Shown piece after piece: positions 1 to 64,000 of a stretch of 64,000 nucleotides of DNA. Below the pieces are notes generated by a model, which searched no databases, was not told the origin of the DNA, and saw nothing but the letters and a program-made list of their open reading frames with translations. Position 1 is the stretch's first letter, and the number at the start of each line of letters is the position of its first letter. The DNA is from Mesobacillus jeotgali (GTDB lineage: Bacteria; Bacillota; Bacilli; Bacillales; Cytobacillaceae), in the NCBI RefSeq assembly GCF_031759225.1, contig NZ_CP134494.1:3656501-3720500 (forward strand). Direction: 5' to 3'. The translations under genes and the position numbers were made by a program.

Positions 1-1600
1 CGTGCTCCGCTCCACCAATATAGATGTCGACAGGAAGCCATTGCTTTAATTTTTCTTCATCAGCAAGTGCCTGGTCGTTCTTCGGATCGATATAGCGAAG
101 GTAGTACCAGCAGCTGCCAGCCCATTGCGGCATTGTATTCGTTTCACGTCGGCCTTTTTTGCCAGTTTCAGGGTCAACGACATTCACCCAGTCATCGATG
201 TTGGCAAGCGGAGATTCCCCTGTGCCTGATGGCTTGATTTCCGTTGTTTTCGGAAGGACAAGCGGCAGCTGATCCTCAGGTACTGCAGACATTGTGCCAT
301 CTTCCCAGTGAATGATTGGAATCGGCTCACCCCAGTAGCGCTGGCGGCTGAACAGCCAGTCGCGAAGGCGGTAAGTGACCTTCTTCGTACCGATGCCTTT
401 TTCCTCAAGCCAGGCGATCATCTTGCTGATGCCCTCTTCCTTGTTCATGCCATTTAGGAATTCAGAGTTAACATGTTCGCCATCGCCAGTGTAAGCTTCT
501 TTTTCAATGTCTCCGCCAGCAACGACTTCCTTGATCTCCAAATCGAATTTCTTGGCAAATTCGTAGTCACGCTCGTCGTGACCAGGTACTGCCATGATTG
601 CTCCTGTACCATATGAAGCCAGGACATAGTCAGCGATCCAGATTGGCATTTTTTCGCCGTTCGCCGGGTTGATTGCGTAAGCGCCAGTGAAGACGCCTGT
701 TTTGTCCTTCGCAAGGTCCGTACGCTCTAGGTCGCTCTTGCTCTTGATTTCATCGATATATTTTTCGACTGCAGCCTTTTGTTCAGCTGTCGTGATTGAA
801 TCAACAAGCTGATGTTCTGGCGCAAGCACCGCATAGGTTGCACCGAAAAGTGTATCGGGACGAGTTGTGAAAACAGTGAATGTTCCCTCATGTCCTTTGA
901 TGTTGAACGTGATTTCAGCACCTTCAGATCGGCCGATCCAGTTGCGCTGCATATCCTTCAAGCTTTCCGGCCAATCAAGCAAATCCAGATCCTCAAGCAG
1001 GCGATCTGCATAAGCAGTGATCTTCAACATCCACTGCCTCATTGGACGGCGCTCGACCGGGTGGCCTCCGCGCTCACTTTTTCCATCGATTACTTCTTCA
1101 TTCGCCAAAACAGTTCCAAGCGCCGGGCACCAGTTAACCGCTACTTCATCAATGTACGCCAAGCCTTTTTCATAAAGCTTAAGGAAAATCCATTGCGTCC
1201 ACTTGTAGTATTCCGGGTCTGTCGTGTTGACTTCGCGATCCCAGTCATATGAAAAACCTAATGCCTTGATCTGGCGGCGGAATGTGTTGATGTTCTGCTC
1301 CGTGAATTCTGCCGGATCATTCCCTGTATCAAGAGCGTACTGTTCTGCAGGAAGACCGAACGCATCCCAGCCCATCGGATGAAGAACGTTGAAACCCTGC
1401 ATCCTTTTCATGCGGGATAGGATATCAGTCGCCGTGTATCCTTCCGGGTGGCCAACGTGAAGGCCGGCACCTGATGGATACGGGAACATATCCAGCGCAT
1501 AGAACTTCTCTTTTCCTTTATCTTCAGTCGTTTTAAATGTTTTGTTTTCTTCCCAATAAGCTTGCCATTTTTTCTCGATATCCTGATGGTTAAAACTCAT
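1..1600 (-). CDS. leuS: Leucyl-tRNA synthetase, 5' part (partial at window edge)
   Basis: Class I aminoacyl-tRNA synthetase that charges tRNA-Leu in the cytosol. About 533 N-terminal residues are visible; the frame is open to the left edge, so the C-terminal third, including the KMSKS loop, lies outside. The HIGH-type signature reads HVGH at residues 48-51, preceded by [13 protein letters not shown]. The CP1 editing insertion is recognisable, with TTRPDTLFG in the middle of the visible part, and the RQRYWGEP segment follows. The ATG at 1598-1600 is preceded by GGAGGACA at good spacing. It is the only gene downstream of the leucine T-box leader (1860-2165), so tRNA-Leu charging should control it. 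Identity is secure. Confidence 0.97.
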
Positions 1601-1682
1601 CGTCAATGTCCTCCTGTTTGGTTTCGATTTATTTTTGCGGATGGGATTTTCTTTTTAAAAAAATAACTCTGTTAAACTTGGC

Positions 1683-1813
1683 TGTTGATTTTCGTTCCAG
1701 GCGCTTCGCTTTCCGCGGGGCTGGCGCTGAGCCTCCTCGTCGCTTCGCTCCTGCGGGGTCTCACCTGACCAGCTAAGCCCGCAGGAGTCTTGCGCCTTCC
1801 ACTACAATCAACA
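1683..1813. repeat. 131-bp intergenic element with 8-bp terminal inverted repeats
   Basis: The stretch starts TGTTGATT and ends AATCAACA, a perfect 8-bp inverted repeat. Inside are GC-rich complementary blocks (TTCCGCGGGG, CTCCTGCGGG, CCCGCAGGAG), so the whole element folds into long hairpins. I recall similar GC-rich palindromic intergenic sequences in many Bacillaceae genomes, but no second copy is in this window. It lies between the T-box terminator and the leuS start codon, so it is part of the leuS transcript. No ORF is seen in it. No target duplication is evident. Confidence 0.7.
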
Positions 1814-1859
1814 GGATGTTAAAAATCAACAATGGGCTATAACAAGAGCCTAGAAAACA

Positions 1860-2165
1860 AAAAACTCCCGTCCCTGTAAAAGGGACGAGAGGCTATGTAT
1901 GATCTCCCGCGGTACCACCCAAATTAGTGTGTAACACTCGCTTCATTCATCCTTAACGCGGAAAACGGCAAGCACTACTTAAAAGTTCGCGCCTGCGACT
2001 CAAAGGCGAGTTCATGATGGACCCGTCTGGCTTGCACCGACCGCCAGCTCTCTAAATCAGGCTTTACACCACTACTACTCCTTATCGAAGTCTTTCGATA
2101 TGAATATAGAGATATTGTAATAAAATTCCCTCCCATATGCAAGCGGGGATGAAATAAATGATGAT
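1860..2165 (-). promoter_or_regulatory. T-box leader of leuS (leucine specifier)
   Basis: Read on the minus strand, the conserved T-box GGGTGGTACCGCGGGA is at 1906-1920, followed by a terminator hairpin CGTCCC/GGGACG with a T run (1860-1887). Upstream are the AG-box AGAGAG and the Stem I region. A TGAA-CTC-GCC segment puts a CTC leucine codon at 2008-2010, where the specifier loop is expected, which agrees with the downstream gene. Uncharged tRNA-Leu should stabilise the antiterminator. The 260 nt between terminator and leuS is unusually long because a repeat sits there. Confidence 0.92.
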
Positions 2166-2172
2166 AGAGAGT

Positions 2173-2178
2173 ATTATA
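2173..2178 (-). promoter_or_regulatory. Likely -10 box for the leuS T-box transcript
   Basis: A perfect TATAAT on the minus strand lies just upstream of the T-box leader. No good -35 is visible at 17 bp, so this rests on the -10 match and position only. Confidence 0.4.
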
Positions 2179-2242
2179 TGATTCTTTCTGCTGCTGGTGC
2201 AGGCTTTTTTCCTGTGGCCGGCAGCCAGAAAGGATCATTCAA

Positions 2243-2277
2243 GAAAAATGGGCCCCTCTGTACAATTCAGAGAGGCA
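2243..2277 (-). terminator. Rho-independent terminator after glcF
   Basis: On the minus strand CCTCTCTG and CAGAGGGG pair around a 7-nt loop and are followed by CCCATTTTT. It starts a few bases after the glcF stop codon. Confidence 0.75.
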
Positions 2278-2285
2278 TTATTTGT

Positions 2286-3614
2286 TTACTTAGTTTGTGC
2301 TGCTTCCAAAAGCAGGTCAACAATATGCACGCCTCTCATTTTTCCAGAGAGTCCTTCACGCTCAATCCCGAGCTTCATTTGAAGAAGACAGCCTGGATTA
2401 GCGGTAACGATCGTAGTTGCATGGGTTGCCTTTGCCTGTACCATTTTGGAATCAAGGAGCTGCATCGACATTTCACTCTCGACGATATTATAGATTCCTG
2501 CTGAACCACAACAGCGGTCGGCATTCTCCATCTCTTGGTATTGAATTCCCTTGATGGACTGCAGCAATGTCCTCGGTGCTGAAGCGGTTTTCATGACATT
2601 GCGAAGATGGCATGAATCCTGGTACGTAATGATTTGATGCGGCAGTTCCAGAGGTACTTTTTCATGAAAGCCTACTTCGACCAAAATTTGTGAGATATCT
2701 TTGATTTTATCGGCAAATCCCTGGGCTCTTTCCTTCCATTCCGAATCGTCCTTAAGCAAGTGGTCATAGTCAACCAGGAAGGCACCGCATCCTCCTGCAT
2801 TGGTGATGATGTAATCGACCCCGGTATCCTCGAAGGCTTTAATGTTGCGGCGAGCAAGTGCTTTCGCATCTTCCTTTTCACCACTATGCCCATGAAGAGC
2901 TCCGCAGCATGCCTGCTCCTTTGGAATCACAATTTCACAGCCTGCAAGCTGTAAAAGCTTCATTGTCGCATTGTTTGTATCCATAAACATTGTATCCATC
3001 AGGCAGCCGCTGAAGAATGCGACCTTATGTGTCTTCGCCCCGATTGGTTCAAGATGCTCGGGACGATTTTTCATTTCCTTCATTGTCGGCACCTTGGGGA
3101 GAACCTTTTCCATTGTAGCGAGTGACTCAGGAAACAGCTTCATCACACCTGTTCCGCGCGCCACTTTTTGCAAGCCGGACCGTTGATAGAAGCCAATGAG
3201 TCCAGTCAGTCCCCTCATACGCTCCTGATGTGGGAAAAGCCCTTTGAAGACTGCATTCCTGACCACTTTTACAGGCATTGAAAATCTCTTGTTCTGATTG
3301 ACAATATCACGGGCATCTTCGAGAAGATGTCCATAGTTCACTCCTGATGGACAGACCGGTTCACATGCACGGCAGCCAAGGCAAAGGTCAAGTGATCGTT
3401 CGAAATCTTCATCAGGTTCAATAACCCCATCGACGACCGCCTTCATCAGCGCGATTCGCCCGCGTGGTGAATGTGATTCCTGATAGCCAGATTCGATATA
3501 GGTCGGACACGTAGGCAGGCAGAACCCACAGCGCATGCAGTTCAATAGTTCGTCCTGGTTCATCTTTTCCTGGAATTCTGTCTGGATTCTCTGCTGTTCT
3601 TGAATCGTTGTCAT
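2286..3614 (-). CDS. glcF: Glycolate/2-hydroxyacid oxidase iron-sulfur subunit GlcF
   Basis: A 442-residue partner of the flavin subunit GlcD that passes electrons from glycolate (or lactate) oxidation toward the quinone pool. Two ferredoxin-type cluster motifs are visible, CMRCGFCLPTCPTY near residues 26-39 and CLGCRACEPVCPSG near 77-90. These are followed by two CCG-domain motifs, ACCGALHG in the middle and RCCGSAGIYN near the C-terminus. Length is normal for the family. It starts 3 nt after the glcD stop, so the two are co-translated. The substrate could be glycolate or lactate; sequence alone does not decide. Confidence 0.92.
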   Translation of the reverse strand: MTTIQEQQRIQTEFQEKMNQDELLNCMRCGFCLPTCPTYIESGYQESHSPRGRIALMKAVVDGVIEPDEDFERSLDLCLGCRACEPVCPSGVNYGHLLEDARDIVNQNKRFSMPVKVVRNAVFKGLFPHQERMRGLTGLIGFYQRSGLQKVARGTGVMKLFPESLATMEKVLPKVPTMKEMKNRPEHLEPIGAKTHKVAFFSGCLMDTMFMDTNNATMKLLQLAGCEIVIPKEQACCGALHGHSGEKEDAKALARRNIKAFEDTGVDYIITNAGGCGAFLVDYDHLLKDDSEWKERAQGFADKIKDISQILVEVGFHEKVPLELPHQIITYQDSCHLRNVMKTASAPRTLLQSIKGIQYQEMENADRCCGSAGIYNIVESEMSMQLLDSKMVQAKATHATTIVTANPGCLLQMKLGIEREGLSGKMRGVHIVDLLLEAAQTK

Positions 3615-3616
3615 TG

Positions 3617-5023
3617 TTAAACCACCACCCGTTTCCTGCTGTCCTTCGCGAAAACCTTACCTGGGTTCATGATGTTGTTGGGATCAAGGGCCATTTTCAC
3701 TGCCTTCATAGCCGCAATTCCTGCTTCGCCTAATTTCAACTCAAGGTACGGTGCTTTCATGACGCCGACGCCATGCTCACCCGTAATCGTCCCGCCGAAT
3801 TCAATGGCCTTTTCAAAAATTTCGGCAAATGCCTTTTCGACTCTTTCCATTTCATCATGGTTCCGTGAATCTGTCGCACAAGTAGGGTGAAGGTTTCCGT
3901 CTCCTGCATGGCCAAAGGTGCAGATATTCAAGTCATACTTTTCTGCAATTCCATTGATGGCATTGACCATTCTCGCAATCTCTGATCTTGGTACAGTCGC
4001 ATCCTCCAAAATGGTCGTCGGAGCTAATCTCGCCAGTGCGGACAATGCACTTCTGCGCGCAGTCCTCAGTGCTTCGGCCTCAGCTTCTGTTTGCGCCAGC
4101 TGCACAGATACAGCCTTTTCTTCTTTACAAACTTCGGCAATCCTCGCCATGTCTCTTTCGACCACTTCTCTAGGACCGTCCTGTTCAATCAATAACACGG
4201 CCTTAACATCTGTTGGCAGCCCGATTTTAGCAAAATCCTCCACTACCTTCAGAGTCGGCTGGTCCAGGAATTCAAGCGTTGCAGGAATGATTTTGCTAGC
4301 GATAATCTTGGATACTGATTTAGCTGCTGCTTCTAGATCTTGGTACAAAGCAAGCATGGTTTGTTTTGTCTCAGGCATTGGGATCAGCTTAAGAGTCGCT
4401 TCGGTGATGACAGCCAATGTCCCTTCGGAACCAACCAACAGCCTGGTAAAATCATATCCGGCAACGTCTTTCGCCAATTTCCCTCCTGTGGTGATGATAT
4501 CCCCGTTTGGCAGGACAGCCTCAAGCCCAATCACGTAATCCCTTGTCACACCATATTTCAATCCGCGGAGACCGCCAGAGTTTTCATTAATATTCCCGCC
4601 GATGGTTGATATTTTCATAGAGCTTGGATCCGGTGGGTAAAACAAGCCTTTTGGCTCGACCGCATGGATCAAATCAAGGGTCACTACCCCTGGCTGAACA
4701 GTAGCGGTTAAATTCTCTTCGTCCACCTCAAGGATTTTGTTCATATGTTTAAAAAGAAGTACGATTCCGCCTTCTGTCGGGCAAGTGCCTGCGCATAGAT
4801 TCGTACCCGATCCGCGAGGGACAATCGGAATTTGAAACTCATTGCATAATTTAACAACCTGTGAAACTTCCTGTTTATTACGTGGACTTACCACCGCATC
4901 CGGCATGGACTGAAAGTTAGGTGTGGCATCATAGGAATAGACAAGCCGCCCCGTTTTGGAATCATCAAAATTAGCAGGACTGACGATTGAAATGATTTTT
5001 TCTTTTACCGTATTTGAAAGCAT
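3617..5023 (-). CDS. glcD: FAD-linked glycolate/2-hydroxyacid oxidase subunit GlcD
   Basis: A 468-residue FAD oxidoreductase of the GlcD/D-LDH family. An N-terminal FAD-binding segment carries VPRGSGTNLCAG and STIGGNINENSGG, and the C-terminal cap ends with the conserved GTITGEHGVGVMK motif and NPGKVF. I chose ATG 5021-5023 because GGAGGGGG stands 8 nt upstream; an in-frame start eight codons earlier lacks a ribosome site. First gene of the glcDF pair. Its natural promoter and operator appear to lie at 8343-8400, now separated from it by the IS110 dimer (5081-8216), so expression is probably altered. Confidence 0.93.
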   Translation of the reverse strand: MLSNTVKEKIISIVSPANFDDSKTGRLVYSYDATPNFQSMPDAVVSPRNKQEVSQVVKLCNEFQIPIVPRGSGTNLCAGTCPTEGGIVLLFKHMNKILEVDEENLTATVQPGVVTLDLIHAVEPKGLFYPPDPSSMKISTIGGNINENSGGLRGLKYGVTRDYVIGLEAVLPNGDIITTGGKLAKDVAGYDFTRLLVGSEGTLAVITEATLKLIPMPETKQTMLALYQDLEAAAKSVSKIIASKIIPATLEFLDQPTLKVVEDFAKIGLPTDVKAVLLIEQDGPREVVERDMARIAEVCKEEKAVSVQLAQTEAEAEALRTARRSALSALARLAPTTILEDATVPRSEIARMVNAINGIAEKYDLNICTFGHAGDGNLHPTCATDSRNHDEMERVEKAFAEIFEKAIEFGGTITGEHGVGVMKAPYLELKLGEAGIAAMKAVKMALDPNNIMNPGKVFAKDSRKRVVV

Positions 5024-5052
5024 GAGTGTTCCCCCTCCGTTAGCCATCCATG

Positions 5053-5076
5053 AAGCGCAAAAAATCGGCGCTTCAC
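5053..5076. other. Short hairpin at the IS110 insertion point
   Basis: GAAGCGC and GCGCTTC pair perfectly around an AAAAAATCG loop. The first IS110 copy begins 4-5 bp after the stem. No T run follows, so it is not an obvious terminator. IS110-family elements often insert beside palindromes. Confidence 0.5.
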
Positions 5077-5089
5077 CACAGAGAATGAA

Positions 5090-5285
5090 AATGGTTCCGA
5101 ACCGTCAATACTGATTCTACGGCTGGAAGAGGAAGGTCGCTGAACTATGGTGCGTTAGAGCCCATCCGTTAGTCTGACTCCACCGACCACGGTGCACCAC
5201 TGACTGTAGCTCCCTTTAGGGAAGCACACATGGTAGATTAATCCTATTCTGGTTGATGCACCAGCCTCTATTTCAAGTTTGCCGT
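5090..5285 (+). ncRNA. Candidate bridge RNA region, IS110 copy 1
   Basis: IS110-group elements encode a bridge RNA in the non-coding end 5' of the transposase. Here CATGGTAGA at 5229-5237 equals nine bases of the right end plus core plus first left-end base (6642-6650), as a left donor guide should. Nine bases further on, ATTCT at 5246-5250 is the reverse complement of AGAAT, the left end next to the core (5082-5086), as a right donor guide should be. The two lie in a foldable segment closed by GCA/TGC with an inner TAG/CTA. An upstream GGTGC/GCACC stem (about 5149-5198) could hold the target loop, but I could not identify target guides. RNA ends are guesses. Confidence 0.45.
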
Positions 5286-5292
5286 AGAAAGG

Positions 5293-6525
5293 ATGTTTTC
5301 AATGGATGTAGTCATTGAAAGAGCTTGTGGTATGGATGTCCATAAGGATAACATTACTGCCTGTATCATCACCCCAAAAGGAAAGGAGATTCAAACATTC
5401 TCCACCAAAACTGTATTTCTATTACAATTGGTGGACTGGGTAAAACAACATGGCTGTACCCATGTGGCCATGGAAAGCACGAGCGTTTATTGGAAACCCA
5501 TCGTGAATTTACTTGAAGCTGAGGACATAGAGTTTTTAGTGGTGAATGCCCAACATATGAAGGCCGTTCCAGGACGCAAGACAGATGTTAAGGATGCAGA
5601 ATGGATTGCCAAACTGCTTCGACATGGACTACTTAAAGCAAGTTATATTCCCGACCGGAATCAAAGAGAGCTGCGCGAGCTGGTTCGCTATCGCCGTAGT
5701 ATCATTGAAGAGCGAGCTAGACAACATAACCGAATCCAAAAGGTGTTGGAAGGCGCGAACATTAAGCTGGGTTCTGTTGTTTCGGATGTACTAGGTGTTT
5801 CGGCAAGAGATATGCTTGACGCAATCGCAGATGGAGAAGAAGATCCTGGGAAACTAGCAAACTTCGCTCGACGCACCATGAAAAAGAAGAAGGACGAACT
5901 TGAACTGGCCTTAAAAGGTTATATTAACTCCCATCAAAGATTAATGTTAAAAACCATTTTAGGCCATATTGACTTTCTTACTGAACAAATCGAGATGCTC
6001 GATCAAGAAGTCGCGACAAGAGTAAGCGTTCATCAAGAGGATGTAGAAATACTTGATTCCATTCCAGGCATTGCGACGCGGATGGCAGAACAGATCCTTT
6101 CTGAAATAGGAACGGATGTAAAAAATCAGTTCCCAACTGCAGCCCACATGTGTTCCTGGGCAGGTTTGGTTCCAGGACAGAATGAAAGTGCAGGGAAAAG
6201 GAAATCGGCCAAAACCAAAAAAGGAAACAAATATTTAAGGTCAGCGTTAACTGAAGCAGCTCATTCCGTAAGGGGATCCAAAAACTATCTCGGAGCACTG
6301 TATAGGCGTACAGCCTCACGAAAAGGCAAGAAACGTGCTGGAATCGTAGTCGCTCACGCCATGTTACGTATCTCTTATTATCTCTTAACACGGAAAGAAA
6401 TGTATGTAGACTTAGGCGAAGACTACTTTGATAAGCAGAGACAACAATCTATTGTCAGGCATTCACTGAGACGACTAGAAAGCTTAGGATACATTGTTAA
6501 GTTAGAAGAACCTAAAGCATCTTAA
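5293..6525 (+). CDS. IS110-family transposase, copy 1
   Basis: A 410-residue DEDD (RuvC-like) recombinase with a C-terminal Tnp domain. Acidic residues are visible in CGMDVHKDN near residue 14, HVAMESTSVYW near 57 and GRKTDVKDAEW near 95. A coiled-coil stretch fills the middle, and the C-terminal domain contains LDSIPGIATRMAEQ, CSWAGLVPG and a NESAGKRKSAK segment that holds the candidate catalytic serine. The ATG at 5293 follows AGAAAGGATG; a second in-frame ATG lies 9 nt downstream. It would act with the bridge RNA encoded just upstream. Intact and identical to the second copy. Confidence 0.95.
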   Translation: MFSMDVVIERACGMDVHKDNITACIITPKGKEIQTFSTKTVFLLQLVDWVKQHGCTHVAMESTSVYWKPIVNLLEAEDIEFLVVNAQHMKAVPGRKTDVKDAEWIAKLLRHGLLKASYIPDRNQRELRELVRYRRSIIEERARQHNRIQKVLEGANIKLGSVVSDVLGVSARDMLDAIADGEEDPGKLANFARRTMKKKKDELELALKGYINSHQRLMLKTILGHIDFLTEQIEMLDQEVATRVSVHQEDVEILDSIPGIATRMAEQILSEIGTDVKNQFPTAAHMCSWAGLVPGQNESAGKRKSAKTKKGNKYLRSALTEAAHSVRGSKNYLGALYRRTASRKGKKRAGIVVAHAMLRISYYLLTRKEMYVDLGEDYFDKQRQQSIVRHSLRRLESLGYIVKLEEPKAS

Positions 6526-6615
6526 ACCAGTCCACTCAATTACCATAGATCAATGAATTTGGCGCTCTCCCTTTTTAAAAAACGAACGAGCTGCGTCTTC
6601 TTAAGTATTGCCTTT

Positions 6616-6644
6616 TTTACAGAATCGCAGAAGTTAATTTTCAT
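6616..6644 (+). promoter_or_regulatory. Candidate outward/junction promoter in IS110 right end
   Basis: TTTACA (6616-6621) and TTTCAT (6639-6644) are 17 bp apart. Transcription would start near 6651, the first bases of the next copy's left end, and so make that copy's bridge RNA. In a single copy it would point out of the element. The same sequence recurs at 8184-8212, facing the regulator gene. The -10 is only 4/6. Confidence 0.35.
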
Positions 6645-6657
6645 GGTAGAGAATGAA

Positions 6658-6853
6658 AATGGTTCCGAACCGTCAATACTGATTCTACGGCTGGAAGAGG
6701 AAGGTCGCTGAACTATGGTGCGTTAGAGCCCATCCGTTAGTCTGACTCCACCGACCACGGTGCACCACTGACTGTAGCTCCCTTTAGGGAAGCACACATG
6801 GTAGATTAATCCTATTCTGGTTGATGCACCAGCCTCTATTTCAAGTTTGCCGT
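6658..6853 (+). ncRNA. Candidate bridge RNA region, IS110 copy 2
   Basis: Same sequence as the copy 1 candidate, offset by 1568 bp; donor-guide matches are at 6797-6805 and 6814-6818. Unlike copy 1, this one lies just downstream of an IS right end and its TTTACA/TTTCAT promoter candidate, so it is the copy more likely to be transcribed. Confidence 0.45.
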
Positions 6854-6860
6854 AGAAAGG

Positions 6861-8093
6861 ATGTTTTCAATGGATGTAGTCATTGAAAGAGCTTGTGGTA
6901 TGGATGTCCATAAGGATAACATTACTGCCTGTATCATCACCCCAAAAGGAAAGGAGATTCAAACATTCTCCACCAAAACTGTATTTCTATTACAATTGGT
7001 GGACTGGGTAAAACAACATGGCTGTACCCATGTGGCCATGGAAAGCACGAGCGTTTATTGGAAACCCATCGTGAATTTACTTGAAGCTGAGGACATAGAG
7101 TTTTTAGTGGTGAATGCCCAACATATGAAGGCCGTTCCAGGACGCAAGACAGATGTTAAGGATGCAGAATGGATTGCCAAACTGCTTCGACATGGACTAC
7201 TTAAAGCAAGTTATATTCCCGACCGGAATCAAAGAGAGCTGCGCGAGCTGGTTCGCTATCGCCGTAGTATCATTGAAGAGCGAGCTAGACAACATAACCG
7301 AATCCAAAAGGTGTTGGAAGGCGCGAACATTAAGCTGGGTTCTGTTGTTTCGGATGTACTAGGTGTTTCGGCAAGAGATATGCTTGACGCAATCGCAGAT
7401 GGAGAAGAAGATCCTGGGAAACTAGCAAACTTCGCTCGACGCACCATGAAAAAGAAGAAGGACGAACTTGAACTGGCCTTAAAAGGTTATATTAACTCCC
7501 ATCAAAGATTAATGTTAAAAACCATTTTAGGCCATATTGACTTTCTTACTGAACAAATCGAGATGCTCGATCAAGAAGTCGCGACAAGAGTAAGCGTTCA
7601 TCAAGAGGATGTAGAAATACTTGATTCCATTCCAGGCATTGCGACGCGGATGGCAGAACAGATCCTTTCTGAAATAGGAACGGATGTAAAAAATCAGTTC
7701 CCAACTGCAGCCCACATGTGTTCCTGGGCAGGTTTGGTTCCAGGACAGAATGAAAGTGCAGGGAAAAGGAAATCGGCCAAAACCAAAAAAGGAAACAAAT
7801 ATTTAAGGTCAGCGTTAACTGAAGCAGCTCATTCCGTAAGGGGATCCAAAAACTATCTCGGAGCACTGTATAGGCGTACAGCCTCACGAAAAGGCAAGAA
7901 ACGTGCTGGAATCGTAGTCGCTCACGCCATGTTACGTATCTCTTATTATCTCTTAACACGGAAAGAAATGTATGTAGACTTAGGCGAAGACTACTTTGAT
8001 AAGCAGAGACAACAATCTATTGTCAGGCATTCACTGAGACGACTAGAAAGCTTAGGATACATTGTTAAGTTAGAAGAACCTAAAGCATCTTAA
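6861..8093 (+). CDS. IS110-family transposase, copy 2
   Basis: A 410-residue recombinase identical in sequence to the copy at 5293-6525, with the same DEDD acidic residues and serine-bearing C-terminal domain. Being downstream of the reconstituted junction, it is the copy most likely to be expressed. A leftward promoter for glcD at 8371-8400 would transcribe antisense through it. Confidence 0.95.
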   Translation: MFSMDVVIERACGMDVHKDNITACIITPKGKEIQTFSTKTVFLLQLVDWVKQHGCTHVAMESTSVYWKPIVNLLEAEDIEFLVVNAQHMKAVPGRKTDVKDAEWIAKLLRHGLLKASYIPDRNQRELRELVRYRRSIIEERARQHNRIQKVLEGANIKLGSVVSDVLGVSARDMLDAIADGEEDPGKLANFARRTMKKKKDELELALKGYINSHQRLMLKTILGHIDFLTEQIEMLDQEVATRVSVHQEDVEILDSIPGIATRMAEQILSEIGTDVKNQFPTAAHMCSWAGLVPGQNESAGKRKSAKTKKGNKYLRSALTEAAHSVRGSKNYLGALYRRTASRKGKKRAGIVVAHAMLRISYYLLTRKEMYVDLGEDYFDKQRQQSIVRHSLRRLESLGYIVKLEEPKAS

Positions 8094-8342
8094 ACCAGTC
8101 CACTCAATTACCATAGATCAATGAATTTGGCGCTCTCCCTTTTTAAAAAACGAACGAGCTGCGTCTTCTTAAGTATTGCCTTTTTTACAGAATCGCAGAA
8201 GTTAATTTTCATGGTAGTTAAACAATGCAAAATCGGCCTTACGGAATGGTTCTTGATCAATAGCCGTTTTGCAGGATATACATTTTCTACTGAATACAAT
8301 TCCCCTGAAAAAGATCATGGAAATCGCTTACAAAATTATGTA

Positions 8343-8365
8343 GTATGGTCATCAGATGACCATAC
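8343..8365. promoter_or_regulatory. Perfect 23-bp palindromic operator for the FCD-type regulator
   Basis: Two 11-base arms, GTATGGTCATC and GATGACCATAC, flank a central A with no mismatch. The core has the TGGT...ACCA pattern typical of FadR/FCD-subfamily GntR operators. It lies just downstream of a leftward TTGAAA/TATAAT promoter and about 180 bp before the regulator gene, so the regulator would block leftward transcription toward glcDF. Confidence 0.8.
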
Positions 8366-8370
8366 CTTAA

Positions 8371-8400
8371 ATTATAGGATGTTGATTAGGATAATTTCAA
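8371..8400 (-). promoter_or_regulatory. Leftward sigma-A promoter, probably the original glcDF promoter
   Basis: On the minus strand TTGAAA (8395-8400) and a perfect TATAAT (8371-8376) are separated by 18 bp. The start point would fall inside the palindromic operator. The only minus-strand genes ahead are glcD and glcF, now 3.3 kb away beyond the IS110 dimer. Confidence 0.7.
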
Positions 8401-8506
8401 TATTTATTTACATTTAGTAAAATATTGTTAAGGTTTTGGAGTGTATCTGAATGAAGTTTCCTGTTTTTGTAATAGTAAAGAATATTATCGAACTGGTATA
8501 AAGCTG

Positions 8507-8512
8507 TATAAT
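8507..8512 (+). promoter_or_regulatory. Likely -10 box of the FCD-type regulator gene
   Basis: TATAAT lies 34 bp upstream of the TTG start. The -35 region is weak, with no TTGACA-like hexamer at 17 bp. Rest of 8217-8546: AT-rich, no other gene seen. Confidence 0.45.
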
Positions 8513-8546
8513 GAGAGTGAAGAGAACGAACTTTGGAGGATTTCCC

Positions 8547-9269
8547 TTGCAATACAATAAAATAAAACCTAAAAAGATATATGAAGAAGTTGCGGAAGCC
8601 ATTCATACTATGATCAGTTCAGGTCAGTTGCAGCCAGGGGATAAATTGGATTCTGTGCAGCAGCTGGCGGAGAATTTCCAGGTGGGCCGTTCTGCCATCA
8701 GGGAAGCATTGACTGCTTTGAAAGCGATGGGGCTCATTGAGATCAGGCAGGGAGAAGGAACATATGTGAAGCAGTTCGAGTCTGAGCAAATCAGTTTCCC
8801 TTTATCGACAGCCATCCTGATGAACGCACAGGATACAGCTCACCTGTTGGAAGTCCGGAAAATTCTTGAGACAGGAACTGTCTTTTCCGCTGCAAAGAAA
8901 CGGACTGAAATACAGCTGCAGACAATGAAAGAAGCGCTCGAGGAAATGAAACGCGCAAACGGTAATGAGGAGCTTGGTGAAAAAGCGGATCTTCAGTTCC
9001 ATCTGGCCATTGCGGAAAGCTCGCATAATCCATTATTGATCAGCTTGATGAACCATGTGTCCGGACTGATGGGAGAAACAATGAAGGAAACCCGCCGGCT
9101 CTGGCTCTATTCAAAACAAACGACAACAGATCGCCTCTATGAGGAACACTACGCAATTTACGAAGCAATAAAAGAACAGAATGCAGAAGAAGCAAGGCGT
9201 GTGATGCTCAGCCATATCGAGAACGTCGAAACTATTCTCCATAAGTATATGGACCAGGCTAAAAATTAG
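8547..9269 (+). CDS. GntR-family transcription regulator, FCD (FadR) subfamily
   Basis: A 240-residue repressor with an N-terminal winged helix (about residues 3-70; QLAENFQVGRSAIREALTAL is the recognition part) and an all-helical FCD ligand domain (about 85-225) with the metal/ligand histidine context FHLAIAESSHNP. I chose TTG 8547-8549 because TTGGAGGA stands 6 nt upstream; an in-frame ATG at 8511 lacks a ribosome site. Relatives control lactate, glycolate or other organic acid genes. It diverges from glcDF, with a perfect palindromic operator between, so control of glcDF is a good inference. The ligand is unknown. Confidence 0.88.
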   Translation: MQYNKIKPKKIYEEVAEAIHTMISSGQLQPGDKLDSVQQLAENFQVGRSAIREALTALKAMGLIEIRQGEGTYVKQFESEQISFPLSTAILMNAQDTAHLLEVRKILETGTVFSAAKKRTEIQLQTMKEALEEMKRANGNEELGEKADLQFHLAIAESSHNPLLISLMNHVSGLMGETMKETRRLWLYSKQTTTDRLYEEHYAIYEAIKEQNAEEARRVMLSHIENVETILHKYMDQAKN

Positions 9270-9336
9270 TGTTTAAATCATATCAAAAAGCTGGCTTCCG
9301 TGGTCATGACCCCGTCAAGTAGACAAGACAAAAAAG

Positions 9337-10134
9337 CTACGCAGCTAACGCGTGTCGATACTCAATCGGCGCGCGTTTCTTTAATTTCTTTTGAGTCCGT
9401 TTGTAATTGTAATGATAGATGAATTCTTCGATTGCTTGCCGTATTTCCTCTTCTGATTTACACTGTGCTATATACAACTTTTCGGATTTGAGATGTGAGA
9501 AGAATGATTCTACGCATGCGTTATCAAGGCAGTTTCCTTTGCGAGAGTGGCTGCCCTTGACGCCGAATGTCTCTAACCTATTGTTGTATGTCTTGGACGT
9601 ATACTGGAAGCCTTGATCCGAATGGAGAACGGCTCCAGCTACGTCCTTTTTATTTGTCCATTCATCAACAGTTTTTAATACGAGTTCTAAATCATTTCGT
9701 TTGGATATTTGCCATGCCACGATTTCATTGTTGAATAGATCTTGAATGACCGACAGGTAATAAAACTCTTTGCCGTCAGAAACATATGTGATATCTGTTG
9801 CCATTTTCTGATTTGGACCCACCGCTTTGAAATTTCTCTTTAGGCGATTTGGACATATAACTGAAGGTGTATGGCCATGGCGTTTCCTTTTCTTCCGGAT
9901 CACCGACTGTATGCCCATCTCCTTCATCAACCTGTACACTTTTTTATGGTTGATCAAAAAGTCACTTTCCTTTAACCAATCTGTTATTCGAGGACGCCCG
10001 AACTCTGGATGAATAAAATGAATGGCCATTATATGTTCTCGTACATCCTGTTCTTGTTTGAACCTTTCCTCGCGTTGTGGCAGAGTTGCTTTCCACTTAT
10101 AGTAAGAGGCACGCTTGATTCTGGCGATTTCCAT
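9337..10134 (-). CDS. IS3-family transposase OrfB (DDE integrase)
   Basis: 265 residues from the ATG, containing the rve integrase core. The first Asp is in ATDITYVSDGKEFYYL, the second in VLHSDQGFQYTS and the Glu in NACVESFFSHLKSEKL, giving a complete DDE triad. An HTH_21-type region (HPEFGRPRITDWL) precedes the core. The reading frame stays open upstream of this ATG (encoding YEIIEGLRGKYPVTWLM), so the natural product is probably an OrfAB fusion made by -1 frameshifting at 10233-10239. Confidence 0.93.
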   Translation of the reverse strand: MEIARIKRASYYKWKATLPQREERFKQEQDVREHIMAIHFIHPEFGRPRITDWLKESDFLINHKKVYRLMKEMGIQSVIRKKRKRHGHTPSVICPNRLKRNFKAVGPNQKMATDITYVSDGKEFYYLSVIQDLFNNEIVAWQISKRNDLELVLKTVDEWTNKKDVAGAVLHSDQGFQYTSKTYNNRLETFGVKGSHSRKGNCLDNACVESFFSHLKSEKLYIAQCKSEEEIRQAIEEFIYHYNYKRTQKKLKKRAPIEYRHALAA

Positions 10135-10160
10135 TAACCAGGTGACAGGGTATTTCCCCC

Positions 10161-10517
10161 TTAACCCTTCAATGATTTCATATTTTGCCTGACGGGTGAT
10201 GTCTTCTCCTCCTTTACCAGATTTGGATACTGCTTTTTTAAGTATTCTACCTGTGCCTTCAAATAATCTCTTTCTTCTTCCACCGTTTTAAAGTTAGTAC
10301 GTGGCCTTCCTTTTAAAGGGTTTGATACTCCACGCCGCTCATCAAATGACTGTCCGTTCATCCACTTCTTTACCCATACTTTAAGCTGTGTACAATTGCG
10401 GATCCCTAACTCTTCGGCCACTACCTTATAACTTTTAGATCCATTAACGTATGTTAATACTGCTTTCTGTTTGAATTCATTTGTATAACGTTGAAACTGT
10501 TGTCCTTTCTTAGCCAT
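10161..10517 (-). CDS. IS3-family OrfA (helix-turn-helix DNA-binding subunit)
   Basis: 118 residues. An HTH_Tnp_1/Homeodomain-like region (residues about 8-55, with KVVAEELGIRNCTQLKVWVKKW) is followed by a leucine-zipper stretch (VEEERDYLKAQVEYLKKQ). Near its end is the slippery heptamer A AAA AAG (10239-10233, minus strand), which would move ribosomes into the orfB frame to make the fused transposase. Confidence 0.92.
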   Translation of the reverse strand: MAKKGQQFQRYTNEFKQKAVLTYVNGSKSYKVVAEELGIRNCTQLKVWVKKWMNGQSFDERRGVSNPLKGRPRTNFKTVEEERDYLKAQVEYLKKQYPNLVKEEKTSPVRQNMKSLKG

Positions 10518-10632
10518 AGAAAAATCCCCTCCAAGTATCCATTCTTACCTCCATGGTACCATGGAGGTTTTTTTGAATGTCTACTTAAAGGGGATAATAT
10601 CACCGATAAAAAAGGAGCCAGTTTTTTTTAGA

Positions 10633-11409
10633 TCATTGAATCGTATACCCTCCGTCAATGACAGCTGCCTGGCCAGTGATTCCTTTTGCAGCATCACTGG
10701 CGAGGAACATCACATAGCTGGCGATTTCTTCGGATGCCAGCAGCCGCTTTTGCGGCACGAGCGGAAATATGACTTCTTCGAGTACTTTTTCAAGCGGGAC
10801 ATTCCTTGTCTCCGCCAGGCTTGATAGCTGATTGCGGACCAAAGGAGTATCGACATAGCCGGGACAGACGGCGTTGACGGTTATCCCATGCTCAGCACTT
10901 TCAAGGGCAGCAACTTTGGTCAGCCCAATGACTCCATGCTTGGCACTGTTATAGGCTGCCTTACCGGCAAAGCCTACAAGCCCATTGATGGAAGCCATGT
11001 TGATTATCCTGCCAAAACCTTGCTTTTTCATGACTGGCAGCACATGTTTCAAGGCTACAAATGGAGCCGTCAGCATCACTTTTATCAACAGTTCAAATTT
11101 TTCCGTCGGGAAGTCTTCGATCATCGAGACATATTGCAGGCCTGCATTGTTTATGAGAACATCGACACGCACAAAGTGCTCGACGCATTTCGCAACTGCC
11201 TGCTCAATGTCTTTTTCGTTAGTAACATCGCATTTGAAACCAGCAGCTTCGTATCCAGATTCACGCAGGCTGGCAGCCGCCTTTTCCACAGCTTCTTCCT
11301 GTAAGTCTGTTAAAAATACCTTTGCACCCTGCTCAGCAAAACTCTTGGCGATTTCATACCCGATTCCCTGGGCGGCACCGGTAATCAGGACTGCTTTATC
11401 TTTTACCAT
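10633..11409 (-). CDS. 3-hydroxybutyrate dehydrogenase (SDR family)
   Basis: A 258-residue classical short-chain dehydrogenase, expected to oxidise D-3-hydroxybutyrate to acetoacetate with NAD in the cytosol. It shows the TGAAQGIGYEIA nucleotide motif near residue 11, NNAGLQYV near 88, the SxnYxxxK catalytic set (MASINGL..YNSAKHG around 140-158) and the C-terminal GGYTIQ typical of this subfamily. ATG 11407-11409 follows AAAGGAG. Sixteen bp downstream of the permease gene, so co-transcribed with it from the sigma-54 promoter. The substrate is inferred from family and the GntP neighbour; other hydroxyacids are possible. Confidence 0.85.
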   Translation of the reverse strand: MVKDKAVLITGAAQGIGYEIAKSFAEQGAKVFLTDLQEEAVEKAAASLRESGYEAAGFKCDVTNEKDIEQAVAKCVEHFVRVDVLINNAGLQYVSMIEDFPTEKFELLIKVMLTAPFVALKHVLPVMKKQGFGRIINMASINGLVGFAGKAAYNSAKHGVIGLTKVAALESAEHGITVNAVCPGYVDTPLVRNQLSSLAETRNVPLEKVLEEVIFPLVPQKRLLASEEIASYVMFLASDAAKGITGQAAVIDGGYTIQ

Positions 11410-11424
11410 CGTGAAACTCCTTTC

Positions 11425-12744
11425 TTAAATACCTAATCCTAGAGAGAATAGAACAATCGCAATCGCCACACCAATCAACGGTACAATGACAGTCACAGCT
11501 GCGACTGGATTGTAGGCATCCTGATGGGATTCGCCACAGATTGCCCGGACAGTCGTGACTACGTACCCATTATGCGGCAGGGAATCAAGCGCTCCGGAGG
11601 AAATGGCGGCTACCCTGTGCAGTGCTTCTGGATTGACCCCCATATCCATATAGTGAGGTGCGAGCAATGGAAGCGCAATTGCCTGGCCCCCGGATGCTGA
11701 ACCAGTCATCCCGGCAATGACGCTGACGGCAATCGCCGCTCCGATCAATGGACTTCCAGGTATATTCGTCATCGCATCAACAGCCGTCTGGAAAGCCGGC
11801 ACCGCTTTCGCTACCCCGCCGAATCCAACAACAGCAGCTGTATTACCGATTGCAATCAAGGCACCCATCGTTCCTTCTGAAATTGCTTCCCAGAAGTTTT
11901 TGAAGTATTTGCGGTTTAATAAATAGGCAGAGACAACACCGCCAAGCAGAGCGATGATCAATGCTGATTGCTTTAATGAATCATGGAAAACGAATGAAAT
12001 CACCAATACAACAACTAGAGGAATAAGGCCCATAAGAGGATGGGGCAGTTCCCTTTTTTCCAGCATTGGATCGGTCTTCCTGGCTTCAAATTTCTCGCCC
12101 TTTGCGACAGCTTTTGTAATCATTCGTTTCAGCCACCAGTAACCGAAAATCATCATGAAGATGGCAACGATGGCACTGACCTCCCAGCCGGCAATCGGTG
12201 ATGTATTCAGGAATTGAATAGGAATCCAGTTTTGGATTTCCGGAGAGCCGGCAGACGTCATCGTGAAGGTAACCGATCCGAAGGCCAATGCAGCTGGGAT
12301 GAAACGCCTTGGCAGGTTAGCCTGCCTGAACAAGCTTAATGCCATTGGATAAACTGAAAATGCTACGACAAACAAGCTGACGCCGCCATATGTCAACACG
12401 GCACAGGCAGCGACAATGGCCAGCACGGCATATTTCATGCCCAGCTTCTCGACGATGAACTCAGACACACTGTCAGCCGCACCGCTATCCTCCATAACTT
12501 TTCCAAAAATCGCCCCAAGCAGGAACATCATGTACCATGCGGTAACAAACCCTGAAAATCCGGACATATAATTCCCGACAAAGTTGGCAGCTCCTTCTTC
12601 AACCAGCTGCGGAAACAGTGGCATTCCGCTAAACACGGCAACAAACAACGCCGAAATCGGCCCGACAATCAGAAGGTTCATGCCCCTCATCGTCAGATAA
12701 ATCAATAAAGCCAAACCGCCTATCAATCCAATCATACTCAGCAT
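11425..12744 (-). CDS. GntP-family permease, likely 3-hydroxybutyrate uptake
   Basis: A 439-residue integral membrane transporter with about 12 hydrophobic segments, of the gluconate permease (GntP) superfamily. SASGGQAIALPLLAPHYM and SSGALDSLPHNGYVVTTV near the C-terminus are recognisable family segments. Paired with a hydroxybutyrate dehydrogenase, it most likely imports hydroxybutyrate or a similar short hydroxyacid. The start ATG follows AAGGGGGA. Transcription should come from the sigma-54 promoter at 12854-12869. Confidence 0.85.
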   Translation of the reverse strand: MLSMIGLIGGLALLIYLTMRGMNLLIVGPISALFVAVFSGMPLFPQLVEEGAANFVGNYMSGFSGFVTAWYMMFLLGAIFGKVMEDSGAADSVSEFIVEKLGMKYAVLAIVAACAVLTYGGVSLFVVAFSVYPMALSLFRQANLPRRFIPAALAFGSVTFTMTSAGSPEIQNWIPIQFLNTSPIAGWEVSAIVAIFMMIFGYWWLKRMITKAVAKGEKFEARKTDPMLEKRELPHPLMGLIPLVVVLVISFVFHDSLKQSALIIALLGGVVSAYLLNRKYFKNFWEAISEGTMGALIAIGNTAAVVGFGGVAKAVPAFQTAVDAMTNIPGSPLIGAAIAVSVIAGMTGSASGGQAIALPLLAPHYMDMGVNPEALHRVAAISSGALDSLPHNGYVVTTVRAICGESHQDAYNPVAAVTVIVPLIGVAIAIVLFSLGLGI

Positions 12745-12806
12745 TCTTTTTCCCCCTTGAAATTTAAATTGAATAAAAACAAAACTGCCCTCCTCCTCTA
12801 TTTGGA

Positions 12807-12820
12807 TGGTAACGCTTACA
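12807..12820. promoter_or_regulatory. Probable cre (CcpA) site
   Basis: TGGTAACGCTTACA fits the CcpA operator consensus at most positions (two mismatches). It lies about 22-35 bp downstream of the predicted sigma-54 start, where CcpA would block elongation, giving glucose repression of the hydroxybutyrate genes. Confidence 0.6.
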
Positions 12821-12853
12821 AAAATATTGATTAAAATTGCTGTATTAACTTAA

Positions 12854-12869
12854 TGCAACTATCGTGCCA
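12854..12869 (-). promoter_or_regulatory. Sigma-54 (SigL) -24/-12 promoter
   Basis: On the minus strand TGGCACGATAGTTGCA has the invariant GG and GC in perfect spacing (TGGCAC-N5-TTGCA). It is 110 bp upstream of the permease start, and the next gene upstream encodes a sigma-54 activator. Confidence 0.92.
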
Positions 12870-12923
12870 ATTTTTCGCATCATGGGATTTAGTGTTTAGT
12901 CTTAATTTTCAGTCATTTAAAAT

Positions 12924-13098
12924 CCCGAATTCCGGACTCTAGCAATCTTGCAGTTCCTTACCCTAATAGAGTCCATGCTCATCTAACCTGTCCTGCTCCC
13001 ATTGGTTAATCACTATTCATACAGTGAAAACTTAATTATAAATTGCTAGAAAACAGGAAAGTCCGGAAAATCGGACAGTATTCCGAATTCCCGGACTA
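12924..13098. promoter_or_regulatory. Upstream activator sites for the sigma-54 regulator
   Basis: Three related GTCCGGAA/TTCCGGAC motifs precede the promoter: CCCGAATTCCGGACT (12924-12938), the inverted repeat GTCCGGAAAATCGGAC (13061-13076) and TTCCGAATTCCCGGACTA (13081-13098). The last overlaps the regulator stop codon. Placement 55-230 bp upstream of the -24 box fits enhancer binding by a Fis-type HTH. Between them (12940-13060) nothing else is seen. Confidence 0.65.
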
Positions 13099-14457
13099 TA
13101 AGAGACCGTATTTGTTGAGCTTCTCATAAAGAGTGGATCTGCTTATTCCCAGTTCCCTGCCTACAAGTACCTTGTCGTCATTATGTCTATCAAGGCTCTG
13201 CTTCAGCACCCATTTTTCTGTTTCTTCAACAATATCCTTTAGACTCTTGTTATTGAAGACAATGGCGGTCTGTGTTTGCAGGTAATCCGGCAAGGAATCC
13301 AGGGTGATTTGTTCTCCTTTTGTCAGATGGACTGCAGCTTCAATGACATTTTGCAGTTCACGGATATTCCCCGGCCAGCTGTATGATTTCAGGATTTCCA
13401 TGACACTGCTTTCGATTCCTGCAATCCGCTTGCCTAACCGATTCGTGACTTTTTCAATAAAATAGGCAATCAGCAGTGTTAAATCCTCTGCACGTTCCCT
13501 TAATGGCGGAACGCTGAAAGGAACGACATTAATCCGATAAAACAAATCCTCCCTGAACCGTTTCTCTTCAATCATGTTCTCGAGCGGCCTATTGGTGGCC
13601 GCGATAATCCGCACATCAACCGAGATCGTTTTCGTCGAACCAATCGGTTCAATTTCCCCGTCCTGCAAGGCACGCAAAAGTTTAACCTGCATGCTTAGCG
13701 GCATGTCCCCGATTTCATCCAGGAAGAGGGTGCCGCCATTGGCCAGCTGGAATTTGCCCTTCTTCCCCCCTTTTTTCGCGCCTGTAAAAGCTCCTTCTTC
13801 ATAGCCGAATAACTCCGACTCGAGCAGGTTTTCAGGGATTGCTCCGCAGTTCACCTTGATGAACGGCTTCTGGCTTCGGCTGCTTAGCTGGTGGATGCTG
13901 TGGGCAAACAACTCTTTCCCTGTACCGCTCTCCCCCCTGATCAAAATGGATATATCACTATTGGCTACCATTTTCACTTTTTCTTTTAGACTGATAATCT
14001 GCTGAGATTCCCCTAGGATATCATCCAGCGTATATTTCACACCCGAATCAATTTTCTGGATGTACGGCTGCATCCTGGTCAGCAGGCTCTTTACATGGCT
14101 GTCCATTTTCATCCATTCTTGAGTATCCCTGAAAAATACCGTCCCAAATGCTGCTATCACTTCGCCATTTTTAATGATAGGCACCCTGTTGGCAATCATG
14201 TAGTTGCCCTTGATAAATTGCAAATCAGCAAGTTCTTCTTTTCCAGTCTGTGCAACAATATGCATCCTTGTATTCTCGATCACTTGAGTCACATGCTGGC
14301 CAATCGTTTCTTCTCGATTGACTTCAAGGAACTCACAATAATTATGATTGATATAGATGATCCTTCCTTCTCGATCGACAACTACAAGCCATTCAAACGC
14401 ATTCTCGACAATCGTTTCAATAATATCTGCCGGGATATGTAAAAGCTTCGCATTCAT
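13096..14457 (-). CDS. Sigma-54-dependent activator (PAS-AAA-Fis HTH)
   Basis: A 453-residue enhancer-binding protein. An N-terminal PAS domain (about 12-118) probably senses a metabolite or redox state. The AAA+ core (about 150-380) has GESGTGKE at 175-182 and the sigma-54 contact loop GAFTGA at 222-227. A Fis-type helix-turn-helix ends the protein (LVGRELGISRSTLYEKLNKY). No response-regulator receiver is present. It lies directly upstream of the sigma-54 promoter of the hydroxybutyrate genes and surely controls them. ATG 14455-14457 has only a weak AGGTGA ribosome site. Confidence 0.93.
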   Translation of the reverse strand: MNAKLLHIPADIIETIVENAFEWLVVVDREGRIIYINHNYCEFLEVNREETIGQHVTQVIENTRMHIVAQTGKEELADLQFIKGNYMIANRVPIIKNGEVIAAFGTVFFRDTQEWMKMDSHVKSLLTRMQPYIQKIDSGVKYTLDDILGESQQIISLKEKVKMVANSDISILIRGESGTGKELFAHSIHQLSSRSQKPFIKVNCGAIPENLLESELFGYEEGAFTGAKKGGKKGKFQLANGGTLFLDEIGDMPLSMQVKLLRALQDGEIEPIGSTKTISVDVRIIAATNRPLENMIEEKRFREDLFYRINVVPFSVPPLRERAEDLTLLIAYFIEKVTNRLGKRIAGIESSVMEILKSYSWPGNIRELQNVIEAAVHLTKGEQITLDSLPDYLQTQTAIVFNNKSLKDIVEETEKWVLKQSLDRHNDDKVLVGRELGISRSTLYEKLNKYGLL

Positions 14458-14519
14458 AATCCGTCACCTGGTTTTTCTTTCGATTTTATCACACATTTCT
14501 GAAAATAATAACGAACACA

Positions 14520-14546
14520 AAAAAAGCACCTGAAAATAGGTGCTTT
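14520..14546 (-). terminator. Terminator after cueP
   Basis: AAAGCACCT and AGGTGCTTT pair on the minus strand around a 6-nt loop and are followed by a T run. It starts 3 nt after the cueP stop codon. Confidence 0.85.
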
Positions 14547-14548
14547 CG

Positions 14549-15076
14549 TCACATAAGCTGCATGGTTGTTATGCATGTTGCGTCATTCTCAAATGTGGAT
14601 ATTTCTGATTCAACCGTTTTCCCGTTATATCCAATTTTTGTTTTGAACTTTTTATCACGGGGAAGCCACAAATCGATGAAACCATTCTGATGGGACATCA
14701 TCTTTTCGTCAACGACCACATTTCCGTCCTCATCTTCAATATATACATCAAACTCTTTTTCAACTAGTTCGCCTTGACAACCTGTCAAGCTATGGTTTGT
14801 TCAAGGATGGGTTTGATTTTCATACGGTGCGATCGAGACAAAGAAGTCTTCTTCCGAAGTGTCGTAGACTTGCTTGTCCCCTTCACTGTCGGCAATCGTC
14901 AGTTCATGTGAGGTGATGGAAGCATTGTGGCCCTTAACTTTGCCCGTGCTGTAATCACTCACCAATTCCTTGATGTTCTCTTGTTGTTCTTCAGGTTTCG
15001 CAGATTCCTCTCCGCCATTACAAGCAGTCAATAAACCTGCAGCCAAAAACGCAATTCCGAGGATTTTAAATTTCAA
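14549..15076 (-). CDS. cueP: CueP-family copper-binding lipoprotein with in-frame UGA at a Cys position (candidate selenoprotein)
   Basis: 175 codons plus stop when UGA (14801-14803, codon 92) is read through. The TTG start at 15074-15076 follows AAGGGGG and gives a lipoprotein signal ending LLTAC. Residues before the UGA read PYENQTHP and those after TNHSLTGCQGEL, in the same frame. CueP homologues have HPC-T-xHSLTGCQGE here, so UGA replaces the first Cys of the pair. Eleven nt after the UGA a perfect 7-bp hairpin with a GGT loop (14773-14789) has the size, distance and loop of a bacterial SECIS. Alternatives are a nonsense mutation, leaving a 91-residue fragment, or a base-call error. CueP proteins bind copper outside the membrane. 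Confidence 0.7.
14773..14789 (-). promoter_or_regulatory. SECIS-like hairpin downstream of the cueP UGA
   Basis: CTTGACA and TGTCAAG pair perfectly around GGT. The loop G lies 19 nt after the UGA. The GGU loop is the SelB-binding feature in the Escherichia coli fdhF SECIS. It falls within the codons for SLTGCQ, so chance is not excluded. Confidence 0.5.
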
Positions 15077-15235
15077 CCCATTCACCCCCTTGTCTTTCAA
15101 AATATGATTATACCACAATCACATAGTCCTATATTAGATGTAAAATATGCATTTTTTATCGAGAAAAAATGCATAAATTGTGACCGATTAGAAAAGCGGG
15201 ATAGCAGCTCGAGCTTGGTAAATTGACCACTTAAA

Positions 15236-15268
15236 AAAGGAGCCGGGCATCCCAGCCCAGCTCCATAG
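15236..15268 (-). terminator. Terminator after the MFS gene
   Basis: GGAGCTGGGC and GCCCGGCTCC pair on the minus strand and are followed by TTTTTT, just downstream of the MFS stop. Confidence 0.85.
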
Positions 15269-15275
15269 TATATCT

Positions 15276-16460
15276 TTATGCTTGTGCAGCAATGTTGCCA
15301 GTTCCCTTCATTTTTCGATCATAGATAACAGTGGTGAAAATCCCAATAAACATTAGCGCAATCAGAATGGCGAATAGCATCGGCATCCCGTACAGGTCGA
15401 CAAGGATTCCTCCCATAAGCGGGCCGATCATCCTTCCGCCAGTTGCGGTGCTGTTGACGATTCCCTGGTAAAAGCCTTCCCGTCCTTTTGGAGCCAGGTC
15501 ATTTGCGATTGTCGGAACGGCCGGCCAGATCAACATTTCCCCGATCGTCAGGATCACCATACCCGCAACAAAGCCTGAAAATGCATTAGCTCCTGCAGCA
15601 ACGGCATAGGAAACCATGAAGATGACCATGCCGATGATAATTTGCAGCTTCAGTTTATTCTGGAACGGCTTGATCAGCCTGTTCACTACTGGCTGGCCAA
15701 GAACGATAAGAGCGCCGTTGATTGTCCAGAGAATGCTATATTGGTTCAGGGAAATGTTCAATTCCTGAGTATAAGCGGCGATTGTTGTTTGCCATTGGAC
15801 GTAACCAACCCAGCAAAGCAGGTAGCCAACCGCAAGGACAAGAAGCGCATAAAGCTTGGTCTGGCTCTTGACAGCGCCGTTTTCCTGGAGGACGTTCGTT
15901 TGCTTCGCTGCCCTGGTGTCGATGCTGCGATAGCCAAAAATCGCGATCATCATAAAAATCAGGTACATGGCTGCGTTCGCCATGAAGATCAGCTGGAATG
16001 AATAGGATGCGACAAGTCCGCCAAGCGCAGCTCCAACTGCTACCCCCAGGTTCTGTGCCACGTAAATGGCATTGAACGCTTTGCGGCCGCCTTCCTTCCA
16101 TACTGAACCTGCCATTGCATACATCGCCGGAAAAACGATTCCGGAGCCAAAACCAACCAATGTCAAAAAGAAAATATACTGCGGCCAGCCTGGCCATAGT
16201 GTCAGGCCCAGCAATGCCAAAATGGTAATGCTGATTCCAAGAATAATAGACTTATATCCGCCGATTTTATCAAAAAGACTGCCGCCAAAAAGATTGCCAA
16301 TAACGCTGGCTGCAGAATTAAGCATCAAGACGATCCCTGCAACAGACAGTGATTTGCCAAGGTGGTCATGTATATAGATTGTGTTCAAAGGCCATAAAAA
16401 AGAGGAACCAGTAACATTGACTGCCATCCCGATAATTAAAAGCCACAAGGCTCTAGGCAT
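15276..16460 (-). CDS. MFS transporter, DHA1-type (YttB-like)
   Basis: A 394-residue, 12-segment major facilitator. Motif A appears as GNLFGGSLFDKIGGYKS after helix 2, and GGILVDLYGMP marks the second half. Family members export drugs or small metabolites; the substrate cannot be read from sequence. I recall the B. subtilis homologue yttB mapping near leuS, so this could be a backbone gene inside the otherwise accessory block. It is monocistronic, with its own promoter (16505-16533) and terminator. Confidence 0.85.
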   Translation of the reverse strand: MPRALWLLIIGMAVNVTGSSFLWPLNTIYIHDHLGKSLSVAGIVLMLNSAASVIGNLFGGSLFDKIGGYKSIILGISITILALLGLTLWPGWPQYIFFLTLVGFGSGIVFPAMYAMAGSVWKEGGRKAFNAIYVAQNLGVAVGAALGGLVASYSFQLIFMANAAMYLIFMMIAIFGYRSIDTRAAKQTNVLQENGAVKSQTKLYALLVLAVGYLLCWVGYVQWQTTIAAYTQELNISLNQYSILWTINGALIVLGQPVVNRLIKPFQNKLKLQIIIGMVIFMVSYAVAAGANAFSGFVAGMVILTIGEMLIWPAVPTIANDLAPKGREGFYQGIVNSTATGGRMIGPLMGGILVDLYGMPMLFAILIALMFIGIFTTVIYDRKMKGTGNIAAQA

Positions 16461-16504
16461 GAAAAACGCCTTCTTTCATTCAATAAGTTTCGGATACCAA
16501 AGTA

Positions 16505-16533
16505 ATTCTAGAGCTTTTCACAATTGGTTGCAA
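16505..16533 (-). promoter_or_regulatory. Sigma-A promoter of the MFS gene
   Basis: On the minus strand TTGCAA and TAGAAT are exactly 17 bp apart, 45 bp before the MFS start codon. The rest of 16461-16730 shows no gene. Confidence 0.65.
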
Positions 16534-16730
16534 TAGGAATTTAAGCAGATATTTGAAGTTGAAATTTTCTATTTTTTTGAAGAAATTTTTAAAAATTACG
16601 TAGTATTTTCAGATCGTTGAATTACGGGGATTTTTCGCCGGATTATGCACACAGAGCCACATGTATTTGCAGGAATTTTTAAAAATGAATCTGGGAATAT
16701 TGACACCCACCCCATTTTCTGTGAAACTAA

Positions 16731-16771
16731 AGAAAACACCGTACAAACTACCATTTGCACAGTGTTTTCGT
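16731..16771 (-). terminator. Terminator after nrfA
   Basis: GAAAACAC and GTGTTTTC form the base of a long hairpin with further CAAA/TTTG pairing; it follows the nrfA stop by about 30 nt. Confidence 0.6.
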
Positions 16772-16800
16772 ATTTATCTTTTCTCTAAATTTACTATTCT

Positions 16801-18231
16801 CTATTTTTTTGGAGCTGGCTGTTGTGCCGGGAAGTAACTGTTCACTGCTTTGTCTTTCTTCTTGAAGTTATCTTTTTCGTCGTAAACGGCCTTCTTCACT
16901 TTTTCTATCTCTGTTTTAACTTCTTCCAGATTTACGCCTTTCTTGGTCAATTCCTCGATGGCTAGATTGATTGCCGCATTTGACTCTTCAATTGATACCC
17001 TCAATGAATCCATTGATCCCTGAGGATTGTGGAAGCCTGCTGAACTTTCGGCAGCCACGATATCCCAGAACCATTGTCCTTTTCTGATATGCTCTTGAGC
17101 CTGCTTGATTTTCTCCTCGCTTACACCAGAAGTAATCATCTTATTCACGTAATAGTGTGAGGTGATCGAAATATCCTCAGCTTTATGAAGTGCTTCCATA
17201 TGTTTATCCTGGATACCAATTACACGTTCTTCTAGTTCTTCCATCTCCCTGTTGGTATGGCAGGTTGCGCATGATTGATCCATTGTCTTAAGCGGTGACG
17301 TCCACCAGTGTGAGCTGATTTTCTTTTTGCCATCCACACGGTCATATGGCATGTGACAGTCTGAACATGTAACTCCTGCTTCACCGTGCGGGCCTTCGAT
17401 ATGAGTCTCAAAATCGGGGTGCTGTGCTTTTAGCATAGGTGTTCCTGAAACGTTGTGAATCCAGTCCTTCTCAAAACCTTGCTCTTTAGCAGTAGTTTCA
17501 TAGTATTCGTACATATCTTCAGGTTCAAATCCGTTTGCCCATGGGAAAGTTACTTCTCCATTATCTGCTGCAAAATAGTACTCTACGTGGCACTGTCCGC
17601 AAACATAGTTTCTCATATCATTCTTCGTCGGATTGGACATGTCGATTCCCTGTGATTCCATTGCCTTGATGAAGCTAGGGCGTGTGACGCGCAAATCCAT
17701 TGTCTGCGGGTCATGGCAGTCAGAGCAGCCGATTGGTGAATGGCCCATCGCTTCTGCCTTTGGCCAGATGTCTTCGTTAAAATTGCCTCCCCAGTAATCA
17801 TCACCCATTTCCTCAATCATGTGAGGAACTGCAGTCGATTTACAAGTTAAGCATGAACCAATTGATTTATCAGTGATACGCGCGATCGCCCGGACATCCT
17901 CATTCGCGTAAATATGACCGCGGTCCTCATTGTACTCGGTCGCAAAGCCATAGCCGTTAAAAAGGACAGGCAGATACGGTTCCTTATCATGGTCGAACTT
18001 GCTTCGTTTGACGGAACCGCTGTACTTCGTATCCTCCATTTTTTCATTTTTCTTGTAGCTGTCATATTGTAGCGGGAAAAGGTCCTTGAAGGCCTCATTG
18101 CTGATTTCATCTTTGCTCAGCCCCGTTTTCAGCTCGCTCGCGGAAGTTGCTTCTTCTTCCGAGGAGCAGCCTGTTATGATGAGCATGACAGCCGCAAGGA
18201 GCAAGAATGCCCAGCGGAAATTTCTAGCCAT
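16801..18231 (-). CDS. nrfA: Ammonia-forming cytochrome c nitrite reductase NrfA
   Basis: 476 residues; reduces nitrite to ammonium with six electrons outside the membrane. It has five haem sites: the diagnostic CLTCK (127-131, catalytic lysine-ligated haem) and CSDCH (169-173), CGQCH (211-215), CSDCH (289-293) and CATCH (321-325). The N-terminus is a lipoprotein signal (LLLAAVMLIITGC, Cys22), so the enzyme is tethered to the membrane, as suits a cell without periplasm. The start overlaps the nrfH end by 8 nt. It takes electrons from NrfH. Attachment of haem to the CxxCK site often needs dedicated help; the ccm genes upstream may supply it. Confidence 0.96.
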   Translation of the reverse strand: MARNFRWAFLLLAAVMLIITGCSSEEEATSASELKTGLSKDEISNEAFKDLFPLQYDSYKKNEKMEDTKYSGSVKRSKFDHDKEPYLPVLFNGYGFATEYNEDRGHIYANEDVRAIARITDKSIGSCLTCKSTAVPHMIEEMGDDYWGGNFNEDIWPKAEAMGHSPIGCSDCHDPQTMDLRVTRPSFIKAMESQGIDMSNPTKNDMRNYVCGQCHVEYYFAADNGEVTFPWANGFEPEDMYEYYETTAKEQGFEKDWIHNVSGTPMLKAQHPDFETHIEGPHGEAGVTCSDCHMPYDRVDGKKKISSHWWTSPLKTMDQSCATCHTNREMEELEERVIGIQDKHMEALHKAEDISITSHYYVNKMITSGVSEEKIKQAQEHIRKGQWFWDIVAAESSAGFHNPQGSMDSLRVSIEESNAAINLAIEELTKKGVNLEEVKTEIEKVKKAVYDEKDNFKKKDKAVNSYFPAQQPAPKK

Positions 18232-18748
18232 TGTTCATCGTACCTCCTTTATTTTCTAAAAGCTCGCCTGGTTTCGGCGGTTTAAAATAATCCTCTGTTT
18301 TGAAGCCCTTGCCGTGCGGAACGGCCTGGTGGCAGCTTGAACAGCTGTCCTTCGCATCATGCGATACATTATCAAGTGTGTTTTCATGACAGCTGATGCA
18401 GTTCTCATTTATGACTTCCTCCGAATTTTCCGTTGCGTGGAGCACCTTCGGGATTTTTGCTTCTCCAAGTGTGTTGAAGTACACATGCGTCATCCCTGCT
18501 TTTGCCTTATAGGTATATTTCTCAACCATATTCTCATGAGGCAAATGGCAATCCCCGCAGGCCAGACCGGCGTGATTGGAATCAGAGAATGAGTCATGGA
18601 CCTCTGTCATGATATGGCAGCTTGAGCAAAATTCAGGTGAATCTGTATACGCAAGCGTTTTGACCGTGACGACAGAAACAATGATTCCAGCAAATACGCC
18701 AATGAATAACAGCATCTTTTTGTCTATTCCCAGCAGCTTTTTAAGCAT
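18224..18748 (-). CDS. nrfH: Tetrahaem menaquinol dehydrogenase NrfH
   Basis: 174 residues of the NapC/NirT family. One N-terminal membrane helix (about 12-34) is followed by four haem motifs, CSSCH (41-45), CGDCH (64-68), CISCH (117-121) and CSSCH (136-140). It oxidises menaquinol and feeds NrfA. ATG 18746-18748 has GGGAGGTG 6 nt upstream; an in-frame GTG three codons earlier is too close to that site. About 110 nt separate it from the thioredoxin gene upstream, with a GGCTGC/GCAGCC inverted repeat in between, so read-through from the ccm genes is likely but a separate promoter is possible. Confidence 0.95.
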   Translation of the reverse strand: MLKKLLGIDKKMLLFIGVFAGIIVSVVTVKTLAYTDSPEFCSSCHIMTEVHDSFSDSNHAGLACGDCHLPHENMVEKYTYKAKAGMTHVYFNTLGEAKIPKVLHATENSEEVINENCISCHENTLDNVSHDAKDSCSSCHQAVPHGKGFKTEDYFKPPKPGELLENKGGTMNNG

Positions 18749-18858
18749 TTTTTTCACCTCCCTTATAGCTGATCATTCAATCTACTAAAGGCTGCGCTGC
18801 TAGAAGAATTCAGCTAACAATGCAGCCATATTAAAACACGAATGTGCTTTAACCAAGG

Positions 18859-19365
18859 TTAAGGTGAAACTTTTTCCTGGATCAATCGGACCAAATCGTC
18901 CTTCGTTGTCGGGCCGGAGAAACGTTCAACAATGACGCCGTTCCTGTCGATGATGATCGTTTCAGGCTGTCCGATGACATTGTAATCCTTGGAAATTTCT
19001 TCTTTTGTATCTAAAAGATAAGTAAGTTTAGAGTTGCTTTCGGAAATATATTTTTCCATCCGTTTTTTTGATTCGCCTTTAGCAAGGATCAATAGCTTAG
19101 CGTCCTTATATTCGTTGCCGAATTCTTCGAGCTCAGGGGCTTCATCGATGCAAGGCGCGCACCATGTCGCGAAGAAATTCAGGACGACGGGCTGGCCTTT
19201 GAAATCGGATAGTTTATAAGTATTTCCGTCAATATCCTGCAGCTCAAAGTCGATGGACTGGTCACCTGGCTGGGCTGAAGCCTTCCCTCCCAGTCCGCTG
19301 ACCAAAAAGCCGAGAATCCCGATGACGGCAGCGATGACGATGATTGGCCCAATCTTTTTGCCCAT
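18859..19365 (-). CDS. Membrane-anchored thioredoxin-fold protein (ResA/CcmG type)
   Basis: 168 residues with an N-terminal signal anchor, then a thioredoxin fold with redox motif WCAPC (FFATWCAPCIDEAP) and the cis-proline region GQPETIIIDRNG. It would reduce apocytochrome cysteines outside the cell before haem attachment. It sits between the ccm genes and nrfHA and probably serves as CcmG in this system. The start follows AGGTGGTGA. Confidence 0.9.
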   Translation of the reverse strand: MGKKIGPIIVIAAVIGILGFLVSGLGGKASAQPGDQSIDFELQDIDGNTYKLSDFKGQPVVLNFFATWCAPCIDEAPELEEFGNEYKDAKLLILAKGESKKRMEKYISESNSKLTYLLDTKEEISKDYNVIGQPETIIIDRNGVIVERFSGPTTKDDLVRLIQEKVSP

Positions 19366-19382
19366 TTCTAATCACCACCTTA

Positions 19383-19514
19383 TTAAAAATCTGAGTTCCA
19401 CTCTTCTAGAAGTTCCAGCTCTTTCTTCAATTGCTTCTGGCGGCGTCCAAGCACGACAACATAACCAGCGATCAACGTCCAAATAACTGAGTATCCCATG
19501 AATAAGTAAGTCAT
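19383..19514 (-). CDS. ccmD: CcmD-like small membrane protein
   Basis: A 43-residue protein beginning MTYLFMGYSVIWTLIAGYVV and ending in a charged RRQKQLKKELELLEEW tail. Size, one N-terminal helix and basic/coiled tail match CcmD, which releases holo-CcmE from CcmABC. It lies exactly where ccmD is expected, after ccmC. GAGGAGG precedes the ATG. Confidence 0.8.
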   Translation of the reverse strand: MTYLFMGYSVIWTLIAGYVVVLGRRQKQLKKELELLEEWNSDF

Positions 19515-19533
19515 TTTGATTTCCTCCTCAATA

Positions 19534-20247
19534 TTAGCCTGCAAGCTTTTCAATTGCTTTTGACTTTGCCTTTTTGACGATATGCCTCATTTTTTCAATT
19601 TCGATTCCTTTTCTCATCAGGAATCCATATAGGACGGTTATTGTAAAAATCGAGAACAGCAATGCAACAAGCATATCCGGCTCGATTCCGCCTCCTGATT
19701 GGTTCTTGCCTTCACCGAACACGACCGGATGCAGCTTCGTATTCCACCAGCGAATCGCCATGAATACGATCGGAACATTGATGACGCCAATGATCCCAAA
19801 TACAGCTGACAACCTTGCAATTTTCTCCATTGAACCATCCATCTTGCGGACGAACAGATATGCAACATAGATGAACCAAAGGATCAGGGTTGTCGCCAGA
19901 CGCGGCTCCCATGTCCACCAAGTATTCCAGCTTGATTTCCCCCAGATCATCCCGGTGATCAATGTGATGGTCGTGAAAAGTACACCAATCTCAGCTGAGA
20001 TTCCTGCATTGATATGATGCTGGAGTCTCGGTTTAATTAAAACCCTCACACTGTAGTAACCCACAACACCGAATGCGAGGAAGGCGACCCAGGCACTGCC
20101 AACATGAAAGTAGAATATCTTTTGTGTCTCGCCCATTACCTTTTCAACAGGCGACCAAATAAAAATCAAATATAGTGCAATGAAAAATGATGGAATTAGC
20201 GTGAACAGCAACAGCCGGTCGATAATGCCAGTATTCTTTATCATCAT
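19534..20247 (-). CDS. ccmC: Haem transfer protein CcmC
   Basis: 237 residues, six membrane helices, with the tryptophan-rich haem loop MIWGKSSWNTWWTWEPRLAT (about 100-119) and a histidine in FYFHVG before it. CcmC loads haem on CcmE outside the membrane. The start ATG overlaps the ccmB stop as ATGA, with GGAGGGG upstream, so translation is coupled. Confidence 0.92.
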   Translation of the reverse strand: MMIKNTGIIDRLLLFTLIPSFFIALYLIFIWSPVEKVMGETQKIFYFHVGSAWVAFLAFGVVGYYSVRVLIKPRLQHHINAGISAEIGVLFTTITLITGMIWGKSSWNTWWTWEPRLATTLILWFIYVAYLFVRKMDGSMEKIARLSAVFGIIGVINVPIVFMAIRWWNTKLHPVVFGEGKNQSGGGIEPDMLVALLFSIFTITVLYGFLMRKGIEIEKMRHIVKKAKSKAIEKLAG

Positions 20248-20927
20248 GACCCCTCCATAATAAATTCGAATAAGAAAAAGCACGCAGCCAGGAACAATAA
20301 ATCGTAAGCAGCCATCAATCTGATCCAGGAAGATGCATCCGCAATCACTTCATTTTCCAGGATGATCCTCGTTGCCTGGACTCCGGCGATCAACAGCGGG
20401 CTTAAGAGCGGCAGCAGCAATACCGGCAAAAGCATCTCACTGTTCTTTGCGTTCGCCGCAAGCGCGGCCAGGAAAGTCCCGACGATGATGAAGCCCAGCG
20501 TGCCGATGATGACAACCAGGATGAACCAGGTTACCTTTCCAAAAAACCTGTAGTCGAAGAGCAGAAACAGAACAGGAATGCTGACAAGCTGTACTGCCGT
20601 AACGAGGATAAAGTTCGCTAAAACCTTTCCAAGATAGATGCTGGAAGGATCGATTGGCGCAGAACGCAGCCCTGTCAGAGCATCGTTTTCGTGTTCCGAA
20701 AGGAAGGAGCGGTTCAGTCCGAGGATCCCGGAAAACACGGTGATCAGCCAGACAAGCCCTGGAATGACCGCTTTGACCATATTGTTCGTCGGATCAAAGG
20801 CAAAGCTGAAGATCAGGACAACGAGACTCGAGAAAATGACCATCATCCCGATTGTCTGCTTTGTTTTGATCTCATTGCTCAGGTCTTTGCTGGCAATCGT
20901 CCAGGCATCTCTAAGAATCGAAATCAT
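20244..20927 (-). CDS. ccmB: Haem exporter-type permease CcmB
   Basis: 227 residues with six hydrophobic segments of the CcmB family. It works with CcmA and CcmC to release haem-loaded CcmE. Its start overlaps ccmA's stop (ATGA), and its own stop overlaps ccmC. Confidence 0.9.
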   Translation of the reverse strand: MISILRDAWTIASKDLSNEIKTKQTIGMMVIFSSLVVLIFSFAFDPTNNMVKAVIPGLVWLITVFSGILGLNRSFLSEHENDALTGLRSAPIDPSSIYLGKVLANFILVTAVQLVSIPVLFLLFDYRFFGKVTWFILVVIIGTLGFIIVGTFLAALAANAKNSEMLLPVLLLPLLSPLLIAGVQATRIILENEVIADASSWIRLMAAYDLLFLAACFFLFEFIMEGS

Positions 20928-21628
20928 GAGCTCTTCACCTCAGCTTCGTACCAGGTTTTCATTTCCGCAAGGCTTACTTCCTCTCCAAGAAGCTTTGTTG
21001 AGACAATCTTGCCTTTTTTCAGTACGGCCGCCCTGTCAGCAAGTGCATGAACCTGCTCAAAATCATGCGAGATGATCAGGATCGACGTCCCGCTGTCCCG
21101 TTTGCTTTTAATGATGCTGTTAAGAAGGGCTACAGCCTCCTGGTCAAGCCCAGTATGCGGCTCATCCAGCATCAGGATATCCGGTTCAGGCAGCAGCACC
21201 CTTGCGATGGCCAGCCTTTGCATCATCCCTCTTGAAAAGGAACGAATGGGCATATCGCGGAATAGATGGAGCCCCACTTCTTTTAAAAGCGCATTGGATT
21301 TGCTTTCCAAATTCTTAACTTTGTAAAGCTTTCCGTAAAATTTAAGATTTTCAAGCGGGGACAGATTGTTATACAGGAATGATTCATGACCCAGGAAGCC
21401 AATTCGCTGTTTTACCTGTGGTGAATTCTTCTTAACGAGTTCACCGTCGAGGAAAATTTCCCCGCTCGTCGGCTGCAGGAGTCCGACTGTGCATTTAAAG
21501 AAGGTGCTCTTCCCTGCTCCATTCGGGCCTATCACCGCTAAGATCTCCCCTTTTTCCAATGAAAGGGTGATGTTCCTTAAAACGAGCTTATCTCCCAGCA
21601 TTTTGGTCATTTTTCTCAGTTCCAGCAT
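20924..21628 (-). CDS. ccmA: ABC transporter ATPase CcmA
   Basis: About 234 residues; Walker A GPNGAGKS at 34-41, signature SRGMMQRLAIAR, Walker B ILMLDEPHTGLD. ATPase of the CcmABC complex. ATG 21626-21628 is preferred; a TTG three codons upstream is the alternative. Confidence 0.9.
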   Translation of the reverse strand: MLELRKMTKMLGDKLVLRNITLSLEKGEILAVIGPNGAGKSTFFKCTVGLLQPTSGEIFLDGELVKKNSPQVKQRIGFLGHESFLYNNLSPLENLKFYGKLYKVKNLESKSNALLKEVGLHLFRDMPIRSFSRGMMQRLAIARVLLPEPDILMLDEPHTGLDQEAVALLNSIIKSKRDSGTSILIISHDFEQVHALADRAAVLKKGKIVSTKLLGEEVSLAEMKTWYEAEVKSS

Positions 21629-21645
21629 GTTCCCCAACTCTTTCG

Positions 21646-21987
21646 TTAAGTGTATTGTTTCAGTTCTTTGTTTACCTGAGCGAGATGGCTCTGGTATTCA
21701 AATTTCAGCTTGTGAAAATTCTCTTCGGTGATTTCCGCTGCCGACAGCCTTGTTTCAAGTCCGGCGAGCTCCCCTTCAATCACTTTTCTTCTATGGAGAA
21801 GGTGTCTGAATAACTGGTCCTCCTCACCGTTGATGTCTTCTGCAAGCTTCCTCCGCCTCCTTGAATACCAGACAATAGCAATGGCAGCACCTAAAACAAT
21901 CAGCAAGTAGTGTGGATTCACCATGTTCAACCCTGGAGTCGCCAACCAGAAATTCACAAGCCATTCAGGATGGTAGGCCGGTGTCAT
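21646..21987 (-). CDS. Uncharacterised single-pass protein of the ccm operon (I)
   Basis: About 113 residues, not recognised as a named family. An N-terminal hydrophobic helix (HYLLIVLGAAIAIVWYS) is followed by RRRR and a long predicted coiled coil ending ETRLSAAEITEENFHKLKFE. The last motif (ITEENFxxLK) recurs in the next two unknown proteins of this operon and resembles the short helical hairpin in CcmI and SHOCT-type proteins. GTGA overlap with the upstream gene; ATG 21985-21987 has AAGGGGTGA. Confidence 0.7.
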   Translation of the reverse strand: MTPAYHPEWLVNFWLATPGLNMVNPHYLLIVLGAAIAIVWYSRRRRKLAEDINGEEDQLFRHLLHRRKVIEGELAGLETRLSAAEITEENFHKLKFEYQSHLAQVNKELKQYT

Positions 21988-21992
21988 ACTGA

Positions 21993-22364
21993 TCACCCCT
22001 TCTGCTGGCGAAGCTTCTTCAGCTCTCTAAGAATTTCCGCTTCTGCTTCTGCATCCTTTATTTTCTTTTTGCTCCCTGGCAGATGTTTTGCCTTTTGTCC
22101 CTGCGCTTCTTCCTTTAATATTTCAGCACCAAGCAATTGGTAGTTTTCTTTCAATTTTTCAAAATCCTCACGGGTGATTTTCTTCATTAAAAAGTCCATC
22201 TCCAGTTCATTCACAGCGTTGTAGATCTGCTCCAGCGTCAGCTTCTCACTTTCTGTCTCCAAGCCCGCAGCCGGTACCTCGCCAGCTGAGAAAAACGGAG
22301 AGATGATGAAGTAAAAGCAAGTAATGATCACGAGTGAGCCTATTATTAAAAATACATAATCCAT
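21993..22364 (-). CDS. Uncharacterised single-pass protein of the ccm operon (II), CcmI-like helices
   Basis: 123 residues. One N-terminal helix (VFLIIGSLVIITCFYFIIS), then a soluble helical region with LEQIYNAVNELEMDFLMKK and ITREDFEKLKENY, a pattern also found at the N-terminus of CcmI proteins. A lysine-rich tail follows. It could be a shortened CcmI that handles apocytochromes together with the CcmH-like protein encoded just upstream; this is inference. AGGAG precedes the ATG. Confidence 0.7.
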   Translation of the reverse strand: MDYVFLIIGSLVIITCFYFIISPFFSAGEVPAAGLETESEKLTLEQIYNAVNELEMDFLMKKITREDFEKLKENYQLLGAEILKEEAQGQKAKHLPGSKKKIKDAEAEAEILRELKKLRQQKG

Positions 22365-22376
22365 TTTGATCAGCTC

Positions 22377-22847
22377 CTAGAAAAGCTTCCGGCGCTCTTC
22401 GTCAAATGTTTTTACCGCAATTTCTTTCTCCACTTCCGAAGTCCATTCTTCCTTCGTCTCAAGCTTTGATTCTGCTTTCTTGACCGTCAATTTCCTGAGC
22501 CAGACACCGACGATCACGCTGCCGATTCCTACTCCGGCAGCGGGCATCCCCCAGGCAATCCAGCCGCTTGTGCCGCCGCCCGGAGTTCTCAAAGCCGCCT
22601 GGCCGTATTCATCTACATAGGATTGGATGATTTCAGTTTCTGTCTTTCCGCCATTCAGCATCTCAATCACTTCGTCGTAGTAAATCTTCTTTACTGAACA
22701 GGTGGATAATTCATGATCAGCATGACCTTGCATATCAAGCTGGCCGATGATCTGCTTGAATTCTTTTGAGTTATAGGTAAAGGCTGTTGTCATGCCAGGG
22801 ATTACGATCAGCAAAAGGAGTGTTGTTATAAGAATTTTCCTGTTCAC
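22377..22847 (-). CDS. ccmH: CcmH/CycL-like protein with a single cysteine
   Basis: About 156 residues. A signal helix, a short helical domain with STCSVKKIYYDEVIEMLNGG and SYVDEYGQAAL, and a C-terminal anchor (WGMPAAGVGIGSVIVGVWL) give the CcmH layout. The usual LRCPxCQ redox pair is reduced to one Cys, so it cannot form its own disulfide. GTG 22845-22847 is preferred because GGGAGG lies 8 nt upstream; a GTG three codons earlier overlaps the ccmF stop. Confidence 0.75.
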   Translation of the reverse strand: MNRKILITTLLLLIVIPGMTTAFTYNSKEFKQIIGQLDMQGHADHELSTCSVKKIYYDEVIEMLNGGKTETEIIQSYVDEYGQAALRTPGGGTSGWIAWGMPAAGVGIGSVIVGVWLRKLTVKKAESKLETKEEWTSEVEKEIAVKTFDEERRKLF

Positions 22848-22852
22848 TTTCT

Positions 22853-24835
22853 TCACCCTCCCACTTTCGAAATGCCTTTATTGATTTGGTAACGGAAGGT
22901 TGTCGGCCTGCCGCCTATTAGTGCGAAAGCCGTGCCAATCACCATGATGATGCCGCCGATCCAGATCCAGCTTACAAATGGATTCACTTTTACCATGAAC
23001 GTCACTTTGTCTTTGTTCTCCCATGAGCTTAATACCACGTACAAATCCTGGCTCCAGTTTGTCTTGATCGATACCTCTGTTGATGGTTCTGGCCAAGTTT
23101 CATAAAAGATTTTTTCCGGCTTGATCTTGCCGATGTCCTTGCCCTTATACGTGACATCAATATCGGCCACCACTATGCCATTGCCGTTTTTCGTATGTTC
23201 AGTCAGTTCGTTGAATTTAAGGCTGTAATCCCCCGTCTTGATGCTATTGCCCACATCCACCGTTTTCAGCACCTCTGTTGAGTAAGTGTGCGAAGAAATG
23301 ACACCTACCGCGATGATGGCAATCCCGATATGGACGATATAACCGCCATAGCGGCGCTGATTTTTCACCGTCAGCTTGAACGCTGCCTTCAGGATGTTTT
23401 CCTTCGTTGCTTTCCGTCGGGCATTGATGCCTCTGACAAACTCCTGCAGATGCGTACCAAACATGAAGCTTGTTGCCGATAGTCCGATAATTGCGTAGAT
23501 TCCCTTGACCCCAAAAGCGAACAGGATGATGGCTGTGGCAACACCCATAGCCAGCGGCCAGAGCATGTTCTTCATGAACTTTTCGAATACTGCTTTTTGC
23601 CAGGCGATCAGCGGACAGATGCCCATCAATACAATCAGGACCAGCAAGATCGGAGCCATCACTTTATTGAAATATGGCGCGCCGACATTGACTTTTGTTC
23701 CTGTAAAAGTTTCCGAAATCAGCGGATACATTGTTCCCCAGAATACGGCGAAAGCCGCTGCCACAAGAATCAGGTTGTTCAGCAGGAAGCTGCTTTCTTT
23801 TGAAAAATATGCCTCTATTGGACTGCTGTCTTTCTTGATCAGTCCGTACCTTGTCATCACTACATAAAGAGAAAACAGCATCATGAACGCCATGAAAACA
23901 AGGAAGTACGTACCAAGATTGCTGTCCCCGAATGCATGGACACTCGTCAGGATTCCACTTCTGACGAGGAAGGTCCCAAACAGCGTCAGGATATAAGATA
24001 AGATGATCAAACTGACGTTCCAGGTTTTCAGCATGTTTTTCCGTTCCTGTATCATCACTGAGTGCAGGAATGCCGATACGGTCAGCCACGGAAGGAATGA
24101 GGCATTTTCAACCGGGTCCCATGCCCAGTAGCCGCCCCAGCCTAATTCAAGGTATGCCCACCATCCGCCAATCACATTGCCGAGCGTCAGGAACAGCCAT
24201 GCAAGCAAAGTCCATCTTCTCGTCAGCTTGATCCACTCTGAATCCATTCTCTTCAGGATCAGTGCCGCAATCCCGAACGCGAATGGGACTGCCAGCCCGA
24301 CATAGCCCATATAGAGTGTGACAGGGTGCAGGATCATTCCCGGATTCTGCAGCATCGGGTTTAACCCTTTTCCGTCAGCCGGAATTTTATCGGTCATTTC
24401 AAAAGGGTTGGCATTGAGCGCCATCACTGTGAAAAAGAACAGGATGTTGACCATCAGGATGCTTGATACATACGGCATCATTGGGTTCTTTTTCTCTTTT
24501 GAAAAAACGACCATAGCACCGTACAGTGCCAAAAGGAAAGCCCATAACAACAAGGATCCCGCATTCCCCGCCCAGAAGGCCGTCAACTTATAGGCCATTG
24601 GCAGGCTTTCATTCGTATAGGAAGCCACATATTTATATTGGAACTGGCTCGTGCCGAGAAGGTAGAGCAGCAGGAAAGAGGCGATGCTTGCCACAAAAGC
24701 AAGAGAAAGTACTGCACCTCTTGCACTTTCTAGCCACTTGCTGCTTTTCTTCTTGATTCCGACGATATTGGCAATGATTCCATAAAGCGAAATCACGATT
24801 CCAAGGTAGATTGAGATGTTCCCAATTAGATACAT
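22853..24835 (-). CDS. ccmF: Cytochrome c haem lyase subunit CcmF
   Basis: About 660 residues and some 15 membrane segments. The haem-handling WWD region GGYWAWDPVENASFLPWL is clear, with flanking histidines (LHPVTLYMGYVG, LHSVMIQ). CcmF joins haem from CcmE to apocytochrome. The ATG at 24833-24835 is placed after GGGTGG. Confidence 0.94.
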   Translation of the reverse strand: MYLIGNISIYLGIVISLYGIIANIVGIKKKSSKWLESARGAVLSLAFVASIASFLLLYLLGTSQFQYKYVASYTNESLPMAYKLTAFWAGNAGSLLLWAFLLALYGAMVVFSKEKKNPMMPYVSSILMVNILFFFTVMALNANPFEMTDKIPADGKGLNPMLQNPGMILHPVTLYMGYVGLAVPFAFGIAALILKRMDSEWIKLTRRWTLLAWLFLTLGNVIGGWWAYLELGWGGYWAWDPVENASFLPWLTVSAFLHSVMIQERKNMLKTWNVSLIILSYILTLFGTFLVRSGILTSVHAFGDSNLGTYFLVFMAFMMLFSLYVVMTRYGLIKKDSSPIEAYFSKESSFLLNNLILVAAAFAVFWGTMYPLISETFTGTKVNVGAPYFNKVMAPILLVLIVLMGICPLIAWQKAVFEKFMKNMLWPLAMGVATAIILFAFGVKGIYAIIGLSATSFMFGTHLQEFVRGINARRKATKENILKAAFKLTVKNQRRYGGYIVHIGIAIIAVGVISSHTYSTEVLKTVDVGNSIKTGDYSLKFNELTEHTKNGNGIVVADIDVTYKGKDIGKIKPEKIFYETWPEPSTEVSIKTNWSQDLYVVLSSWENKDKVTFMVKVNPFVSWIWIGGIIMVIGTAFALIGGRPTTFRYQINKGISKVGG

Positions 24836-24856
24836 ACAGATAACCACCCATCTGTT

Positions 24857-25306
24857 TTATTCCGGCTTGTCATTTTTGTACATTTCCTTATGCATTTCGG
24901 CATCATAGTTCTCCATGTCTTCGCCTTCATATTTTGTCGGGCATTTGGTCTGTACTTTTTCTGCTTCGAACACTCCGTCTTTTTGGATAAAACCTTCCAC
25001 AAGGACGATGACATCCTCTGAGAAGTTATCCGGCTTGATGCCTTTATGGAATACTTGAAGCGTTCCCTGGTCTTCCTCGTAAAGTTCAAATCGGAGTTCA
25101 AGCTTGTCAGCATCCCATTGTACTGACTCTTTATTGAGCAGGCCCTGAGTCATAATATAATCGCCTTCATATTTCGAACCATTCTTGCTGAGGTCAGCGA
25201 TCGTGATTTCCTTGCTTCCCGCACTAGGCATCGTTGAAAACATCATGATCACGAACGCGACTGCCGCAAGACCCAAACCCATTACGATTTTTTTATTTTT
25301 GGACAT
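24857..25306 (-). CDS. ccmE: Haem chaperone CcmE, cysteine (CXXXY) type
   Basis: 149 residues: N-terminal membrane anchor, OB-fold beta domain (about 35-125) and an acidic/His tail. The haem-binding residue, His in the classic HXXXY form, is Cys here: CPTKY at 122-126. Cys-type CcmE is known from Desulfovibrio and archaeal Ccm systems (System I*) and is uncommon in Gram-positives. It accepts haem from CcmC and gives it to CcmF. Located between the first gene of the operon and ccmF. Confidence 0.92.
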   Translation of the reverse strand: MSKNKKIVMGLGLAAVAFVIMMFSTMPSAGSKEITIADLSKNGSKYEGDYIMTQGLLNKESVQWDADKLELRFELYEEDQGTLQVFHKGIKPDNFSEDVIVLVEGFIQKDGVFEAEKVQTKCPTKYEGEDMENYDAEMHKEMYKNDKPE

Positions 25307-25308
25307 AC

Positions 25309-26268
25309 TTATCTGCCTCCCAGCTTTTTGATCAATTCGTTATACTCTGCTTCCGTGATGCTTCCTTCAACGAGCATACCGCGGAGCTTTGCCTTTTTAG
25401 CTTCGAAATCATTTGACACACCGCTTTTTACCGGCTGAACTTTCTTTTTCCTCATGATGAAAACCAACAGGACGGCAGCAGCTACAGTCACACTGCCAAT
25501 GACGGTTATGACAAGCCATAAAGGCATTTTTTCTTCATTCTGTTTGACCGTGCCGGCCTTCTTCGCATCACCGGCCATGTCTTCCATGATTTCGGCAGTC
25601 GTCCTATCGTCTGCACGTTTGTATTCAAGCGTGATTTGCTTTTCTTCACCAGGCTTCATTCCTTGGCTTTGATAAAGGAACATGTTCATGTTGTAGGAGT
25701 TTTTCTGGTGCTGCTCTGAAGCCGGCTCCAGCTTGAAGCTTTCCGAATTAAGCGGCTCAACGAAAATCAAGTTGAACAAGCCGATATCAGCGAAGTTTTT
25801 AAATTCATAAGCCAGCGTCTTGGAATCCTCTTTTTCCTTGATGCTGTCGGTATAGTACTCAATCACAAATTTGTAAATCTCCTGAGGCTGAATTTCTTCA
25901 CTTGTTTCCCAGGAAATCGTTCCACTTTCCTTATTTAGTTCGTATTCAATTTCATTCATTTCAGTCAGGTCACGAGAATAATCAGCCACAAACCCAATCC
26001 TGAAATTCTTCTCTTCCATTGGCAGCGGAATGACGACCTGGCCTTTTTGTGCTTCCTGTGCATTGTTCTTCAGTGCCCCATGGTAACCGACCAAGAGCGG
26101 CGGATTCTTCTTCTTATCTTTCGGATGATACGAGTACTCTGGCATCACCTGGATCGTGAGTTCCTCCATATTCAGGACATTGGCCTCTGTCTCTGCATTT
26201 CCCTTATTCGGAAGCTGGATTATCAATAATAAAAAAACGAGAGCAAATATTAACTTCTTAAATATCAT
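25309..26268 (-). CDS. Uncharacterised exported protein, first gene of the ccm-nrf run
   Basis: 319 residues, no family recognised. A signal peptide (to about residue 25) leads into a beta-rich extracellular region, then a helix (WLVITVIGSVTVAAAVLLVF, about 250-270), basic RKKK, and a cytoplasmic tail ending KLRGMLVEGSITEAEYNELI. That tail looks like a SHOCT module and echoes the other two unknown proteins of this operon. Only 2 nt separate its stop from ccmE. It could be a scaffold or apocytochrome-binding partner; no function is shown. AAAGGAG precedes the ATG. Confidence 0.75.
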   Translation of the reverse strand: MIFKKLIFALVFLLLIIQLPNKGNAETEANVLNMEELTIQVMPEYSYHPKDKKKNPPLLVGYHGALKNNAQEAQKGQVVIPLPMEEKNFRIGFVADYSRDLTEMNEIEYELNKESGTISWETSEEIQPQEIYKFVIEYYTDSIKEKEDSKTLAYEFKNFADIGLFNLIFVEPLNSESFKLEPASEQHQKNSYNMNMFLYQSQGMKPGEEKQITLEYKRADDRTTAEIMEDMAGDAKKAGTVKQNEEKMPLWLVITVIGSVTVAAAVLLVFIMRKKKVQPVKSGVSNDFEAKKAKLRGMLVEGSITEAEYNELIKKLGGR

Positions 26269-26418
26269 TTGATTAGCTCCTTTCTATGTGTGACAATTTC
26301 GTGAATGTTTTCACAAGACAACTCGTATTGAAAAATCGATTTTTTATTTATAAGGACTTTCAAACTTAATCACCTTTTTGGTCTACCTTATTTAAACCAT
26401 TTCTAAAAGCCCTCAATC

Positions 26419-26434
26419 TGTGATTTAAATCACG
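26419..26434. promoter_or_regulatory. Fnr-type box upstream of the ccm-nrf run
   Basis: TGTGATTTAAATCACG matches the Gram-positive Fnr consensus TGTGA-N6-TCAC(A/T) with one end mismatch. It is 150 bp upstream of the first gene and suggests oxygen-limited induction. No strong -10 was found at the ideal distance (a TTTAAA is near). Confidence 0.7.
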
Positions 26435-26480
26435 GAATTTTCGTCAGTTTTATCCGATTTGTGAACGGGGGGTATTAATT

Positions 26481-26660
26481 AGAAAAGCGAAAGCGCCTTG
26501 GTCAGCCCCGACAAGCGCTGGAGGGCCGACCGGTGAAGTCGTTCTTTGACTTCATTGGGCGGACCGAAGCGACTCGAGCTGCTCAAAGCTAACGCTTCTC
26601 GCAAGATACTCGAGGAGGCTTTCTCAGGGATGAAAACTGGCTAGTCGCTGGAGCTGGACA
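26481..26660. repeat. Dispersed-type intergenic repeat, about 180 bp
   Basis: Contains AGCGCCTTGGTCAGCCCCGA, GCGCTGGAGG, facing GAAGTCGTTCTTTGACTTC hairpin arms and GCTGGAGCTGGACAAA. I recall this type of sequence as a common Bacillaceae intergenic repeat; only one copy is in this window. It lies in the 450-bp gap before the ccm operon, next to the Fnr box. No ORF. Confidence 0.6.
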
Positions 26661-26680
26661 AATCTCGAAAGAAAAAACAA

Positions 26681-26714
26681 AAAAACCCCACTTCTGAAAA
26701 GAAGTGAGGGTGTT
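26681..26714 (-). terminator. Terminator after the 59-residue gene
   Basis: CCTCACTTC/GAAGTGGGG hairpin with a T run on the minus strand, directly after the stop codon. Confidence 0.8.
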
Positions 26715-26720
26715 ACAAAT

Positions 26721-26900
26721 TTATGAAGATTGCTCTGGTTCAGGATGGAATTTTGATTTTACAGGCTGTCCGCCGCTCTTTTCATATTTCTTCTTGGCTT
26801 CTTTTACCGGATCATGATCCATACCAAGCTCGAGATCCTGATTATTGACGCCGTTCCTTGTTTTTTGTTCAGGATTGTTCTGCTTTGAGCGCTTTTTCAA
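26721..26900 (-). CDS. Small hydrophilic protein of unknown function (59 aa)
   Basis: A 59-residue, very polar protein starting with TTG (LKKRSKQNNPEQKTRNG) after AGGAGGG. Rich in Lys, Asn, Gln and Glu, with VKEAKKKYEKSGGQPVKSK; no Cys or Trp. It has its own terminator. Composition and size resemble minor small acid-soluble spore proteins, but I do not recognise a specific family. Confidence 0.65.
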   Translation of the reverse strand: MKKRSKQNNPEQKTRNGVNNQDLELGMDHDPVKEAKKKYEKSGGQPVKSKFHPEPEQSS

Positions 26901-26917
26901 GATGTTTCCCTCCTGTT

Positions 26918-27181
26918 TTAGTGATCAAGCAAAATCATGTTGTTCTGGACATTTTGAAGCTGTAGTCTCATCCTGTGAAGCTGGTCGCGCTGCTGAGCAT
27001 TCGCACTGAAGGCGAGCTTTGCCAAATCATTGTAGGCATCCTCAAGTGCCTGCAGTGCATTGGTAAAATCGCCATCAGTATAATGCTCCTGAGTCGCGGC
27101 TTGCTTGTATTGTTCCTGTGCAAGGTTGATTGCATCCTCACATTGCTGAAGTAACTGGTCAACCGATTGACGTGTTGCCAA
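26918..27181 (-). CDS. YtzC-like helical protein (DUF2524)
   Basis: An 87-residue, almost wholly helical and Gln-rich protein (QLLQQCEDAINLAQEQYKQA, LHRMRLQLQNVQNNM). The TTG at 27179-27181 follows AAGGAGGGG; the upstream in-frame extension has no ribosome site. It resembles the B. subtilis YtzC group and sits beside ytqA as there. Function unknown. Confidence 0.7.
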   Translation of the reverse strand: MATRQSVDQLLQQCEDAINLAQEQYKQAATQEHYTDGDFTNALQALEDAYNDLAKLAFSANAQQRDQLHRMRLQLQNVQNNMILLDH

Positions 27182-27387
27182 TTGTAGCCCCTCCTTTACT
27201 TGGTGCTGAAGCAAAGTCTGCTTCTTCTTTATTTTGTTCACAATACTTTTTCCTATCACGATTTCGTAAATGTTTAATGATGGCAAAAGCTTTTTGTAAT
27301 CTTTTTGCAATTGGATTCATGTTCTCTAAATGGTACAATTTTTATTATTCATTTTTTTGACAGACAGGCTATTAGGAGGTTTCTGGC

Positions 27388-28362
27388 ATGATTCAGACCA
27401 ACCCTTTTCACTACGCAACAGATGATAAACGATACCATACATGGAATTACCATTTACGTAACCACTTTGGCCACAAGGTTTTCAAAGTGGCGCTAGATGG
27501 CGGATTTGATTGTCCCAACCGTGACGGCACGGTAGCCCACGGCGGCTGTACTTTTTGCAGTGCAGCTGGCTCAGGGGATTTTGCCGGTGACAGAGTAGAA
27601 GATCTCGGCACGCAATTCAAAAAGATAAAAGAAAAAATGCACACGAAATGGAAAGATGGCAAGTATATGGCTTACTTCCAGGCTTTCACCAATACACACG
27701 CCCCGGTAGAGGTACTAAGGGAAAAATACGAAACGGTGCTGAACGAGGAAGGCGTCGTGGGACTATCCATCGCAACAAGGCCCGATTGCCTGCCTGACGA
27801 TGTCGTGGAATATCTGGCTGAACTCAATGAGCGAACGTATTTATGGGTAGAGCTTGGACTCCAGACAGTTCACGAAAAAACAGCCAGCCTGATCAACCGT
27901 GCTCATGATTATGAAACGTACAAAGAAGGTGTGGACAAGCTGCGGAAGCATGGTATCAGAGTATGTTCACATATCATCAACGGGCTGCCTCAGGAAACAC
28001 CTGAAATGATGATGGAGACTGCACAAGAAGTCGCGAAACTCGACGTGCAGGGAATCAAAATCCATCTTCTCCACCTTTTGAAAGGAACTCCGATGGTCAA
28101 GCAGTATGAAAAAGGGCTGCTCCAATTTCTTAACTTTGAGGACTATGTAAAATTGGTCTGTGACCAGCTTGAAATCCTCCCTCCAGAAATGATCATCCAC
28201 CGAATTACCGGAGATGGGCCGATCGAGCTGATGGTGGGACCGATGTGGAGCGTCAATAAATGGGAAGTACTGAATGCGATTGACAGAGAACTGAAGCGCC
28301 GCGACAGCTGGCAAGGAAAGTTTTATACTGGGAACAAAGTGGTGATTAAAAATGAAGCTTGA
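27388..28362 (+). CDS. ytqA: Radical SAM protein YtqA (TIGR01212 family)
   Basis: 324 residues. An unusual radical-SAM cysteine set is visible in CPNRDGTVAHGGCTFCSAAG (near residue 38), followed by a TIM-barrel-like region (GLSIATRPDCLPDDVVEYL, WVELGLQTVHEKT, CSHIINGLPQET). Members are thought to modify tRNA or other RNA, but the reaction is not settled. It overlaps ytqB by 11 nt, so the two are co-translated. TTAGGAGG precedes the ATG. Confidence 0.9.
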   Translation: MIQTNPFHYATDDKRYHTWNYHLRNHFGHKVFKVALDGGFDCPNRDGTVAHGGCTFCSAAGSGDFAGDRVEDLGTQFKKIKEKMHTKWKDGKYMAYFQAFTNTHAPVEVLREKYETVLNEEGVVGLSIATRPDCLPDDVVEYLAELNERTYLWVELGLQTVHEKTASLINRAHDYETYKEGVDKLRKHGIRVCSHIINGLPQETPEMMMETAQEVAKLDVQGIKIHLLHLLKGTPMVKQYEKGLLQFLNFEDYVKLVCDQLEILPPEMIIHRITGDGPIELMVGPMWSVNKWEVLNAIDRELKRRDSWQGKFYTGNKVVIKNEA

Positions 28363-28924
28363 ACGAATTCTTCCTTTCGCCAGGAACCTTCTTGAACTGG
28401 CCGTTAAGCCCGGGGATATTGCGGTAGATGCGACAGTAGGAAACGGACATGACACACTATTTTTAGCCAACCTGGTCGGCCCGTCCGGCAGGATTTACGG
28501 ATTCGATATCCAGGATGAAGCATTAATGTCATGTAAAACGAAGCTTCGGGACCATGGTTTGCAGGATCAGGTGACACTGTTCCATTCCGGACATGAAAAC
28601 ATCACAGAATGCATTCCTCCGCTGCATTTTGGAAAAATAACCGGTGCTGTTTTCAACCTCGGCTACCTGCCCGGCGGCAATAAAGACATCGTCACTGTCC
28701 CCGAGACAACCATCCAGGCCATAGACCAGTTGCTGGGAATCATGGCCCCAGAAGGCATCATCGTGATCGTGATTTATCATGGGCACCCAGAAGGCAAAGT
28801 GGAAAGAGACTATTTATTGCGGTATGTAAAATCACTCGATCAGAATATCGCACATGTATTAGAGTATAAATTCCTGAACCAAAAAAACAATCCGCCGTTT
28901 ATTATTGCGATTGAGAAGAGGTAG
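28352..28924 (+). CDS. ytqB: SAM-dependent methyltransferase YtqB
   Basis: 190 residues, Rossmann-fold class I methyltransferase with the SAM motif VDATVGNGHDTLFLAN near residue 25 and FNLGYLPGGNKDIVT in the catalytic position. The family is annotated as an rRNA/tRNA methylase. Its start lies within the end of ytqA, suggesting one pathway. Confidence 0.88.
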   Translation: MKLERILPFARNLLELAVKPGDIAVDATVGNGHDTLFLANLVGPSGRIYGFDIQDEALMSCKTKLRDHGLQDQVTLFHSGHENITECIPPLHFGKITGAVFNLGYLPGGNKDIVTVPETTIQAIDQLLGIMAPEGIIVIVIYHGHPEGKVERDYLLRYVKSLDQNIAHVLEYKFLNQKNNPPFIIAIEKR

Positions 28925-28955
28925 GGTCCTTCATTTGCGAAGGATCCTTTTTATC
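28922..28955 (+). terminator. Terminator after ytqB
   Basis: GGGTCCTTC/GAAGGATCC stem with TTTTT, overlapping the ytqB stop codon. Confidence 0.85.
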
Positions 28956-29010
28956 TACTCAAAATCGATGAATGAACAACTTCCTTTCTTCAAACTTGGG
29001 TACCAGATCG

Positions 29011-29319
29011 CTCTATCGGACTAACTGACGGCTCTTTTCTCTATTTGTGTCCGTTAGAAGGGCTCTATCGGACAAATCGATGGTTCTTTTCTCATTTCTT
29101 GTCCGTTAGAAGAGCTCTATCGGACAAACTGACGGCTCTTTTCTCTATTTGTGTCCGTTAGAAGGGCTCTATCGGACAAACTGACGGCTCTTTTCTCTAT
29201 TTGTGTCCGTTAGAAGGGCTCTATCGGACAAACTGACGACTCTTTTCTCTTTTTGTGTCCGTTAGAAGGGCTCTATCGGACAAATCGATGGTTCTTTTCT
29301 CATTTTGTGTCCGTTAGAG
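29011..29319. repeat. Six tandem 52-bp repeats
   Basis: Six head-to-tail units begin GCTCTATCGGACAAA and end TTTGTGTCCGTTAGAAGG. Two variants alternate in the middle (ACTGACGGCTC or ATCGATGGTTC). Each unit is an imperfect hairpin because TCTA-CGGACA pairs with TGTCCG-TAGA. The array fills the gap between the converging ytqB and ytpB genes. No reading frame and no spacers, so not a CRISPR. Confidence 0.9.
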
Positions 29320-29397
29320 AACACACACCCTAAATGAATTGCTCAATTTTCACATAAACGAATACTTAAAAAGCCAGGGAATCCCCTGGCTAAAACC

Positions 29398-30492
29398 CTA
29401 CTTTATAAACGCCTTCACAACCCCTGAAGGTACCCACCTCTGCAATGACCGATAGGCTCGTCCATTGATATAAAAGAAGTAGCTGACGGGGCCGGCTGTT
29501 TTGATCATTTCCCTTGCCAGCTTCCTGATCCGCTCCTGCCGCCGTACTTTTTCATCGGAGAGATAAACCCCTAGCAGTCCGCGGTTGATCAGTTTGTGGA
29601 ATTTCCGATGCGGCAATCGGGCCGTGTGATGGTCGGCGTTTTCCACGAAATGCTGCAGCCGCTCGAATAATGCTTCTTCATTTTCATAATAGAAGCAGAA
29701 GTTCAGATCGCCGCCTTCCCTGTCCTCTTCCTGATCGATGAAATAATCGAGCAAAATATGCAGCCCTTGTATGTATGGAAAATAGCCATTGCGGATGCTA
29801 TCAGCGTATTCAGGTTTGAAATCATCGCGAAGCGCATAGGAGACGAGGCAAAAGATGCCGAGCGTCGAACCGGTACAGGCAGAGAACTCATACCATTCCA
29901 TTTCCGGCATCCCTTCACGATGTCCGTCGAACCAAGATTGCAGCCGTGGAACTCGTTCGGTAACCTCCACATGCTTGTGAATCTGCAAGTCACAGTAATA
30001 ATCACAAAGCTCCTGGAGATGCTGCTTGATCTCATGATACTGATCAAGCTCACCGAGGACTTCACGGCAAACAGTCACTAACTCGATCAAATACCCGCCA
30101 TCATTCTGGTCTTCCCGTTCGCGGTAATAATTTTTCAGCTGATTGTCAATGTCTATGGCATCTGCCATTGATTCATGCAATGCTGAGAAATCGACCGGGT
30201 CCAATGACGTGCTGCGGTCACATAGATTGTCTAGATAATCACTGATTGTCTGGTATGCGACAATGAACCGGATTGCCTGCTGATATTGTTTTTTCGCGGT
30301 CAGGCTTAAAATTGCCCCACCCTCACAATGGAAGGTCTTGTGCTCGATACTGGCCAATGCCTGCCTTCTTAATTCAGGATTCGGGATTTCCTCAGCCCTG
30401 CTCTTCCAATATGCCAGCTCACGATGGACCTGAGGCAGGACTTGTCGGTATACACGGTACATCAAACTGATGGGCATCGATGGAATCATCAT
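29398..30492 (-). CDS. ytpB: Tetraprenyl-beta-curcumene synthase YtpB
   Basis: 364 residues of the DUF2600 (YtpB) family, which makes tetraprenyl-beta-curcumene from heptaprenyl diphosphate, the first step to C35 sesquarterpenes linked with spores. Helical throughout. Acid-rich SDYLDNLCDR and LDYFIDQEEDREGGDLNF are the likely metal/diphosphate sites. Follows ytpA by 24 nt in the same direction. Confidence 0.9.
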   Translation of the reverse strand: MMIPSMPISLMYRVYRQVLPQVHRELAYWKSRAEEIPNPELRRQALASIEHKTFHCEGGAILSLTAKKQYQQAIRFIVAYQTISDYLDNLCDRSTSLDPVDFSALHESMADAIDIDNQLKNYYREREDQNDGGYLIELVTVCREVLGELDQYHEIKQHLQELCDYYCDLQIHKHVEVTERVPRLQSWFDGHREGMPEMEWYEFSACTGSTLGIFCLVSYALRDDFKPEYADSIRNGYFPYIQGLHILLDYFIDQEEDREGGDLNFCFYYENEEALFERLQHFVENADHHTARLPHRKFHKLINRGLLGVYLSDEKVRRQERIRKLAREMIKTAGPVSYFFYINGRAYRSLQRWVPSGVVKAFIK

Positions 30493-30516
30493 GCTGCATC
30501 TTCACCCTTTCCATCT

Positions 30517-31319
30517 CTAATAAACATATCCAATCGCCTTCAGCTGGCTGATGACAAAATCATGTGCATAGTCGAAGACCTCTTCACGTTCAGGTTCATT
30601 GAAAACTTCATGATAGCATTTTGGCCACTCTTTATAGCGCTTTTCAGAAAGCGGGGCATTATTGAACCATTCTTTTACCGAACGCTTATCGACTACCTTA
30701 TCGTCGCCTCCTTGCAGAAGCAGCGTCGGGACGTCTTGAACTTTATCCATATTTTCAAACGCCAGCTCCATTGCTGCGACCAGTTCACGGTACCAGCGGA
30801 CCGACACCTTGGTGATGTAAAGCGAGTCATTCGCGTCGACCGCCCTGACATCCTCATTCCTTGTGGCCATCTCGACGGACAGGCCAGGCGAAATCCGTAA
30901 AGTCGGCACAATGACATTCAAGCCGTGTGATAGCATACCCACATTTTTGAAGGATAATGTACCAATCCAAGGCATGGCGAAGACAAAATCAGGCCGGCAA
31001 TCTCGACCCGTTCCTCCTGAAGCATGCGGATGGCAACGAGTCCGCCCATGCTGTGGCCTAGTAAAAATACTGGGAGATCAAAGTCATACGCAGCTTCGAC
31101 CCACTCTTTCACTTCCAGAATATATTCGTCAAAGGAATCAATATGGCCACGGTTCGCTCTAGTCGTCATGCCCTGCCCAGGCAAATCACCCATTATGACA
31201 TGAAATCCGGATGAGCGCCAGGCTTCAATCAGCCAGCCATACCGGCGATGATGCTCCAGCGCACCATGAATCATCACGATTACAGCCTTAGCATCCCCAT
31301 CTGCTTCCCATTTCCACAT
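30517..31319 (-). pseudogene. ytpA: Alpha/beta hydrolase (lysophospholipase) YtpA, frameshifted
   Basis: Two overlapping pieces in different frames together give one YtpA-like hydrolase. The first has VIVMIHGALEHHRRYGW and the nucleophile motif LLGHSMGGLVA; the second carries the Asp region LLLQGGDDKVVD and the His in KCYHEVFNE. The frame is lost near 30930-30945. One more G in the GGG of ATGTGGGTATG would restore ...SKMWGMLSHGLN. In B. subtilis YtpA is tied to bacilysocin synthesis. A sequencing or assembly indel is as likely as true decay. ATG 31317-31319 follows GTGGGGG. Confidence 0.8.
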
Positions 31320-31423
31320 GACCATTCCCCCACTCAATACTTTTTCTTTCTTTAAAAGAACTATAATATATAATTAGTGAAAAATAAAAACGAAAGCATT
31401 ATAAACTTACAGGAGTGTGCGCA

Positions 31424-31945
31424 ATGATTTATCCTTGCAATGGCAAAACACCTAAAATAGCAGATTCCGCTTTTATCGCGGATTATGTAACGATTACCGG
31501 AGATGTCGAAATTGGCGAGGAATCGAGCGTCTGGTTCAATACCTCGATCCGCGGCGATGTTGCACCGACGGTCATTGGCGATAAAGTGAATATCCAGGAT
31601 AATTCAGTCCTGCACCAGAGTCCAAACAATCCCTTGATCCTCGAAGACGAAGTGACGGTTGGACATCAGGTCATCCTCCACAGCTGCATCATCAGGAAAA
31701 AAGCGTTGATTGGCATGGGGTCGATCATCCTTGACCAGGCTGAAATCGGCGAAGGTGCTTTTATCGGGGCCGGCAGCCTTGTTCCCCAGGGCAAGAAAAT
31801 CCCGCCCAACACGCTTGCTTTTGGACGTCCGGCAAAGGTCATCCGTGAATTGAATGAAGAGGACATCCGTGACATGGAACGGATTTCAAGAGAATATGCT
31901 GAAAAAGGACAATACTATAAGAGTTTGCAGAACAAAGGTGAATGA
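31424..31945 (+). CDS. ytoA: Gamma-carbonic anhydrase-like hexapeptide protein YtoA
   Basis: 173 residues with left-handed beta-helix hexapeptide repeats (ADYVTITGDVEIGEESSVWF, IGDKVNIQDNSVLHQ, VTVGHQVILHSCIIR). Zn-ligand histidines are in VGHQVILHS. Members of this trimeric family are either gamma-carbonic anhydrases or acyltransferase-like proteins of unclear activity. The start is ATG 31424 after AGGAG; three codons upstream an ATG lacks spacing. Confidence 0.88.
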   Translation: MIYPCNGKTPKIADSAFIADYVTITGDVEIGEESSVWFNTSIRGDVAPTVIGDKVNIQDNSVLHQSPNNPLILEDEVTVGHQVILHSCIIRKKALIGMGSIILDQAEIGEGAFIGAGSLVPQGKKIPPNTLAFGRPAKVIRELNEEDIRDMERISREYAEKGQYYKSLQNKGE

Positions 31946-32025
31946 TTCGCTAAAAAACCCCGTTACCAGTCCGATACTAAATAATATAGTATACCCTTTT
32001 GATTTTGAAATATGCGGACGTGGTG

Positions 32026-32910
32026 ATGGATGTGGAAAAACTATATTTACCGCTTGCGGCAATCATACCGCTGATAATCTTGTTTTATCTGTTAATCCGA
32101 AAACAAAATAGCATGATGAAATCCATCCTGATGTTCCTGTTTGTTTTTACATCGATCCTCGGGGCTTTCCTAATGGAAAATCTTCAAGCTTCCCATGTTG
32201 CCAAGGCTGTACAGTCGGTGAAAAGCTTGCTTGAAGAGCCTGAACCCGCTGCCGAAAAGGCAACTGTGGTCATAGAAGATTACGAACCCGAGATCATACC
32301 TATCAAGAAACAGGTACTCCTCGATGCTCCAGCCATCTGGCAAATGCCTGAGCTGCCGAGAGGATGCGAGGTCACTAGCCTGGCCATGCTCCTCCAGTAT
32401 CACGGAGTCCAGGCGGACAAGCTGTCACTTGCAAAAGAAGTGAAGAAAAACCCTGCTCAATATCGTCTCAGTGATGGCAAAATCTATTTTGGCGATCCGA
32501 ATGAAGGTTTTGTCGGCAATATGTACACCTACACTGAACCAGGGCTTGGAGTCTACCACAAGCCGATTGCTGATCTGGCAGAGCAGTATCTTCCTGGCAA
32601 AATAAAAGATTTGACGGGCGCAGAATTTCTGGAGCTGAAAATCCACCTGTCAGATGACAGGCCCGTTTGGGTGATCACGAACACTGAATATAAAAAGCTG
32701 GACGATAGCTTTTTCCAGACATGGTATACGCCTGAAGGTCCCGTGAAAGTAACCACAAAGGAACATTCTGTCCTGGTTACCGGCTATGATGAAAATTTCG
32801 TTTACTTCAATGACCCGCTGACAGGCGAAAAAAATAAAAAAGCACCCATGAAAGACTTCGTGGAAGCCTGGGTGCAAATGGGAAGGCAGGCCATTACCTA
32901 CCTTCCCTGA
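32026..32910 (+). CDS. C39-like cysteine peptidase domain protein, membrane anchored
   Basis: About 294 residues. One or two N-terminal hydrophobic helices (LPLAAIIPLIILFYLLI; SILMFLFVFTSILGAFL), a linker, and a peptidase_C39_2-type domain with the Cys in LPRGCEVTSLAMLLQYHG (near residue 110) and His/Asp in KEHSVLVTGYDENFVYFNDP. Probably acts outside the membrane on peptides; no target is known. Start uncertain (TTG 31999 also possible). Ends at a terminator lying within asnB. Confidence 0.78.
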   Translation: MDVEKLYLPLAAIIPLIILFYLLIRKQNSMMKSILMFLFVFTSILGAFLMENLQASHVAKAVQSVKSLLEEPEPAAEKATVVIEDYEPEIIPIKKQVLLDAPAIWQMPELPRGCEVTSLAMLLQYHGVQADKLSLAKEVKKNPAQYRLSDGKIYFGDPNEGFVGNMYTYTEPGLGVYHKPIADLAEQYLPGKIKDLTGAEFLELKIHLSDDRPVWVITNTEYKKLDDSFFQTWYTPEGPVKVTTKEHSVLVTGYDENFVYFNDPLTGEKNKKAPMKDFVEAWVQMGRQAITYLP

Positions 32911-32913
32911 TTT

Positions 32914-34809
32914 TTAAGACTGCAATACTTTCTGGGCCTCATACTCCTTCTGGAAGGAGTATTTTTTTTCGACATATACGTCATGCCACATCATGAACAT
33001 CAACACAGTCCAGATTTTGCGGCTGTTGTCCGCTTTGTTCTGGCAGTGGTCATCCAATAGTTTCAATAGATATGACTTATTGATGAGATGTTCTGTGTTG
33101 CTTTCCTTGATGATATTCTTTGCCCATTCGTTCATTTCGTTCTTCAGCCAGTGGCGAATCGGCACCGGGAAGCCAAGCTTCTTGCGGGTTAACACGTGGT
33201 CAGGAACCACACCCTCAGCTGCTTTACGTAAAATATACTTTGTTGTATTGTTAGCCGTCTTCAGGCTTGTCGGAATCTTCGAAGCTGTTTCGAAAACCAT
33301 TTTATCCAGGAATGGAACACGAAGCTCAAGTGAATGAGCCATTGTCATTTTATCAGCTTTTAATAAAATGTCGCCTCGCATCCATGTATGGATATCGATA
33401 TATTGCATTGTATCAACCGGGTCATATCCTCTGCTCTCTCTGTAAAGAGGCTTTGTGATATCCCTGTAATCATACTGGCCGTTATATACGTGGAGCAGCT
33501 CGCTCTTCTCTTTTTCAGTGAACATCTTCGCATTGCCGATATAGCGCTCTTCCATTGGCGTCACGCCGCGTTCAATGAAGCTTTTCCCCTTCATTCCCTC
33601 TGGCATCATTTTCGCGATGCCTTTCAGCATAACCTTCCCTGCTTGAGGGATTTTGTTGAACATCTCAAGATCCTGCGGTTCACGGTAGATATTATATCCG
33701 CCGAACAGTTCATCCGCACCTTCTCCTGATAGAACAACCGTTACATGCTTTCTTGCTTCACGGGCAACGAAATACAAAGGTATAGCTGCCGGATCCGCAA
33801 GCGGGTCATCCATATGCCACATGATTTTCGGCAATTCATCCATGTATTCCTGCGGACTGATTACATAGCTGATGTTTTCCACACCAAGTCGATCAGCCGT
33901 TTCCTTCGCGACATCAATTTCGCTGAATCCATTCTGCTCAAAACCAACAGAGAATGTCTTGATTCCAGGATGGTATTGCTTTGCAATCGACGCGATGATC
34001 GAGGAATCAATTCCGCCGGAAAGGAAAGAACCAACCGGCACATCACTGCGCATATGGATTTTCACAGAATCGAACAGGACGTCCCTGATTTCCTTCGTGA
34101 ATTCATCCTCGGTTTTGTGGATTGGCGAGAAGCTCGCTTTCCAGTAACGCTTGATTTCCATCGGCGAACCGATTTTCTTTGTAAAATAATGCCCCGGCTC
34201 AAGCTTGTAGATGCCTTCTGACATTGTATTAGGTTCTGGTACGAACTGATACGTCAAATAGTGCTGCAGTGCCTTGTAGTCAAGGATATCGTTTTCCAGC
34301 GCCAGCAGGATGCTCTTTTTCTCGGAACCAAAGAACGTGCGGTCGCCATCTTCAAAGTAGAAGAAAGGCTTGATACCGAAATGGTCACGCGCACCGTAAA
34401 GAACTTGCTCCTGTTTATCCCAGATGACAAACGCGAACATTCCGCGCAGCTTGTCGACAGCCTGCTCTTTTAGATGGCTGTAAAGGGCAATGATGACTTC
34501 AGTATCCGAATGAGTTTCGAAGCTCAATCCTTCTTCAATCAACTCTTCGCGAAGCTCAAGGTAGTTGTAGATTTCCCCGTTGAAAATGATCCAGTAGCGC
34601 TCATTTTCATAGGTCAATGGCTGATGGCCAGCCTCAAGGTCAATGATACTCAGGCGGCGGAAGCCGAATTGGATATGTTCATCATAGAAATATCCATCAT
34701 CATCAGGACCGCGATGGGTGATGATGTCATTCATATTTTTAAAAAGCTGCTTATCATCGCCGCTGAATTCCTGTGCATTTTCATGTACACAACCGATAAA
34801 GCCACACAT
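32914..34809 (-). CDS. asnB: Asparagine synthetase (glutamine-hydrolysing)
   Basis: 631 residues. The ATG at 34807-34809 puts the catalytic Cys directly after Met (MCGFIGCV), as needed for the Ntn glutaminase domain (1-200, RGPDDDGY). The synthetase domain has the PP-loop SFLSGGIDSSI near residue 255 and SGEGADELFGGYN. It converts Asp to Asn with Gln and ATP. AAGGTGAAG precedes the start. The upstream 34810-35064 gap holds no gene. The converging terminator of the neighbouring gene lies within its last codons. Confidence 0.96.
   Translation of the reverse strand: MCGFIGCVHENAQEFSGDDKQLFKNMNDIITHRGPDDDGYFYDEHIQFGFRRLSIIDLEAGHQPLTYENERYWIIFNGEIYNYLELREELIEEGLSFETHSDTEVIIALYSHLKEQAVDKLRGMFAFVIWDKQEQVLYGARDHFGIKPFFYFEDGDRTFFGSEKKSILLALENDILDYKALQHYLTYQFVPEPNTMSEGIYKLEPGHYFTKKIGSPMEIKRYWKASFSPIHKTEDEFTKEIRDVLFDSVKIHMRSDVPVGSFLSGGIDSSIIASIAKQYHPGIKTFSVGFEQNGFSEIDVAKETADRLGVENISYVISPQEYMDELPKIMWHMDDPLADPAAIPLYFVAREARKHVTVVLSGEGADELFGGYNIYREPQDLEMFNKIPQAGKVMLKGIAKMMPEGMKGKSFIERGVTPMEERYIGNAKMFTEKEKSELLHVYNGQYDYRDITKPLYRESRGYDPVDTMQYIDIHTWMRGDILLKADKMTMAHSLELRVPFLDKMVFETASKIPTSLKTANNTTKYILRKAAEGVVPDHVLTRKKLGFPVPIRHWLKNEMNEWAKNIIKESNTEHLINKSYLLKLLDDHCQNKADNSRKIWTVLMFMMWHDVYVEKKYSFQKEYEAQKVLQS
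32941..32969 (+). terminator. Plus-strand terminator embedded in the asnB coding end
   Basis: A perfect ATACTCCTTC/GAAGGAGTAT stem with a TG loop is followed by eight T. It serves the C39-like gene ending at 32910, while the same bases encode the YSFQKEYE residues of asnB on the other strand. Confidence 0.88.
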
Positions 34810-35023
34810 TATGTACTTCACCTTCTCCATTTCAGAAAAAATTTATTGTTATTCCCAGTAATTTCACTTCCAAAAAACATACCATCTAATACTATCATTA
34901 ATCGCAAAATTTTTGCAGTAAAATCTAAGGGAAATTTAAGGTAATACTCTATTTTACACCTTTTGGACCATACACAAACCTGGTGACACTTTTTGGTGTT
35001 CCCTGATTAGACGGTAAATAATA

Positions 35024-35056
35024 AAGGGAGTTACATATTTCTATGCAACTCCCCTT
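35024..35056 (-). terminator. Terminator after metK
   Basis: GGGAGTTGCATA/TATGTAACTCCC hairpin followed by TTTATTATTT on the minus strand. Confidence 0.85.
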
Positions 35057-35064
35057 GTGCTTTT

Positions 35065-36267
35065 TTATTTTTCTAGTGCCTGAGTGCGAAGTGTCTCAGC
35101 CTTGTCTGTGCGCTCCCATGGAAGGTCAACGTCAGAACGGCCAAAGTGTCCGTAAGCAGCTGTCTGCTTATAGATTGGCTTGCGCAGGTCAAGCATATTG
35201 ATGATTCCAGCAGGGCGAAGGTCGAAGTTGCTTTCAACAACATCGATCAATACGTCTTCGCTTACTTTGCCTGTTCCGAAAGTATCGATGGAGATGGATA
35301 CCGGACGGGCAACACCGATTGCGTATGCAAGCTGAACTTCAACTTTTTCAGCAAGGCCGGCAGCTACGATGTTCTTCGCAACGTAACGGGCAGCGTATGC
35401 AGCTGAACGGTCAACTTTTGTAGGATCCTTACCGGAGAATGCGCCTCCGCCGTGGCGAGCATATCCGCCATAAGTATCAACGATGATTTTACGGCCAGTA
35501 AGACCTGCATCACCCTGTGGTCCGCCGATTACGAAACGGCCAGTTGGGTTGATGAAGTATTTTGTGTTTTCATCAATCAGCTCTGCCGGTACGACAGGGT
35601 TGATGACATGTTCCTTAAGGTTGCGCTGGATTTGCTCAAGCGAAACTTCAGGATGGTGCTGAGTTGAGATAACAATCGTATCGATGCGGACAGGCTTGTC
35701 GTTTTCATCGTATTCAACCGTTACCTGAGTTTTACCGTCCGGACGAAGGTATGGAAGGATTTCTTCCTTACGCACTTCAGTCAGGCGGCGGGAAAGCTTG
35801 TGAGCCAATGAAATTGGAAGAGGCATAAGCTCTTTTGTTTCATTACATGCAAAACCGAACATCAAGCCCTGGTCGCCAGCGCCGATTGCTTCGATTTCTG
35901 CATCGGACATTTGTCCTTCACGTGCTTCAAGAGCCTGGTCAACACCCATAGCGATGTCTGCAGACTGCTCGTCAATGGAAGTCAACACTGCGCAAGTTTC
36001 AGAGTCGAAACCATACTTCGCGCGAGTGTAGCCGATCTCCTTGACTGTTTCACGGACAATCTTCGGAATATCTACGTATGTAGATGTAGTGATTTCGCCT
36101 GCAACTAGTACAAGGCCTGTCGTAACTGATGTTTCAGCAGCAACACGTGCATTAGCATCTTTTGCAAGGATCGCATCCAAAATCGCGTCAGAAATCTGGT
36201 CGCAAATTTTATCCGGATGGCCTTCTGTTACTGATTCAGAAGTGAACAAACGGCGTTTGTTTGACAT
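35065..36267 (-). CDS. metK: S-adenosylmethionine synthetase
   Basis: 400 residues; makes SAM from methionine and ATP. Starts [20 protein letters not shown] (ATP site GHPDK), with [20 protein letters not shown] and [19 protein letters not shown]. The ATG at 36265-36267 follows GGGAGGAA. Preceded by a SAM-I riboswitch. Confidence 0.98.
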
Positions 36268-36496
36268 CTGAGTTCCTCCCTCATGTATAAAAATTGATCG
36301 AGGCTGTCCCAAGACAGACCTCGGGTTGATACGGTACTCATTCCCTATGTAGTATGAAATAAACGCTGAGTTTTTATTAGAAAAATTTGTTTAGGATTCA
36401 TGGTGAATTTCTTTTTTTCCTAATTTCACCCACGGGAGCAATGACACCAAAGAAGGCATTCCAGCTGCAAATCCATGCATTGGACAGAAAAAAGCA

Positions 36497-36706
36497 ATAT
36501 AAAAAACCTCTCCATTTACGAGGAAAGGTTTTAGCTTAAATCCGCGCCTTTCGCTCTTATCGTTCAAGGGCAGTTCCCTTGCGTCAGGTTAGCACCTTTG
36601 CCCGGAAAAAGATCAGCATTCAAAGTAGCTGTTTTTTCACGTCTGCAGGTTGCTGGGTTTCATTGGGCCTGTCCCTCCACCAGCTCGGGATAAGAGAGTA
36701 TCCGTT
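36497..36706 (-). promoter_or_regulatory. SAM-I (S-box) riboswitch upstream of metK
   Basis: On the minus strand the S-box core reads CTTATCCCGAGCTGGTGGAG, then GGACAGGCCC, ATGAAACCCAGCAACC, and ends in a terminator hairpin AACCTTTCCTC/GAGGAAAGG-like with TTTTTT at 36499-36533. High SAM should stop transcription. The 230 nt between terminator and metK hold no recognisable feature. Confidence 0.95.
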
Positions 36707-36910
36707 CAAGTCCAAATCATAACGAAACTATAATGGCATGTCAATGGTTTTCTCGGTAATTTTGTCGATTGTTGTTGAAAGTTTTATTGTAAAATAAAAT
36801 GGACTTGCAAAGCATCCTTTTCGCTTGACTATATAAAGAAAGAATTATATAACGCAAGGTAGGTACAAGGTAATTTTTCGAGTGATTAGTATAGATTAAT
36901 CGAACAAATG

Positions 36911-36919
36911 TGTTATACT
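36911..36919 (+). promoter_or_regulatory. Extended -10 promoter of pckA
   Basis: TGTTATACT (TG-N-TATACT) lies 60 bp upstream of the pckA start; no strong -35 is seen, consistent with an extended -10 type. Confidence 0.55.
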
Positions 36920-36979
36920 AATATCGAGATGTAAACACTTACAAATTATTAATCTTTTAAAAAAGGAAGGTATTCTCCG

Positions 36980-38569
36980 ATGAATGTTGTAGGAATATCA
37001 AACGAACTTTCAGCATTATTAAGTGGCAGCAATATGCAGATCCAGTTATCCGTTCCCCAGCTTGTTGAAAAAGTCCTGAACCGAAATGAAGGGCTCCTGA
37101 CATCAACTGGCGCTGTTAGAGCAACAACTGGTAAGTATACTGGCCGTTCACCTAAAGATAAATTCATTGTTGAAGAAAAGTCCGTACAGGACAAGATCGA
37201 CTGGGGCTCCGTAAACCAGCCGATTTCAGAAGAATCTTTTACAAAGCTATATAATAAGGTATTGAATTTCCTTAAAGAAAAAGAAGAAGTATTCGTATTC
37301 AAAGGATTTGCTGGTGCTGACATTAAACACCGCCTTCCAATCCAGGTCATCAATGAATACGCCTGGCATAACCTTTTCGCACATCAATTATTCATCCGTC
37401 CAACAGAGGAAGAGCTTGCTGGCCATGAATCTGAATTCACAGTCATCTCTGCCCCGACTTTCAAAGCGGATCCAAAAGTTGATGGAACAAATTCCGAAAC
37501 ATTCATCATCGTCTCCTTCGAACAGCGCGTCGTCTTGATCGGAGGAACGGAGTATGCGGGCGAAATGAAGAAGTCCATTTTCTCCGTGATGAACTATTTG
37601 TTGCCTGAAAGCGGCATCCTATCCATGCACTGCTCGGCAAACGTGGGACGCGAAGGCGATGTAGCCTTGTTCTTCGGTTTATCCGGAACAGGAAAAACAA
37701 CTCTTTCAGCTGATAACAATCGCCGTTTGATTGGTGATGATGAGCATGGCTGGTCAGCAAATGGTGTGTTCAACATCGAAGGCGGCTGCTACGCAAAGTG
37801 CATCAACTTGTCGAAGGAAAAAGAACCACAGATTTATGACGCGATCCGTTTTGGCTCAGTGCTTGAAAATGTCGTCGTCGATGAAGAAACACGTGTGGCG
37901 GATTATGATGATGGCAGCCTGACTGAAAATACTCGTGCAGCTTATCCGATCCAGGCGATCGAAAATATCGTGGACCCAAGCATTGCCGGTCATCCAAACG
38001 CGATCGTCTTCCTTACTGCTGATGCATTCGGAGTATTGCCTCCAATCGCCAAGCTAACGAAGGAACAAGCCATGTACCACTTCTTGAGCGGATATACATC
38101 AAAGCTTGCTGGAACTGAGCGCGGCATCACTTCTCCGCAGGCAACGTTCTCAACTTGCTTCGGCTCACCTTTCCTTCCGCTTGCAGCAACAAGATACGCG
38201 GAAATGCTTGGTGAAAAGATTGATGAGCACAATGCGAAGGTATTCCTCGTGAACACAGGATGGACAGGCGGAGAATACGGCACAGGGAGCCGCATGAAGC
38301 TGGCTTACACTCGCGCAATGGTCCAGGCAGCACTTGAAGGCGAACTGAACAATGTCGAAACCGTCAAAGACGAAATCTTCGGCCTGGATATCCCGGCACA
38401 TGTACCAGGTGTACCTGACGATGTCCTACAGCCAGTCAAGACATGGAGCGACAAGGAAGCATACTACGCAAAAGCAAATGAACTCGCAGGCAAATTCCGC
38501 GAAAACTTCAAGAAGTTCACAAACGTACCATCCGTGATCGAAGAAAAAGGCGGACCGACAGCGAAATAG
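36980..38569 (+). CDS. pckA: Phosphoenolpyruvate carboxykinase (ATP)
   Basis: 529 residues; converts oxaloacetate and ATP to PEP for gluconeogenesis. The P-loop [13 protein letters not shown] is near residue 235, with the metal-binding IGDDEHGWS and [10 protein letters not shown] segments after it, and [11 protein letters not shown] near residue 430. AAGGAAGG precedes the ATG. It would be needed for growth on the organic acids handled by the glc and hydroxybutyrate genes. Confidence 0.98.
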
Positions 38570-38578
38570 GTTGATTGA

Positions 38579-38611
38579 GGCCATCTCCGGGGTAGGAGAT
38601 GGCCTTTGCTT
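38579..38611 (+). terminator. Terminator after pckA
   Basis: GGCCATCTCC/GGAGATGGCC perfect stem, followed by TTTGCTTTT. Confidence 0.9.
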
Positions 38612-38711
38612 TTACCGTTTAGCTCACTTTTGCTGTTTTTCGGGCAATGCAGAGCTCCTGCTTTTACCGTTTTTCTCTCTTCTGCGTTTTTCCGGCTATG
38701 CAGAGCTCCTG
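38607..38711. repeat. Two tandem 52-bp repeats
   Basis: Two units begin TGCTTTTACCGTTT and end ATGCAGAGCTCC, with diverged middles. They lie between the converging pckA and ytmB genes. The unit length equals that of the unrelated array at 29011-29319. Confidence 0.75.
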
Positions 38712-38718
38712 CCTAAAT

Positions 38719-38746
38719 AAAAAACAGAGCACATTATGTGCCCTGC
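38719..38746 (-). terminator. Terminator after ytmB
   Basis: CAGGGCACAT/ATGTGCTCTG stem with a T run on the minus strand, touching the ytmB stop. Confidence 0.85.
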
Positions 38747-38989
38747 TTAGTTCGTAGAATTTAAGGATACTAATTGATAAGTAATGGTTGTTTCATTTTC
38801 TGTCCACTCGACTTTGGAAATGACGCCTGTTCCGGTCAGGTCGCCTTCGATTGTTTTCTTGACTTCTAGTGGAATGTCAATTGGATAAAGCCTGTAGCCT
38901 TCCTTTTTCAAAGAGAAGAAATTGTCTTGGAGCCTCTTTTCTCGGCCCTTTGTTACGATCATTGTATTCAACTCTAATGGCATCCCCAT
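38747..38989 (-). CDS. ytmB: YtmB-like protein (DUF2584)
   Basis: 80 residues beginning MGMPLELNTMIVTKGRE. A small mixed alpha/beta protein with no catalytic motif. Size and place between pckA and ytmA match B. subtilis ytmB. Function unknown. GAGGAG precedes the ATG at 38987-38989. Confidence 0.8.
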   Translation of the reverse strand: MGMPLELNTMIVTKGREKRLQDNFFSLKKEGYRLYPIDIPLEVKKTIEGDLTGTGVISKVEWTENETTITYQLVSLNSTN

Positions 38990-39035
38990 CGTATTCGCTC
39001 CTCTATTGTTCTTCATTGATTTCATTTTCATTTTA

Positions 39036-39824
39036 TCATTGTTGCTCGTGTGATTTCATCCAATTCGTTAAATCGGTGACTACTTTCCGGTTCATCGCCG
39101 GTGGGAAGTAGTGTGTATATTCATCAAAGTACCAGCTTTCCACAGGCTTGTCCAACTCTTTTAACCGCTTCTCGATCCGATAGGAGTGTTCAATTGACAC
39201 ATTGTGGTCATTCCTGCCGTGGATGAGCAGCACCGGTGCCTTCAAATTTTCCATTTCGTACAATGGCGACCTGAATTTATACCTTTTCGGTACCTTTTTG
39301 GGCGACCCGCCGATCACCCTTTTCATCATTCTGCGCAAATCCTTTCTTTCCACGTACGTCAAGAACATATCCGTTACCCCTCCCCAGGTAACGACCGACG
39401 CTGTCTCGGGAAATTGAATGGCCGTCAGCAATGCCATCAAACCACCGCGGGAAAAACCAAAGACATGAACTCTTTCAACCCATGGCAAGGATTGCAGCAG
39501 CATGAATCCAGCAAAGGCATCGACCCGGTCGTCGCCGCCGAAGTCCTCGTCCCCTTCACCTCCCTGGTTTCCCCTGTAAAAAGGAGCAAAAACCGTAAAG
39601 CCTTCAGATGCAAATTGTGCAATCCGGGCAGGACGTACCTTGCCCACATTTTTGATTCCGCCGCGCAGATACAAAAATCCTTCTGTTCCGCTTCCATCAA
39701 CTGGTTTAGCCAGAAGACCCTTGACCCGAAGTCCGCCTGCATAATAGGTGACCATCTCCAGCTCCACCGTAGGATTGGGGGAAGGAAATTTATAAGCTGA
39801 GATTATTTGCCCGTCATATTCCAA
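39036..39824 (-). CDS. ytmA: Prolyl-oligopeptidase-like hydrolase YtmA
   Basis: 262 residues of the S9/dienelactone-type alpha/beta hydrolase fold. Nucleophile elbow FGFSRGGLMAL is near residue 115, Asp in LLIHGRNDHNV and His in YTHYFPPAM. The TTG at 39822-39824 follows GAGGAGTG. Substrate unknown. Confidence 0.85.
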   Translation of the reverse strand: MEYDGQIISAYKFPSPNPTVELEMVTYYAGGLRVKGLLAKPVDGSGTEGFLYLRGGIKNVGKVRPARIAQFASEGFTVFAPFYRGNQGGEGDEDFGGDDRVDAFAGFMLLQSLPWVERVHVFGFSRGGLMALLTAIQFPETASVVTWGGVTDMFLTYVERKDLRRMMKRVIGGSPKKVPKRYKFRSPLYEMENLKAPVLLIHGRNDHNVSIEHSYRIEKRLKELDKPVESWYFDEYTHYFPPAMNRKVVTDLTNWMKSHEQQ

Positions 39825-39941
39825 CGTTAACACTCCTCTTATATGAATTTTTTTAAATTTGGTTACTGGGCATTCACACATTTTCAGATGATTCCATACG
39901 ATACTGTAAGCCCAATTTAAGACAGATTTTTAGGAGGCATC

Positions 39942-40940
39942 ATGATGAAAAAATGGTTCAAAGCCGGTTTTGCTTTATTTTTAGCTGCTGTACTTATTAT
40001 ACCTCTTGCAGCCTGCGGCCAAGACAAGGTACAGACTGTCAAAGTTGCTGAGGTTACACGTTCAATCTTCTATGCTCCTCAATATGTTGCCCTTGAAAAA
40101 GGATTTTTTGAGGAAGAAGGTTTGAAAATCGAGCTGACGACAACATGGGGTGGCGACAAGACCATGACAGCCGTACTCTCGAACGCCGCAGATATCGGCC
40201 TGGTCGGTTCTGAAACCTCCATCTACGTTTATGCACAGGGATCAAATGATCCAGTCATCAACTTTGCCCAGCTGACGCAAACCGATGGCACCTTCCTCGT
40301 GTCCCGGGAAAAAATCGATGATTTCTCGTGGGATCAGTTAAAAGGAGCTACCTATCTCGGACAGCGTACAGGCGGTATGCCTCAAATGGTAGGTGAATTC
40401 GTCCTTAAGAAGCACGGCATCGATCCTAAGGCAGATTTAGAAATGATCCAAAATATTGATTACGCAAATATTCCAAATGCCTTCGCTTCCGGAACTGGTG
40501 ACTTCGTCCAGCTTTTCGAGCCGCAGGCCAGCATGTTTGAATTGGAAGGCATAGGCCATATCGTCGCTTCTTTCGGAACGGAGTCCGGTCATGTACCATA
40601 TACCACATTTATGGCAAAAGAAAGCTACATGAAGAAAAACCCGGAGACAATCGAGAAGTTCACCCGTGCCGTCCATAAGGCACAGAAGTGGGTAGAATCA
40701 CACAGTGCCAAAGAAACAGCGGAGGTCATACAGCCATATTTTAAGGATACAGATTTGTCGCTGATTGAAACGGTTGTTGATCGTTACAAGAGCCAGGGTT
40801 CATTCGCGACTGACCCGATTCTCGATGAAGAGGAATGGAATAACCTGCAGGATATCATGGATGAGGCAGGAGAACTTCCTGAGGAAGTGAGCCATGAAAC
40901 ATTAGTAAATACAGAGGTTGCAGAAGAAATCATGAAATAA
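39942..40940 (+). CDS. ytlA: ABC transporter substrate-binding lipoprotein YtlA (SsuA/NMT1 type)
   Basis: 332 residues with a lipoprotein signal ending LIIPLAAC. Periplasmic-type binding fold of the NMT1/SsuA/ThiY cluster, with FYAPQYVALEKGFFEEEGL. Relatives bind sulfonates, nitrate, taurine or thiamine precursors; the ligand here is not evident. First gene of a three-gene transporter; AGGAGG precedes the ATG. Confidence 0.88.
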   Translation: MMKKWFKAGFALFLAAVLIIPLAACGQDKVQTVKVAEVTRSIFYAPQYVALEKGFFEEEGLKIELTTTWGGDKTMTAVLSNAADIGLVGSETSIYVYAQGSNDPVINFAQLTQTDGTFLVSREKIDDFSWDQLKGATYLGQRTGGMPQMVGEFVLKKHGIDPKADLEMIQNIDYANIPNAFASGTGDFVQLFEPQASMFELEGIGHIVASFGTESGHVPYTTFMAKESYMKKNPETIEKFTRAVHKAQKWVESHSAKETAEVIQPYFKDTDLSLIETVVDRYKSQGSFATDPILDEEEWNNLQDIMDEAGELPEEVSHETLVNTEVAEEIMK

Positions 40941-40956
40941 CAGGAGGTTGCAGCCA

Positions 40957-41733
40957 ATGGACTTTTTGACATTAAGAGGAATCCAACACACTTATTTCAC
41001 AAAAACATCTGCTGTCACTGCTTTGAATGATATTTCACTCGATGTCCGGGAAGGAGAGTTCGTATCCTTCCTGGGTCCGAGCGGCTGCGGCAAAACAACA
41101 CTGCTTTCGATCATCGCAGGGCTGATTGAGCCCACCGATGGCCAGGTAAAACTGGAAGGCAAATCAGTCCAGGATGCTGCGAATCAAACAGGTTATATGC
41201 TGCAGCAGGATTATTTATTTCCTTGGAAAACGATTGAAGAAAATATCTTCCTTGGCTTGAAGATTAGTGGAACTCTGGAAGCTTCCAAGAAAGAAGAAGT
41301 TCTATCGCTGCTCAGGCAAATGGGTTTGGAGAATGTTGAAAAACTTTACCCAAAACAGTTATCCGGAGGGATGCGCCAGCGAGTGGCGCTCGTCAGGACC
41401 CTGGCAACGGAGCCAAAGCTGCTCATGCTTGACGAACCCTTCTCCGCACTGGACTACCAAACAAAATTAAAGCTCGAGGACCTTGTTTCTAATACATTCA
41501 AAACTTTTGGAAAAACAGCCATTCTCGTAACCCATGATATTGGCGAAGCAATCGCAATGAGCGACCGGATCTTCCTATTTTCCCCAAGGCCAGGACGCTT
41601 GCACAGAACTTTCACCATTCCGGAAGAACTGCGAAACCTTAGTCCGTTCGAGGCCAGAAACCATCCTTTGTATAACGAACTGTTCCAGAATATATGGAAG
41701 GAGTTGGAATCCATTGAGCCAGAAGAAAACTGA
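40957..41733 (+). CDS. ytlC: ABC transporter ATPase YtlC
   Basis: 258 residues; Walker [10 protein letters not shown], signature [15 protein letters not shown], Walker [13 protein letters not shown]. SsuB/TauB-like. The ATG at 40957 follows AGGAGG. Energises the transporter with YtlD. Confidence 0.92.
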
Positions 41734-42520
41734 ACTCCTCCATCAACAATACCTGAAAAAGTTAAGCCGCGAGCGAAAAACCGTGCGTGTTTATCAATTG
41801 CTGATCTTCATTGCCTTTTTTTCTCTTTGGGAAATCTCCAGTCAGCAAAAATGGATTGACCCGCTGCTATTCAGTTCACCGTCAAAAATATGGAATATGC
41901 TGATTGAAAAAACGATGGATGGGTCATTAGCTGTCAACCTTGGAGTGACGCTGGCAGAAACCGTATTGGGTTTCATTCTTGGTACACTAGTCGGCACCCT
42001 GCTTGCTGCTCTTTTATGGTGGTCACCCATGCTGTCAAAAATCCTGGACCCCTATCTAGTAATCCTGAATTCAATGCCAAAGGTGGCGCTAGGTCCTATT
42101 CTTATCGTAGCGCTCGGCACCAATATGTCCTCGATCATCGCGATGGGCGCAATCATCTCCGTGATCATCACGACAATCGTGGTGTATACAGCTTTTAAAG
42201 AGGTGGATCCCAACTATCTAAAGGTGCTGCAGACCTTCGGAGCTACAAGGGCTCAATCTTTCAAAGAGGCTATCCTGCCAGCTTCCTTCCCGACCATTAT
42301 CTCTACTTTGAAAGTGAATGTCGGCCTGAGCTGGGTAGGTGTCATTGTCGGAGAATTCCTCGTTTCCGCACGTGGCCTAGGGTATATGATCATCTATGGA
42401 TTCCAGGTTTTTAACTTCACACTCGTCTTCTTGTCGCTGCTCGTCATTGCTGTATTTGCAACGGTGATGTATCAGCTCGTCGAACTGCTCGAAAAGAAAC
42501 TGATCAAAAGCAATCAATAA
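41714..42520 (+). CDS. ytlD: ABC transporter permease YtlD
   Basis: 268 residues, about six membrane helices, with the binding-protein-dependent permease EAA loop ([20 protein letters not shown]). TTG start within the end of ytlC (20-nt overlap), so coupled translation. Confidence 0.9.
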
Positions 42521-42550
42521 TGAAGCCGGGACGAGGTCTGGCTTCTTTTC
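42521..42550 (+). terminator. Terminator after ytlD
   Basis: GAAGCC/GGCTTC stem followed by TTTT, directly after the stop codon. Confidence 0.75.
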
Positions 42551-42591
42551 ATGGCAATAAAAAAGCGGCTTAATTAGAATAAGTTGCGGCT

Positions 42592-42706
42592 GCGCCAATA
42601 AATTTTGATTTTCGCCAATAAAGTTGTGAACTTCGCCAATAAAATCATATTTTCGCCAATAAAGTTGTGAACTCCGCCAATAAAATCGGATTTTCGCCAA
42701 TATCCT
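42592..42706. repeat. Short CGCCAATAAA repeat array
   Basis: Six CGCCAATA(AA) copies every 20-21 bp. The intervening sequence alternates between an AT-rich TTTGATTTT/CATATTTT/CGGATTTT form and GTTGTGAACT, so the higher-order period is about 41 bp. It lies between the converging ytlD and ytkD genes, both already ended by terminators. Confidence 0.85.
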
Positions 42707-42757
42707 GATCCAGAGATTAAACCTCAAGTTGATTCCGATGCAATCTAACCCCATACC

Positions 42758-42790
42758 AACAAAAAAAGCGGCGAATCCGCCACTTTCACA
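42758..42790 (-). terminator. Terminator after ytkD
   Basis: AAGTGGCG/CGCCGCTT stem with TTTTTTT on the minus strand, overlapping the ytkD end. Confidence 0.85.
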
Positions 42791-43253
42791 ACCTTTTCTG
42801 CAAAAATTCAAGGCTATGCTTTATCACATCGTCCTTCATGATAAAACTAAACTCGTCCTTCATTCTCTCCTTCAATAAATCACCACTGATAAGTGCGGGT
42901 CCGCCTGTTTCGAGGTAGTCATCCCGGGGGTCTATAGATTCTGCTTCTCCGTAAAAGATTCTTTTAACAAACGAACCTTCCTCATCACTCACCTGATATT
43001 CCCCGATGCTGACAAGCCTGCCTAAGACTGCGCCAGTTTCCTCCAGGACCTCACGATGAGCAGCCTCCTCAAGAGTTTCACCCTTCTCCATTTTGCCGCC
43101 GGGGAATTCAAGACCTCTGACACCATGCTTGGTCAACAGCCATTCACCTTTATATTTACAGATGACCAGCACATGGCGCGCACTTTTTTCAAAGGCGTTT
43201 TCCTGGAAGAATAAGATCACATCTCCGCCGTTCATATCTTTAAATTTCATCAT
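42786..43253 (-). CDS. ytkD: Nudix hydrolase YtkD (8-oxo-dGTPase type)
   Basis: 155 residues with the complete Nudix box GGKMEKGETLEEAAHREVLE, reading on to ETGA. B. subtilis YtkD cleans 8-oxo-dGTP from the nucleotide pool and supports stress resistance. ATG 43251-43253 or the adjacent ATG 3 nt on; CGGGGAG precedes. Confidence 0.9.
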   Translation of the reverse strand: MMKFKDMNGGDVILFFQENAFEKSARHVLVICKYKGEWLLTKHGVRGLEFPGGKMEKGETLEEAAHREVLEETGAVLGRLVSIGEYQVSDEEGSFVKRIFYGEAESIDPRDDYLETGGPALISGDLLKERMKDEFSFIMKDDVIKHSLEFLQKRL

Positions 43254-43307
43254 GAAAACTCCCCGTTTTTAAATCATGTCCTAATTATATAGAAAATCAG
43301 AAAATGA

Positions 43308-43335
43308 ATAAACCGCAGACCATTGTCTGCGGCTG
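43308..43335 (-). terminator. Terminator after the 106-residue gene
   Basis: CCGCAGAC/GTCTGCGG perfect stem with TTTATTC on the minus strand. Confidence 0.8.
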
Positions 43336-43337
43336 CT

Positions 43338-43658
43338 CTATTTTTCAGGAAGGATTCCCATGCTTTCAATATGGTTCCTGGCTTCTTCGTCGCCGAGTTT
43401 ATGAATCATTTCATATGTCTGGATCAGCTGTCGGTCGAGGGCGTCATTTTCACGGTCATAATGGTACTGGATATACGGGACATGCGCTCTCATGAAATTT
43501 TGCCAGCCTGTGGAGTGGCTCTGGTCAAATATTTCCCTTAATGCGGTGATTTCCTCGTCATTTGCCTCAATTTTAAAATTCCATGGAGATGCAGTTGAAT
43601 CGCTTGAAATATGGCCTTCACTGATGTTAATGTAATATGTTTTTTTGCCTTCTGGCAT
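43338..43658 (-). CDS. Conserved hypothetical protein, 106 aa
   Basis: 106 residues, soluble, with an N-terminal beta-strand pair (KKTYYINISEGHIS) and helical C-terminal half (ALDRQLIQTYEMIHKLGDEE). No catalytic motif recognised. Own terminator; GAGGTGAGG precedes the ATG. Found beside ytkD and dps, so perhaps stress related, but this is only context. Confidence 0.75.
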   Translation of the reverse strand: MPEGKKTYYINISEGHISSDSTASPWNFKIEANDEEITALREIFDQSHSTGWQNFMRAHVPYIQYHYDRENDALDRQLIQTYEMIHKLGDEEARNHIESMGILPEK

Positions 43659-43911
43659 ATGCCTCACCTCAAGGATATCGTTCCCTGCGTCTATATTCGT
43701 TTATACTGAATATCTATAAAATAAATAATTTTTTCTGCCCTCCAAATTACTCTTAAAGTTGTCTGTATGTTAAAATTAGACCAAATATAGATATAAGCAA
43801 ATCAGCGAACCCAATAGGAAAATACTTCAAATCCATGGCATATTTTTTCCGTTGGAGGGTATTAAATAAGTATAAGGAATTATGGACGATCAAGAAGGAG
43901 AGGTGAAATTC

Positions 43912-44169
43912 ATGAAACTGATTGATGAGCTATACGAACTATACCGCAATAAATTGACCGGTGATGAAGAGGATATCGATATGCTCGCTTTTGCCTTCCT
44001 TGAAGAAATGAGCCGAGAAGACTTGTTGAAGATCATCCAGGACCTTGATAAGCAGGAGCTTTATGATTTAATGGGGCTTTACTTGATTGAGAGCTTGAAA
44101 GGAAAGTTTGCCCAGGACGATTTCGGCGCCCGCTCTGTCAATTCATATCCCTCCCGAAATGTGCATTAA
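43912..44169 (+). CDS. Small acidic helical protein (DUF6154-like), 85 aa
   Basis: 85 residues from ATG 43912 after GGAGAGGTG. Helix-rich and acidic (MKLIDELYELYRNKL, EDLLKIIQDLDKQELYDLMG). Resembles short Bacillaceae proteins of unknown function; followed by a terminator. Confidence 0.7.
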   Translation: MKLIDELYELYRNKLTGDEEDIDMLAFAFLEEMSREDLLKIIQDLDKQELYDLMGLYLIESLKGKFAQDDFGARSVNSYPSRNVH

Positions 44170-44190
44170 TCCTTAAAATGACTATACATA

Positions 44191-44218
44191 TAAAACCGGC
44201 TGCGGCCGGTTTTTCTTT
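44191..44218 (+). terminator. Terminator after the 85-residue gene
   Basis: AAACCGGC/GCCGGTTT stem (about 44194-44213) followed by TTCTTTTT. Confidence 0.8.
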
Positions 44219-44261
44219 TTGCCAACCATTCGCCTCCACACAGTCAAATCTGTTCAAACCA

Positions 44262-44292
44262 TGAAAAAAACTGGCCACTCGGCCAGTTTTCC
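44262..44292 (-). terminator. Terminator after dps
   Basis: AAAACTGGCC/GGCCAGTTTT stem with T run, 10 nt after the dps stop on the minus strand. Confidence 0.85.
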
Positions 44293-44300
44293 CTATATTT

Positions 44301-44741
44301 TTATCCAAGATAAGCCTTGAACATCCACATATGCTTGCGAAGGCTCATTTTCACTTCTGTCAGCATATCGGCTGTAGCTGTATCTTCTTCCTTTTCTGCA
44401 AGTTCTATTGCGCTATGGAGCTCGTCCACAATGGTAGCAAAGTCATCGTGCAATTGCTTGACCATTTCTTCTTCATTTTCGGACCCTTTTGCTTCTTTAA
44501 CTGAAGACAGTTCAAGATATTCCTTAAGAGTCGCAACAGGCTTTCCTTCCAATGCGAGAATTCTTTCGGCGAATTCATCGATGATTGTCGCGGCTTCGTT
44601 ATAAAGCTCTTCGAATTTCGTATGCAGTGTGAAGAAATGACGGCCTTTCACGTACCAGTGATAGTTATGAAGCTTTGTGTAAAGTACCGTCCAGTTCGCA
44701 ACCTGCTTATTTACTGCTTGAATTAAATCTGATTGTGCCAT
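44301..44741 (-). CDS. dps: Dps-family ferritin-like protein
   Basis: 146 residues forming the Dps four-helix bundle. Ferroxidase ligands are recognisable in LHNYHWYVKGRHFFTLHTKF and EELYNEAATIIDEFAERI. Stores iron and protects DNA against peroxide. ATG 44739-44741 follows GGGAGGATG. Confidence 0.93.
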   Translation of the reverse strand: MAQSDLIQAVNKQVANWTVLYTKLHNYHWYVKGRHFFTLHTKFEELYNEAATIIDEFAERILALEGKPVATLKEYLELSSVKEAKGSENEEEMVKQLHDDFATIVDELHSAIELAEKEEDTATADMLTEVKMSLRKHMWMFKAYLG

Positions 44742-44875
44742 TTTTATTTCATCCTCCCTTATAGTCATAGATTATATTCCCCTTCCAGCTTTATAAAAAA
44801 CATGCTGGCAGCAACTTTTTTCCTACCGCTGAAAAGAACATGCTAAAATAATTTTGAAGCAAAGGAGGCCTTTTT

Positions 44876-45043
44876 ATGTATACCGTTTTGATTATCTCAG
44901 TCATTATCGTTATCATTGTTTTAATATTAAGCGTAGTCACTACTTCAAAGGCATATCAGTATAAGCATACGGTCGACCCGATTGACAGCAGTGACAGCCA
45001 TGAAGATTCTGGTGAAGCAAAAGCTCATGATGAAAATAAATAA
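44876..45043 (+). CDS. Small single-pass membrane protein (YtzI-like), 55 aa
   Basis: 55 residues: [20 protein letters not shown] forms one helix, followed by a polar acidic tail ([20 protein letters not shown]). AAAGGAGG precedes the ATG. Possibly the YtzI group; function unknown. About 50 bp before yidD and probably co-transcribed. Confidence 0.75.
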
Positions 45044-45093
45044 AAGGAGCTGCAATCAGCTCCTTTTTAGGATTTAAAGAAGGGATGAACACC

Positions 45094-45348
45094 ATGCTAA
45101 AAAAAGCATTCATCGGCATCATACGTTTTTATCAGGTTGTCATTTCGCCATTGAAGCCGCCTACATGCAGATTTTACCCGACATGCTCCCATTACGGGCT
45201 TGAAGCAATTACAAGGTTTGGACCTATTAAAGGCGGCTGGCTGACGATAGTACGCATCCTTAAATGCCAGCCCTTCCACCCAGGAGGGATGGACCCGGTA
45301 CCGGAGGAATGGCCGTCAAAGAAAAATACGAAAGTCCATAACCATTAA
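45094..45348 (+). CDS. yidD: Membrane protein insertion efficiency factor YidD
   Basis: 84 residues with the family signature [20 protein letters not shown] followed by HYGLEAI, then [13 protein letters not shown] and HPGG. Assists YidC-type insertases at the membrane. Known as ytjA in B. subtilis. ATG 45094 is chosen over 45085 for spacing from AAGGG. Confidence 0.92.
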
Positions 45349-45912
45349 TTATTTTTCGTAGCCATCGATCACTTGATCAAGCCTTCCCGTTGAAGGATCG
45401 ATCACCAATCCATGGACCGGAACATCCTTAGGCATCAAGGGATGGTTTTTAACGATTTCGACACTGTGGGCAACGCTGTCCTTGACGTTATCGAAACCGT
45501 GAAGCCATTCCTTTACGTCTATTCCGGAGTAGTTCAATGTATTCAACATGTCATCGCTGACTCCGCGCTTTTTCATTTCTTCGATCACGATGTCGGGCTT
45601 CATCCCGCTCATACCACAATCATAATGGCCAATGATTGCCACTTCCTCTGCCTGCAGCTGGTAAACGGCAACAAGCAAACTTCTCATGATACTTCCGAAA
45701 GGATGCATGATCAAGGCACCTGCATTTTTGACAATTTTCACATCACCATTGCGAATATTCAAGGCCCTAGGTAAAAGTTCAACCAGCCTTGTATCCATAC
45801 ATGTCAAAATAACCATCTTTTTATTCGGAAACTTAGTAGTGGTGAATTCTTCATATTTCTTTTCTGATACAAACTTTTCATTGAAATCTAGAATTTCATC
45901 AAGCATTCTCAT
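45349..45912 (-). CDS. ytiB: Beta-class carbonic anhydrase
   Basis: 187 residues. Zinc ligands are in ILTCMDTRL (Cys and the Asp-Arg pair) and HYDCGMSG (His, Cys). Converts CO2 and bicarbonate in the cytosol. Converges with yidD and ends next to its stop codon. Confidence 0.9.
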   Translation of the reverse strand: MRMLDEILDFNEKFVSEKKYEEFTTTKFPNKKMVILTCMDTRLVELLPRALNIRNGDVKIVKNAGALIMHPFGSIMRSLLVAVYQLQAEEVAIIGHYDCGMSGMKPDIVIEEMKKRGVSDDMLNTLNYSGIDVKEWLHGFDNVKDSVAHSVEIVKNHPLMPKDVPVHGLVIDPSTGRLDQVIDGYEK

Positions 45913-46025
45913 CTATTCTCTCTCCTCTTAAAAAAATTTCCTTTCTAATAGAATACATTAAACTGAATCCGAACCAAAATATTTTACTTGATTTTGCTCC
46001 CATCCTTTTGTATGATACAGAAGGT

Positions 46026-46046
46026 AAATCGTAACCATTACGAATT
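46026..46046. promoter_or_regulatory. Zur operator upstream of the zinc-binding lipoprotein
   Basis: AAATCGTAACCATTACGAATT fits the Bacillus Zur box TCGTAAT-N-ATTACGA with one mismatch. A second half-like AAATCGTAATGA is at 46096-46107. Predicts zinc repression of the gene at 46136. Confidence 0.85.
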
Positions 46047-46135
46047 AATATTTTTCCCGATGATTAGAAAAATAATAACAAATACACTCCAATTTATAAA
46101 TCGTAATGAGTCCGTTTTGACTACAGGAGGCATAT

Positions 46136-47188
46136 ATGAAAAAAACTGCATTTATTTTATCTATATTTATGGTCATCGCTGCGTTTCTAAGTGGCTGTGC
46201 ACAGGAACGTGCTGATCAAGAGAAGAACGAAGATTTGCTGCAAGTTTATACCACTGTTTATCCACTACAGTTTTTCGCCCAGCAAATTGGCGGTGAATAT
46301 GTTAACGTTGAAACCATTTATCCACCAGGAGCGGATGAGCATACTTTCGAGCCATCCCAAAAAGATATGATGGCACTGGCAGACTCAGACTTATTTTTCT
46401 ATATCGGCCTGGGTCTTGAAGGATTTGTTGATAAAGCCAGTAAAACTTTAAAAAACGAAGATGTGAAAATGGTGCCGGTTGGTGAATCTTTGCATCTGGG
46501 TGAGGCAGGAGAAGACGAAGCGCATAACCAGGATGGCACTGCTGAAGAGAGTCATGGAGAAGAAGGACATGAAGAGGAAGATCATGTTGATGAAGATGGG
46601 CATGCCGATGAAAATGACCAAGCTGATGGAAAACACGCTAATGACGATGGCCATGGGCACGGAGATTTCGACCCGCATGTGTGGCTTGATCCGATTTATG
46701 CAAACGAGCTGGCACTTGCAATCAAAGAACAATTAGCAGCTCAGATGCCTGAACATAAAAATACTTTCGAACAGAATTATACCGAGCTGACTGCTCAATT
46801 GAAGGACCTTGACAAGGAATTTTCTGAGGTCGTTGGCTCAGCCAAGCGAAAGGAAATCCTGGTATCACACTCTGCTTTCAGTTATTGGGAGGAGCGTTAC
46901 GGGATTCAGCAAATCAGTATTTCTGGTCAGTCCACTACGAATGAGCCATCTCAAAAAGAGCTTCAAAAGTTGATTTCACATGCCAAAGATGAACAAATCA
47001 AGTATGTTTTAAACGAACAAAACTTTGATTCCAAGCTGGCGAAAATGGTCCAGAATGAAATCGGCGCAAAATCACTAACACTCCACAATCTTTCCGTATT
47101 GACAGACGAAGATATAAAAAATAATGAGACCTACTTCACGTTGATGGAAAAGAACATCGCTACCCTTGGAAAAGCATTAAATGAATAA
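46136..47188 (+). CDS. znuA: Zinc ABC transporter substrate-binding lipoprotein (ZnuA/AdcA type)
   Basis: 350 residues with a lipoprotein signal (FLSGC) and the cluster A-1 metal-binding fold. The His/Asp/Glu-rich loop (about 118-178) holds more than a dozen His and ends GHGHGDFDPHVWLDP. Zn ligands follow in LVSHSAFSYWEERYG. It captures zinc for an importer whose permease and ATPase genes are not adjacent. Zur-controlled. AGGAGG precedes the ATG. Confidence 0.92.
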   Translation: MKKTAFILSIFMVIAAFLSGCAQERADQEKNEDLLQVYTTVYPLQFFAQQIGGEYVNVETIYPPGADEHTFEPSQKDMMALADSDLFFYIGLGLEGFVDKASKTLKNEDVKMVPVGESLHLGEAGEDEAHNQDGTAEESHGEEGHEEEDHVDEDGHADENDQADGKHANDDGHGHGDFDPHVWLDPIYANELALAIKEQLAAQMPEHKNTFEQNYTELTAQLKDLDKEFSEVVGSAKRKEILVSHSAFSYWEERYGIQQISISGQSTTNEPSQKELQKLISHAKDEQIKYVLNEQNFDSKLAKMVQNEIGAKSLTLHNLSVLTDEDIKNNETYFTLMEKNIATLGKALNE

Positions 47189-47192
47189 TAAT

Positions 47193-47224
47193 TGGTTGCC
47201 TCCCTATAGTGGGAGGCTTTTTTC
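47193..47224 (+). terminator. Terminator after znuA
   Basis: GCCTCCC/GGGAGGC stem with TTTTTT. Confidence 0.85.
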
Positions 47225-47305
47225 ATTGCCTAGAAAATAAATCACATATTATCCATAAAAATGAAAACAATATTGAGAGTTATATTACGGAAAGGAAGTT
47301 AAATA

Positions 47306-48667
47306 ATGGATGATATTTTGATTGCCCGCTCTCTATTTGGCACGACAATGGGTTTCCATATTATCAATGCCACCATCGGGGTTGGATTGCCATTGATGAT
47401 TCTGGCCGCAGAACTTCTCTACCAGAAAACCAATGATACTGATTATGCCGTTATGGCTAAAAGATGGACAAAAGCATTTGCCGTGACATTAGGTGTCGGC
47501 ATCCCAACCGGAACGATTGCAGGAGTCCAGCTCTCCCTTCTATGGCCTGGATTTATGGAGGTTGTCGGCAGAGTAATGGCTCTGCCATTCCAGATTGAGA
47601 TTTATGCCTTTTTTATTGAGGCTCTATTCATGTCCATCTATGTTTACGCAGCCGACAGGATTTCACCTTGGATGAGGATCGCCAGCCTTACCCTTGTGGC
47701 AATCGGAGCTCTTGCTTCTGCCGTTTTAATCACCAATGTTCACGCATTCCAGGGTACACCTAGAGGGTTCCGCGTTGAAAACGGTGAACTGGTGGACATC
47801 GATCCATGGGCTGCCTTCTTTAACCCTAGCTTTGCTGTAACTGCAGGACATGTTGTTGTCACAGCCTATATGACCGGCGCATTCATCATCGCCACTGTGG
47901 CTGCCTATAAAATGTTGAAAAGTGATTTTGGCTCAAGAGTATATAAATTCCACCAGAAGGCCCTTATGGCGAGTTTGATCATCGGCGGCATTTTCTCCAT
48001 CCTGACAGCAGTGAATGGCCATTCGGCCGCCCAATACCTCCATGAATACCAGCCTGAAAAATTGGCAGGTGCTGAGGGACTTTTTGAGACACAGAAATAT
48101 GCCCCACTGGCTATTGGCGGTTTTACCGACCGGGAAACAGAATCAGTCAAATGGGGAATCGAGATTCCCTGGGCGTTAAGCTTCCTTGCGGGCAATTCAT
48201 TTGATACCGAAGTAAAAGGACTGAACGATTTTCCCGAAGAACATTGGCCGCCGCTGTTTATCCATACATTATTCAATGCAATGGTCGGTGTCGGGATGTT
48301 GTTGATTACACTCTCCCTGATTGCCTTTGTCTGGAATAAAATTTTGAAGAAAGAAAAATTCCCGAAATTCCTGATGTGGCTTTTCGTAGCTACAGGACCG
48401 CTAGCCATGCTGGGAATAGAATTTGGCTGGGTTTTTGCCTGTACCGGCAGGCAGCCTTGGGTGATTTATCATGTCCTTTCAACGGAGGACGCAGCAACAA
48501 CCGCCTCTAACCTGGGGATATTATTTATCCTGTTTGCTGGGGTTTACGTCTTACTTGGTGTTATGGAAATCATCGTTCTTCGTTACTTCTTCCGGAAAAA
48601 TACGGTTTTAGATGATTTAAACAGGGCACAGCAAAAAGAAATCCCTTTGTATGGTTCCAATTCATAA
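47306..48667 (+). CDS. ythA: Cytochrome bd-type quinol oxidase subunit I (YthA)
   Basis: 453 residues and about nine helices, CydA family. N-terminal FGTTMGFHIINATIGVGLPL carries a haem-ligand His; GRQPWVIYHVLST marks the quinol/haem region. The Q-loop is short, as in the CIO/YthA group. Menaquinol oxidase reducing O2 in the membrane. Partner subunit follows. Confidence 0.92.
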   Translation: MDDILIARSLFGTTMGFHIINATIGVGLPLMILAAELLYQKTNDTDYAVMAKRWTKAFAVTLGVGIPTGTIAGVQLSLLWPGFMEVVGRVMALPFQIEIYAFFIEALFMSIYVYAADRISPWMRIASLTLVAIGALASAVLITNVHAFQGTPRGFRVENGELVDIDPWAAFFNPSFAVTAGHVVVTAYMTGAFIIATVAAYKMLKSDFGSRVYKFHQKALMASLIIGGIFSILTAVNGHSAAQYLHEYQPEKLAGAEGLFETQKYAPLAIGGFTDRETESVKWGIEIPWALSFLAGNSFDTEVKGLNDFPEEHWPPLFIHTLFNAMVGVGMLLITLSLIAFVWNKILKKEKFPKFLMWLFVATGPLAMLGIEFGWVFACTGRQPWVIYHVLSTEDAATTASNLGILFILFAGVYVLLGVMEIIVLRYFFRKNTVLDDLNRAQQKEIPLYGSNS

Positions 48668-48710
48668 AAAGATAGCTGTATGGTTCCAACTCATGAAAGG
48701 ATGATCCATT

Positions 48711-49759
48711 TTGACTGACGCGCTAACGGCCATAACCGTACTCTGGGGCTTTGTCTTTATCTATGCTGTTATGGCAACGATGGACTTTGGAGCCGGGTTC
48801 TGGTCGATGGTCTATATCAATAAACAAAAACAAAAGCGACGAATATTGCCAACCGCTATCTGTCTCCGACATGGGAGGTCACGAATACATTTATCGTGGC
48901 ACTGGTCGTCGCGGTTTATAGCATGTTCCCTAGAGCGGCTTACACTTTAGGAACTGTATTGCTGATTCCAGGCAGTATGATTTTGCTGCTCCTGTCATTG
49001 CGAAGTGCCTTCCTTGTTTTTTCAAATATTGCAGAGGATTATCGGAAGGTGCTTACCTATATCTCAGGGATTAGCGGAATCCTGATACCTGGATTATTGA
49101 TCAGCGTACTGCCCATTACCCATGGCGGATTTATCGAGTTTACTGATGACTCCCAGAACCTGGATTTGGCCAGCTTGTTCACTAGTCCGAATGTCTACGC
49201 TTTTATTGGTTTCGCTGTCAGCAGCACTCTGTTCCTGTCTTCGCTGTTGCTTGCTGATTATTCAAAAGCATCGGATGAACTGAAAGCTTATGAGGTATAC
49301 AGACGTGACGCTTTAATTCTTGGGCCGATTTCGCTCGTCATGGCTTTTGCGATCATGCTTACTTTAAGACAGGAAGCAGCGTGGATATATGACAAGATGA
49401 TGGATAATCTGCCTATCCTGCTGATATCCGTCATGTTCTTCCTGATTGGCGGACTGGCGCTTCTTCTCCCGTCCATTGGGAATAAATCGATCAGAGGGAT
49501 TCCAAGGCTTGCAGTCATCATGATTACACTTCAATATTTGGCGGCTAGCTATGTATACGGGAAGGCTCACCTGCCATACATCGTATATCCGGAGGTCACA
49601 ATCCAGTCCGCTTTCACGGACCCCAATTCATTCCGGGCCGTATTCACCACTTATATTGTTGGATTCCTGATCCTCTTTCCCGGATTCATCTATTTTTGGA
49701 GCCTCTTCATGCAGGATAAACGATATTTGCGCCAGAAAAAAACAAAGGAACAAACTTGA
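48711..49759 (+). pseudogene. ythB: Cytochrome bd-type oxidase subunit II (YthB), frameshifted
   Basis: The first frame (TTG 48711, MTDALTAITVLWGFVFIYAVMA) covers about 40 residues; the remaining CydB-like helices are in another frame from about 48840 (TNIANRYLSPTWEVTNTFIV). One extra A in the AAAAA run at 48826-48830 joins them perfectly (INKQKTKATN). Without subunit II the oxidase would be inactive, so either the gene is newly dead or the base is missing from the assembly. Confidence 0.85.
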
Positions 49760-49841
49760 AGCTTCCTGAATTTAGCGAGGATGACTTCCGTTATTTCGCT
49801 GCATCCTAAGCTTGTATCAACCAAAAAGGAGTGGTACAGCT

Positions 49842-49997
49842 ATGGCAAAAGATGTATTATGCGAAGTCAATAACTGTCAGTACTGGAAAGATGGAAATCT
49901 CTGCAGCGCTGACAAGATCTATGTCGTCAGCCATGCCGGTGAGCAAGCTGACAATAGCCGCGAAACTGACTGCAAAACGTTTGAAGCGTTGAGTTAA
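49842..49997 (+). CDS. DUF1540 small cysteine protein, 51 aa
   Basis: 51 residues with four Cys in the DUF1540 pattern (CEVNNCQYWKDGNLCSADK...CKTF), likely metal binding. AAAGGAG precedes ATG 49842. Function unknown; has its own terminator at 50005-50032 (GACCGGG/CCCGGTC). Confidence 0.85.
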   Translation: MAKDVLCEVNNCQYWKDGNLCSADKIYVVSHAGEQADNSRETDCKTFEALS

Positions 49998-50004
49998 TTT
50001 GCAT

Positions 50005-50032
50005 AGACCGGGCCAGTCCCGGTCTTATTTCT
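50005..50032 (+). terminator. Terminator after the DUF1540 gene
   Basis: GACCGGG/CCCGGTC stem followed by TTATTT. Confidence 0.75.
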
Positions 50033-50034
50033 GA

Positions 50035-50667
50035 TTACCTTATCAGAAACCAATACACAAAGATGATTCCCATATCACTCAATACATGACCTATTATTGT
50101 GCCTGTGATGGAACCCGTTTCCTCTCTCATATAGCCCCAAATTAAACCTGCAATGAAGACTGGTATAACAGCAACCATGCCGTAAAAGCCATTGAAAATT
50201 GGAATCACGGAGAGCAAATGGTAGAGTGTATAAAAAGCTGCTGTCATCAAAATCGCATACTTAGCTGTTCTTTCTATTCTCAGTTTTTCATAGATAAACC
50301 CTCTCCAATACACTTCTTCTAAAATTGGATTAATCACCAACAGGATCAGTACAAGCCCAATCTCACCTTGAGCAGAAAAACCCCACTCCCATAGCAAAAC
50401 ACGAAGCTGATCGATATCGATCATATAGATATGCAGCCAGTGCAACCCTCCATAAACGAACAGGAAAAAAAGCAGCCCACTCCCGAAACCCAGCAAAACA
50501 GTCCTGCTTGTTGCTTTGAACCTTTCCCAGTGAACTCCGCCAGCAAGCAAAGGCACTGCTAGAAGCCAGCTATAGAAAAGCAAAAACGCAATAATGACAC
50601 TCTCCAGCACTTGCAGCCCGATGAAAATCATGAACGCTGGCCCAAGCAAAAGTAATAGTCTCTTCAT
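50035..50667 (-). CDS. CPBP-family intramembrane metalloprotease
   Basis: About 210 residues, six or more helices. Conserved EEVYWRGFIYEKL (glutamate pair and Arg) plus TLYHLLS and the final GHVLSDMG histidine match the CAAX protease/bacteriocin-processing (CPBP) family. Follows the hydrolase gene almost without gap (7 nt). Substrate unknown. ATG 50665-50667 is preferred after GTAGGTGG. Confidence 0.85.
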   Translation of the reverse strand: MKRLLLLLGPAFMIFIGLQVLESVIIAFLLFYSWLLAVPLLAGGVHWERFKATSRTVLLGFGSGLLFFLFVYGGLHWLHIYMIDIDQLRVLLWEWGFSAQGEIGLVLILLVINPILEEVYWRGFIYEKLRIERTAKYAILMTAAFYTLYHLLSVIPIFNGFYGMVAVIPVFIAGLIWGYMREETGSITGTIIGHVLSDMGIIFVYWFLIR

Positions 50668-50673
50668 ATCCAC

Positions 50674-51474
50674 CTACCCCAGTCCTGCTTGATTCTCTTT
50701 GTTATCATTGAGAGACTTTAAAAAAGCGTCGAAAATCGCATTGAATTCCTGATGTGACCTGGGTGGCAGCTGATGGGTGCCGTGCTTTATATACACCACT
50801 TGTGTTTGCGGAGCTTTTTTTTGAAAAGGAATGGAATAGCGGTGCATCGGCTTTTCCAGCGAACCGTAAATCAGAAGGATAGGCATTTCAAGCTTATGAA
50901 GCTTGCTGGTGGAATCATAATGAAGTCCTGATTTGATATATTCATACGTGCGTTGGGCATCCGATTGCCTGGCTAACCCAAATATCTCCTTTTCATCATC
51001 ATGATCACATTTATGGAATTTCGCCTGCCATTTTGCAGCAAGAGACACTTGACCGAATTTAACCATCAGCTGTACTAACTTAATTACAAGCTTCGGGATA
51101 AGGGTATCAATCTTTGAAAATCCACCAGACAAGATCAAAGCTTCTGACTGTTCAGGATACTTCAACGCAAATTCCTGGGCAACCAATCCACCGTGAGAAT
51201 AGCCGCAGAGCACTGCTTTGTGAATACCTATTTCGTCCAACAACTTTTTTAGATTATCCGCAAGTCCCTCTATGCTTAAAGTTTTGTTTCCCTTCGAACT
51301 TCGCCCATGCCCGGGAAGGTCGAAAAAGATGGTCTTATAACGATCGGACAGTGTTTCCTGATACTTAAAAACATTGTGCCCCATCACAAAAGGATGAATG
51401 AACACAACAGGCAGCCCGTCACCTTTTATTAGATAATAAAGCGAGAGAGAGTCATCGATTTTGGCATATGGCAT
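50674..51474 (-). CDS. Alpha/beta hydrolase
   Basis: 266 residues. Oxyanion region VFIHPFVMG, nucleophile CGYSHGGLVAQ, Asp in LLIYGSLEKP region and His in KHGTHQLPPRS. ATG 51472-51474 follows AAGGGGTGA. Operon with the CPBP gene downstream. Substrate not predictable. Confidence 0.85.
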   Translation of the reverse strand: MPYAKIDDSLSLYYLIKGDGLPVVFIHPFVMGHNVFKYQETLSDRYKTIFFDLPGHGRSSKGNKTLSIEGLADNLKKLLDEIGIHKAVLCGYSHGGLVAQEFALKYPEQSEALILSGGFSKIDTLIPKLVIKLVQLMVKFGQVSLAAKWQAKFHKCDHDDEKEIFGLARQSDAQRTYEYIKSGLHYDSTSKLHKLEMPILLIYGSLEKPMHRYSIPFQKKAPQTQVVYIKHGTHQLPPRSHQEFNAIFDAFLKSLNDNKENQAGLG

Positions 51475-51572
51475 AAAAAGCTTCACCCCTTTATGCTGTT
51501 TCTACCCGAATCACAGCCAGACAAAAAGGATTTTATCTTCGATGTGGAATTTTAAAAAACTCTCTGAGTAAA

Positions 51573-53206
51573 TTATACCTTCTCCTGTTTCTTCAAATCT
51601 TCCAACTCTTTGTCAATCCTATCTGGGTCAATACGTTCGAATAATAGCTCTACATGAGTTAATATTTGAGGTTTTACTAATAACGGCTCCCAGCTTTGTG
51701 CCGTTATTTGCAGCATACCTTTAACCTTTTCGCTTGAAAAAGGAAGGAATGGCGTCAGGATATTGGCTACGTTCCCGATGATATATACGCAATCCGCCAG
51801 CGTCTGTTTGCACGCTTCAGGATTTTCGTGCACCTGCTTCCATGGTTGTTGTCAAAGTATTTGTTGGCATATCTCACTAGTTCAAACACTTTTTCCAGTG
51901 CTCTTTTAAAGCTGGTGTTTTCAATATTCCGTCCCGTTTCAACGTAAAGCAGATCCACTCTGTTCACTATTTCTTTGTTAATCTCTTTTTCAGGAAGAAC
52001 GCCACCAAATGTCTTTTGAATGAATTTCAAGGTCCGGTTCACTAAGTTCCCATAAGCTCCCAGCAGTTCACTATTATGACTATAGATGAACTCCTTCCAT
52101 GAAAAATCCGCATCCCGGCTTTCAGGTGCATTAATGGTCAGAAAATAACGGATTGAATCTGGATCATATTTTTCTATAATATCCGGTACCCAAACTGCCC
52201 AATTTCTGCTTGTGGACAATTTTTTCTTTTCCAGAGTGAGATATTCATTAGAAACGATATGGGTAGGCAATGCATCGATATCAAGTCCTTTTAGAATCCC
52301 TAGCCAAATGATGGAATGGAACGGGATATTATCTTTACCATGCACATAATAGGACTTAGCGCCAGAATTCCAAAACGCTGCGTCATCCTGTCCCGTTTCT
52401 TCTGCCCAAAGCTTGCTTGCTGTGTAATAACCTGATACCGCCTCAATCCAAACATAGATTTTCTTCTCTTCATAGCCTTTTACAGGCACGTTTACCCCAT
52501 TGGGCAAATCCCTGGAAACCGCCCGATCCTGAAGGCCTTCATCCAAGTACCTCTTAGTTAATGAACTAGCATTGTCTCTCCAGAGTCCATTCTGTTCAGC
52601 AGCCTCGGTATATCTCTCCAATTCGCTTTGAAGTGAGCTTAACGCAAAATAAAAATGCTCCGTTGTTCTCGTCGTTGGAGGATTGCCACATATTTTGCAT
52701 CTCCTTTCCAGTAAATCAAGAGGCTCCAGCACGCTTGAGCAATGATCACATTGATCGCCCCGAGCTTTCGCCCCACACTTCGGACAAATTCCCTCAACAT
52801 ACCGGTCAGGCAAAAACTGCTGGTCCAGTTTACAATACGTTTGTTCAATTTCCTTCTTGTAGATTAACCCTTTATCAAGCAGCTTCAGAAAGATATCCTG
52901 GACGACTTTATGGTGGTGTGCTGAATCGGTTCTTGTGTAGATATCATACGAGAAACCTAGCTTCGTAAAACTGTCAGTGAACTCACTGTGATATCTGTCT
53001 GCGATTTCTTTCGGTGACACGCCTTCCTGCTTTGCTCTTATGGCAATGGGAGTTCCGTTACAATCACTGCCTGAGACATATAAAACCTTTTCTCCTTTCA
53101 AACGGTAATACCTCGCTAAAATATCCCCCGGCAGCAGGCTCGAAATATGACCCAGATGCAGCGACCCATTAGCATACGCCCATGCTCCTCCGATAAAAAT
53201 ACTCAT
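51573..53206 (-). pseudogene. metS: Second-type methionyl-tRNA synthetase, frameshifted near 51845
   Basis: The long N-terminal frame has the HIGH motif HLGH (17-20), two zinc knuckles ([16 protein letters not shown] and CKICG) and the KMSKS equivalent KKLSTS. The end of the anticodon domain is in another frame ([20 protein letters not shown] to 51573). One missing A in AACAACC explains the break (restoring FDNKPWKQ). No C-terminal tRNA-binding domain. It has a T-box leader. Such two-knuckle MetRS copies can be extra genes in Firmicutes and can tolerate MetRS inhibitors; that role is inference here. Confidence 0.85.
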
Positions 53207-53254
53207 TTAAATGACCTCCTTATAAAATTGGAAAAAGAACCTAAAAAAAACAAA

Positions 53255-53600
53255 AAACCCCGCCCTTAACTGCAATAGTTAAGGACGAGGTTTGGTATAC
53301 CACGTGTTACCACCTTATTTCGCAAATGGTTCACACCACTTGCCTCAGCAAGTACGGAGCATGTGAAGCCTGCTCTTATACTGTGACATTGATAACGAGT
53401 GCCAAATCTCGCCGCAACCTACTTATGCCAAAAGCATGTTCAGGACAGAGCTCAGAGACCATTTTTCAAGTGACTGTCTTTGCTTCTTTTCAGCTGCCGA
53501 AGCTCTCTGTAAAAAACAGGGGCACTCTACTTTTTCTCTTCATTGCTTTTAAAAAGTTATTAATCAGTATTTTATTCAGAATTTTCCAGGAAGTCAATGA
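53255..53600 (-). promoter_or_regulatory. T-box leader of the second metS
   Basis: On the minus strand AAGGTGGTAACACGTGG (T-box variant, about 53303-53319) is followed by terminator GTCCTTAAC/GTTAAGGGC with T run (53255-53290). A structured region extends to about 53600. An AUG that could be the Met specifier is at 53435-53437, but its loop placement was not verified. Confidence 0.8.
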
Positions 53601-53679
53601 TCTTTTGACAATAAAGTAAAAAATCTCCCTCTGTAACCAGAATATTCCGTTTCGTGCCTACGTGTATATATGACACTGA

Positions 53680-53719
53680 AAATGGCGTGTAAAATGACAT
53701 CAGTTTTGCCACGCCATTT
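53680..53719. terminator. Perfect 10-bp hairpin between sortase and T-box, possible terminator
   Basis: AAATGGCGTG and CACGCCATTT pair perfectly, with inner AAAA/TTTT pairing. On the minus strand a TTTT run follows, so it may end the sortase transcript. Confidence 0.5.
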
Positions 53720-53783
53720 GCTGTTCATTTTTTGACTGTATGCACGTTAAAACGGAATGGTTTCTAATAGACTAGCTGGCTTC

Positions 53784-54383
53784 TTACTGTTGGATGGCTG
53801 TCACGACTAATCGCTCTTCGTGATTTTTGGTGAGAGGGTTGAACCATCCTGTGCATGTGATTAATTGTAAACGTTTTTGTGAAGTAAACCCGAAAATCTC
53901 CTCGATTGGCCCGTTATCATAAGGGTAGGATTCGATTTTTACAATTTTATAGCGTAACGTGTTATCTTTGTCTGTTAAAACGACTTCGTCTTCAAGAGAG
54001 ACATCTTCCAGATCGAAGAATACACCTTTTCCAAGATAATTATCGACATGCCCAGCTAAAACGACGTTGCCTTTCTCACCAGGCCTCGCGCCTTTAGTGT
54101 ACCATCCAATTTTCATGACATCCTCCGGGACTTCCATTGCTCCATCCTCTTGCAGCCCAACTGGAATGATGTCAGCATCAAGCCCGATTGACGAGATGGT
54201 TAGATTTAAAGGGACCAATCCTGTTTCTTGTGTTACTTTTTTTGCGGAAGGCATAGAGTTCGAAACAGGTGAACTAACAACTGGTTCTCCCCCCGCTTTT
54301 TCAGGGTTCAAAACCGAATCTGAGTTCATAGGTTGACAGCCTGCAAGAATGACAATTAGTAAAAGATTAAGCTTGAAATGCAT
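53784..54383 (-). CDS. Class F-type sortase, lipoprotein-like N-terminus
   Basis: 199 residues. The signal ends LLIVILAGCQ, so it may be lipid anchored. Sortase fold with catalytic His in VLAGHVDNY, Cys in LITCTGWFNP and Arg in HEERLVV. It overlaps the end of the DUF4397 gene by 17 nt, and that protein ends in an MPDTG sorting signal, so it is the obvious substrate. Only a weak ribosome site, suggesting coupling. Confidence 0.88.
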   Translation of the reverse strand: MHFKLNLLLIVILAGCQPMNSDSVLNPEKAGGEPVVSSPVSNSMPSAKKVTQETGLVPLNLTISSIGLDADIIPVGLQEDGAMEVPEDVMKIGWYTKGARPGEKGNVVLAGHVDNYLGKGVFFDLEDVSLEDEVVLTDKDNTLRYKIVKIESYPYDNGPIEEIFGFTSQKRLQLITCTGWFNPLTKNHEERLVVTAIQQ

Positions 54384-55173
54384 TCTTTCTTTTATAGAAA
54401 AAGTAACCGACTGTACCGATCACCAATACAAATGGAAGCATGCTCAACATCAAGCCGGTCACTCCACCCTTTCCGGTATCCGGCATTTCTTTAGGCATCA
54501 CAGTTGCCGATGGATCCGCTAAGACAATGGCATCAAGTGCAGGCTCCCCGCTGGCAAGACCAACAGCAAGCACAGTATAAATCATGTCTGCTTTTAGCTC
54601 AGTTCCTGGTAAAGAGAGCACCACATCTTCTGTGCCAGCTGCCCTGACTTCTAAATCCAATGTTGATGGATCAGTTTCCAAGTAATCAGTTACACCCTTG
54701 AATGGCGCGTTCGGGAAAAGAACATCTCCGCCAGTCACTGCTGCATCTACAGCTGGAGCGTCCGGGGAAAAATGGCCAACTCGAACCTTTGTCTTTCCTT
54801 CCTCTGTCATCATGTCATCATTCATGACGGCTACTTCTAGTGCTTCTAATTTATTTACCGCCAGAACGGTGTAAGCATTATCTGCTTCAACGGATAATTG
54901 AGTAGTCAATACCGGTTTGCCCTCTGATACTGTACCTGCAGCAAAAATGCTTACTTCGTGCTCGCCCGATGGCACCATCAAATAATCAGTTACAGCCTTA
55001 AATTCTGCATTTTCTACTACTACTTTACCATCAACGGTGATATCGACTGCTGGTGCATCAGGGGAAGCATGCACAATACGTACCTTTGCCTGATCATGAT
55101 TGTCAGCTAGCGCAGCCCCTCCAAACATGGTAAAAATCATCGTGAAAATCAGCAAAAACGAAAACTTCTTCAT
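54367..55173 (-). CDS. Cell-wall surface protein with two DUF4397 domains and MPDTG sorting signal
   Basis: 268 residues. Signal peptide (to about 26), then two homologous DUF4397 repeats, starting KVRIVHASPDAPAVD and KVRVGHFSPDAPAVD, then a linker with MPDTG, a hydrophobic helix and a RKR tail: an LPxTG-like wall-sorting signal. The dedicated sortase gene overlaps its 3' end. Role on the surface unknown. ATG 55171-55173 is best spaced from GAAGGAG. Confidence 0.88.
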   Translation of the reverse strand: MKKFSFLLIFTMIFTMFGGAALADNHDQAKVRIVHASPDAPAVDITVDGKVVVENAEFKAVTDYLMVPSGEHEVSIFAAGTVSEGKPVLTTQLSVEADNAYTVLAVNKLEALEVAVMNDDMMTEEGKTKVRVGHFSPDAPAVDAAVTGGDVLFPNAPFKGVTDYLETDPSTLDLEVRAAGTEDVVLSLPGTELKADMIYTVLAVGLASGEPALDAIVLADPSATVMPKEMPDTGKGGVTGLMLSMLPFVLVIGTVGYFFYKRKNAFQA

Positions 55174-55319
55174 CTCCATCTCTCCTTCGTTTAATTCTTG
55201 TATAACTTATAAGCTGGTTATGTATAGTTTTAGCACAATAAGTTAAACAATACTTATACAAATTTTGTGTAAGTTTTGTCAATCGATAACGCTTTCGAAT
55301 GTGCTGAGTTTATAAATGG

Positions 55320-55352
55320 ATGAAAAAAAGCACCCTTCAATGATGAAGAGTG
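55320..55352 (-). terminator. Terminator after hmp
   Basis: GCACTCTTCA/TGAAGGGTGC hairpin with TTTTTTT on the minus strand. Confidence 0.85.
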
Positions 55353-55362
55353 CCGATTTTTA

Positions 55363-56577
55363 TTACGCCTCCAGACTTGCCATTGGTCCGAAGAATTCGA
55401 AGTGAATTCTGTCTTCTGTGACGCCAAGGTCTTTCAGTGCTGCGTTGATTGCTTTCATGAATGAAACTGGTCCGCAGAAATAGAAATCTGCTTGTTCAAC
55501 ATTCACGTTTTCTTTTAGCCATTCTTTTGTTACGTAACCCTCAACGTCAAAGCTGTTGTTCTCGCGGTCTTCTTCAGTTGGCTGATCGTAGAATACTACT
55601 GATTTGACCTTTGCCTTTGCCGCAGTTGCTGCGACTTCGTCTTTAAGAGCATGGACTTTGCCGTTCTGGGCTGCATGGATGAAGGTCACTTCTTTTTCAG
55701 GCTGCAGTTCTGCTACTGTGTTCAGCATGCTGACCATTGGAGTCAGGCCAACGCCGCCGCTTAGCAGGACAACTGGCGTATTTTTTTCTGTATCAAGGAA
55801 GAAGTCTCCTGCTGGAGCGCTGATTTGAAGAACTTCACCTTCCTCCACAGTATTGTGAAGGTAATTGGATACCTTTCCATCCGGGGTTTCCATGCCAGCT
55901 TCCTTTTTAACGCTGATACGATAATAGTCTTTTCCAGGAGCATCTGACAGGCTGTACTGGCGGATATGCGTGAATTCTTCGCCTTCGATTTCAAGCTTGA
56001 TGCTGATATACTGACCTGGCTTGAATGAAGCAATTGCCTTTCCATCCACAGGCTTCAGGTAAAAAGAAGTGATGACTTCACTTTCCTCCACCTTTTTCTC
56101 CACAATAAATGGACGGAATCCATCCCAGCCGCCTCTTTGGTTAGCAGCTGCATCATACATTTCCGCTTCCACAGAGATGAAAGCGTCCGCAATCACGCCA
56201 TATGCCTCTGCCCAAGCATTAATGATTTCGTCTGTTGCCGCATCTCCAAGCACTTCTTTGATCGCAATCAGCAGGTGCTTTCCAACGATTGGGTAGTGCT
56301 CAGGAAGGATGCCAAGACTGCGGTGCTTATGGGCGATTTGGTTTACAACCGGAAGGATTGCTTCAAGATTATCGATATATTTAGCAGCTGCATAGACAGT
56401 TCCAGCTAACGCTCTTTGCTGTCTGCCCTGCTTTTGGTTCGCATGGTTAAAAATGTTCAAAAGCTCTGGATGATTTTCAAACATCGTTTTATAGAATACT
56501 GTTGTGATTTGTTCTCCGTGAACTTCAAGAACCGGAACTGTGGATTTGATGATTTCAATCGTTTTTTGGTCTAACAT
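55363..56577 (-). CDS. hmp: Flavohaemoglobin (NO dioxygenase)
   Basis: 404 residues. The globin domain (1-140) has proximal His in NQIAHKHRSLGI; the FAD domain (about 150-260) has RQYSLSDAPG, and the NAD domain has GGVGLTPMVSML and FYFCGPVSFM. Converts NO to nitrate with O2, and NO to N2O without. Protects against NO formed during nitrite reduction by nrfHA. ATG 56575-56577 follows GGGGAGTG. Confidence 0.96.
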   Translation of the reverse strand: MLDQKTIEIIKSTVPVLEVHGEQITTVFYKTMFENHPELLNIFNHANQKQGRQQRALAGTVYAAAKYIDNLEAILPVVNQIAHKHRSLGILPEHYPIVGKHLLIAIKEVLGDAATDEIINAWAEAYGVIADAFISVEAEMYDAAANQRGGWDGFRPFIVEKKVEESEVITSFYLKPVDGKAIASFKPGQYISIKLEIEGEEFTHIRQYSLSDAPGKDYYRISVKKEAGMETPDGKVSNYLHNTVEEGEVLQISAPAGDFFLDTEKNTPVVLLSGGVGLTPMVSMLNTVAELQPEKEVTFIHAAQNGKVHALKDEVAATAAKAKVKSVVFYDQPTEEDRENNSFDVEGYVTKEWLKENVNVEQADFYFCGPVSFMKAINAALKDLGVTEDRIHFEFFGPMASLEA

Positions 56578-56666
56578 AATATACACTCCCCTATGTCTAT
56601 TTCTTCTCGTTGAGGTTTGTTTACCTCATTCCCATAGTGATTATAATAAATTATTTCAGCAGACTA

Positions 56667-56682
56667 AGTGATTCAAATCACA
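56667..56682. promoter_or_regulatory. Fnr-type box upstream of hmp
   Basis: On the minus strand TGTGATTTGAATCACT matches TGTGA-N6-TCACT exactly. It lies about 90 bp before the hmp start. Confidence 0.75.
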
Positions 56683-56822
56683 CTATTGTAAAATAGTGCT
56701 TTCGAATTACAATTTGGAAGGATATTTGCTTCCTTCTAAAGGAATTTTTTACTAAAAATGCACCTGATAAGGAAATCTGACTATTTAGGTTCACTAGAAC
56801 CTTACGAAAAAAGGTCTGGGAA

Positions 56823-56902
56823 TTCTTTTTATAGCGAGATTTTCATTTTTATAGCGGAAAATCAATTTATATAGCGACTTTTTCATTTTTATAGCGAATT
56901 GG
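56823..56902. repeat. Short TTTATAGCG repeat array
   Basis: Four copies of (T)TTATAGCG every 20-24 bp, separated by AT-rich sequence (GAGATTTTCATT, GAAAATCAA, ACTTTTTCATT). Lies between the hmp promoter region and the men terminator. No reading frame. Confidence 0.75.
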
Positions 56903-56935
56903 AAATTACAGCTGTTTTTTTCCAGGTTTAAAAAA

Positions 56936-56964
56936 ATAAAAGCACCGCTAAGCAGTGCTTCTCC
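56936..56964 (-). terminator. Terminator of the men operon
   Basis: AAGCACTGCTTAGCGGTGCTTTTA on the minus strand folds as AAGCAC(T)GC/GCGGTGCTT with a T-rich tail, just after menC. Confidence 0.8.
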
Positions 56965-56970
56965 GCCTTT

Positions 56971-58086
56971 CTAAAACTCAAAACGGTCTTCAAAAACAGT
57001 CACTTCCTTCAACCGCTCCCTGTTGAGTTCAAAGCCGATGCCCGGGCTCTCGGGCACCTTGATCATTCCGTTATGCACTTTGATCTCCGGCTCGATGATA
57101 TCCTGCTCCCAATAGCGGTCTGAACCGGAGATATCACCTGGAATCGTAAAGCCTGGGAGCGATGCAAGAGCGATATTGTGCGCTCTGGAAATTCCAAACT
57201 CAATCATCCCGCCTGCCCAGACTGGAATCCCCTTAGAAACACAATAGTCATGGATCCGCTTCGCTTCGCCAATTCCGCCTACCCGGCCGATTTTAATATT
57301 GATAACCTTGCAGCTGCCTAACTCGACTGCTTTCCTTGCGTCATCAAAGGTAACGATGCTTTCATCCAGGCAAATTGGTGTCTCGATTTGAGCCTGCAGC
57401 TTGGCATGGTCAACAATGTCATCAAAACCAAGCGGCTGCTCGATCATCAGCAATCCGTACTCATCCAGTGCTTTTAAGCGGTTAACATCCTTCAAGGAGT
57501 ATGCCGAATTTGCATCCGCCATCAACGGTAAATCAGGAAATTGTTTACGAATTCCTGATATATATTGATAATCATCTTCCGGACTGATTTTTACCTTAAC
57601 ACGCTTGAATCCCTGCTCAAGATAGCCTTCAATTTGTTTCAATGCCTCAGGTAAATTCGGATTGCCTACAACGACACCGGCAGGAATGGCTTCCATCGTT
57701 CCGCCAATCAGCTTGGATAATGGGATGCCCTCTTTTTTTGCCTGCAAATCCCAAAGTGCTGTTTCAAGCGCAGCTTTTGCCATATGGTTTCTGCGCACGG
57801 AACTGAACAAGGCGATTGCTCCGTCAGGGTGGCTGATGCCCTTCTTTTTCAAAAGAGGAACAAGAAAATCCTTGAGCATATGGTATGAGGTCTGGACGGT
57901 TTCCTCGGTATACCATGGAGATGAAAAAGCCACACCTTCCCCATAACCGATAAAACCGTTGGAGTCTTCAACCTCAACGATGATTCCTTCTCTCTCCGTA
58001 ACTGAACCCAAATGGGTAGTGAAAGGGTGCTTCAATGGCATTTTAATAATTGATAAGTTAACAGCTTTAATGTCCAACGCCATCAT
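56971..58086 (-). CDS. menC: o-Succinylbenzoate synthase
   Basis: 371 residues, enolase superfamily, OSBS/NSAR type. Lysine pair in RVKVKISPEDD, metal ligands in MADANSAY, MIEQPLGFDD and CLDESIV, and second catalytic Lys in VINIKIGRVGG. Dehydrates SHCHC to o-succinylbenzoate for menaquinone. Its start lies inside the end of menE (20-nt overlap). Confidence 0.93.
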   Translation of the reverse strand: MMALDIKAVNLSIIKMPLKHPFTTHLGSVTEREGIIVEVEDSNGFIGYGEGVAFSSPWYTEETVQTSYHMLKDFLVPLLKKKGISHPDGAIALFSSVRRNHMAKAALETALWDLQAKKEGIPLSKLIGGTMEAIPAGVVVGNPNLPEALKQIEGYLEQGFKRVKVKISPEDDYQYISGIRKQFPDLPLMADANSAYSLKDVNRLKALDEYGLLMIEQPLGFDDIVDHAKLQAQIETPICLDESIVTFDDARKAVELGSCKVINIKIGRVGGIGEAKRIHDYCVSKGIPVWAGGMIEFGISRAHNIALASLPGFTIPGDISGSDRYWEQDIIEPEIKVHNGMIKVPESPGIGFELNRERLKEVTVFEDRFEF

Positions 58087-59557
58087 CCTTTGCTTCCAGC
58101 CACTCGCGGAGCTTTCGCCTTAATAATTTCTTCGCGGCATTCCTTGGCAGGCTCTCTACAAAGTGGATTTCTTTCGGAAGCTTGTATTTTGCGAGTTTCC
58201 GTTCACACAGTGCAAGCAAGTCTTCATCAGAGACTCCCGTTTCGCTTTTTACAATAAAAGCTACTGGGACCTGGCCCCATTGCTCATCTGGTGCTCCGAT
58301 CACACCTGCATCGGCAACACCGGGATGGGAAAGCAGGATGCCTTCGATTTCAGCAGGATAGATATTTTCCCCCCCTGAAATGATTAAATCAGAACGACGG
58401 TCAAGCACAAAAAGAAAACCATCGCCGTCAATATAGCCAATATCACCGGTATGGAGCCATCTTTCGCGGATTTTATCAGCAGTTTCATCGGGACGGTTCA
58501 GGTACCCGATCGTCACGTTCGGACCTTTTACTACAATTTCTCCTTCAGCACCTGAAGGTACATCCTGGCCATCACCATCGACAATCCTGATCTGGTTGGG
58601 GAACAGCGCTTTACCAGCAGAACCAAGTCGTTCAATGCTGTATTCAGGAGATAAAGTCGCAAACTGCGATGAAGTTTCGGTCATGCCATAGGTCTGGAAT
58701 ACAGGTATTTCTTTTTCAATACAAGACTCCAGCAGCGGTAATGGAGCAGGGCCGCCACCTAACAGCATGCAGCGCAAGGCTGGCGGCAATCTTTCTGCTC
58801 CCAGTTCATCAAGGATTCTTCTCAGCATCGTGCTGACAACCGACATGATGGTTATATCGTATCGCTGGATATCCTCGATAACCTTTTTTTCGTCAAAAGA
58901 AGAATGCAAAACAATTGGCATTCCATAGATCTGGCTTCTCATTAAAATCGAGTAGCCACTGATATGGAAGATTGGGACTGTGCAAAGCCACTTATCCTGT
59001 TCATGCAGACCGAGATTGAGTGCAGATGCATTCGCGCTCCACCAATGATTTCCATAGGTTTGCATGACACCTTTCGGGTTGCCGGTCGTGCCTGATGTAT
59101 ACATGATTGTCGTGACAACGTTCAAGTCGTATTCATCAAGGATTAAGGGATCGCTATCCTTTAATTGTTTGAGTTTAGCAGTACTCACGAATTTAACTCC
59201 AGAGCTAATCCCAGCAACTTTTTCATCAAATCCGGATTCATATACAAGCACTTCAGCCTCACAATCCTCCAATTGCCATGAGAGCTCCTCCGATGTTAGA
59301 CGATTGTTCAAAATCACAGCCTTGATTCCGGCCATCTGCAAAGCGTATAAAATGAACACAGAATCGGCCTGATTAGAAAACAGGACCGCTGCGGTTGAAC
59401 CTTTCTGCAAACCTAGTATCCCAAGCTTTCCTGTGTAAGCTTTCGCTTCTTCAAAAACATCTAAAAACGTATATGTATGGTCCTCATGAATCAGAGCTTC
59501 ACGATGGGGTGAAAGTTCTGATCGTTTTTTCAGCCAGTTAGGCATGGTTTCAATCAT
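58067..59557 (-). CDS. menE: o-Succinylbenzoate-CoA ligase
   Basis: 496 residues, ANL adenylating family: P-loop-like TTIMYTSGTTGNPKGVMQTY, then QTYGMTETSSQ, LHTGDIGYIDGDGF, and the C-terminal lysine region AAKKLLRRKL. Activates o-succinylbenzoate. ATG 59555-59557 follows GAGGTGA. A strong hairpin separates it from menB upstream. Confidence 0.94.
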   Translation of the reverse strand: MIETMPNWLKKRSELSPHREALIHEDHTYTFLDVFEEAKAYTGKLGILGLQKGSTAAVLFSNQADSVFILYALQMAGIKAVILNNRLTSEELSWQLEDCEAEVLVYESGFDEKVAGISSGVKFVSTAKLKQLKDSDPLILDEYDLNVVTTIMYTSGTTGNPKGVMQTYGNHWWSANASALNLGLHEQDKWLCTVPIFHISGYSILMRSQIYGMPIVLHSSFDEKKVIEDIQRYDITIMSVVSTMLRRILDELGAERLPPALRCMLLGGGPAPLPLLESCIEKEIPVFQTYGMTETSSQFATLSPEYSIERLGSAGKALFPNQIRIVDGDGQDVPSGAEGEIVVKGPNVTIGYLNRPDETADKIRERWLHTGDIGYIDGDGFLFVLDRRSDLIISGGENIYPAEIEGILLSHPGVADAGVIGAPDEQWGQVPVAFIVKSETGVSDEDLLALCERKLAKYKLPKEIHFVESLPRNAAKKLLRRKLREWLEAKDDGVGH

Positions 59558-59582
59558 GGATGTCACCTCTTCTCTGCATAGT

Positions 59583-59613
59583 AAAACAGCTTGATGGAGG
59601 TCCATCAAGCTGT
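59583..59613 (-). terminator. Perfect 13-bp hairpin between menB and menE (attenuator?)
   Basis: ACAGCTTGATGGA and TCCATCAAGCTGT pair completely around GG; on the minus strand TTTTAC follows. It could end part of the transcripts, or stabilise the menB 3' end, lowering menE-menC expression. Confidence 0.7.
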
Positions 59614-59628
59614 GTGTAAACTATAAAA

Positions 59629-60447
59629 TCAAGGGAAACGTGGGAACTGGCCGAAGTCAGGCTTGCGCTTTTCCTTGAATGCGTCGCGGCCTTCTTTCGC
59701 TTCTTCTGTTGTGTAGTAAAGCAATGTTGCGTCCCCAGCCATCTGCTGAAGTCCAGCAAGTCCATCAGTATCAGCGTTCATCGCAGCTTTCAAGAAGCGA
59801 AGCGCAGTTGGGCTCTTCTCAAGAATTTCTTCACACCACTTGAGTGTTTCCTCTTCAACCTGGTCAAGAGGTACAACTGTGTTGACAAGACCCATGTCCA
59901 AAGCTTCCTGGGCATTGTACTGACGGCACAGGAACCAGATTTCGCGAGCCTTTTTATGGCCTACGATTCTTGCCAGGTAGCCTGAACCGTAACCAGCATC
60001 GAAGCTTCCTACTTTAGGGCCGGTCTGGCCGAAGATCGCATTATCAGCTGCGATTGTCAGGTCACATACGACATGAAGCACATGGCCGCCGCCGATTGCA
60101 TAACCTTTAACCTGGGCGATTACTGGTTTAGGAATTACACGGATCAAACGCTGAAGGTCAAGGACATTCAAGCGAGGGATCTCATCCTCACCAACGTAAC
60201 CGCCATGTCCGCGGACTCTCTGGTCTCCACCGGAGCAGAATGCATCGTCTCCAGCACCAGTAAGCACGATTACGCCAACGCTTGAATCATCACGAGCATA
60301 AGCAAATGCATCGATCATTTCCATAACCGTTTTCGGACGGAAAGCATTACGCACTTCCGGGCGGTTGATGGTAATTCTGGCAATGCCATTATATGTTTCA
60401 TACAAAATATCTTCATACTTGCGTTCTGAAACCCATTCAACTGTCAT
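59629..60447 (-). CDS. menB: 1,4-Dihydroxy-2-naphthoyl-CoA synthase
   Basis: 272 residues, crotonase fold; oxyanion-hole [20 protein letters not shown] and [12 protein letters not shown], with the MenB-type [19 protein letters not shown] segment. Cyclises o-succinylbenzoyl-CoA. ATAGGAGG precedes the ATG. Confidence 0.97.
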
Positions 60448-60462
60448 TTAGACAACCTCCTA

Positions 60463-61272
60463 TTATGTATTCGACAAAAACTCACTTACTATTGTACCAA
60501 ATTTTTCACGTTCTTCCACATGAATTGCATGCCCGCAGCCATTTATCGTCAAATGTGTCGGATTTCGGAGTCTGGAAGCCATGTCTGTGGCTATTATACA
60601 GAATTTCTCATCAAGCTCGCCAGTAATAAGAAGTGTCTCAAAATCAAAATCCTCCAGCTTGTCCCACCAGGACGGCTGGGCTCCTGTTCCCATTCCCCTC
60701 AGGCTATTGGCCAATCCGACAGGGTCATTCCTCAGCCTTTGACTTCTTATTTGTTCCCTTACTTCTTCTGGAAGATTCAACTGTGACCGAAAAAGCGGGA
60801 TCGATTCCCAAAAATCAATGAATTTCTCCAGGCCTTCATTCTCGATTCTATCAGCCAGCTTATGGTCCTGTTGGATTCTCGCTTCACGGTCCCCAGGATT
60901 GTCCAACCCTGGAGTCGTGCTTTCAAGAACCAGTTTCCTTACTCTCTCAGGATACAGACTCGCAAACGTGATCGCCGTCCTGCCACCCATTGAGTATCCT
61001 AGGAAATCCGCTTTTTCAATGCCCTGCTGGTCTAACAGCTCCTTCAAATCCATAGCGGCCATCTTAATATCATATCGCGCCATATCGCCTGGCGATTCGG
61101 TCTCTCCGTGCCCAATCAGGTCGGCCATCAAGAGCGTTGAATGTTTTCCCCAGATAGGACAAAACGGCTTCCAAGTAGAAGCCGCCCCTGTAAAACCATG
61201 AAGCAACAAAAGAGGAAAACCATTGCCGCATTGCTCGACATTATATCGTACGCCATTGATCAAGGCCTTCAT
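60463..61272 (-). CDS. menH: SHCHC synthase MenH
   Basis: 269 residues, alpha/beta hydrolase; LLLHGFTGAASTW, nucleophile LGYSMGGRTAI, C-terminal His GCGHAIHVEE. Eliminates pyruvate from SEPHCHC. ATG overlaps the menD stop (ATGA). Confidence 0.93.
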   Translation of the reverse strand: MKALINGVRYNVEQCGNGFPLLLLHGFTGAASTWKPFCPIWGKHSTLLMADLIGHGETESPGDMARYDIKMAAMDLKELLDQQGIEKADFLGYSMGGRTAITFASLYPERVRKLVLESTTPGLDNPGDREARIQQDHKLADRIENEGLEKFIDFWESIPLFRSQLNLPEEVREQIRSQRLRNDPVGLANSLRGMGTGAQPSWWDKLEDFDFETLLITGELDEKFCIIATDMASRLRNPTHLTINGCGHAIHVEEREKFGTIVSEFLSNT

Positions 61273-63020
61273 TTTGTGTCACCTTTTAGCATTGTAGTTA
61301 TTTCCCGGGAAACAGAATTCCACAAATCTCGATGTTCCTTTAGGTTAGAATCCCTCTTAGTCCTGATTTCCATCACTTTTAAGCCGCCAATCTCTTGGTT
61401 TTTGGCAAAAGCATCTGAAAAATGCTCCCAATCTTGAATTAAATCATATTTCCCGTTGTACATTTCGACAACATGGCTGAAGTCAAGGTCCAATGGTGTC
61501 CCGAAAAGCTTTTCAAAATGCTTCGGTTCCTTTGCCTGTGGCAGGAATGAAAAGATTCCGCCTCCGTTATTATTGATCAGCAATATATTGATATCGATAT
61601 TATATAATTTGGAAGCCAATAAACCGTTCAAATCATGATAGAAAGTCAGATCGCCCAATACAAGGTAGCATGGCTGCGATACACTCGCTACCCCAAGTGC
61701 AGTAGAGACGATACCGTCTATTCCATTTGCCCCCCTGTTTGCCATCACTTTGATATTCTTTTTATTTAATAGGAAGAATGAATCAAGGTCCCTGATTGGC
61801 ATGCTGTTACCGACAAATAAGGTTGAGCCTTCCGGAAGCAATTCAGTAAGCTGCTGGAATAGCTTTCCTTCGCTTAAATCCTCAACTTGAGAAATAGCAG
61901 CCATCTGTTCTTTGGCTAGTTCATTTACGGTGAGCCACTTATTCAGATAGCCAGAATTGCTAACTGGTGCAGCAGCTTCGCCAACTTTTTTACAGAACAA
62001 AGCTTCATCGCAGTATAGCATTTCAGAAGCTGACATCGTAGGCTCACGCCAGCCGGCACCGCTGTCGACCACGAATTGTCTGGCAGTTCGGTTTTCTTTT
62101 ATAAAGATAGTCAGTGCTTTCGATATTGGCATTGCTCCAAAACGGATGATGACATCCGGCTTCAATGCTTCCTTCGCATCTTCATTCCTTAAAAAAGCAT
62201 CATAGGCATCAATGATGTGCTGGCCATCGTGTTCTCCGCTGCGCAATTGTGACAGAGGGTCAGCGATGATCGGAAACTGCAATCTGTCTGCGAGGGCAAT
62301 GACTTCATCTGTAAATTCGCTATTGTCGAGTTGTCCGCAAACAATGATGCCCTTTGTATATGAAGCGATATCCTCCCTGATTGCTGCAAACGATCGATCA
62401 GATAAACTAAGGTGGCCTGTTTCGATTTCTACATAACCCCCAGCGCGCTCAGGCAGTTCAAACATATTTTCATCCATGACTGGAATCAATGGTTCCCTGA
62501 ATGGAAAATTCAAATGGACCGGACCTTGCGGATAGCTTGCAGCAGTAGCGGCTGCTCTTCCGCAAACAGTCCGGGCATAGCGGATCATATCCTCTGTTTT
62601 TTCAGGCGGTGCCATTTCGACAAACCATTTTACATTCTTGCCGTATAGATGGATCTGGTCAATCGCCTGCGGTGCACCGACATCACGCAATTCATGCGGG
62701 CGATCTGCTGTCAGGACAATCAGTGGAATCCTCGAAATACTTGCCTCAATCACAGCTGGATAATAGTTCGCCGCGGCAGTACCTGATGTACAAAGCAAAG
62801 CAACAGGCTTTTTAGTCGCCTTCGCAATTCCAAGCGCAAAAAATGATGCAGATCGCTCATCAACCTGGATATGGATTCGCAAGTCTGGGTGCTCAGCCAT
62901 AACCAGTGCCATTGGCGTTGACCTTGAGCCAGGGCTGATGACTACATCCTTTACACCTGTTTTCGATAATTCCGCAACGAATGCTGCGATATATGCTGTT
63001 AAACCTTCCTGGTGGCTCAT
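61269..63020 (-). CDS. menD: SEPHCHC synthase MenD
   Basis: 583 residues, ThDP-dependent. ISPGSRSTPMALV at the N-terminus, catalytic-Glu region, and ThDP/Mg motif LGDLTFYHDLNGLL...NNNGGGIFSFLP. Adds 2-oxoglutarate to isochorismate. Start overlaps the menF stop (ATGA). Confidence 0.97.
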   Translation of the reverse strand: MSHQEGLTAYIAAFVAELSKTGVKDVVISPGSRSTPMALVMAEHPDLRIHIQVDERSASFFALGIAKATKKPVALLCTSGTAAANYYPAVIEASISRIPLIVLTADRPHELRDVGAPQAIDQIHLYGKNVKWFVEMAPPEKTEDMIRYARTVCGRAAATAASYPQGPVHLNFPFREPLIPVMDENMFELPERAGGYVEIETGHLSLSDRSFAAIREDIASYTKGIIVCGQLDNSEFTDEVIALADRLQFPIIADPLSQLRSGEHDGQHIIDAYDAFLRNEDAKEALKPDVIIRFGAMPISKALTIFIKENRTARQFVVDSGAGWREPTMSASEMLYCDEALFCKKVGEAAAPVSNSGYLNKWLTVNELAKEQMAAISQVEDLSEGKLFQQLTELLPEGSTLFVGNSMPIRDLDSFFLLNKKNIKVMANRGANGIDGIVSTALGVASVSQPCYLVLGDLTFYHDLNGLLASKLYNIDINILLINNNGGGIFSFLPQAKEPKHFEKLFGTPLDLDFSHVVEMYNGKYDLIQDWEHFSDAFAKNQEIGGLKVMEIRTKRDSNLKEHRDLWNSVSREITTMLKGDTK

Positions 63021-64000
63021 TTGATCTTTCCTCCAAGTGCTGTAAGCATCGGCCTGAACTTGATGCTAGTCTCTTTATATTCGCTTTCGGCATTCGAATC
63101 TGCCACAATGCCGCAGCCGGCAAATAGCGAAGCTTCATTTCCCTGAATCAGTCCGGAGCGAATCGCTACCGCAAACTCACCATTTCCCTGATAATCCATC
63201 CAGCCAACTGGTGCAGCATAAAGGCCTCTGTCCAGCAGTTCAATTTCCCTGATTTTCTCAATCGCCGCCTGCTTCGGGAGCCCGCCCAATGCAGGAGTCG
63301 GGTGAAGTCTGTCCACTAAATGAAGAAGTGATGTACCTTCCCGATTTTTACCGATTACAGGTGTATACAAATGTTGAATGTATTTCATTTTCATCAATAC
63401 AGGCTGTTCAGGAAGAATCACCTGATCACAGGTTTCTTCCATCGCTCCCCTGATCATATCTACCACATATTGATGTTCAATCAGGTTTTTCTGATCTGTT
63501 AAAAGTTCCTTGCCGAGCATTTCATCTTCTTCAGGTGTGCTGCCCCTGGCGATTGATCCTGCCAGGCAGGCGGAAAACAGGCTTGCTCCATCCTTCTTGA
63601 CCAGCCTTTCAGGAGAAGCTCCAATAAAACAGTCACCATTTGACTCGAAGGCAAATGTAAAGCTTTCCTGCTGGTTCTCCAAGAGATTCGCCAGAACACT
63701 TTCTGCCTGTACTTCATCTGTAAATTGAAGACGAAGCTCTCTCGCAAGAACGACTTTCTTCAGGTCGCTATTTTCAAAACCATTAACAACATCAGTTACT
63801 GTCTGCTTCCATGCCTCAGGATCTATTTCAATAATATCCTTAAGGTCAAGCGCGGCAAGTGACGGTTTTTGTTCAGCCTTAGAGAGGATCTCTTCCCTCT
63901 CCCTTGTGACTATATCGAATAATGACATATCATCATGCTGGGTGCAGACTACATTAGTTGTGAAGTAAGCTTCGCCTTTGATGATCGTCAGCATGTATTT
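63017..64000 (-). CDS. menF: Isochorismate synthase MenF, 3' part (partial at window edge)
   Basis: About 327 C-terminal residues; the frame is open through the right edge, so the N-terminal part is missing. Chorismate-utilising fold: VVLARELRLQF, FIGASPERLVKKDG, ACLAGSIARGSTPEED, HPTPALGGLPK, FAVAIRSGLIQ and FAGCGIVADSNAESEYKET. Makes isochorismate, the first step of menaquinone synthesis. First visible gene of menF-D-H-B-E-C. Confidence 0.96.
   Translation of the reverse strand, partial: KYMLTIIKGEAYFTTNVVCTQHDDMSLFDIVTREREEILSKAEQKPSLAALDLKDIIEIDPEAWKQTVTDVVNGFENSDLKKVVLARELRLQFTDEVQAESVLANLLENQQESFTFAFESNGDCFIGASPERLVKKDGASLFSACLAGSIARGSTPEEDEMLGKELLTDQKNLIEHQYVVDMIRGAMEETCDQVILPEQPVLMKMKYIQHLYTPVIGKNREGTSLLHLVDRLHPTPALGGLPKQAAIEKIREIELLDRGLYAAPVGWMDYQGNGEFAVAIRSGLIQGNEASLFAGCGIVADSNAESEYKETSIKFRPMLTALGGKIK

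Follow-up and report, generated by a model that had tools for sequence, protein, structure and literature searches.

A candidate selenocysteine form of the copper-binding lipoprotein CueP in Mesobacillus jeotgali and its relatives

The gene described here lies on the minus strand of a 64,000-nucleotide stretch of the Mesobacillus jeotgali genome (NZ_CP134494.1, positions 3,656,501 to 3,720,500; hereafter the window), which is a 4.63 Mb sequence in one contig. The frame runs from a TTG start codon (15076-15074), immediately 5' of which an RBS-like GGGGGTG can be seen by eye, to a terminal UGA stop (14551-14549). The sole internal UGA of this frame is codon 92 (14801-14803, minus strand), and reading through it gives a translation of 175 residues followed by the UGA stop (15076-14549). 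An earlier reading of these letters (the sequence-only reading) had placed a TGA at this codon in an otherwise open frame, which is correct, but the 176 codons that it counted include the terminal stop. The residues around the UGA read THP-U-TNHSLTGCQGE, and a lipobox, LLTAC, is recognizable by eye in the product. A plain ORF reading stops at the UGA, returning a 105-aa ORF from a TTG further upstream and truncating cueP at codon 91; usual gene calling cuts the gene at the same apparent stop. An intrinsic-terminator-like hairpin found by pattern matching (14522-14547, minus strand) begins at the second base past the distal stop. With this hairpin right after the distal stop, the transcription unit looks laid out to yield the full-length protein, which suggests that the cueP transcript spans the half of the gene beyond the UGA.

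With the UGA read as Cys, the product matches NCBIfam NF038094 (CueP_fam) with 184.5 bits (cut-off 60) and Pfam PF21172 with 150.9 bits (cut-off 27). The score against the narrow met_chaper_CueP model NF038095 is 151.1 bits, under the cut-off of 195, so the product is not filed as the exact metallochaperone CueP subgroup. Residues 38-174 align with structure 4gqz (E 1.7e-33), an entry titled only 'putative periplasmic protein' that we take to be Salmonella CueP, and the UGA position aligns with a Cys of that structure, in THPCFNHSLSGCQGE. U92, C100 (codon 14777-14779) and C168 (codon 14573-14575) are aligned with the three Cys of 4gqz, and the HPC-x7-C motif is present with its first Cys as Sec. 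The flanks are as the sequence-only reading gave them, and its statement that CueP proteins have Cys at this point agrees with the structure. We presume that Cys96 and Cys172 are, beside Cys104, the other two conserved cysteines of Salmonella CueP, and the spacing would then equate Sec92 with Cys96, Cys100 with Cys104 and Cys168 with Cys172. CueP of Salmonella binds periplasmic copper and helps to metallate SodCII (PMC8264917), and the copper resistance that it confers requires Cys104 (PMC13201067). Lipobox and family together predict that the Mesobacillus product is exported, lipid-anchored and extracytoplasmic.

A putative bacterial SECIS hairpin (14773-14789, minus strand) starts 11 nt past the UGA, as had been noticed from the letters. 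It has a 7-bp stem (CUUGACA/UGUCAAG) and a GGU apical loop at 14780-14782. The gap between UGA and GGT is 18 nt, which puts the first G of the loop at nucleotide 19; the likeness to E. coli fdhF claimed earlier is real, and the same 18-nt register is found in two fdhA-like genes of the M. jeotgali genome.

The window holds no tRNA gene, and the matches for selA, selB, selD and tRNA-Sec all lie elsewhere in the genome, in agreement with the earlier remark that no Sec machinery is visible in the window. The genome contains selA (560 bits), selB (a full-length match, 368 bits), tRNA-Sec (anticodon TCA, 58.3 bits) and selD (394 bits), so all four of the genes that the sequence-only reading had named as the ones to look for (selA, selB, selC and selD) are present. 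Other UGA-containing genes, which it had also proposed seeking, are there too: selD, which adjoins selA, has one in-frame TGA, as has each of the two fdhA-like genes (L213 and L216), one of which clears the TIGR01591 cut-off while the other falls short of it. Further selenoproteins are therefore likely in the same cell. The UGA-containing selD locus is G000:C1:2446886-2447812 (L208).

For the comparison across relatives, 193 genomes of the GTDB family were searched, 106 of which had a CueP match, together with 397 genomes drawn from the order, of which 88 had a match (12 of these already in the family set). Four short CueP fragments (G140, G141 and the second pieces of G375 and G396) were left out; G000 is the window itself. 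From the 191 loci extracted, eight failed the motif used for reading the site, leaving 183 cueP genes in 174 genomes with a readable site codon. This codon is UGA in 122 genes and TGT or TGC in 61. The UGA form occurs in 116 of the 174 genomes; 91 of its loci belong to the GTDB family of the source and 31 to twelve further families (f2, f5, f6, f17, f18, f20, f26, f29, f33, f36, f43 and f46), or 13 GTDB families in total. Among the eight omitted loci, L124 lacks the site; L154, L166, L168 and L193 have Cys in genomes where selA is not over the cut-off; L207 is partial, with Cys and no selA; L206 has UGA, lies at a contig end and comes from a selA-positive genome; and L200 is a decayed copy in which Tyr occupies the site, the second Cys codon is UGA and a TAG is present, in a genome without selA. 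Restoring those that can be read would not change the picture.

The site residue is Sec or Cys in 183/183 genes, the motif having left this position free. His is present at -2 and +3 in 183/183, as is Cys100, although the +3 His and Cys100 were required by the motif; Cys168 is retained in 180/182. A rough lipobox pattern matched 114/122 UGA forms and 39/61 Cys forms. Among the relatives with a name, the nearest share 95-76% identity and are strains labelled Mesobacillus or Bacillus, with M. selenatarsenatis SF-1, M. boroniphilus and M. subterraneus among them. The 41 named loci divide into 24 with UGA and 17 with Cys, and UGA carriers include M. selenatarsenatis SF-1, M. boroniphilus JCM 21738, Cytobacillus firmus DS1 and Bacillus methanolicus DE0196. 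Four loci (L230, L253, L266 and L248) carry the labels Chryseobacterium, Pseudomonas, Roseburia and Paenibacillus, which is odd for a Bacillaceae-like cueP, and these genomes are possibly mislabelled. Several genomes hold more than one copy: G182 has three UGA copies (L035, L051 and L060), G097, G007, G220 and G346 have two UGA copies each, and a UGA copy occurs together with a Cys copy in both G045 and G224. In a sample of the phylum, 9/398 genomes had CueP; the seven of these outside the order were without an internal stop, so UGA-CueP was not found beyond the order in that sample. A plasmid collection gave 23 records with cueP relatives, all of less than 60% identity.

This distribution bears on one alternative, in which the UGA comes from faulty sequencing or gene decay, the gene being dead or truly reading TGC or TGT. 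A single genome could not have ruled this out, and the decayed homologue L200 and a broken-frame copy, L125, are what it would lead one to expect. However, the same codon is UGA in 116 genomes, and other in-frame UGAs ahead of the terminal stop occur in very few of the 122 UGA genes. The coding sequence past the UGA is also under strong purifying selection. In 20 genus members, with SECIS codons excluded, dN/dS was 0.068 after the UGA compared with 0.121 before it, the latter taken by position without gaps, so that indels may inflate it (pairs with dS of 0.05-1.2, 132/190 before and 94/190 after; L125 left out). By this low value, the half of the gene after the UGA behaves as sequence that is translated and needed. 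Error or decay was rejected on the recurrence of the UGA at one codon, and we assign it a negligible probability.

The hairpin accompanies the UGA, as the sequence-only reading had proposed examining in homologues. Stem and GGU loop are found in 122/122 UGA genes, the seven paired positions around the GGT being kept in every one, with Watson-Crick pairs only in 117 and a G-U pair in 5. Counting distinct genes, 101/101 with UGA but only 3/60 with Cys have stem and GGU (p 1.9e-40; the Fisher tests for stem and selA ignore kinship), and in a fourth Cys gene, L148, the stem is present and the loop differs. The codons reflect this. In the UGA genes Leu is TTG or CTG, the Thr/Ala codon ends in A and Gly is GGT (each 122/122), while Cys is TGT and the first stem codon ends in C in 120/122 each; in the Cys genes the same residues are freely encoded by TTA, ACT, GGC, GGA and TGC. 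The pair formed by the first base of the Leu codon and the third base of the Gln codon is T-A in 110 UGA genes and C-G in 12 and is never broken. It changes at least 5 times on the tree (119 UGA rows), with C-G in five GTDB families. Synonymous codon choice alone would produce stem and GGT with a chance of approximately 1.4% per gene (mean of 122; highest 5%). A single copy is therefore only suggestive, but 122/122 is far beyond chance, kinship allowed for.

It could be argued that the hairpin is a mere reflection of the peptide SLTGCQG and that the UGA is a leaky stop read by a near-cognate tRNA (Trp or Cys). The peptide is conserved in the Cys forms too and UGA is somewhat leaky in bacilli, both of which count for this explanation. 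Yet in Cys forms with a similar peptide, changes at wobble positions do away with the stem, so a stem forced by the peptide was rejected, and the sharing by codon constraint that the sequence-only reading had considered is not seen. The UGA moreover tracks selA (see below), the site is Cys elsewhere and the GGU register is that of fdhA. We consider a leaky stop very improbable. A code in which UGA means Trp was also set aside, since relatives have Cys at this position and cueP itself ends in a TGA stop.

The three Cys genes with a complete SECIS-like hairpin are L025, L028 and L182. The first two are from selA-positive genomes and the third is from a genome without selA. They are probably fossils of a recent change from Sec to Cys.

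Scoring selA as present when over the TIGR00474 cut-off, we found 114 genomes with UGA cueP and selA, 2 with UGA cueP and no selA, 24 with only Cys cueP and selA, and 34 with only Cys cueP and no selA (Fisher p 3.5e-18, uncorrected for kinship). Thus, 34/36 genomes without selA are Cys-only. The two genomes that depart from the pattern are incomplete (G179, 81%; G183, 80%), and both have tRNA-Sec and selB over the cut-off; selB over the cut-off was absent from all eleven other selA-less genomes searched for it. The 24 genomes with selA but only Cys-CueP indicate that Sec is not obligatory.

On a short and weakly supported protein tree (180 rows; three UGA rows of under 125 residues left out), the site switches between U and C at least 21 times. 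Six well-supported independent U/C contrasts are available. For the stem, 4 of them agree, none disagrees and 2 are tied, which is not significant. For selA as scored, the means are 2.6 agreeing, 1.0 disagreeing and 2.4 tied, and with G179 and G183 taken as Sec-competent they are 2.6, 0 and 3.4, again not significant. The kinship-corrected contrasts thus lean the same way, though they are too few for significance.

Alternatively, Sec could be inserted but serve regulation, selenium supply deciding at the UGA whether a short fragment or the full protein is made, with Sec chemistry adding little at the copper site. That the Cys forms manage without Sec, the U/C changes (at least 21) and the 24 selA-positive Cys-only genomes would all fit, as they make Sec and Cys look exchangeable. 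The restriction of the site to Sec or Cys in every one of the 183 genes, with Tyr in the decayed L200 only, points instead to chalcogen chemistry, and we regard a switch of this kind as unlikely.

We put the probability that this gene encodes CueP, the copper-binding lipoprotein, in a form with selenocysteine at codon 92 at about 94%. In such a gene, SelB and Sec-tRNA(Sec) would bind the GGU-loop hairpin 11 nt past the UGA, and Sec would be inserted at codon 92 to give the 175-residue protein, Sec92 taking the place of the first of the three conserved CueP Cys. Sec92 and Cys100 may form a redox-active or copper-binding pair, in which the selenolate could hold or reduce copper, and its recovery from a selenylsulfide might be easier than recovery of a thiol from a disulfide. 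If selenium were lacking, translation would end at the UGA and leave a 91-residue fragment without Cys100 and Cys168. We infer the copper role and the function of selenium as a copper ligand. That Sec92 is a direct ligand, forming a Cu(I)-selenolate site in an extracytoplasmic chaperone that is present in 13 GTDB families and has been repeatedly swapped for a Cys version, seems to us an evenly balanced proposition.

The surroundings of the gene bear on the copper question. In the window, cueP adjoins an MFS gene and a sigma-54 regulator, and nrfA/nrfH-like and ResA-like genes are nearby. At 16801-19365, nrfA-like and nrfH-like nitrite reductase genes are followed by a gene for a ResA-like thioredoxin, all scoring below the NCBI model cut-offs. 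Transposase-like elements at 6861-8093 (IS110-like) and 9337-10517 (IS3-like, two-frame) flank a GntR-type regulator, as judged by eye. The window cueP is outside any copper gene cluster, which leaves homology as the basis for assigning it a copper role; among the 41 named loci whose neighbours were compared no gene cluster is common to the UGA forms beyond the Mesobacillus-like ones. In eight of these 41 loci (L243, L244, L245, L250, L251, L255, L256 and L261), a Cys cueP directly follows TlpA/ResA-like and CcdA-like genes on the same strand. A P-type ATPase gene is close to all eight; in seven it lies upstream in the orientation of cueP, and in L261 it is on the opposite strand. A DUF326 Cys-rich protein, which we take to serve in copper storage, is encoded close by in six. 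The identities of these genes come from Pfam matches of one representative per BLAST cluster, the others being assigned by clustering. We read this arrangement as linking the family to the export of metals and the reduction of thiols outside the cytoplasm, and it may constitute a copper export-reduction-storage operon.

If the main substrate were a soft metal or metalloid other than copper, or if the protein were chiefly a thiol or selenol reductase, this would fit the nrfHA-like, ResA-like and cytochrome genes in the window, which has no copper genes next to cueP. Moreover, a 2026 review connects a large number of the metal-linked selenoproteins with Hg or As (PMC13188914). The close CueP_fam match argues against such a function, as do the eight Cys relatives beside TlpA-like and CcdA-like genes and a P-type ATPase, a candidate metal exporter. 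It is a doubtful alternative to copper, but the one to which we give most weight.

The 2026 review contains no mention of CueP, NF038094 or PF21172, either in the text or in the table of 119 prokaryotic selenoprotein (sub)families (PMC13188914), and a term search for CueP in a 2022 review found no occurrence. Open-licence papers combining CueP with selenoprotein or selenocysteine yielded one match, on hydroxyapatites by its title, and no Sec-CueP. Within the open-licence literature, the suggestion of a new selenoprotein class is upheld, and we judge the Sec variant of CueP to be a real, unlisted selenoprotein family in 13 GTDB families. It would add a common family (116/174 readable genomes) to those in the 2026 table and, if the copper role is as proposed, would link selenium to extracytoplasmic copper handling. 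The natural Sec/Cys switches, including the hairpin-bearing Cys genes, could serve directly for studying what drives the gain or loss of Sec. Should Sec92 be a copper ligand, paired natural Sec and Cys versions would allow a direct test of what selenium contributes to copper handling.

Sec-CueP can be compared with three known systems. The first is the set of metal-linked selenoproteins which the 2026 inventory lists as CopZ-family (2Fe-2S)-binding proteins, the SO_0444 Cu/Zn efflux transporter, a mercuric transport protein, an E1-E2 ATPase and MbdU; these share the link between selenium and metal, but the families differ (PMC13188914). The second is formate dehydrogenase (fdhA/fdhF), in which, as in cueP, the UGA is followed after 18 nt by a GGU at the tip of a stem. 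The fdhA folds of the same genome have GGUCU loops in contrast with the GGU triloop of cueP, the stem sequences differ, and the proteins are unrelated, the cueP product presumably being exported. The closest is Salmonella CueP (4gqz), which has in common with the Mesobacillus protein the domain, the HPxxNHSLxGCQGE motif, the three aligned Cys positions and an extracytoplasmic site. In contrast, the Mesobacillus form appears to be a lipoprotein of a Gram-positive organism with a sub-cut-off NF038095 score, and it would carry Sec in place of the first Cys, with the SECIS inside its coding sequence.
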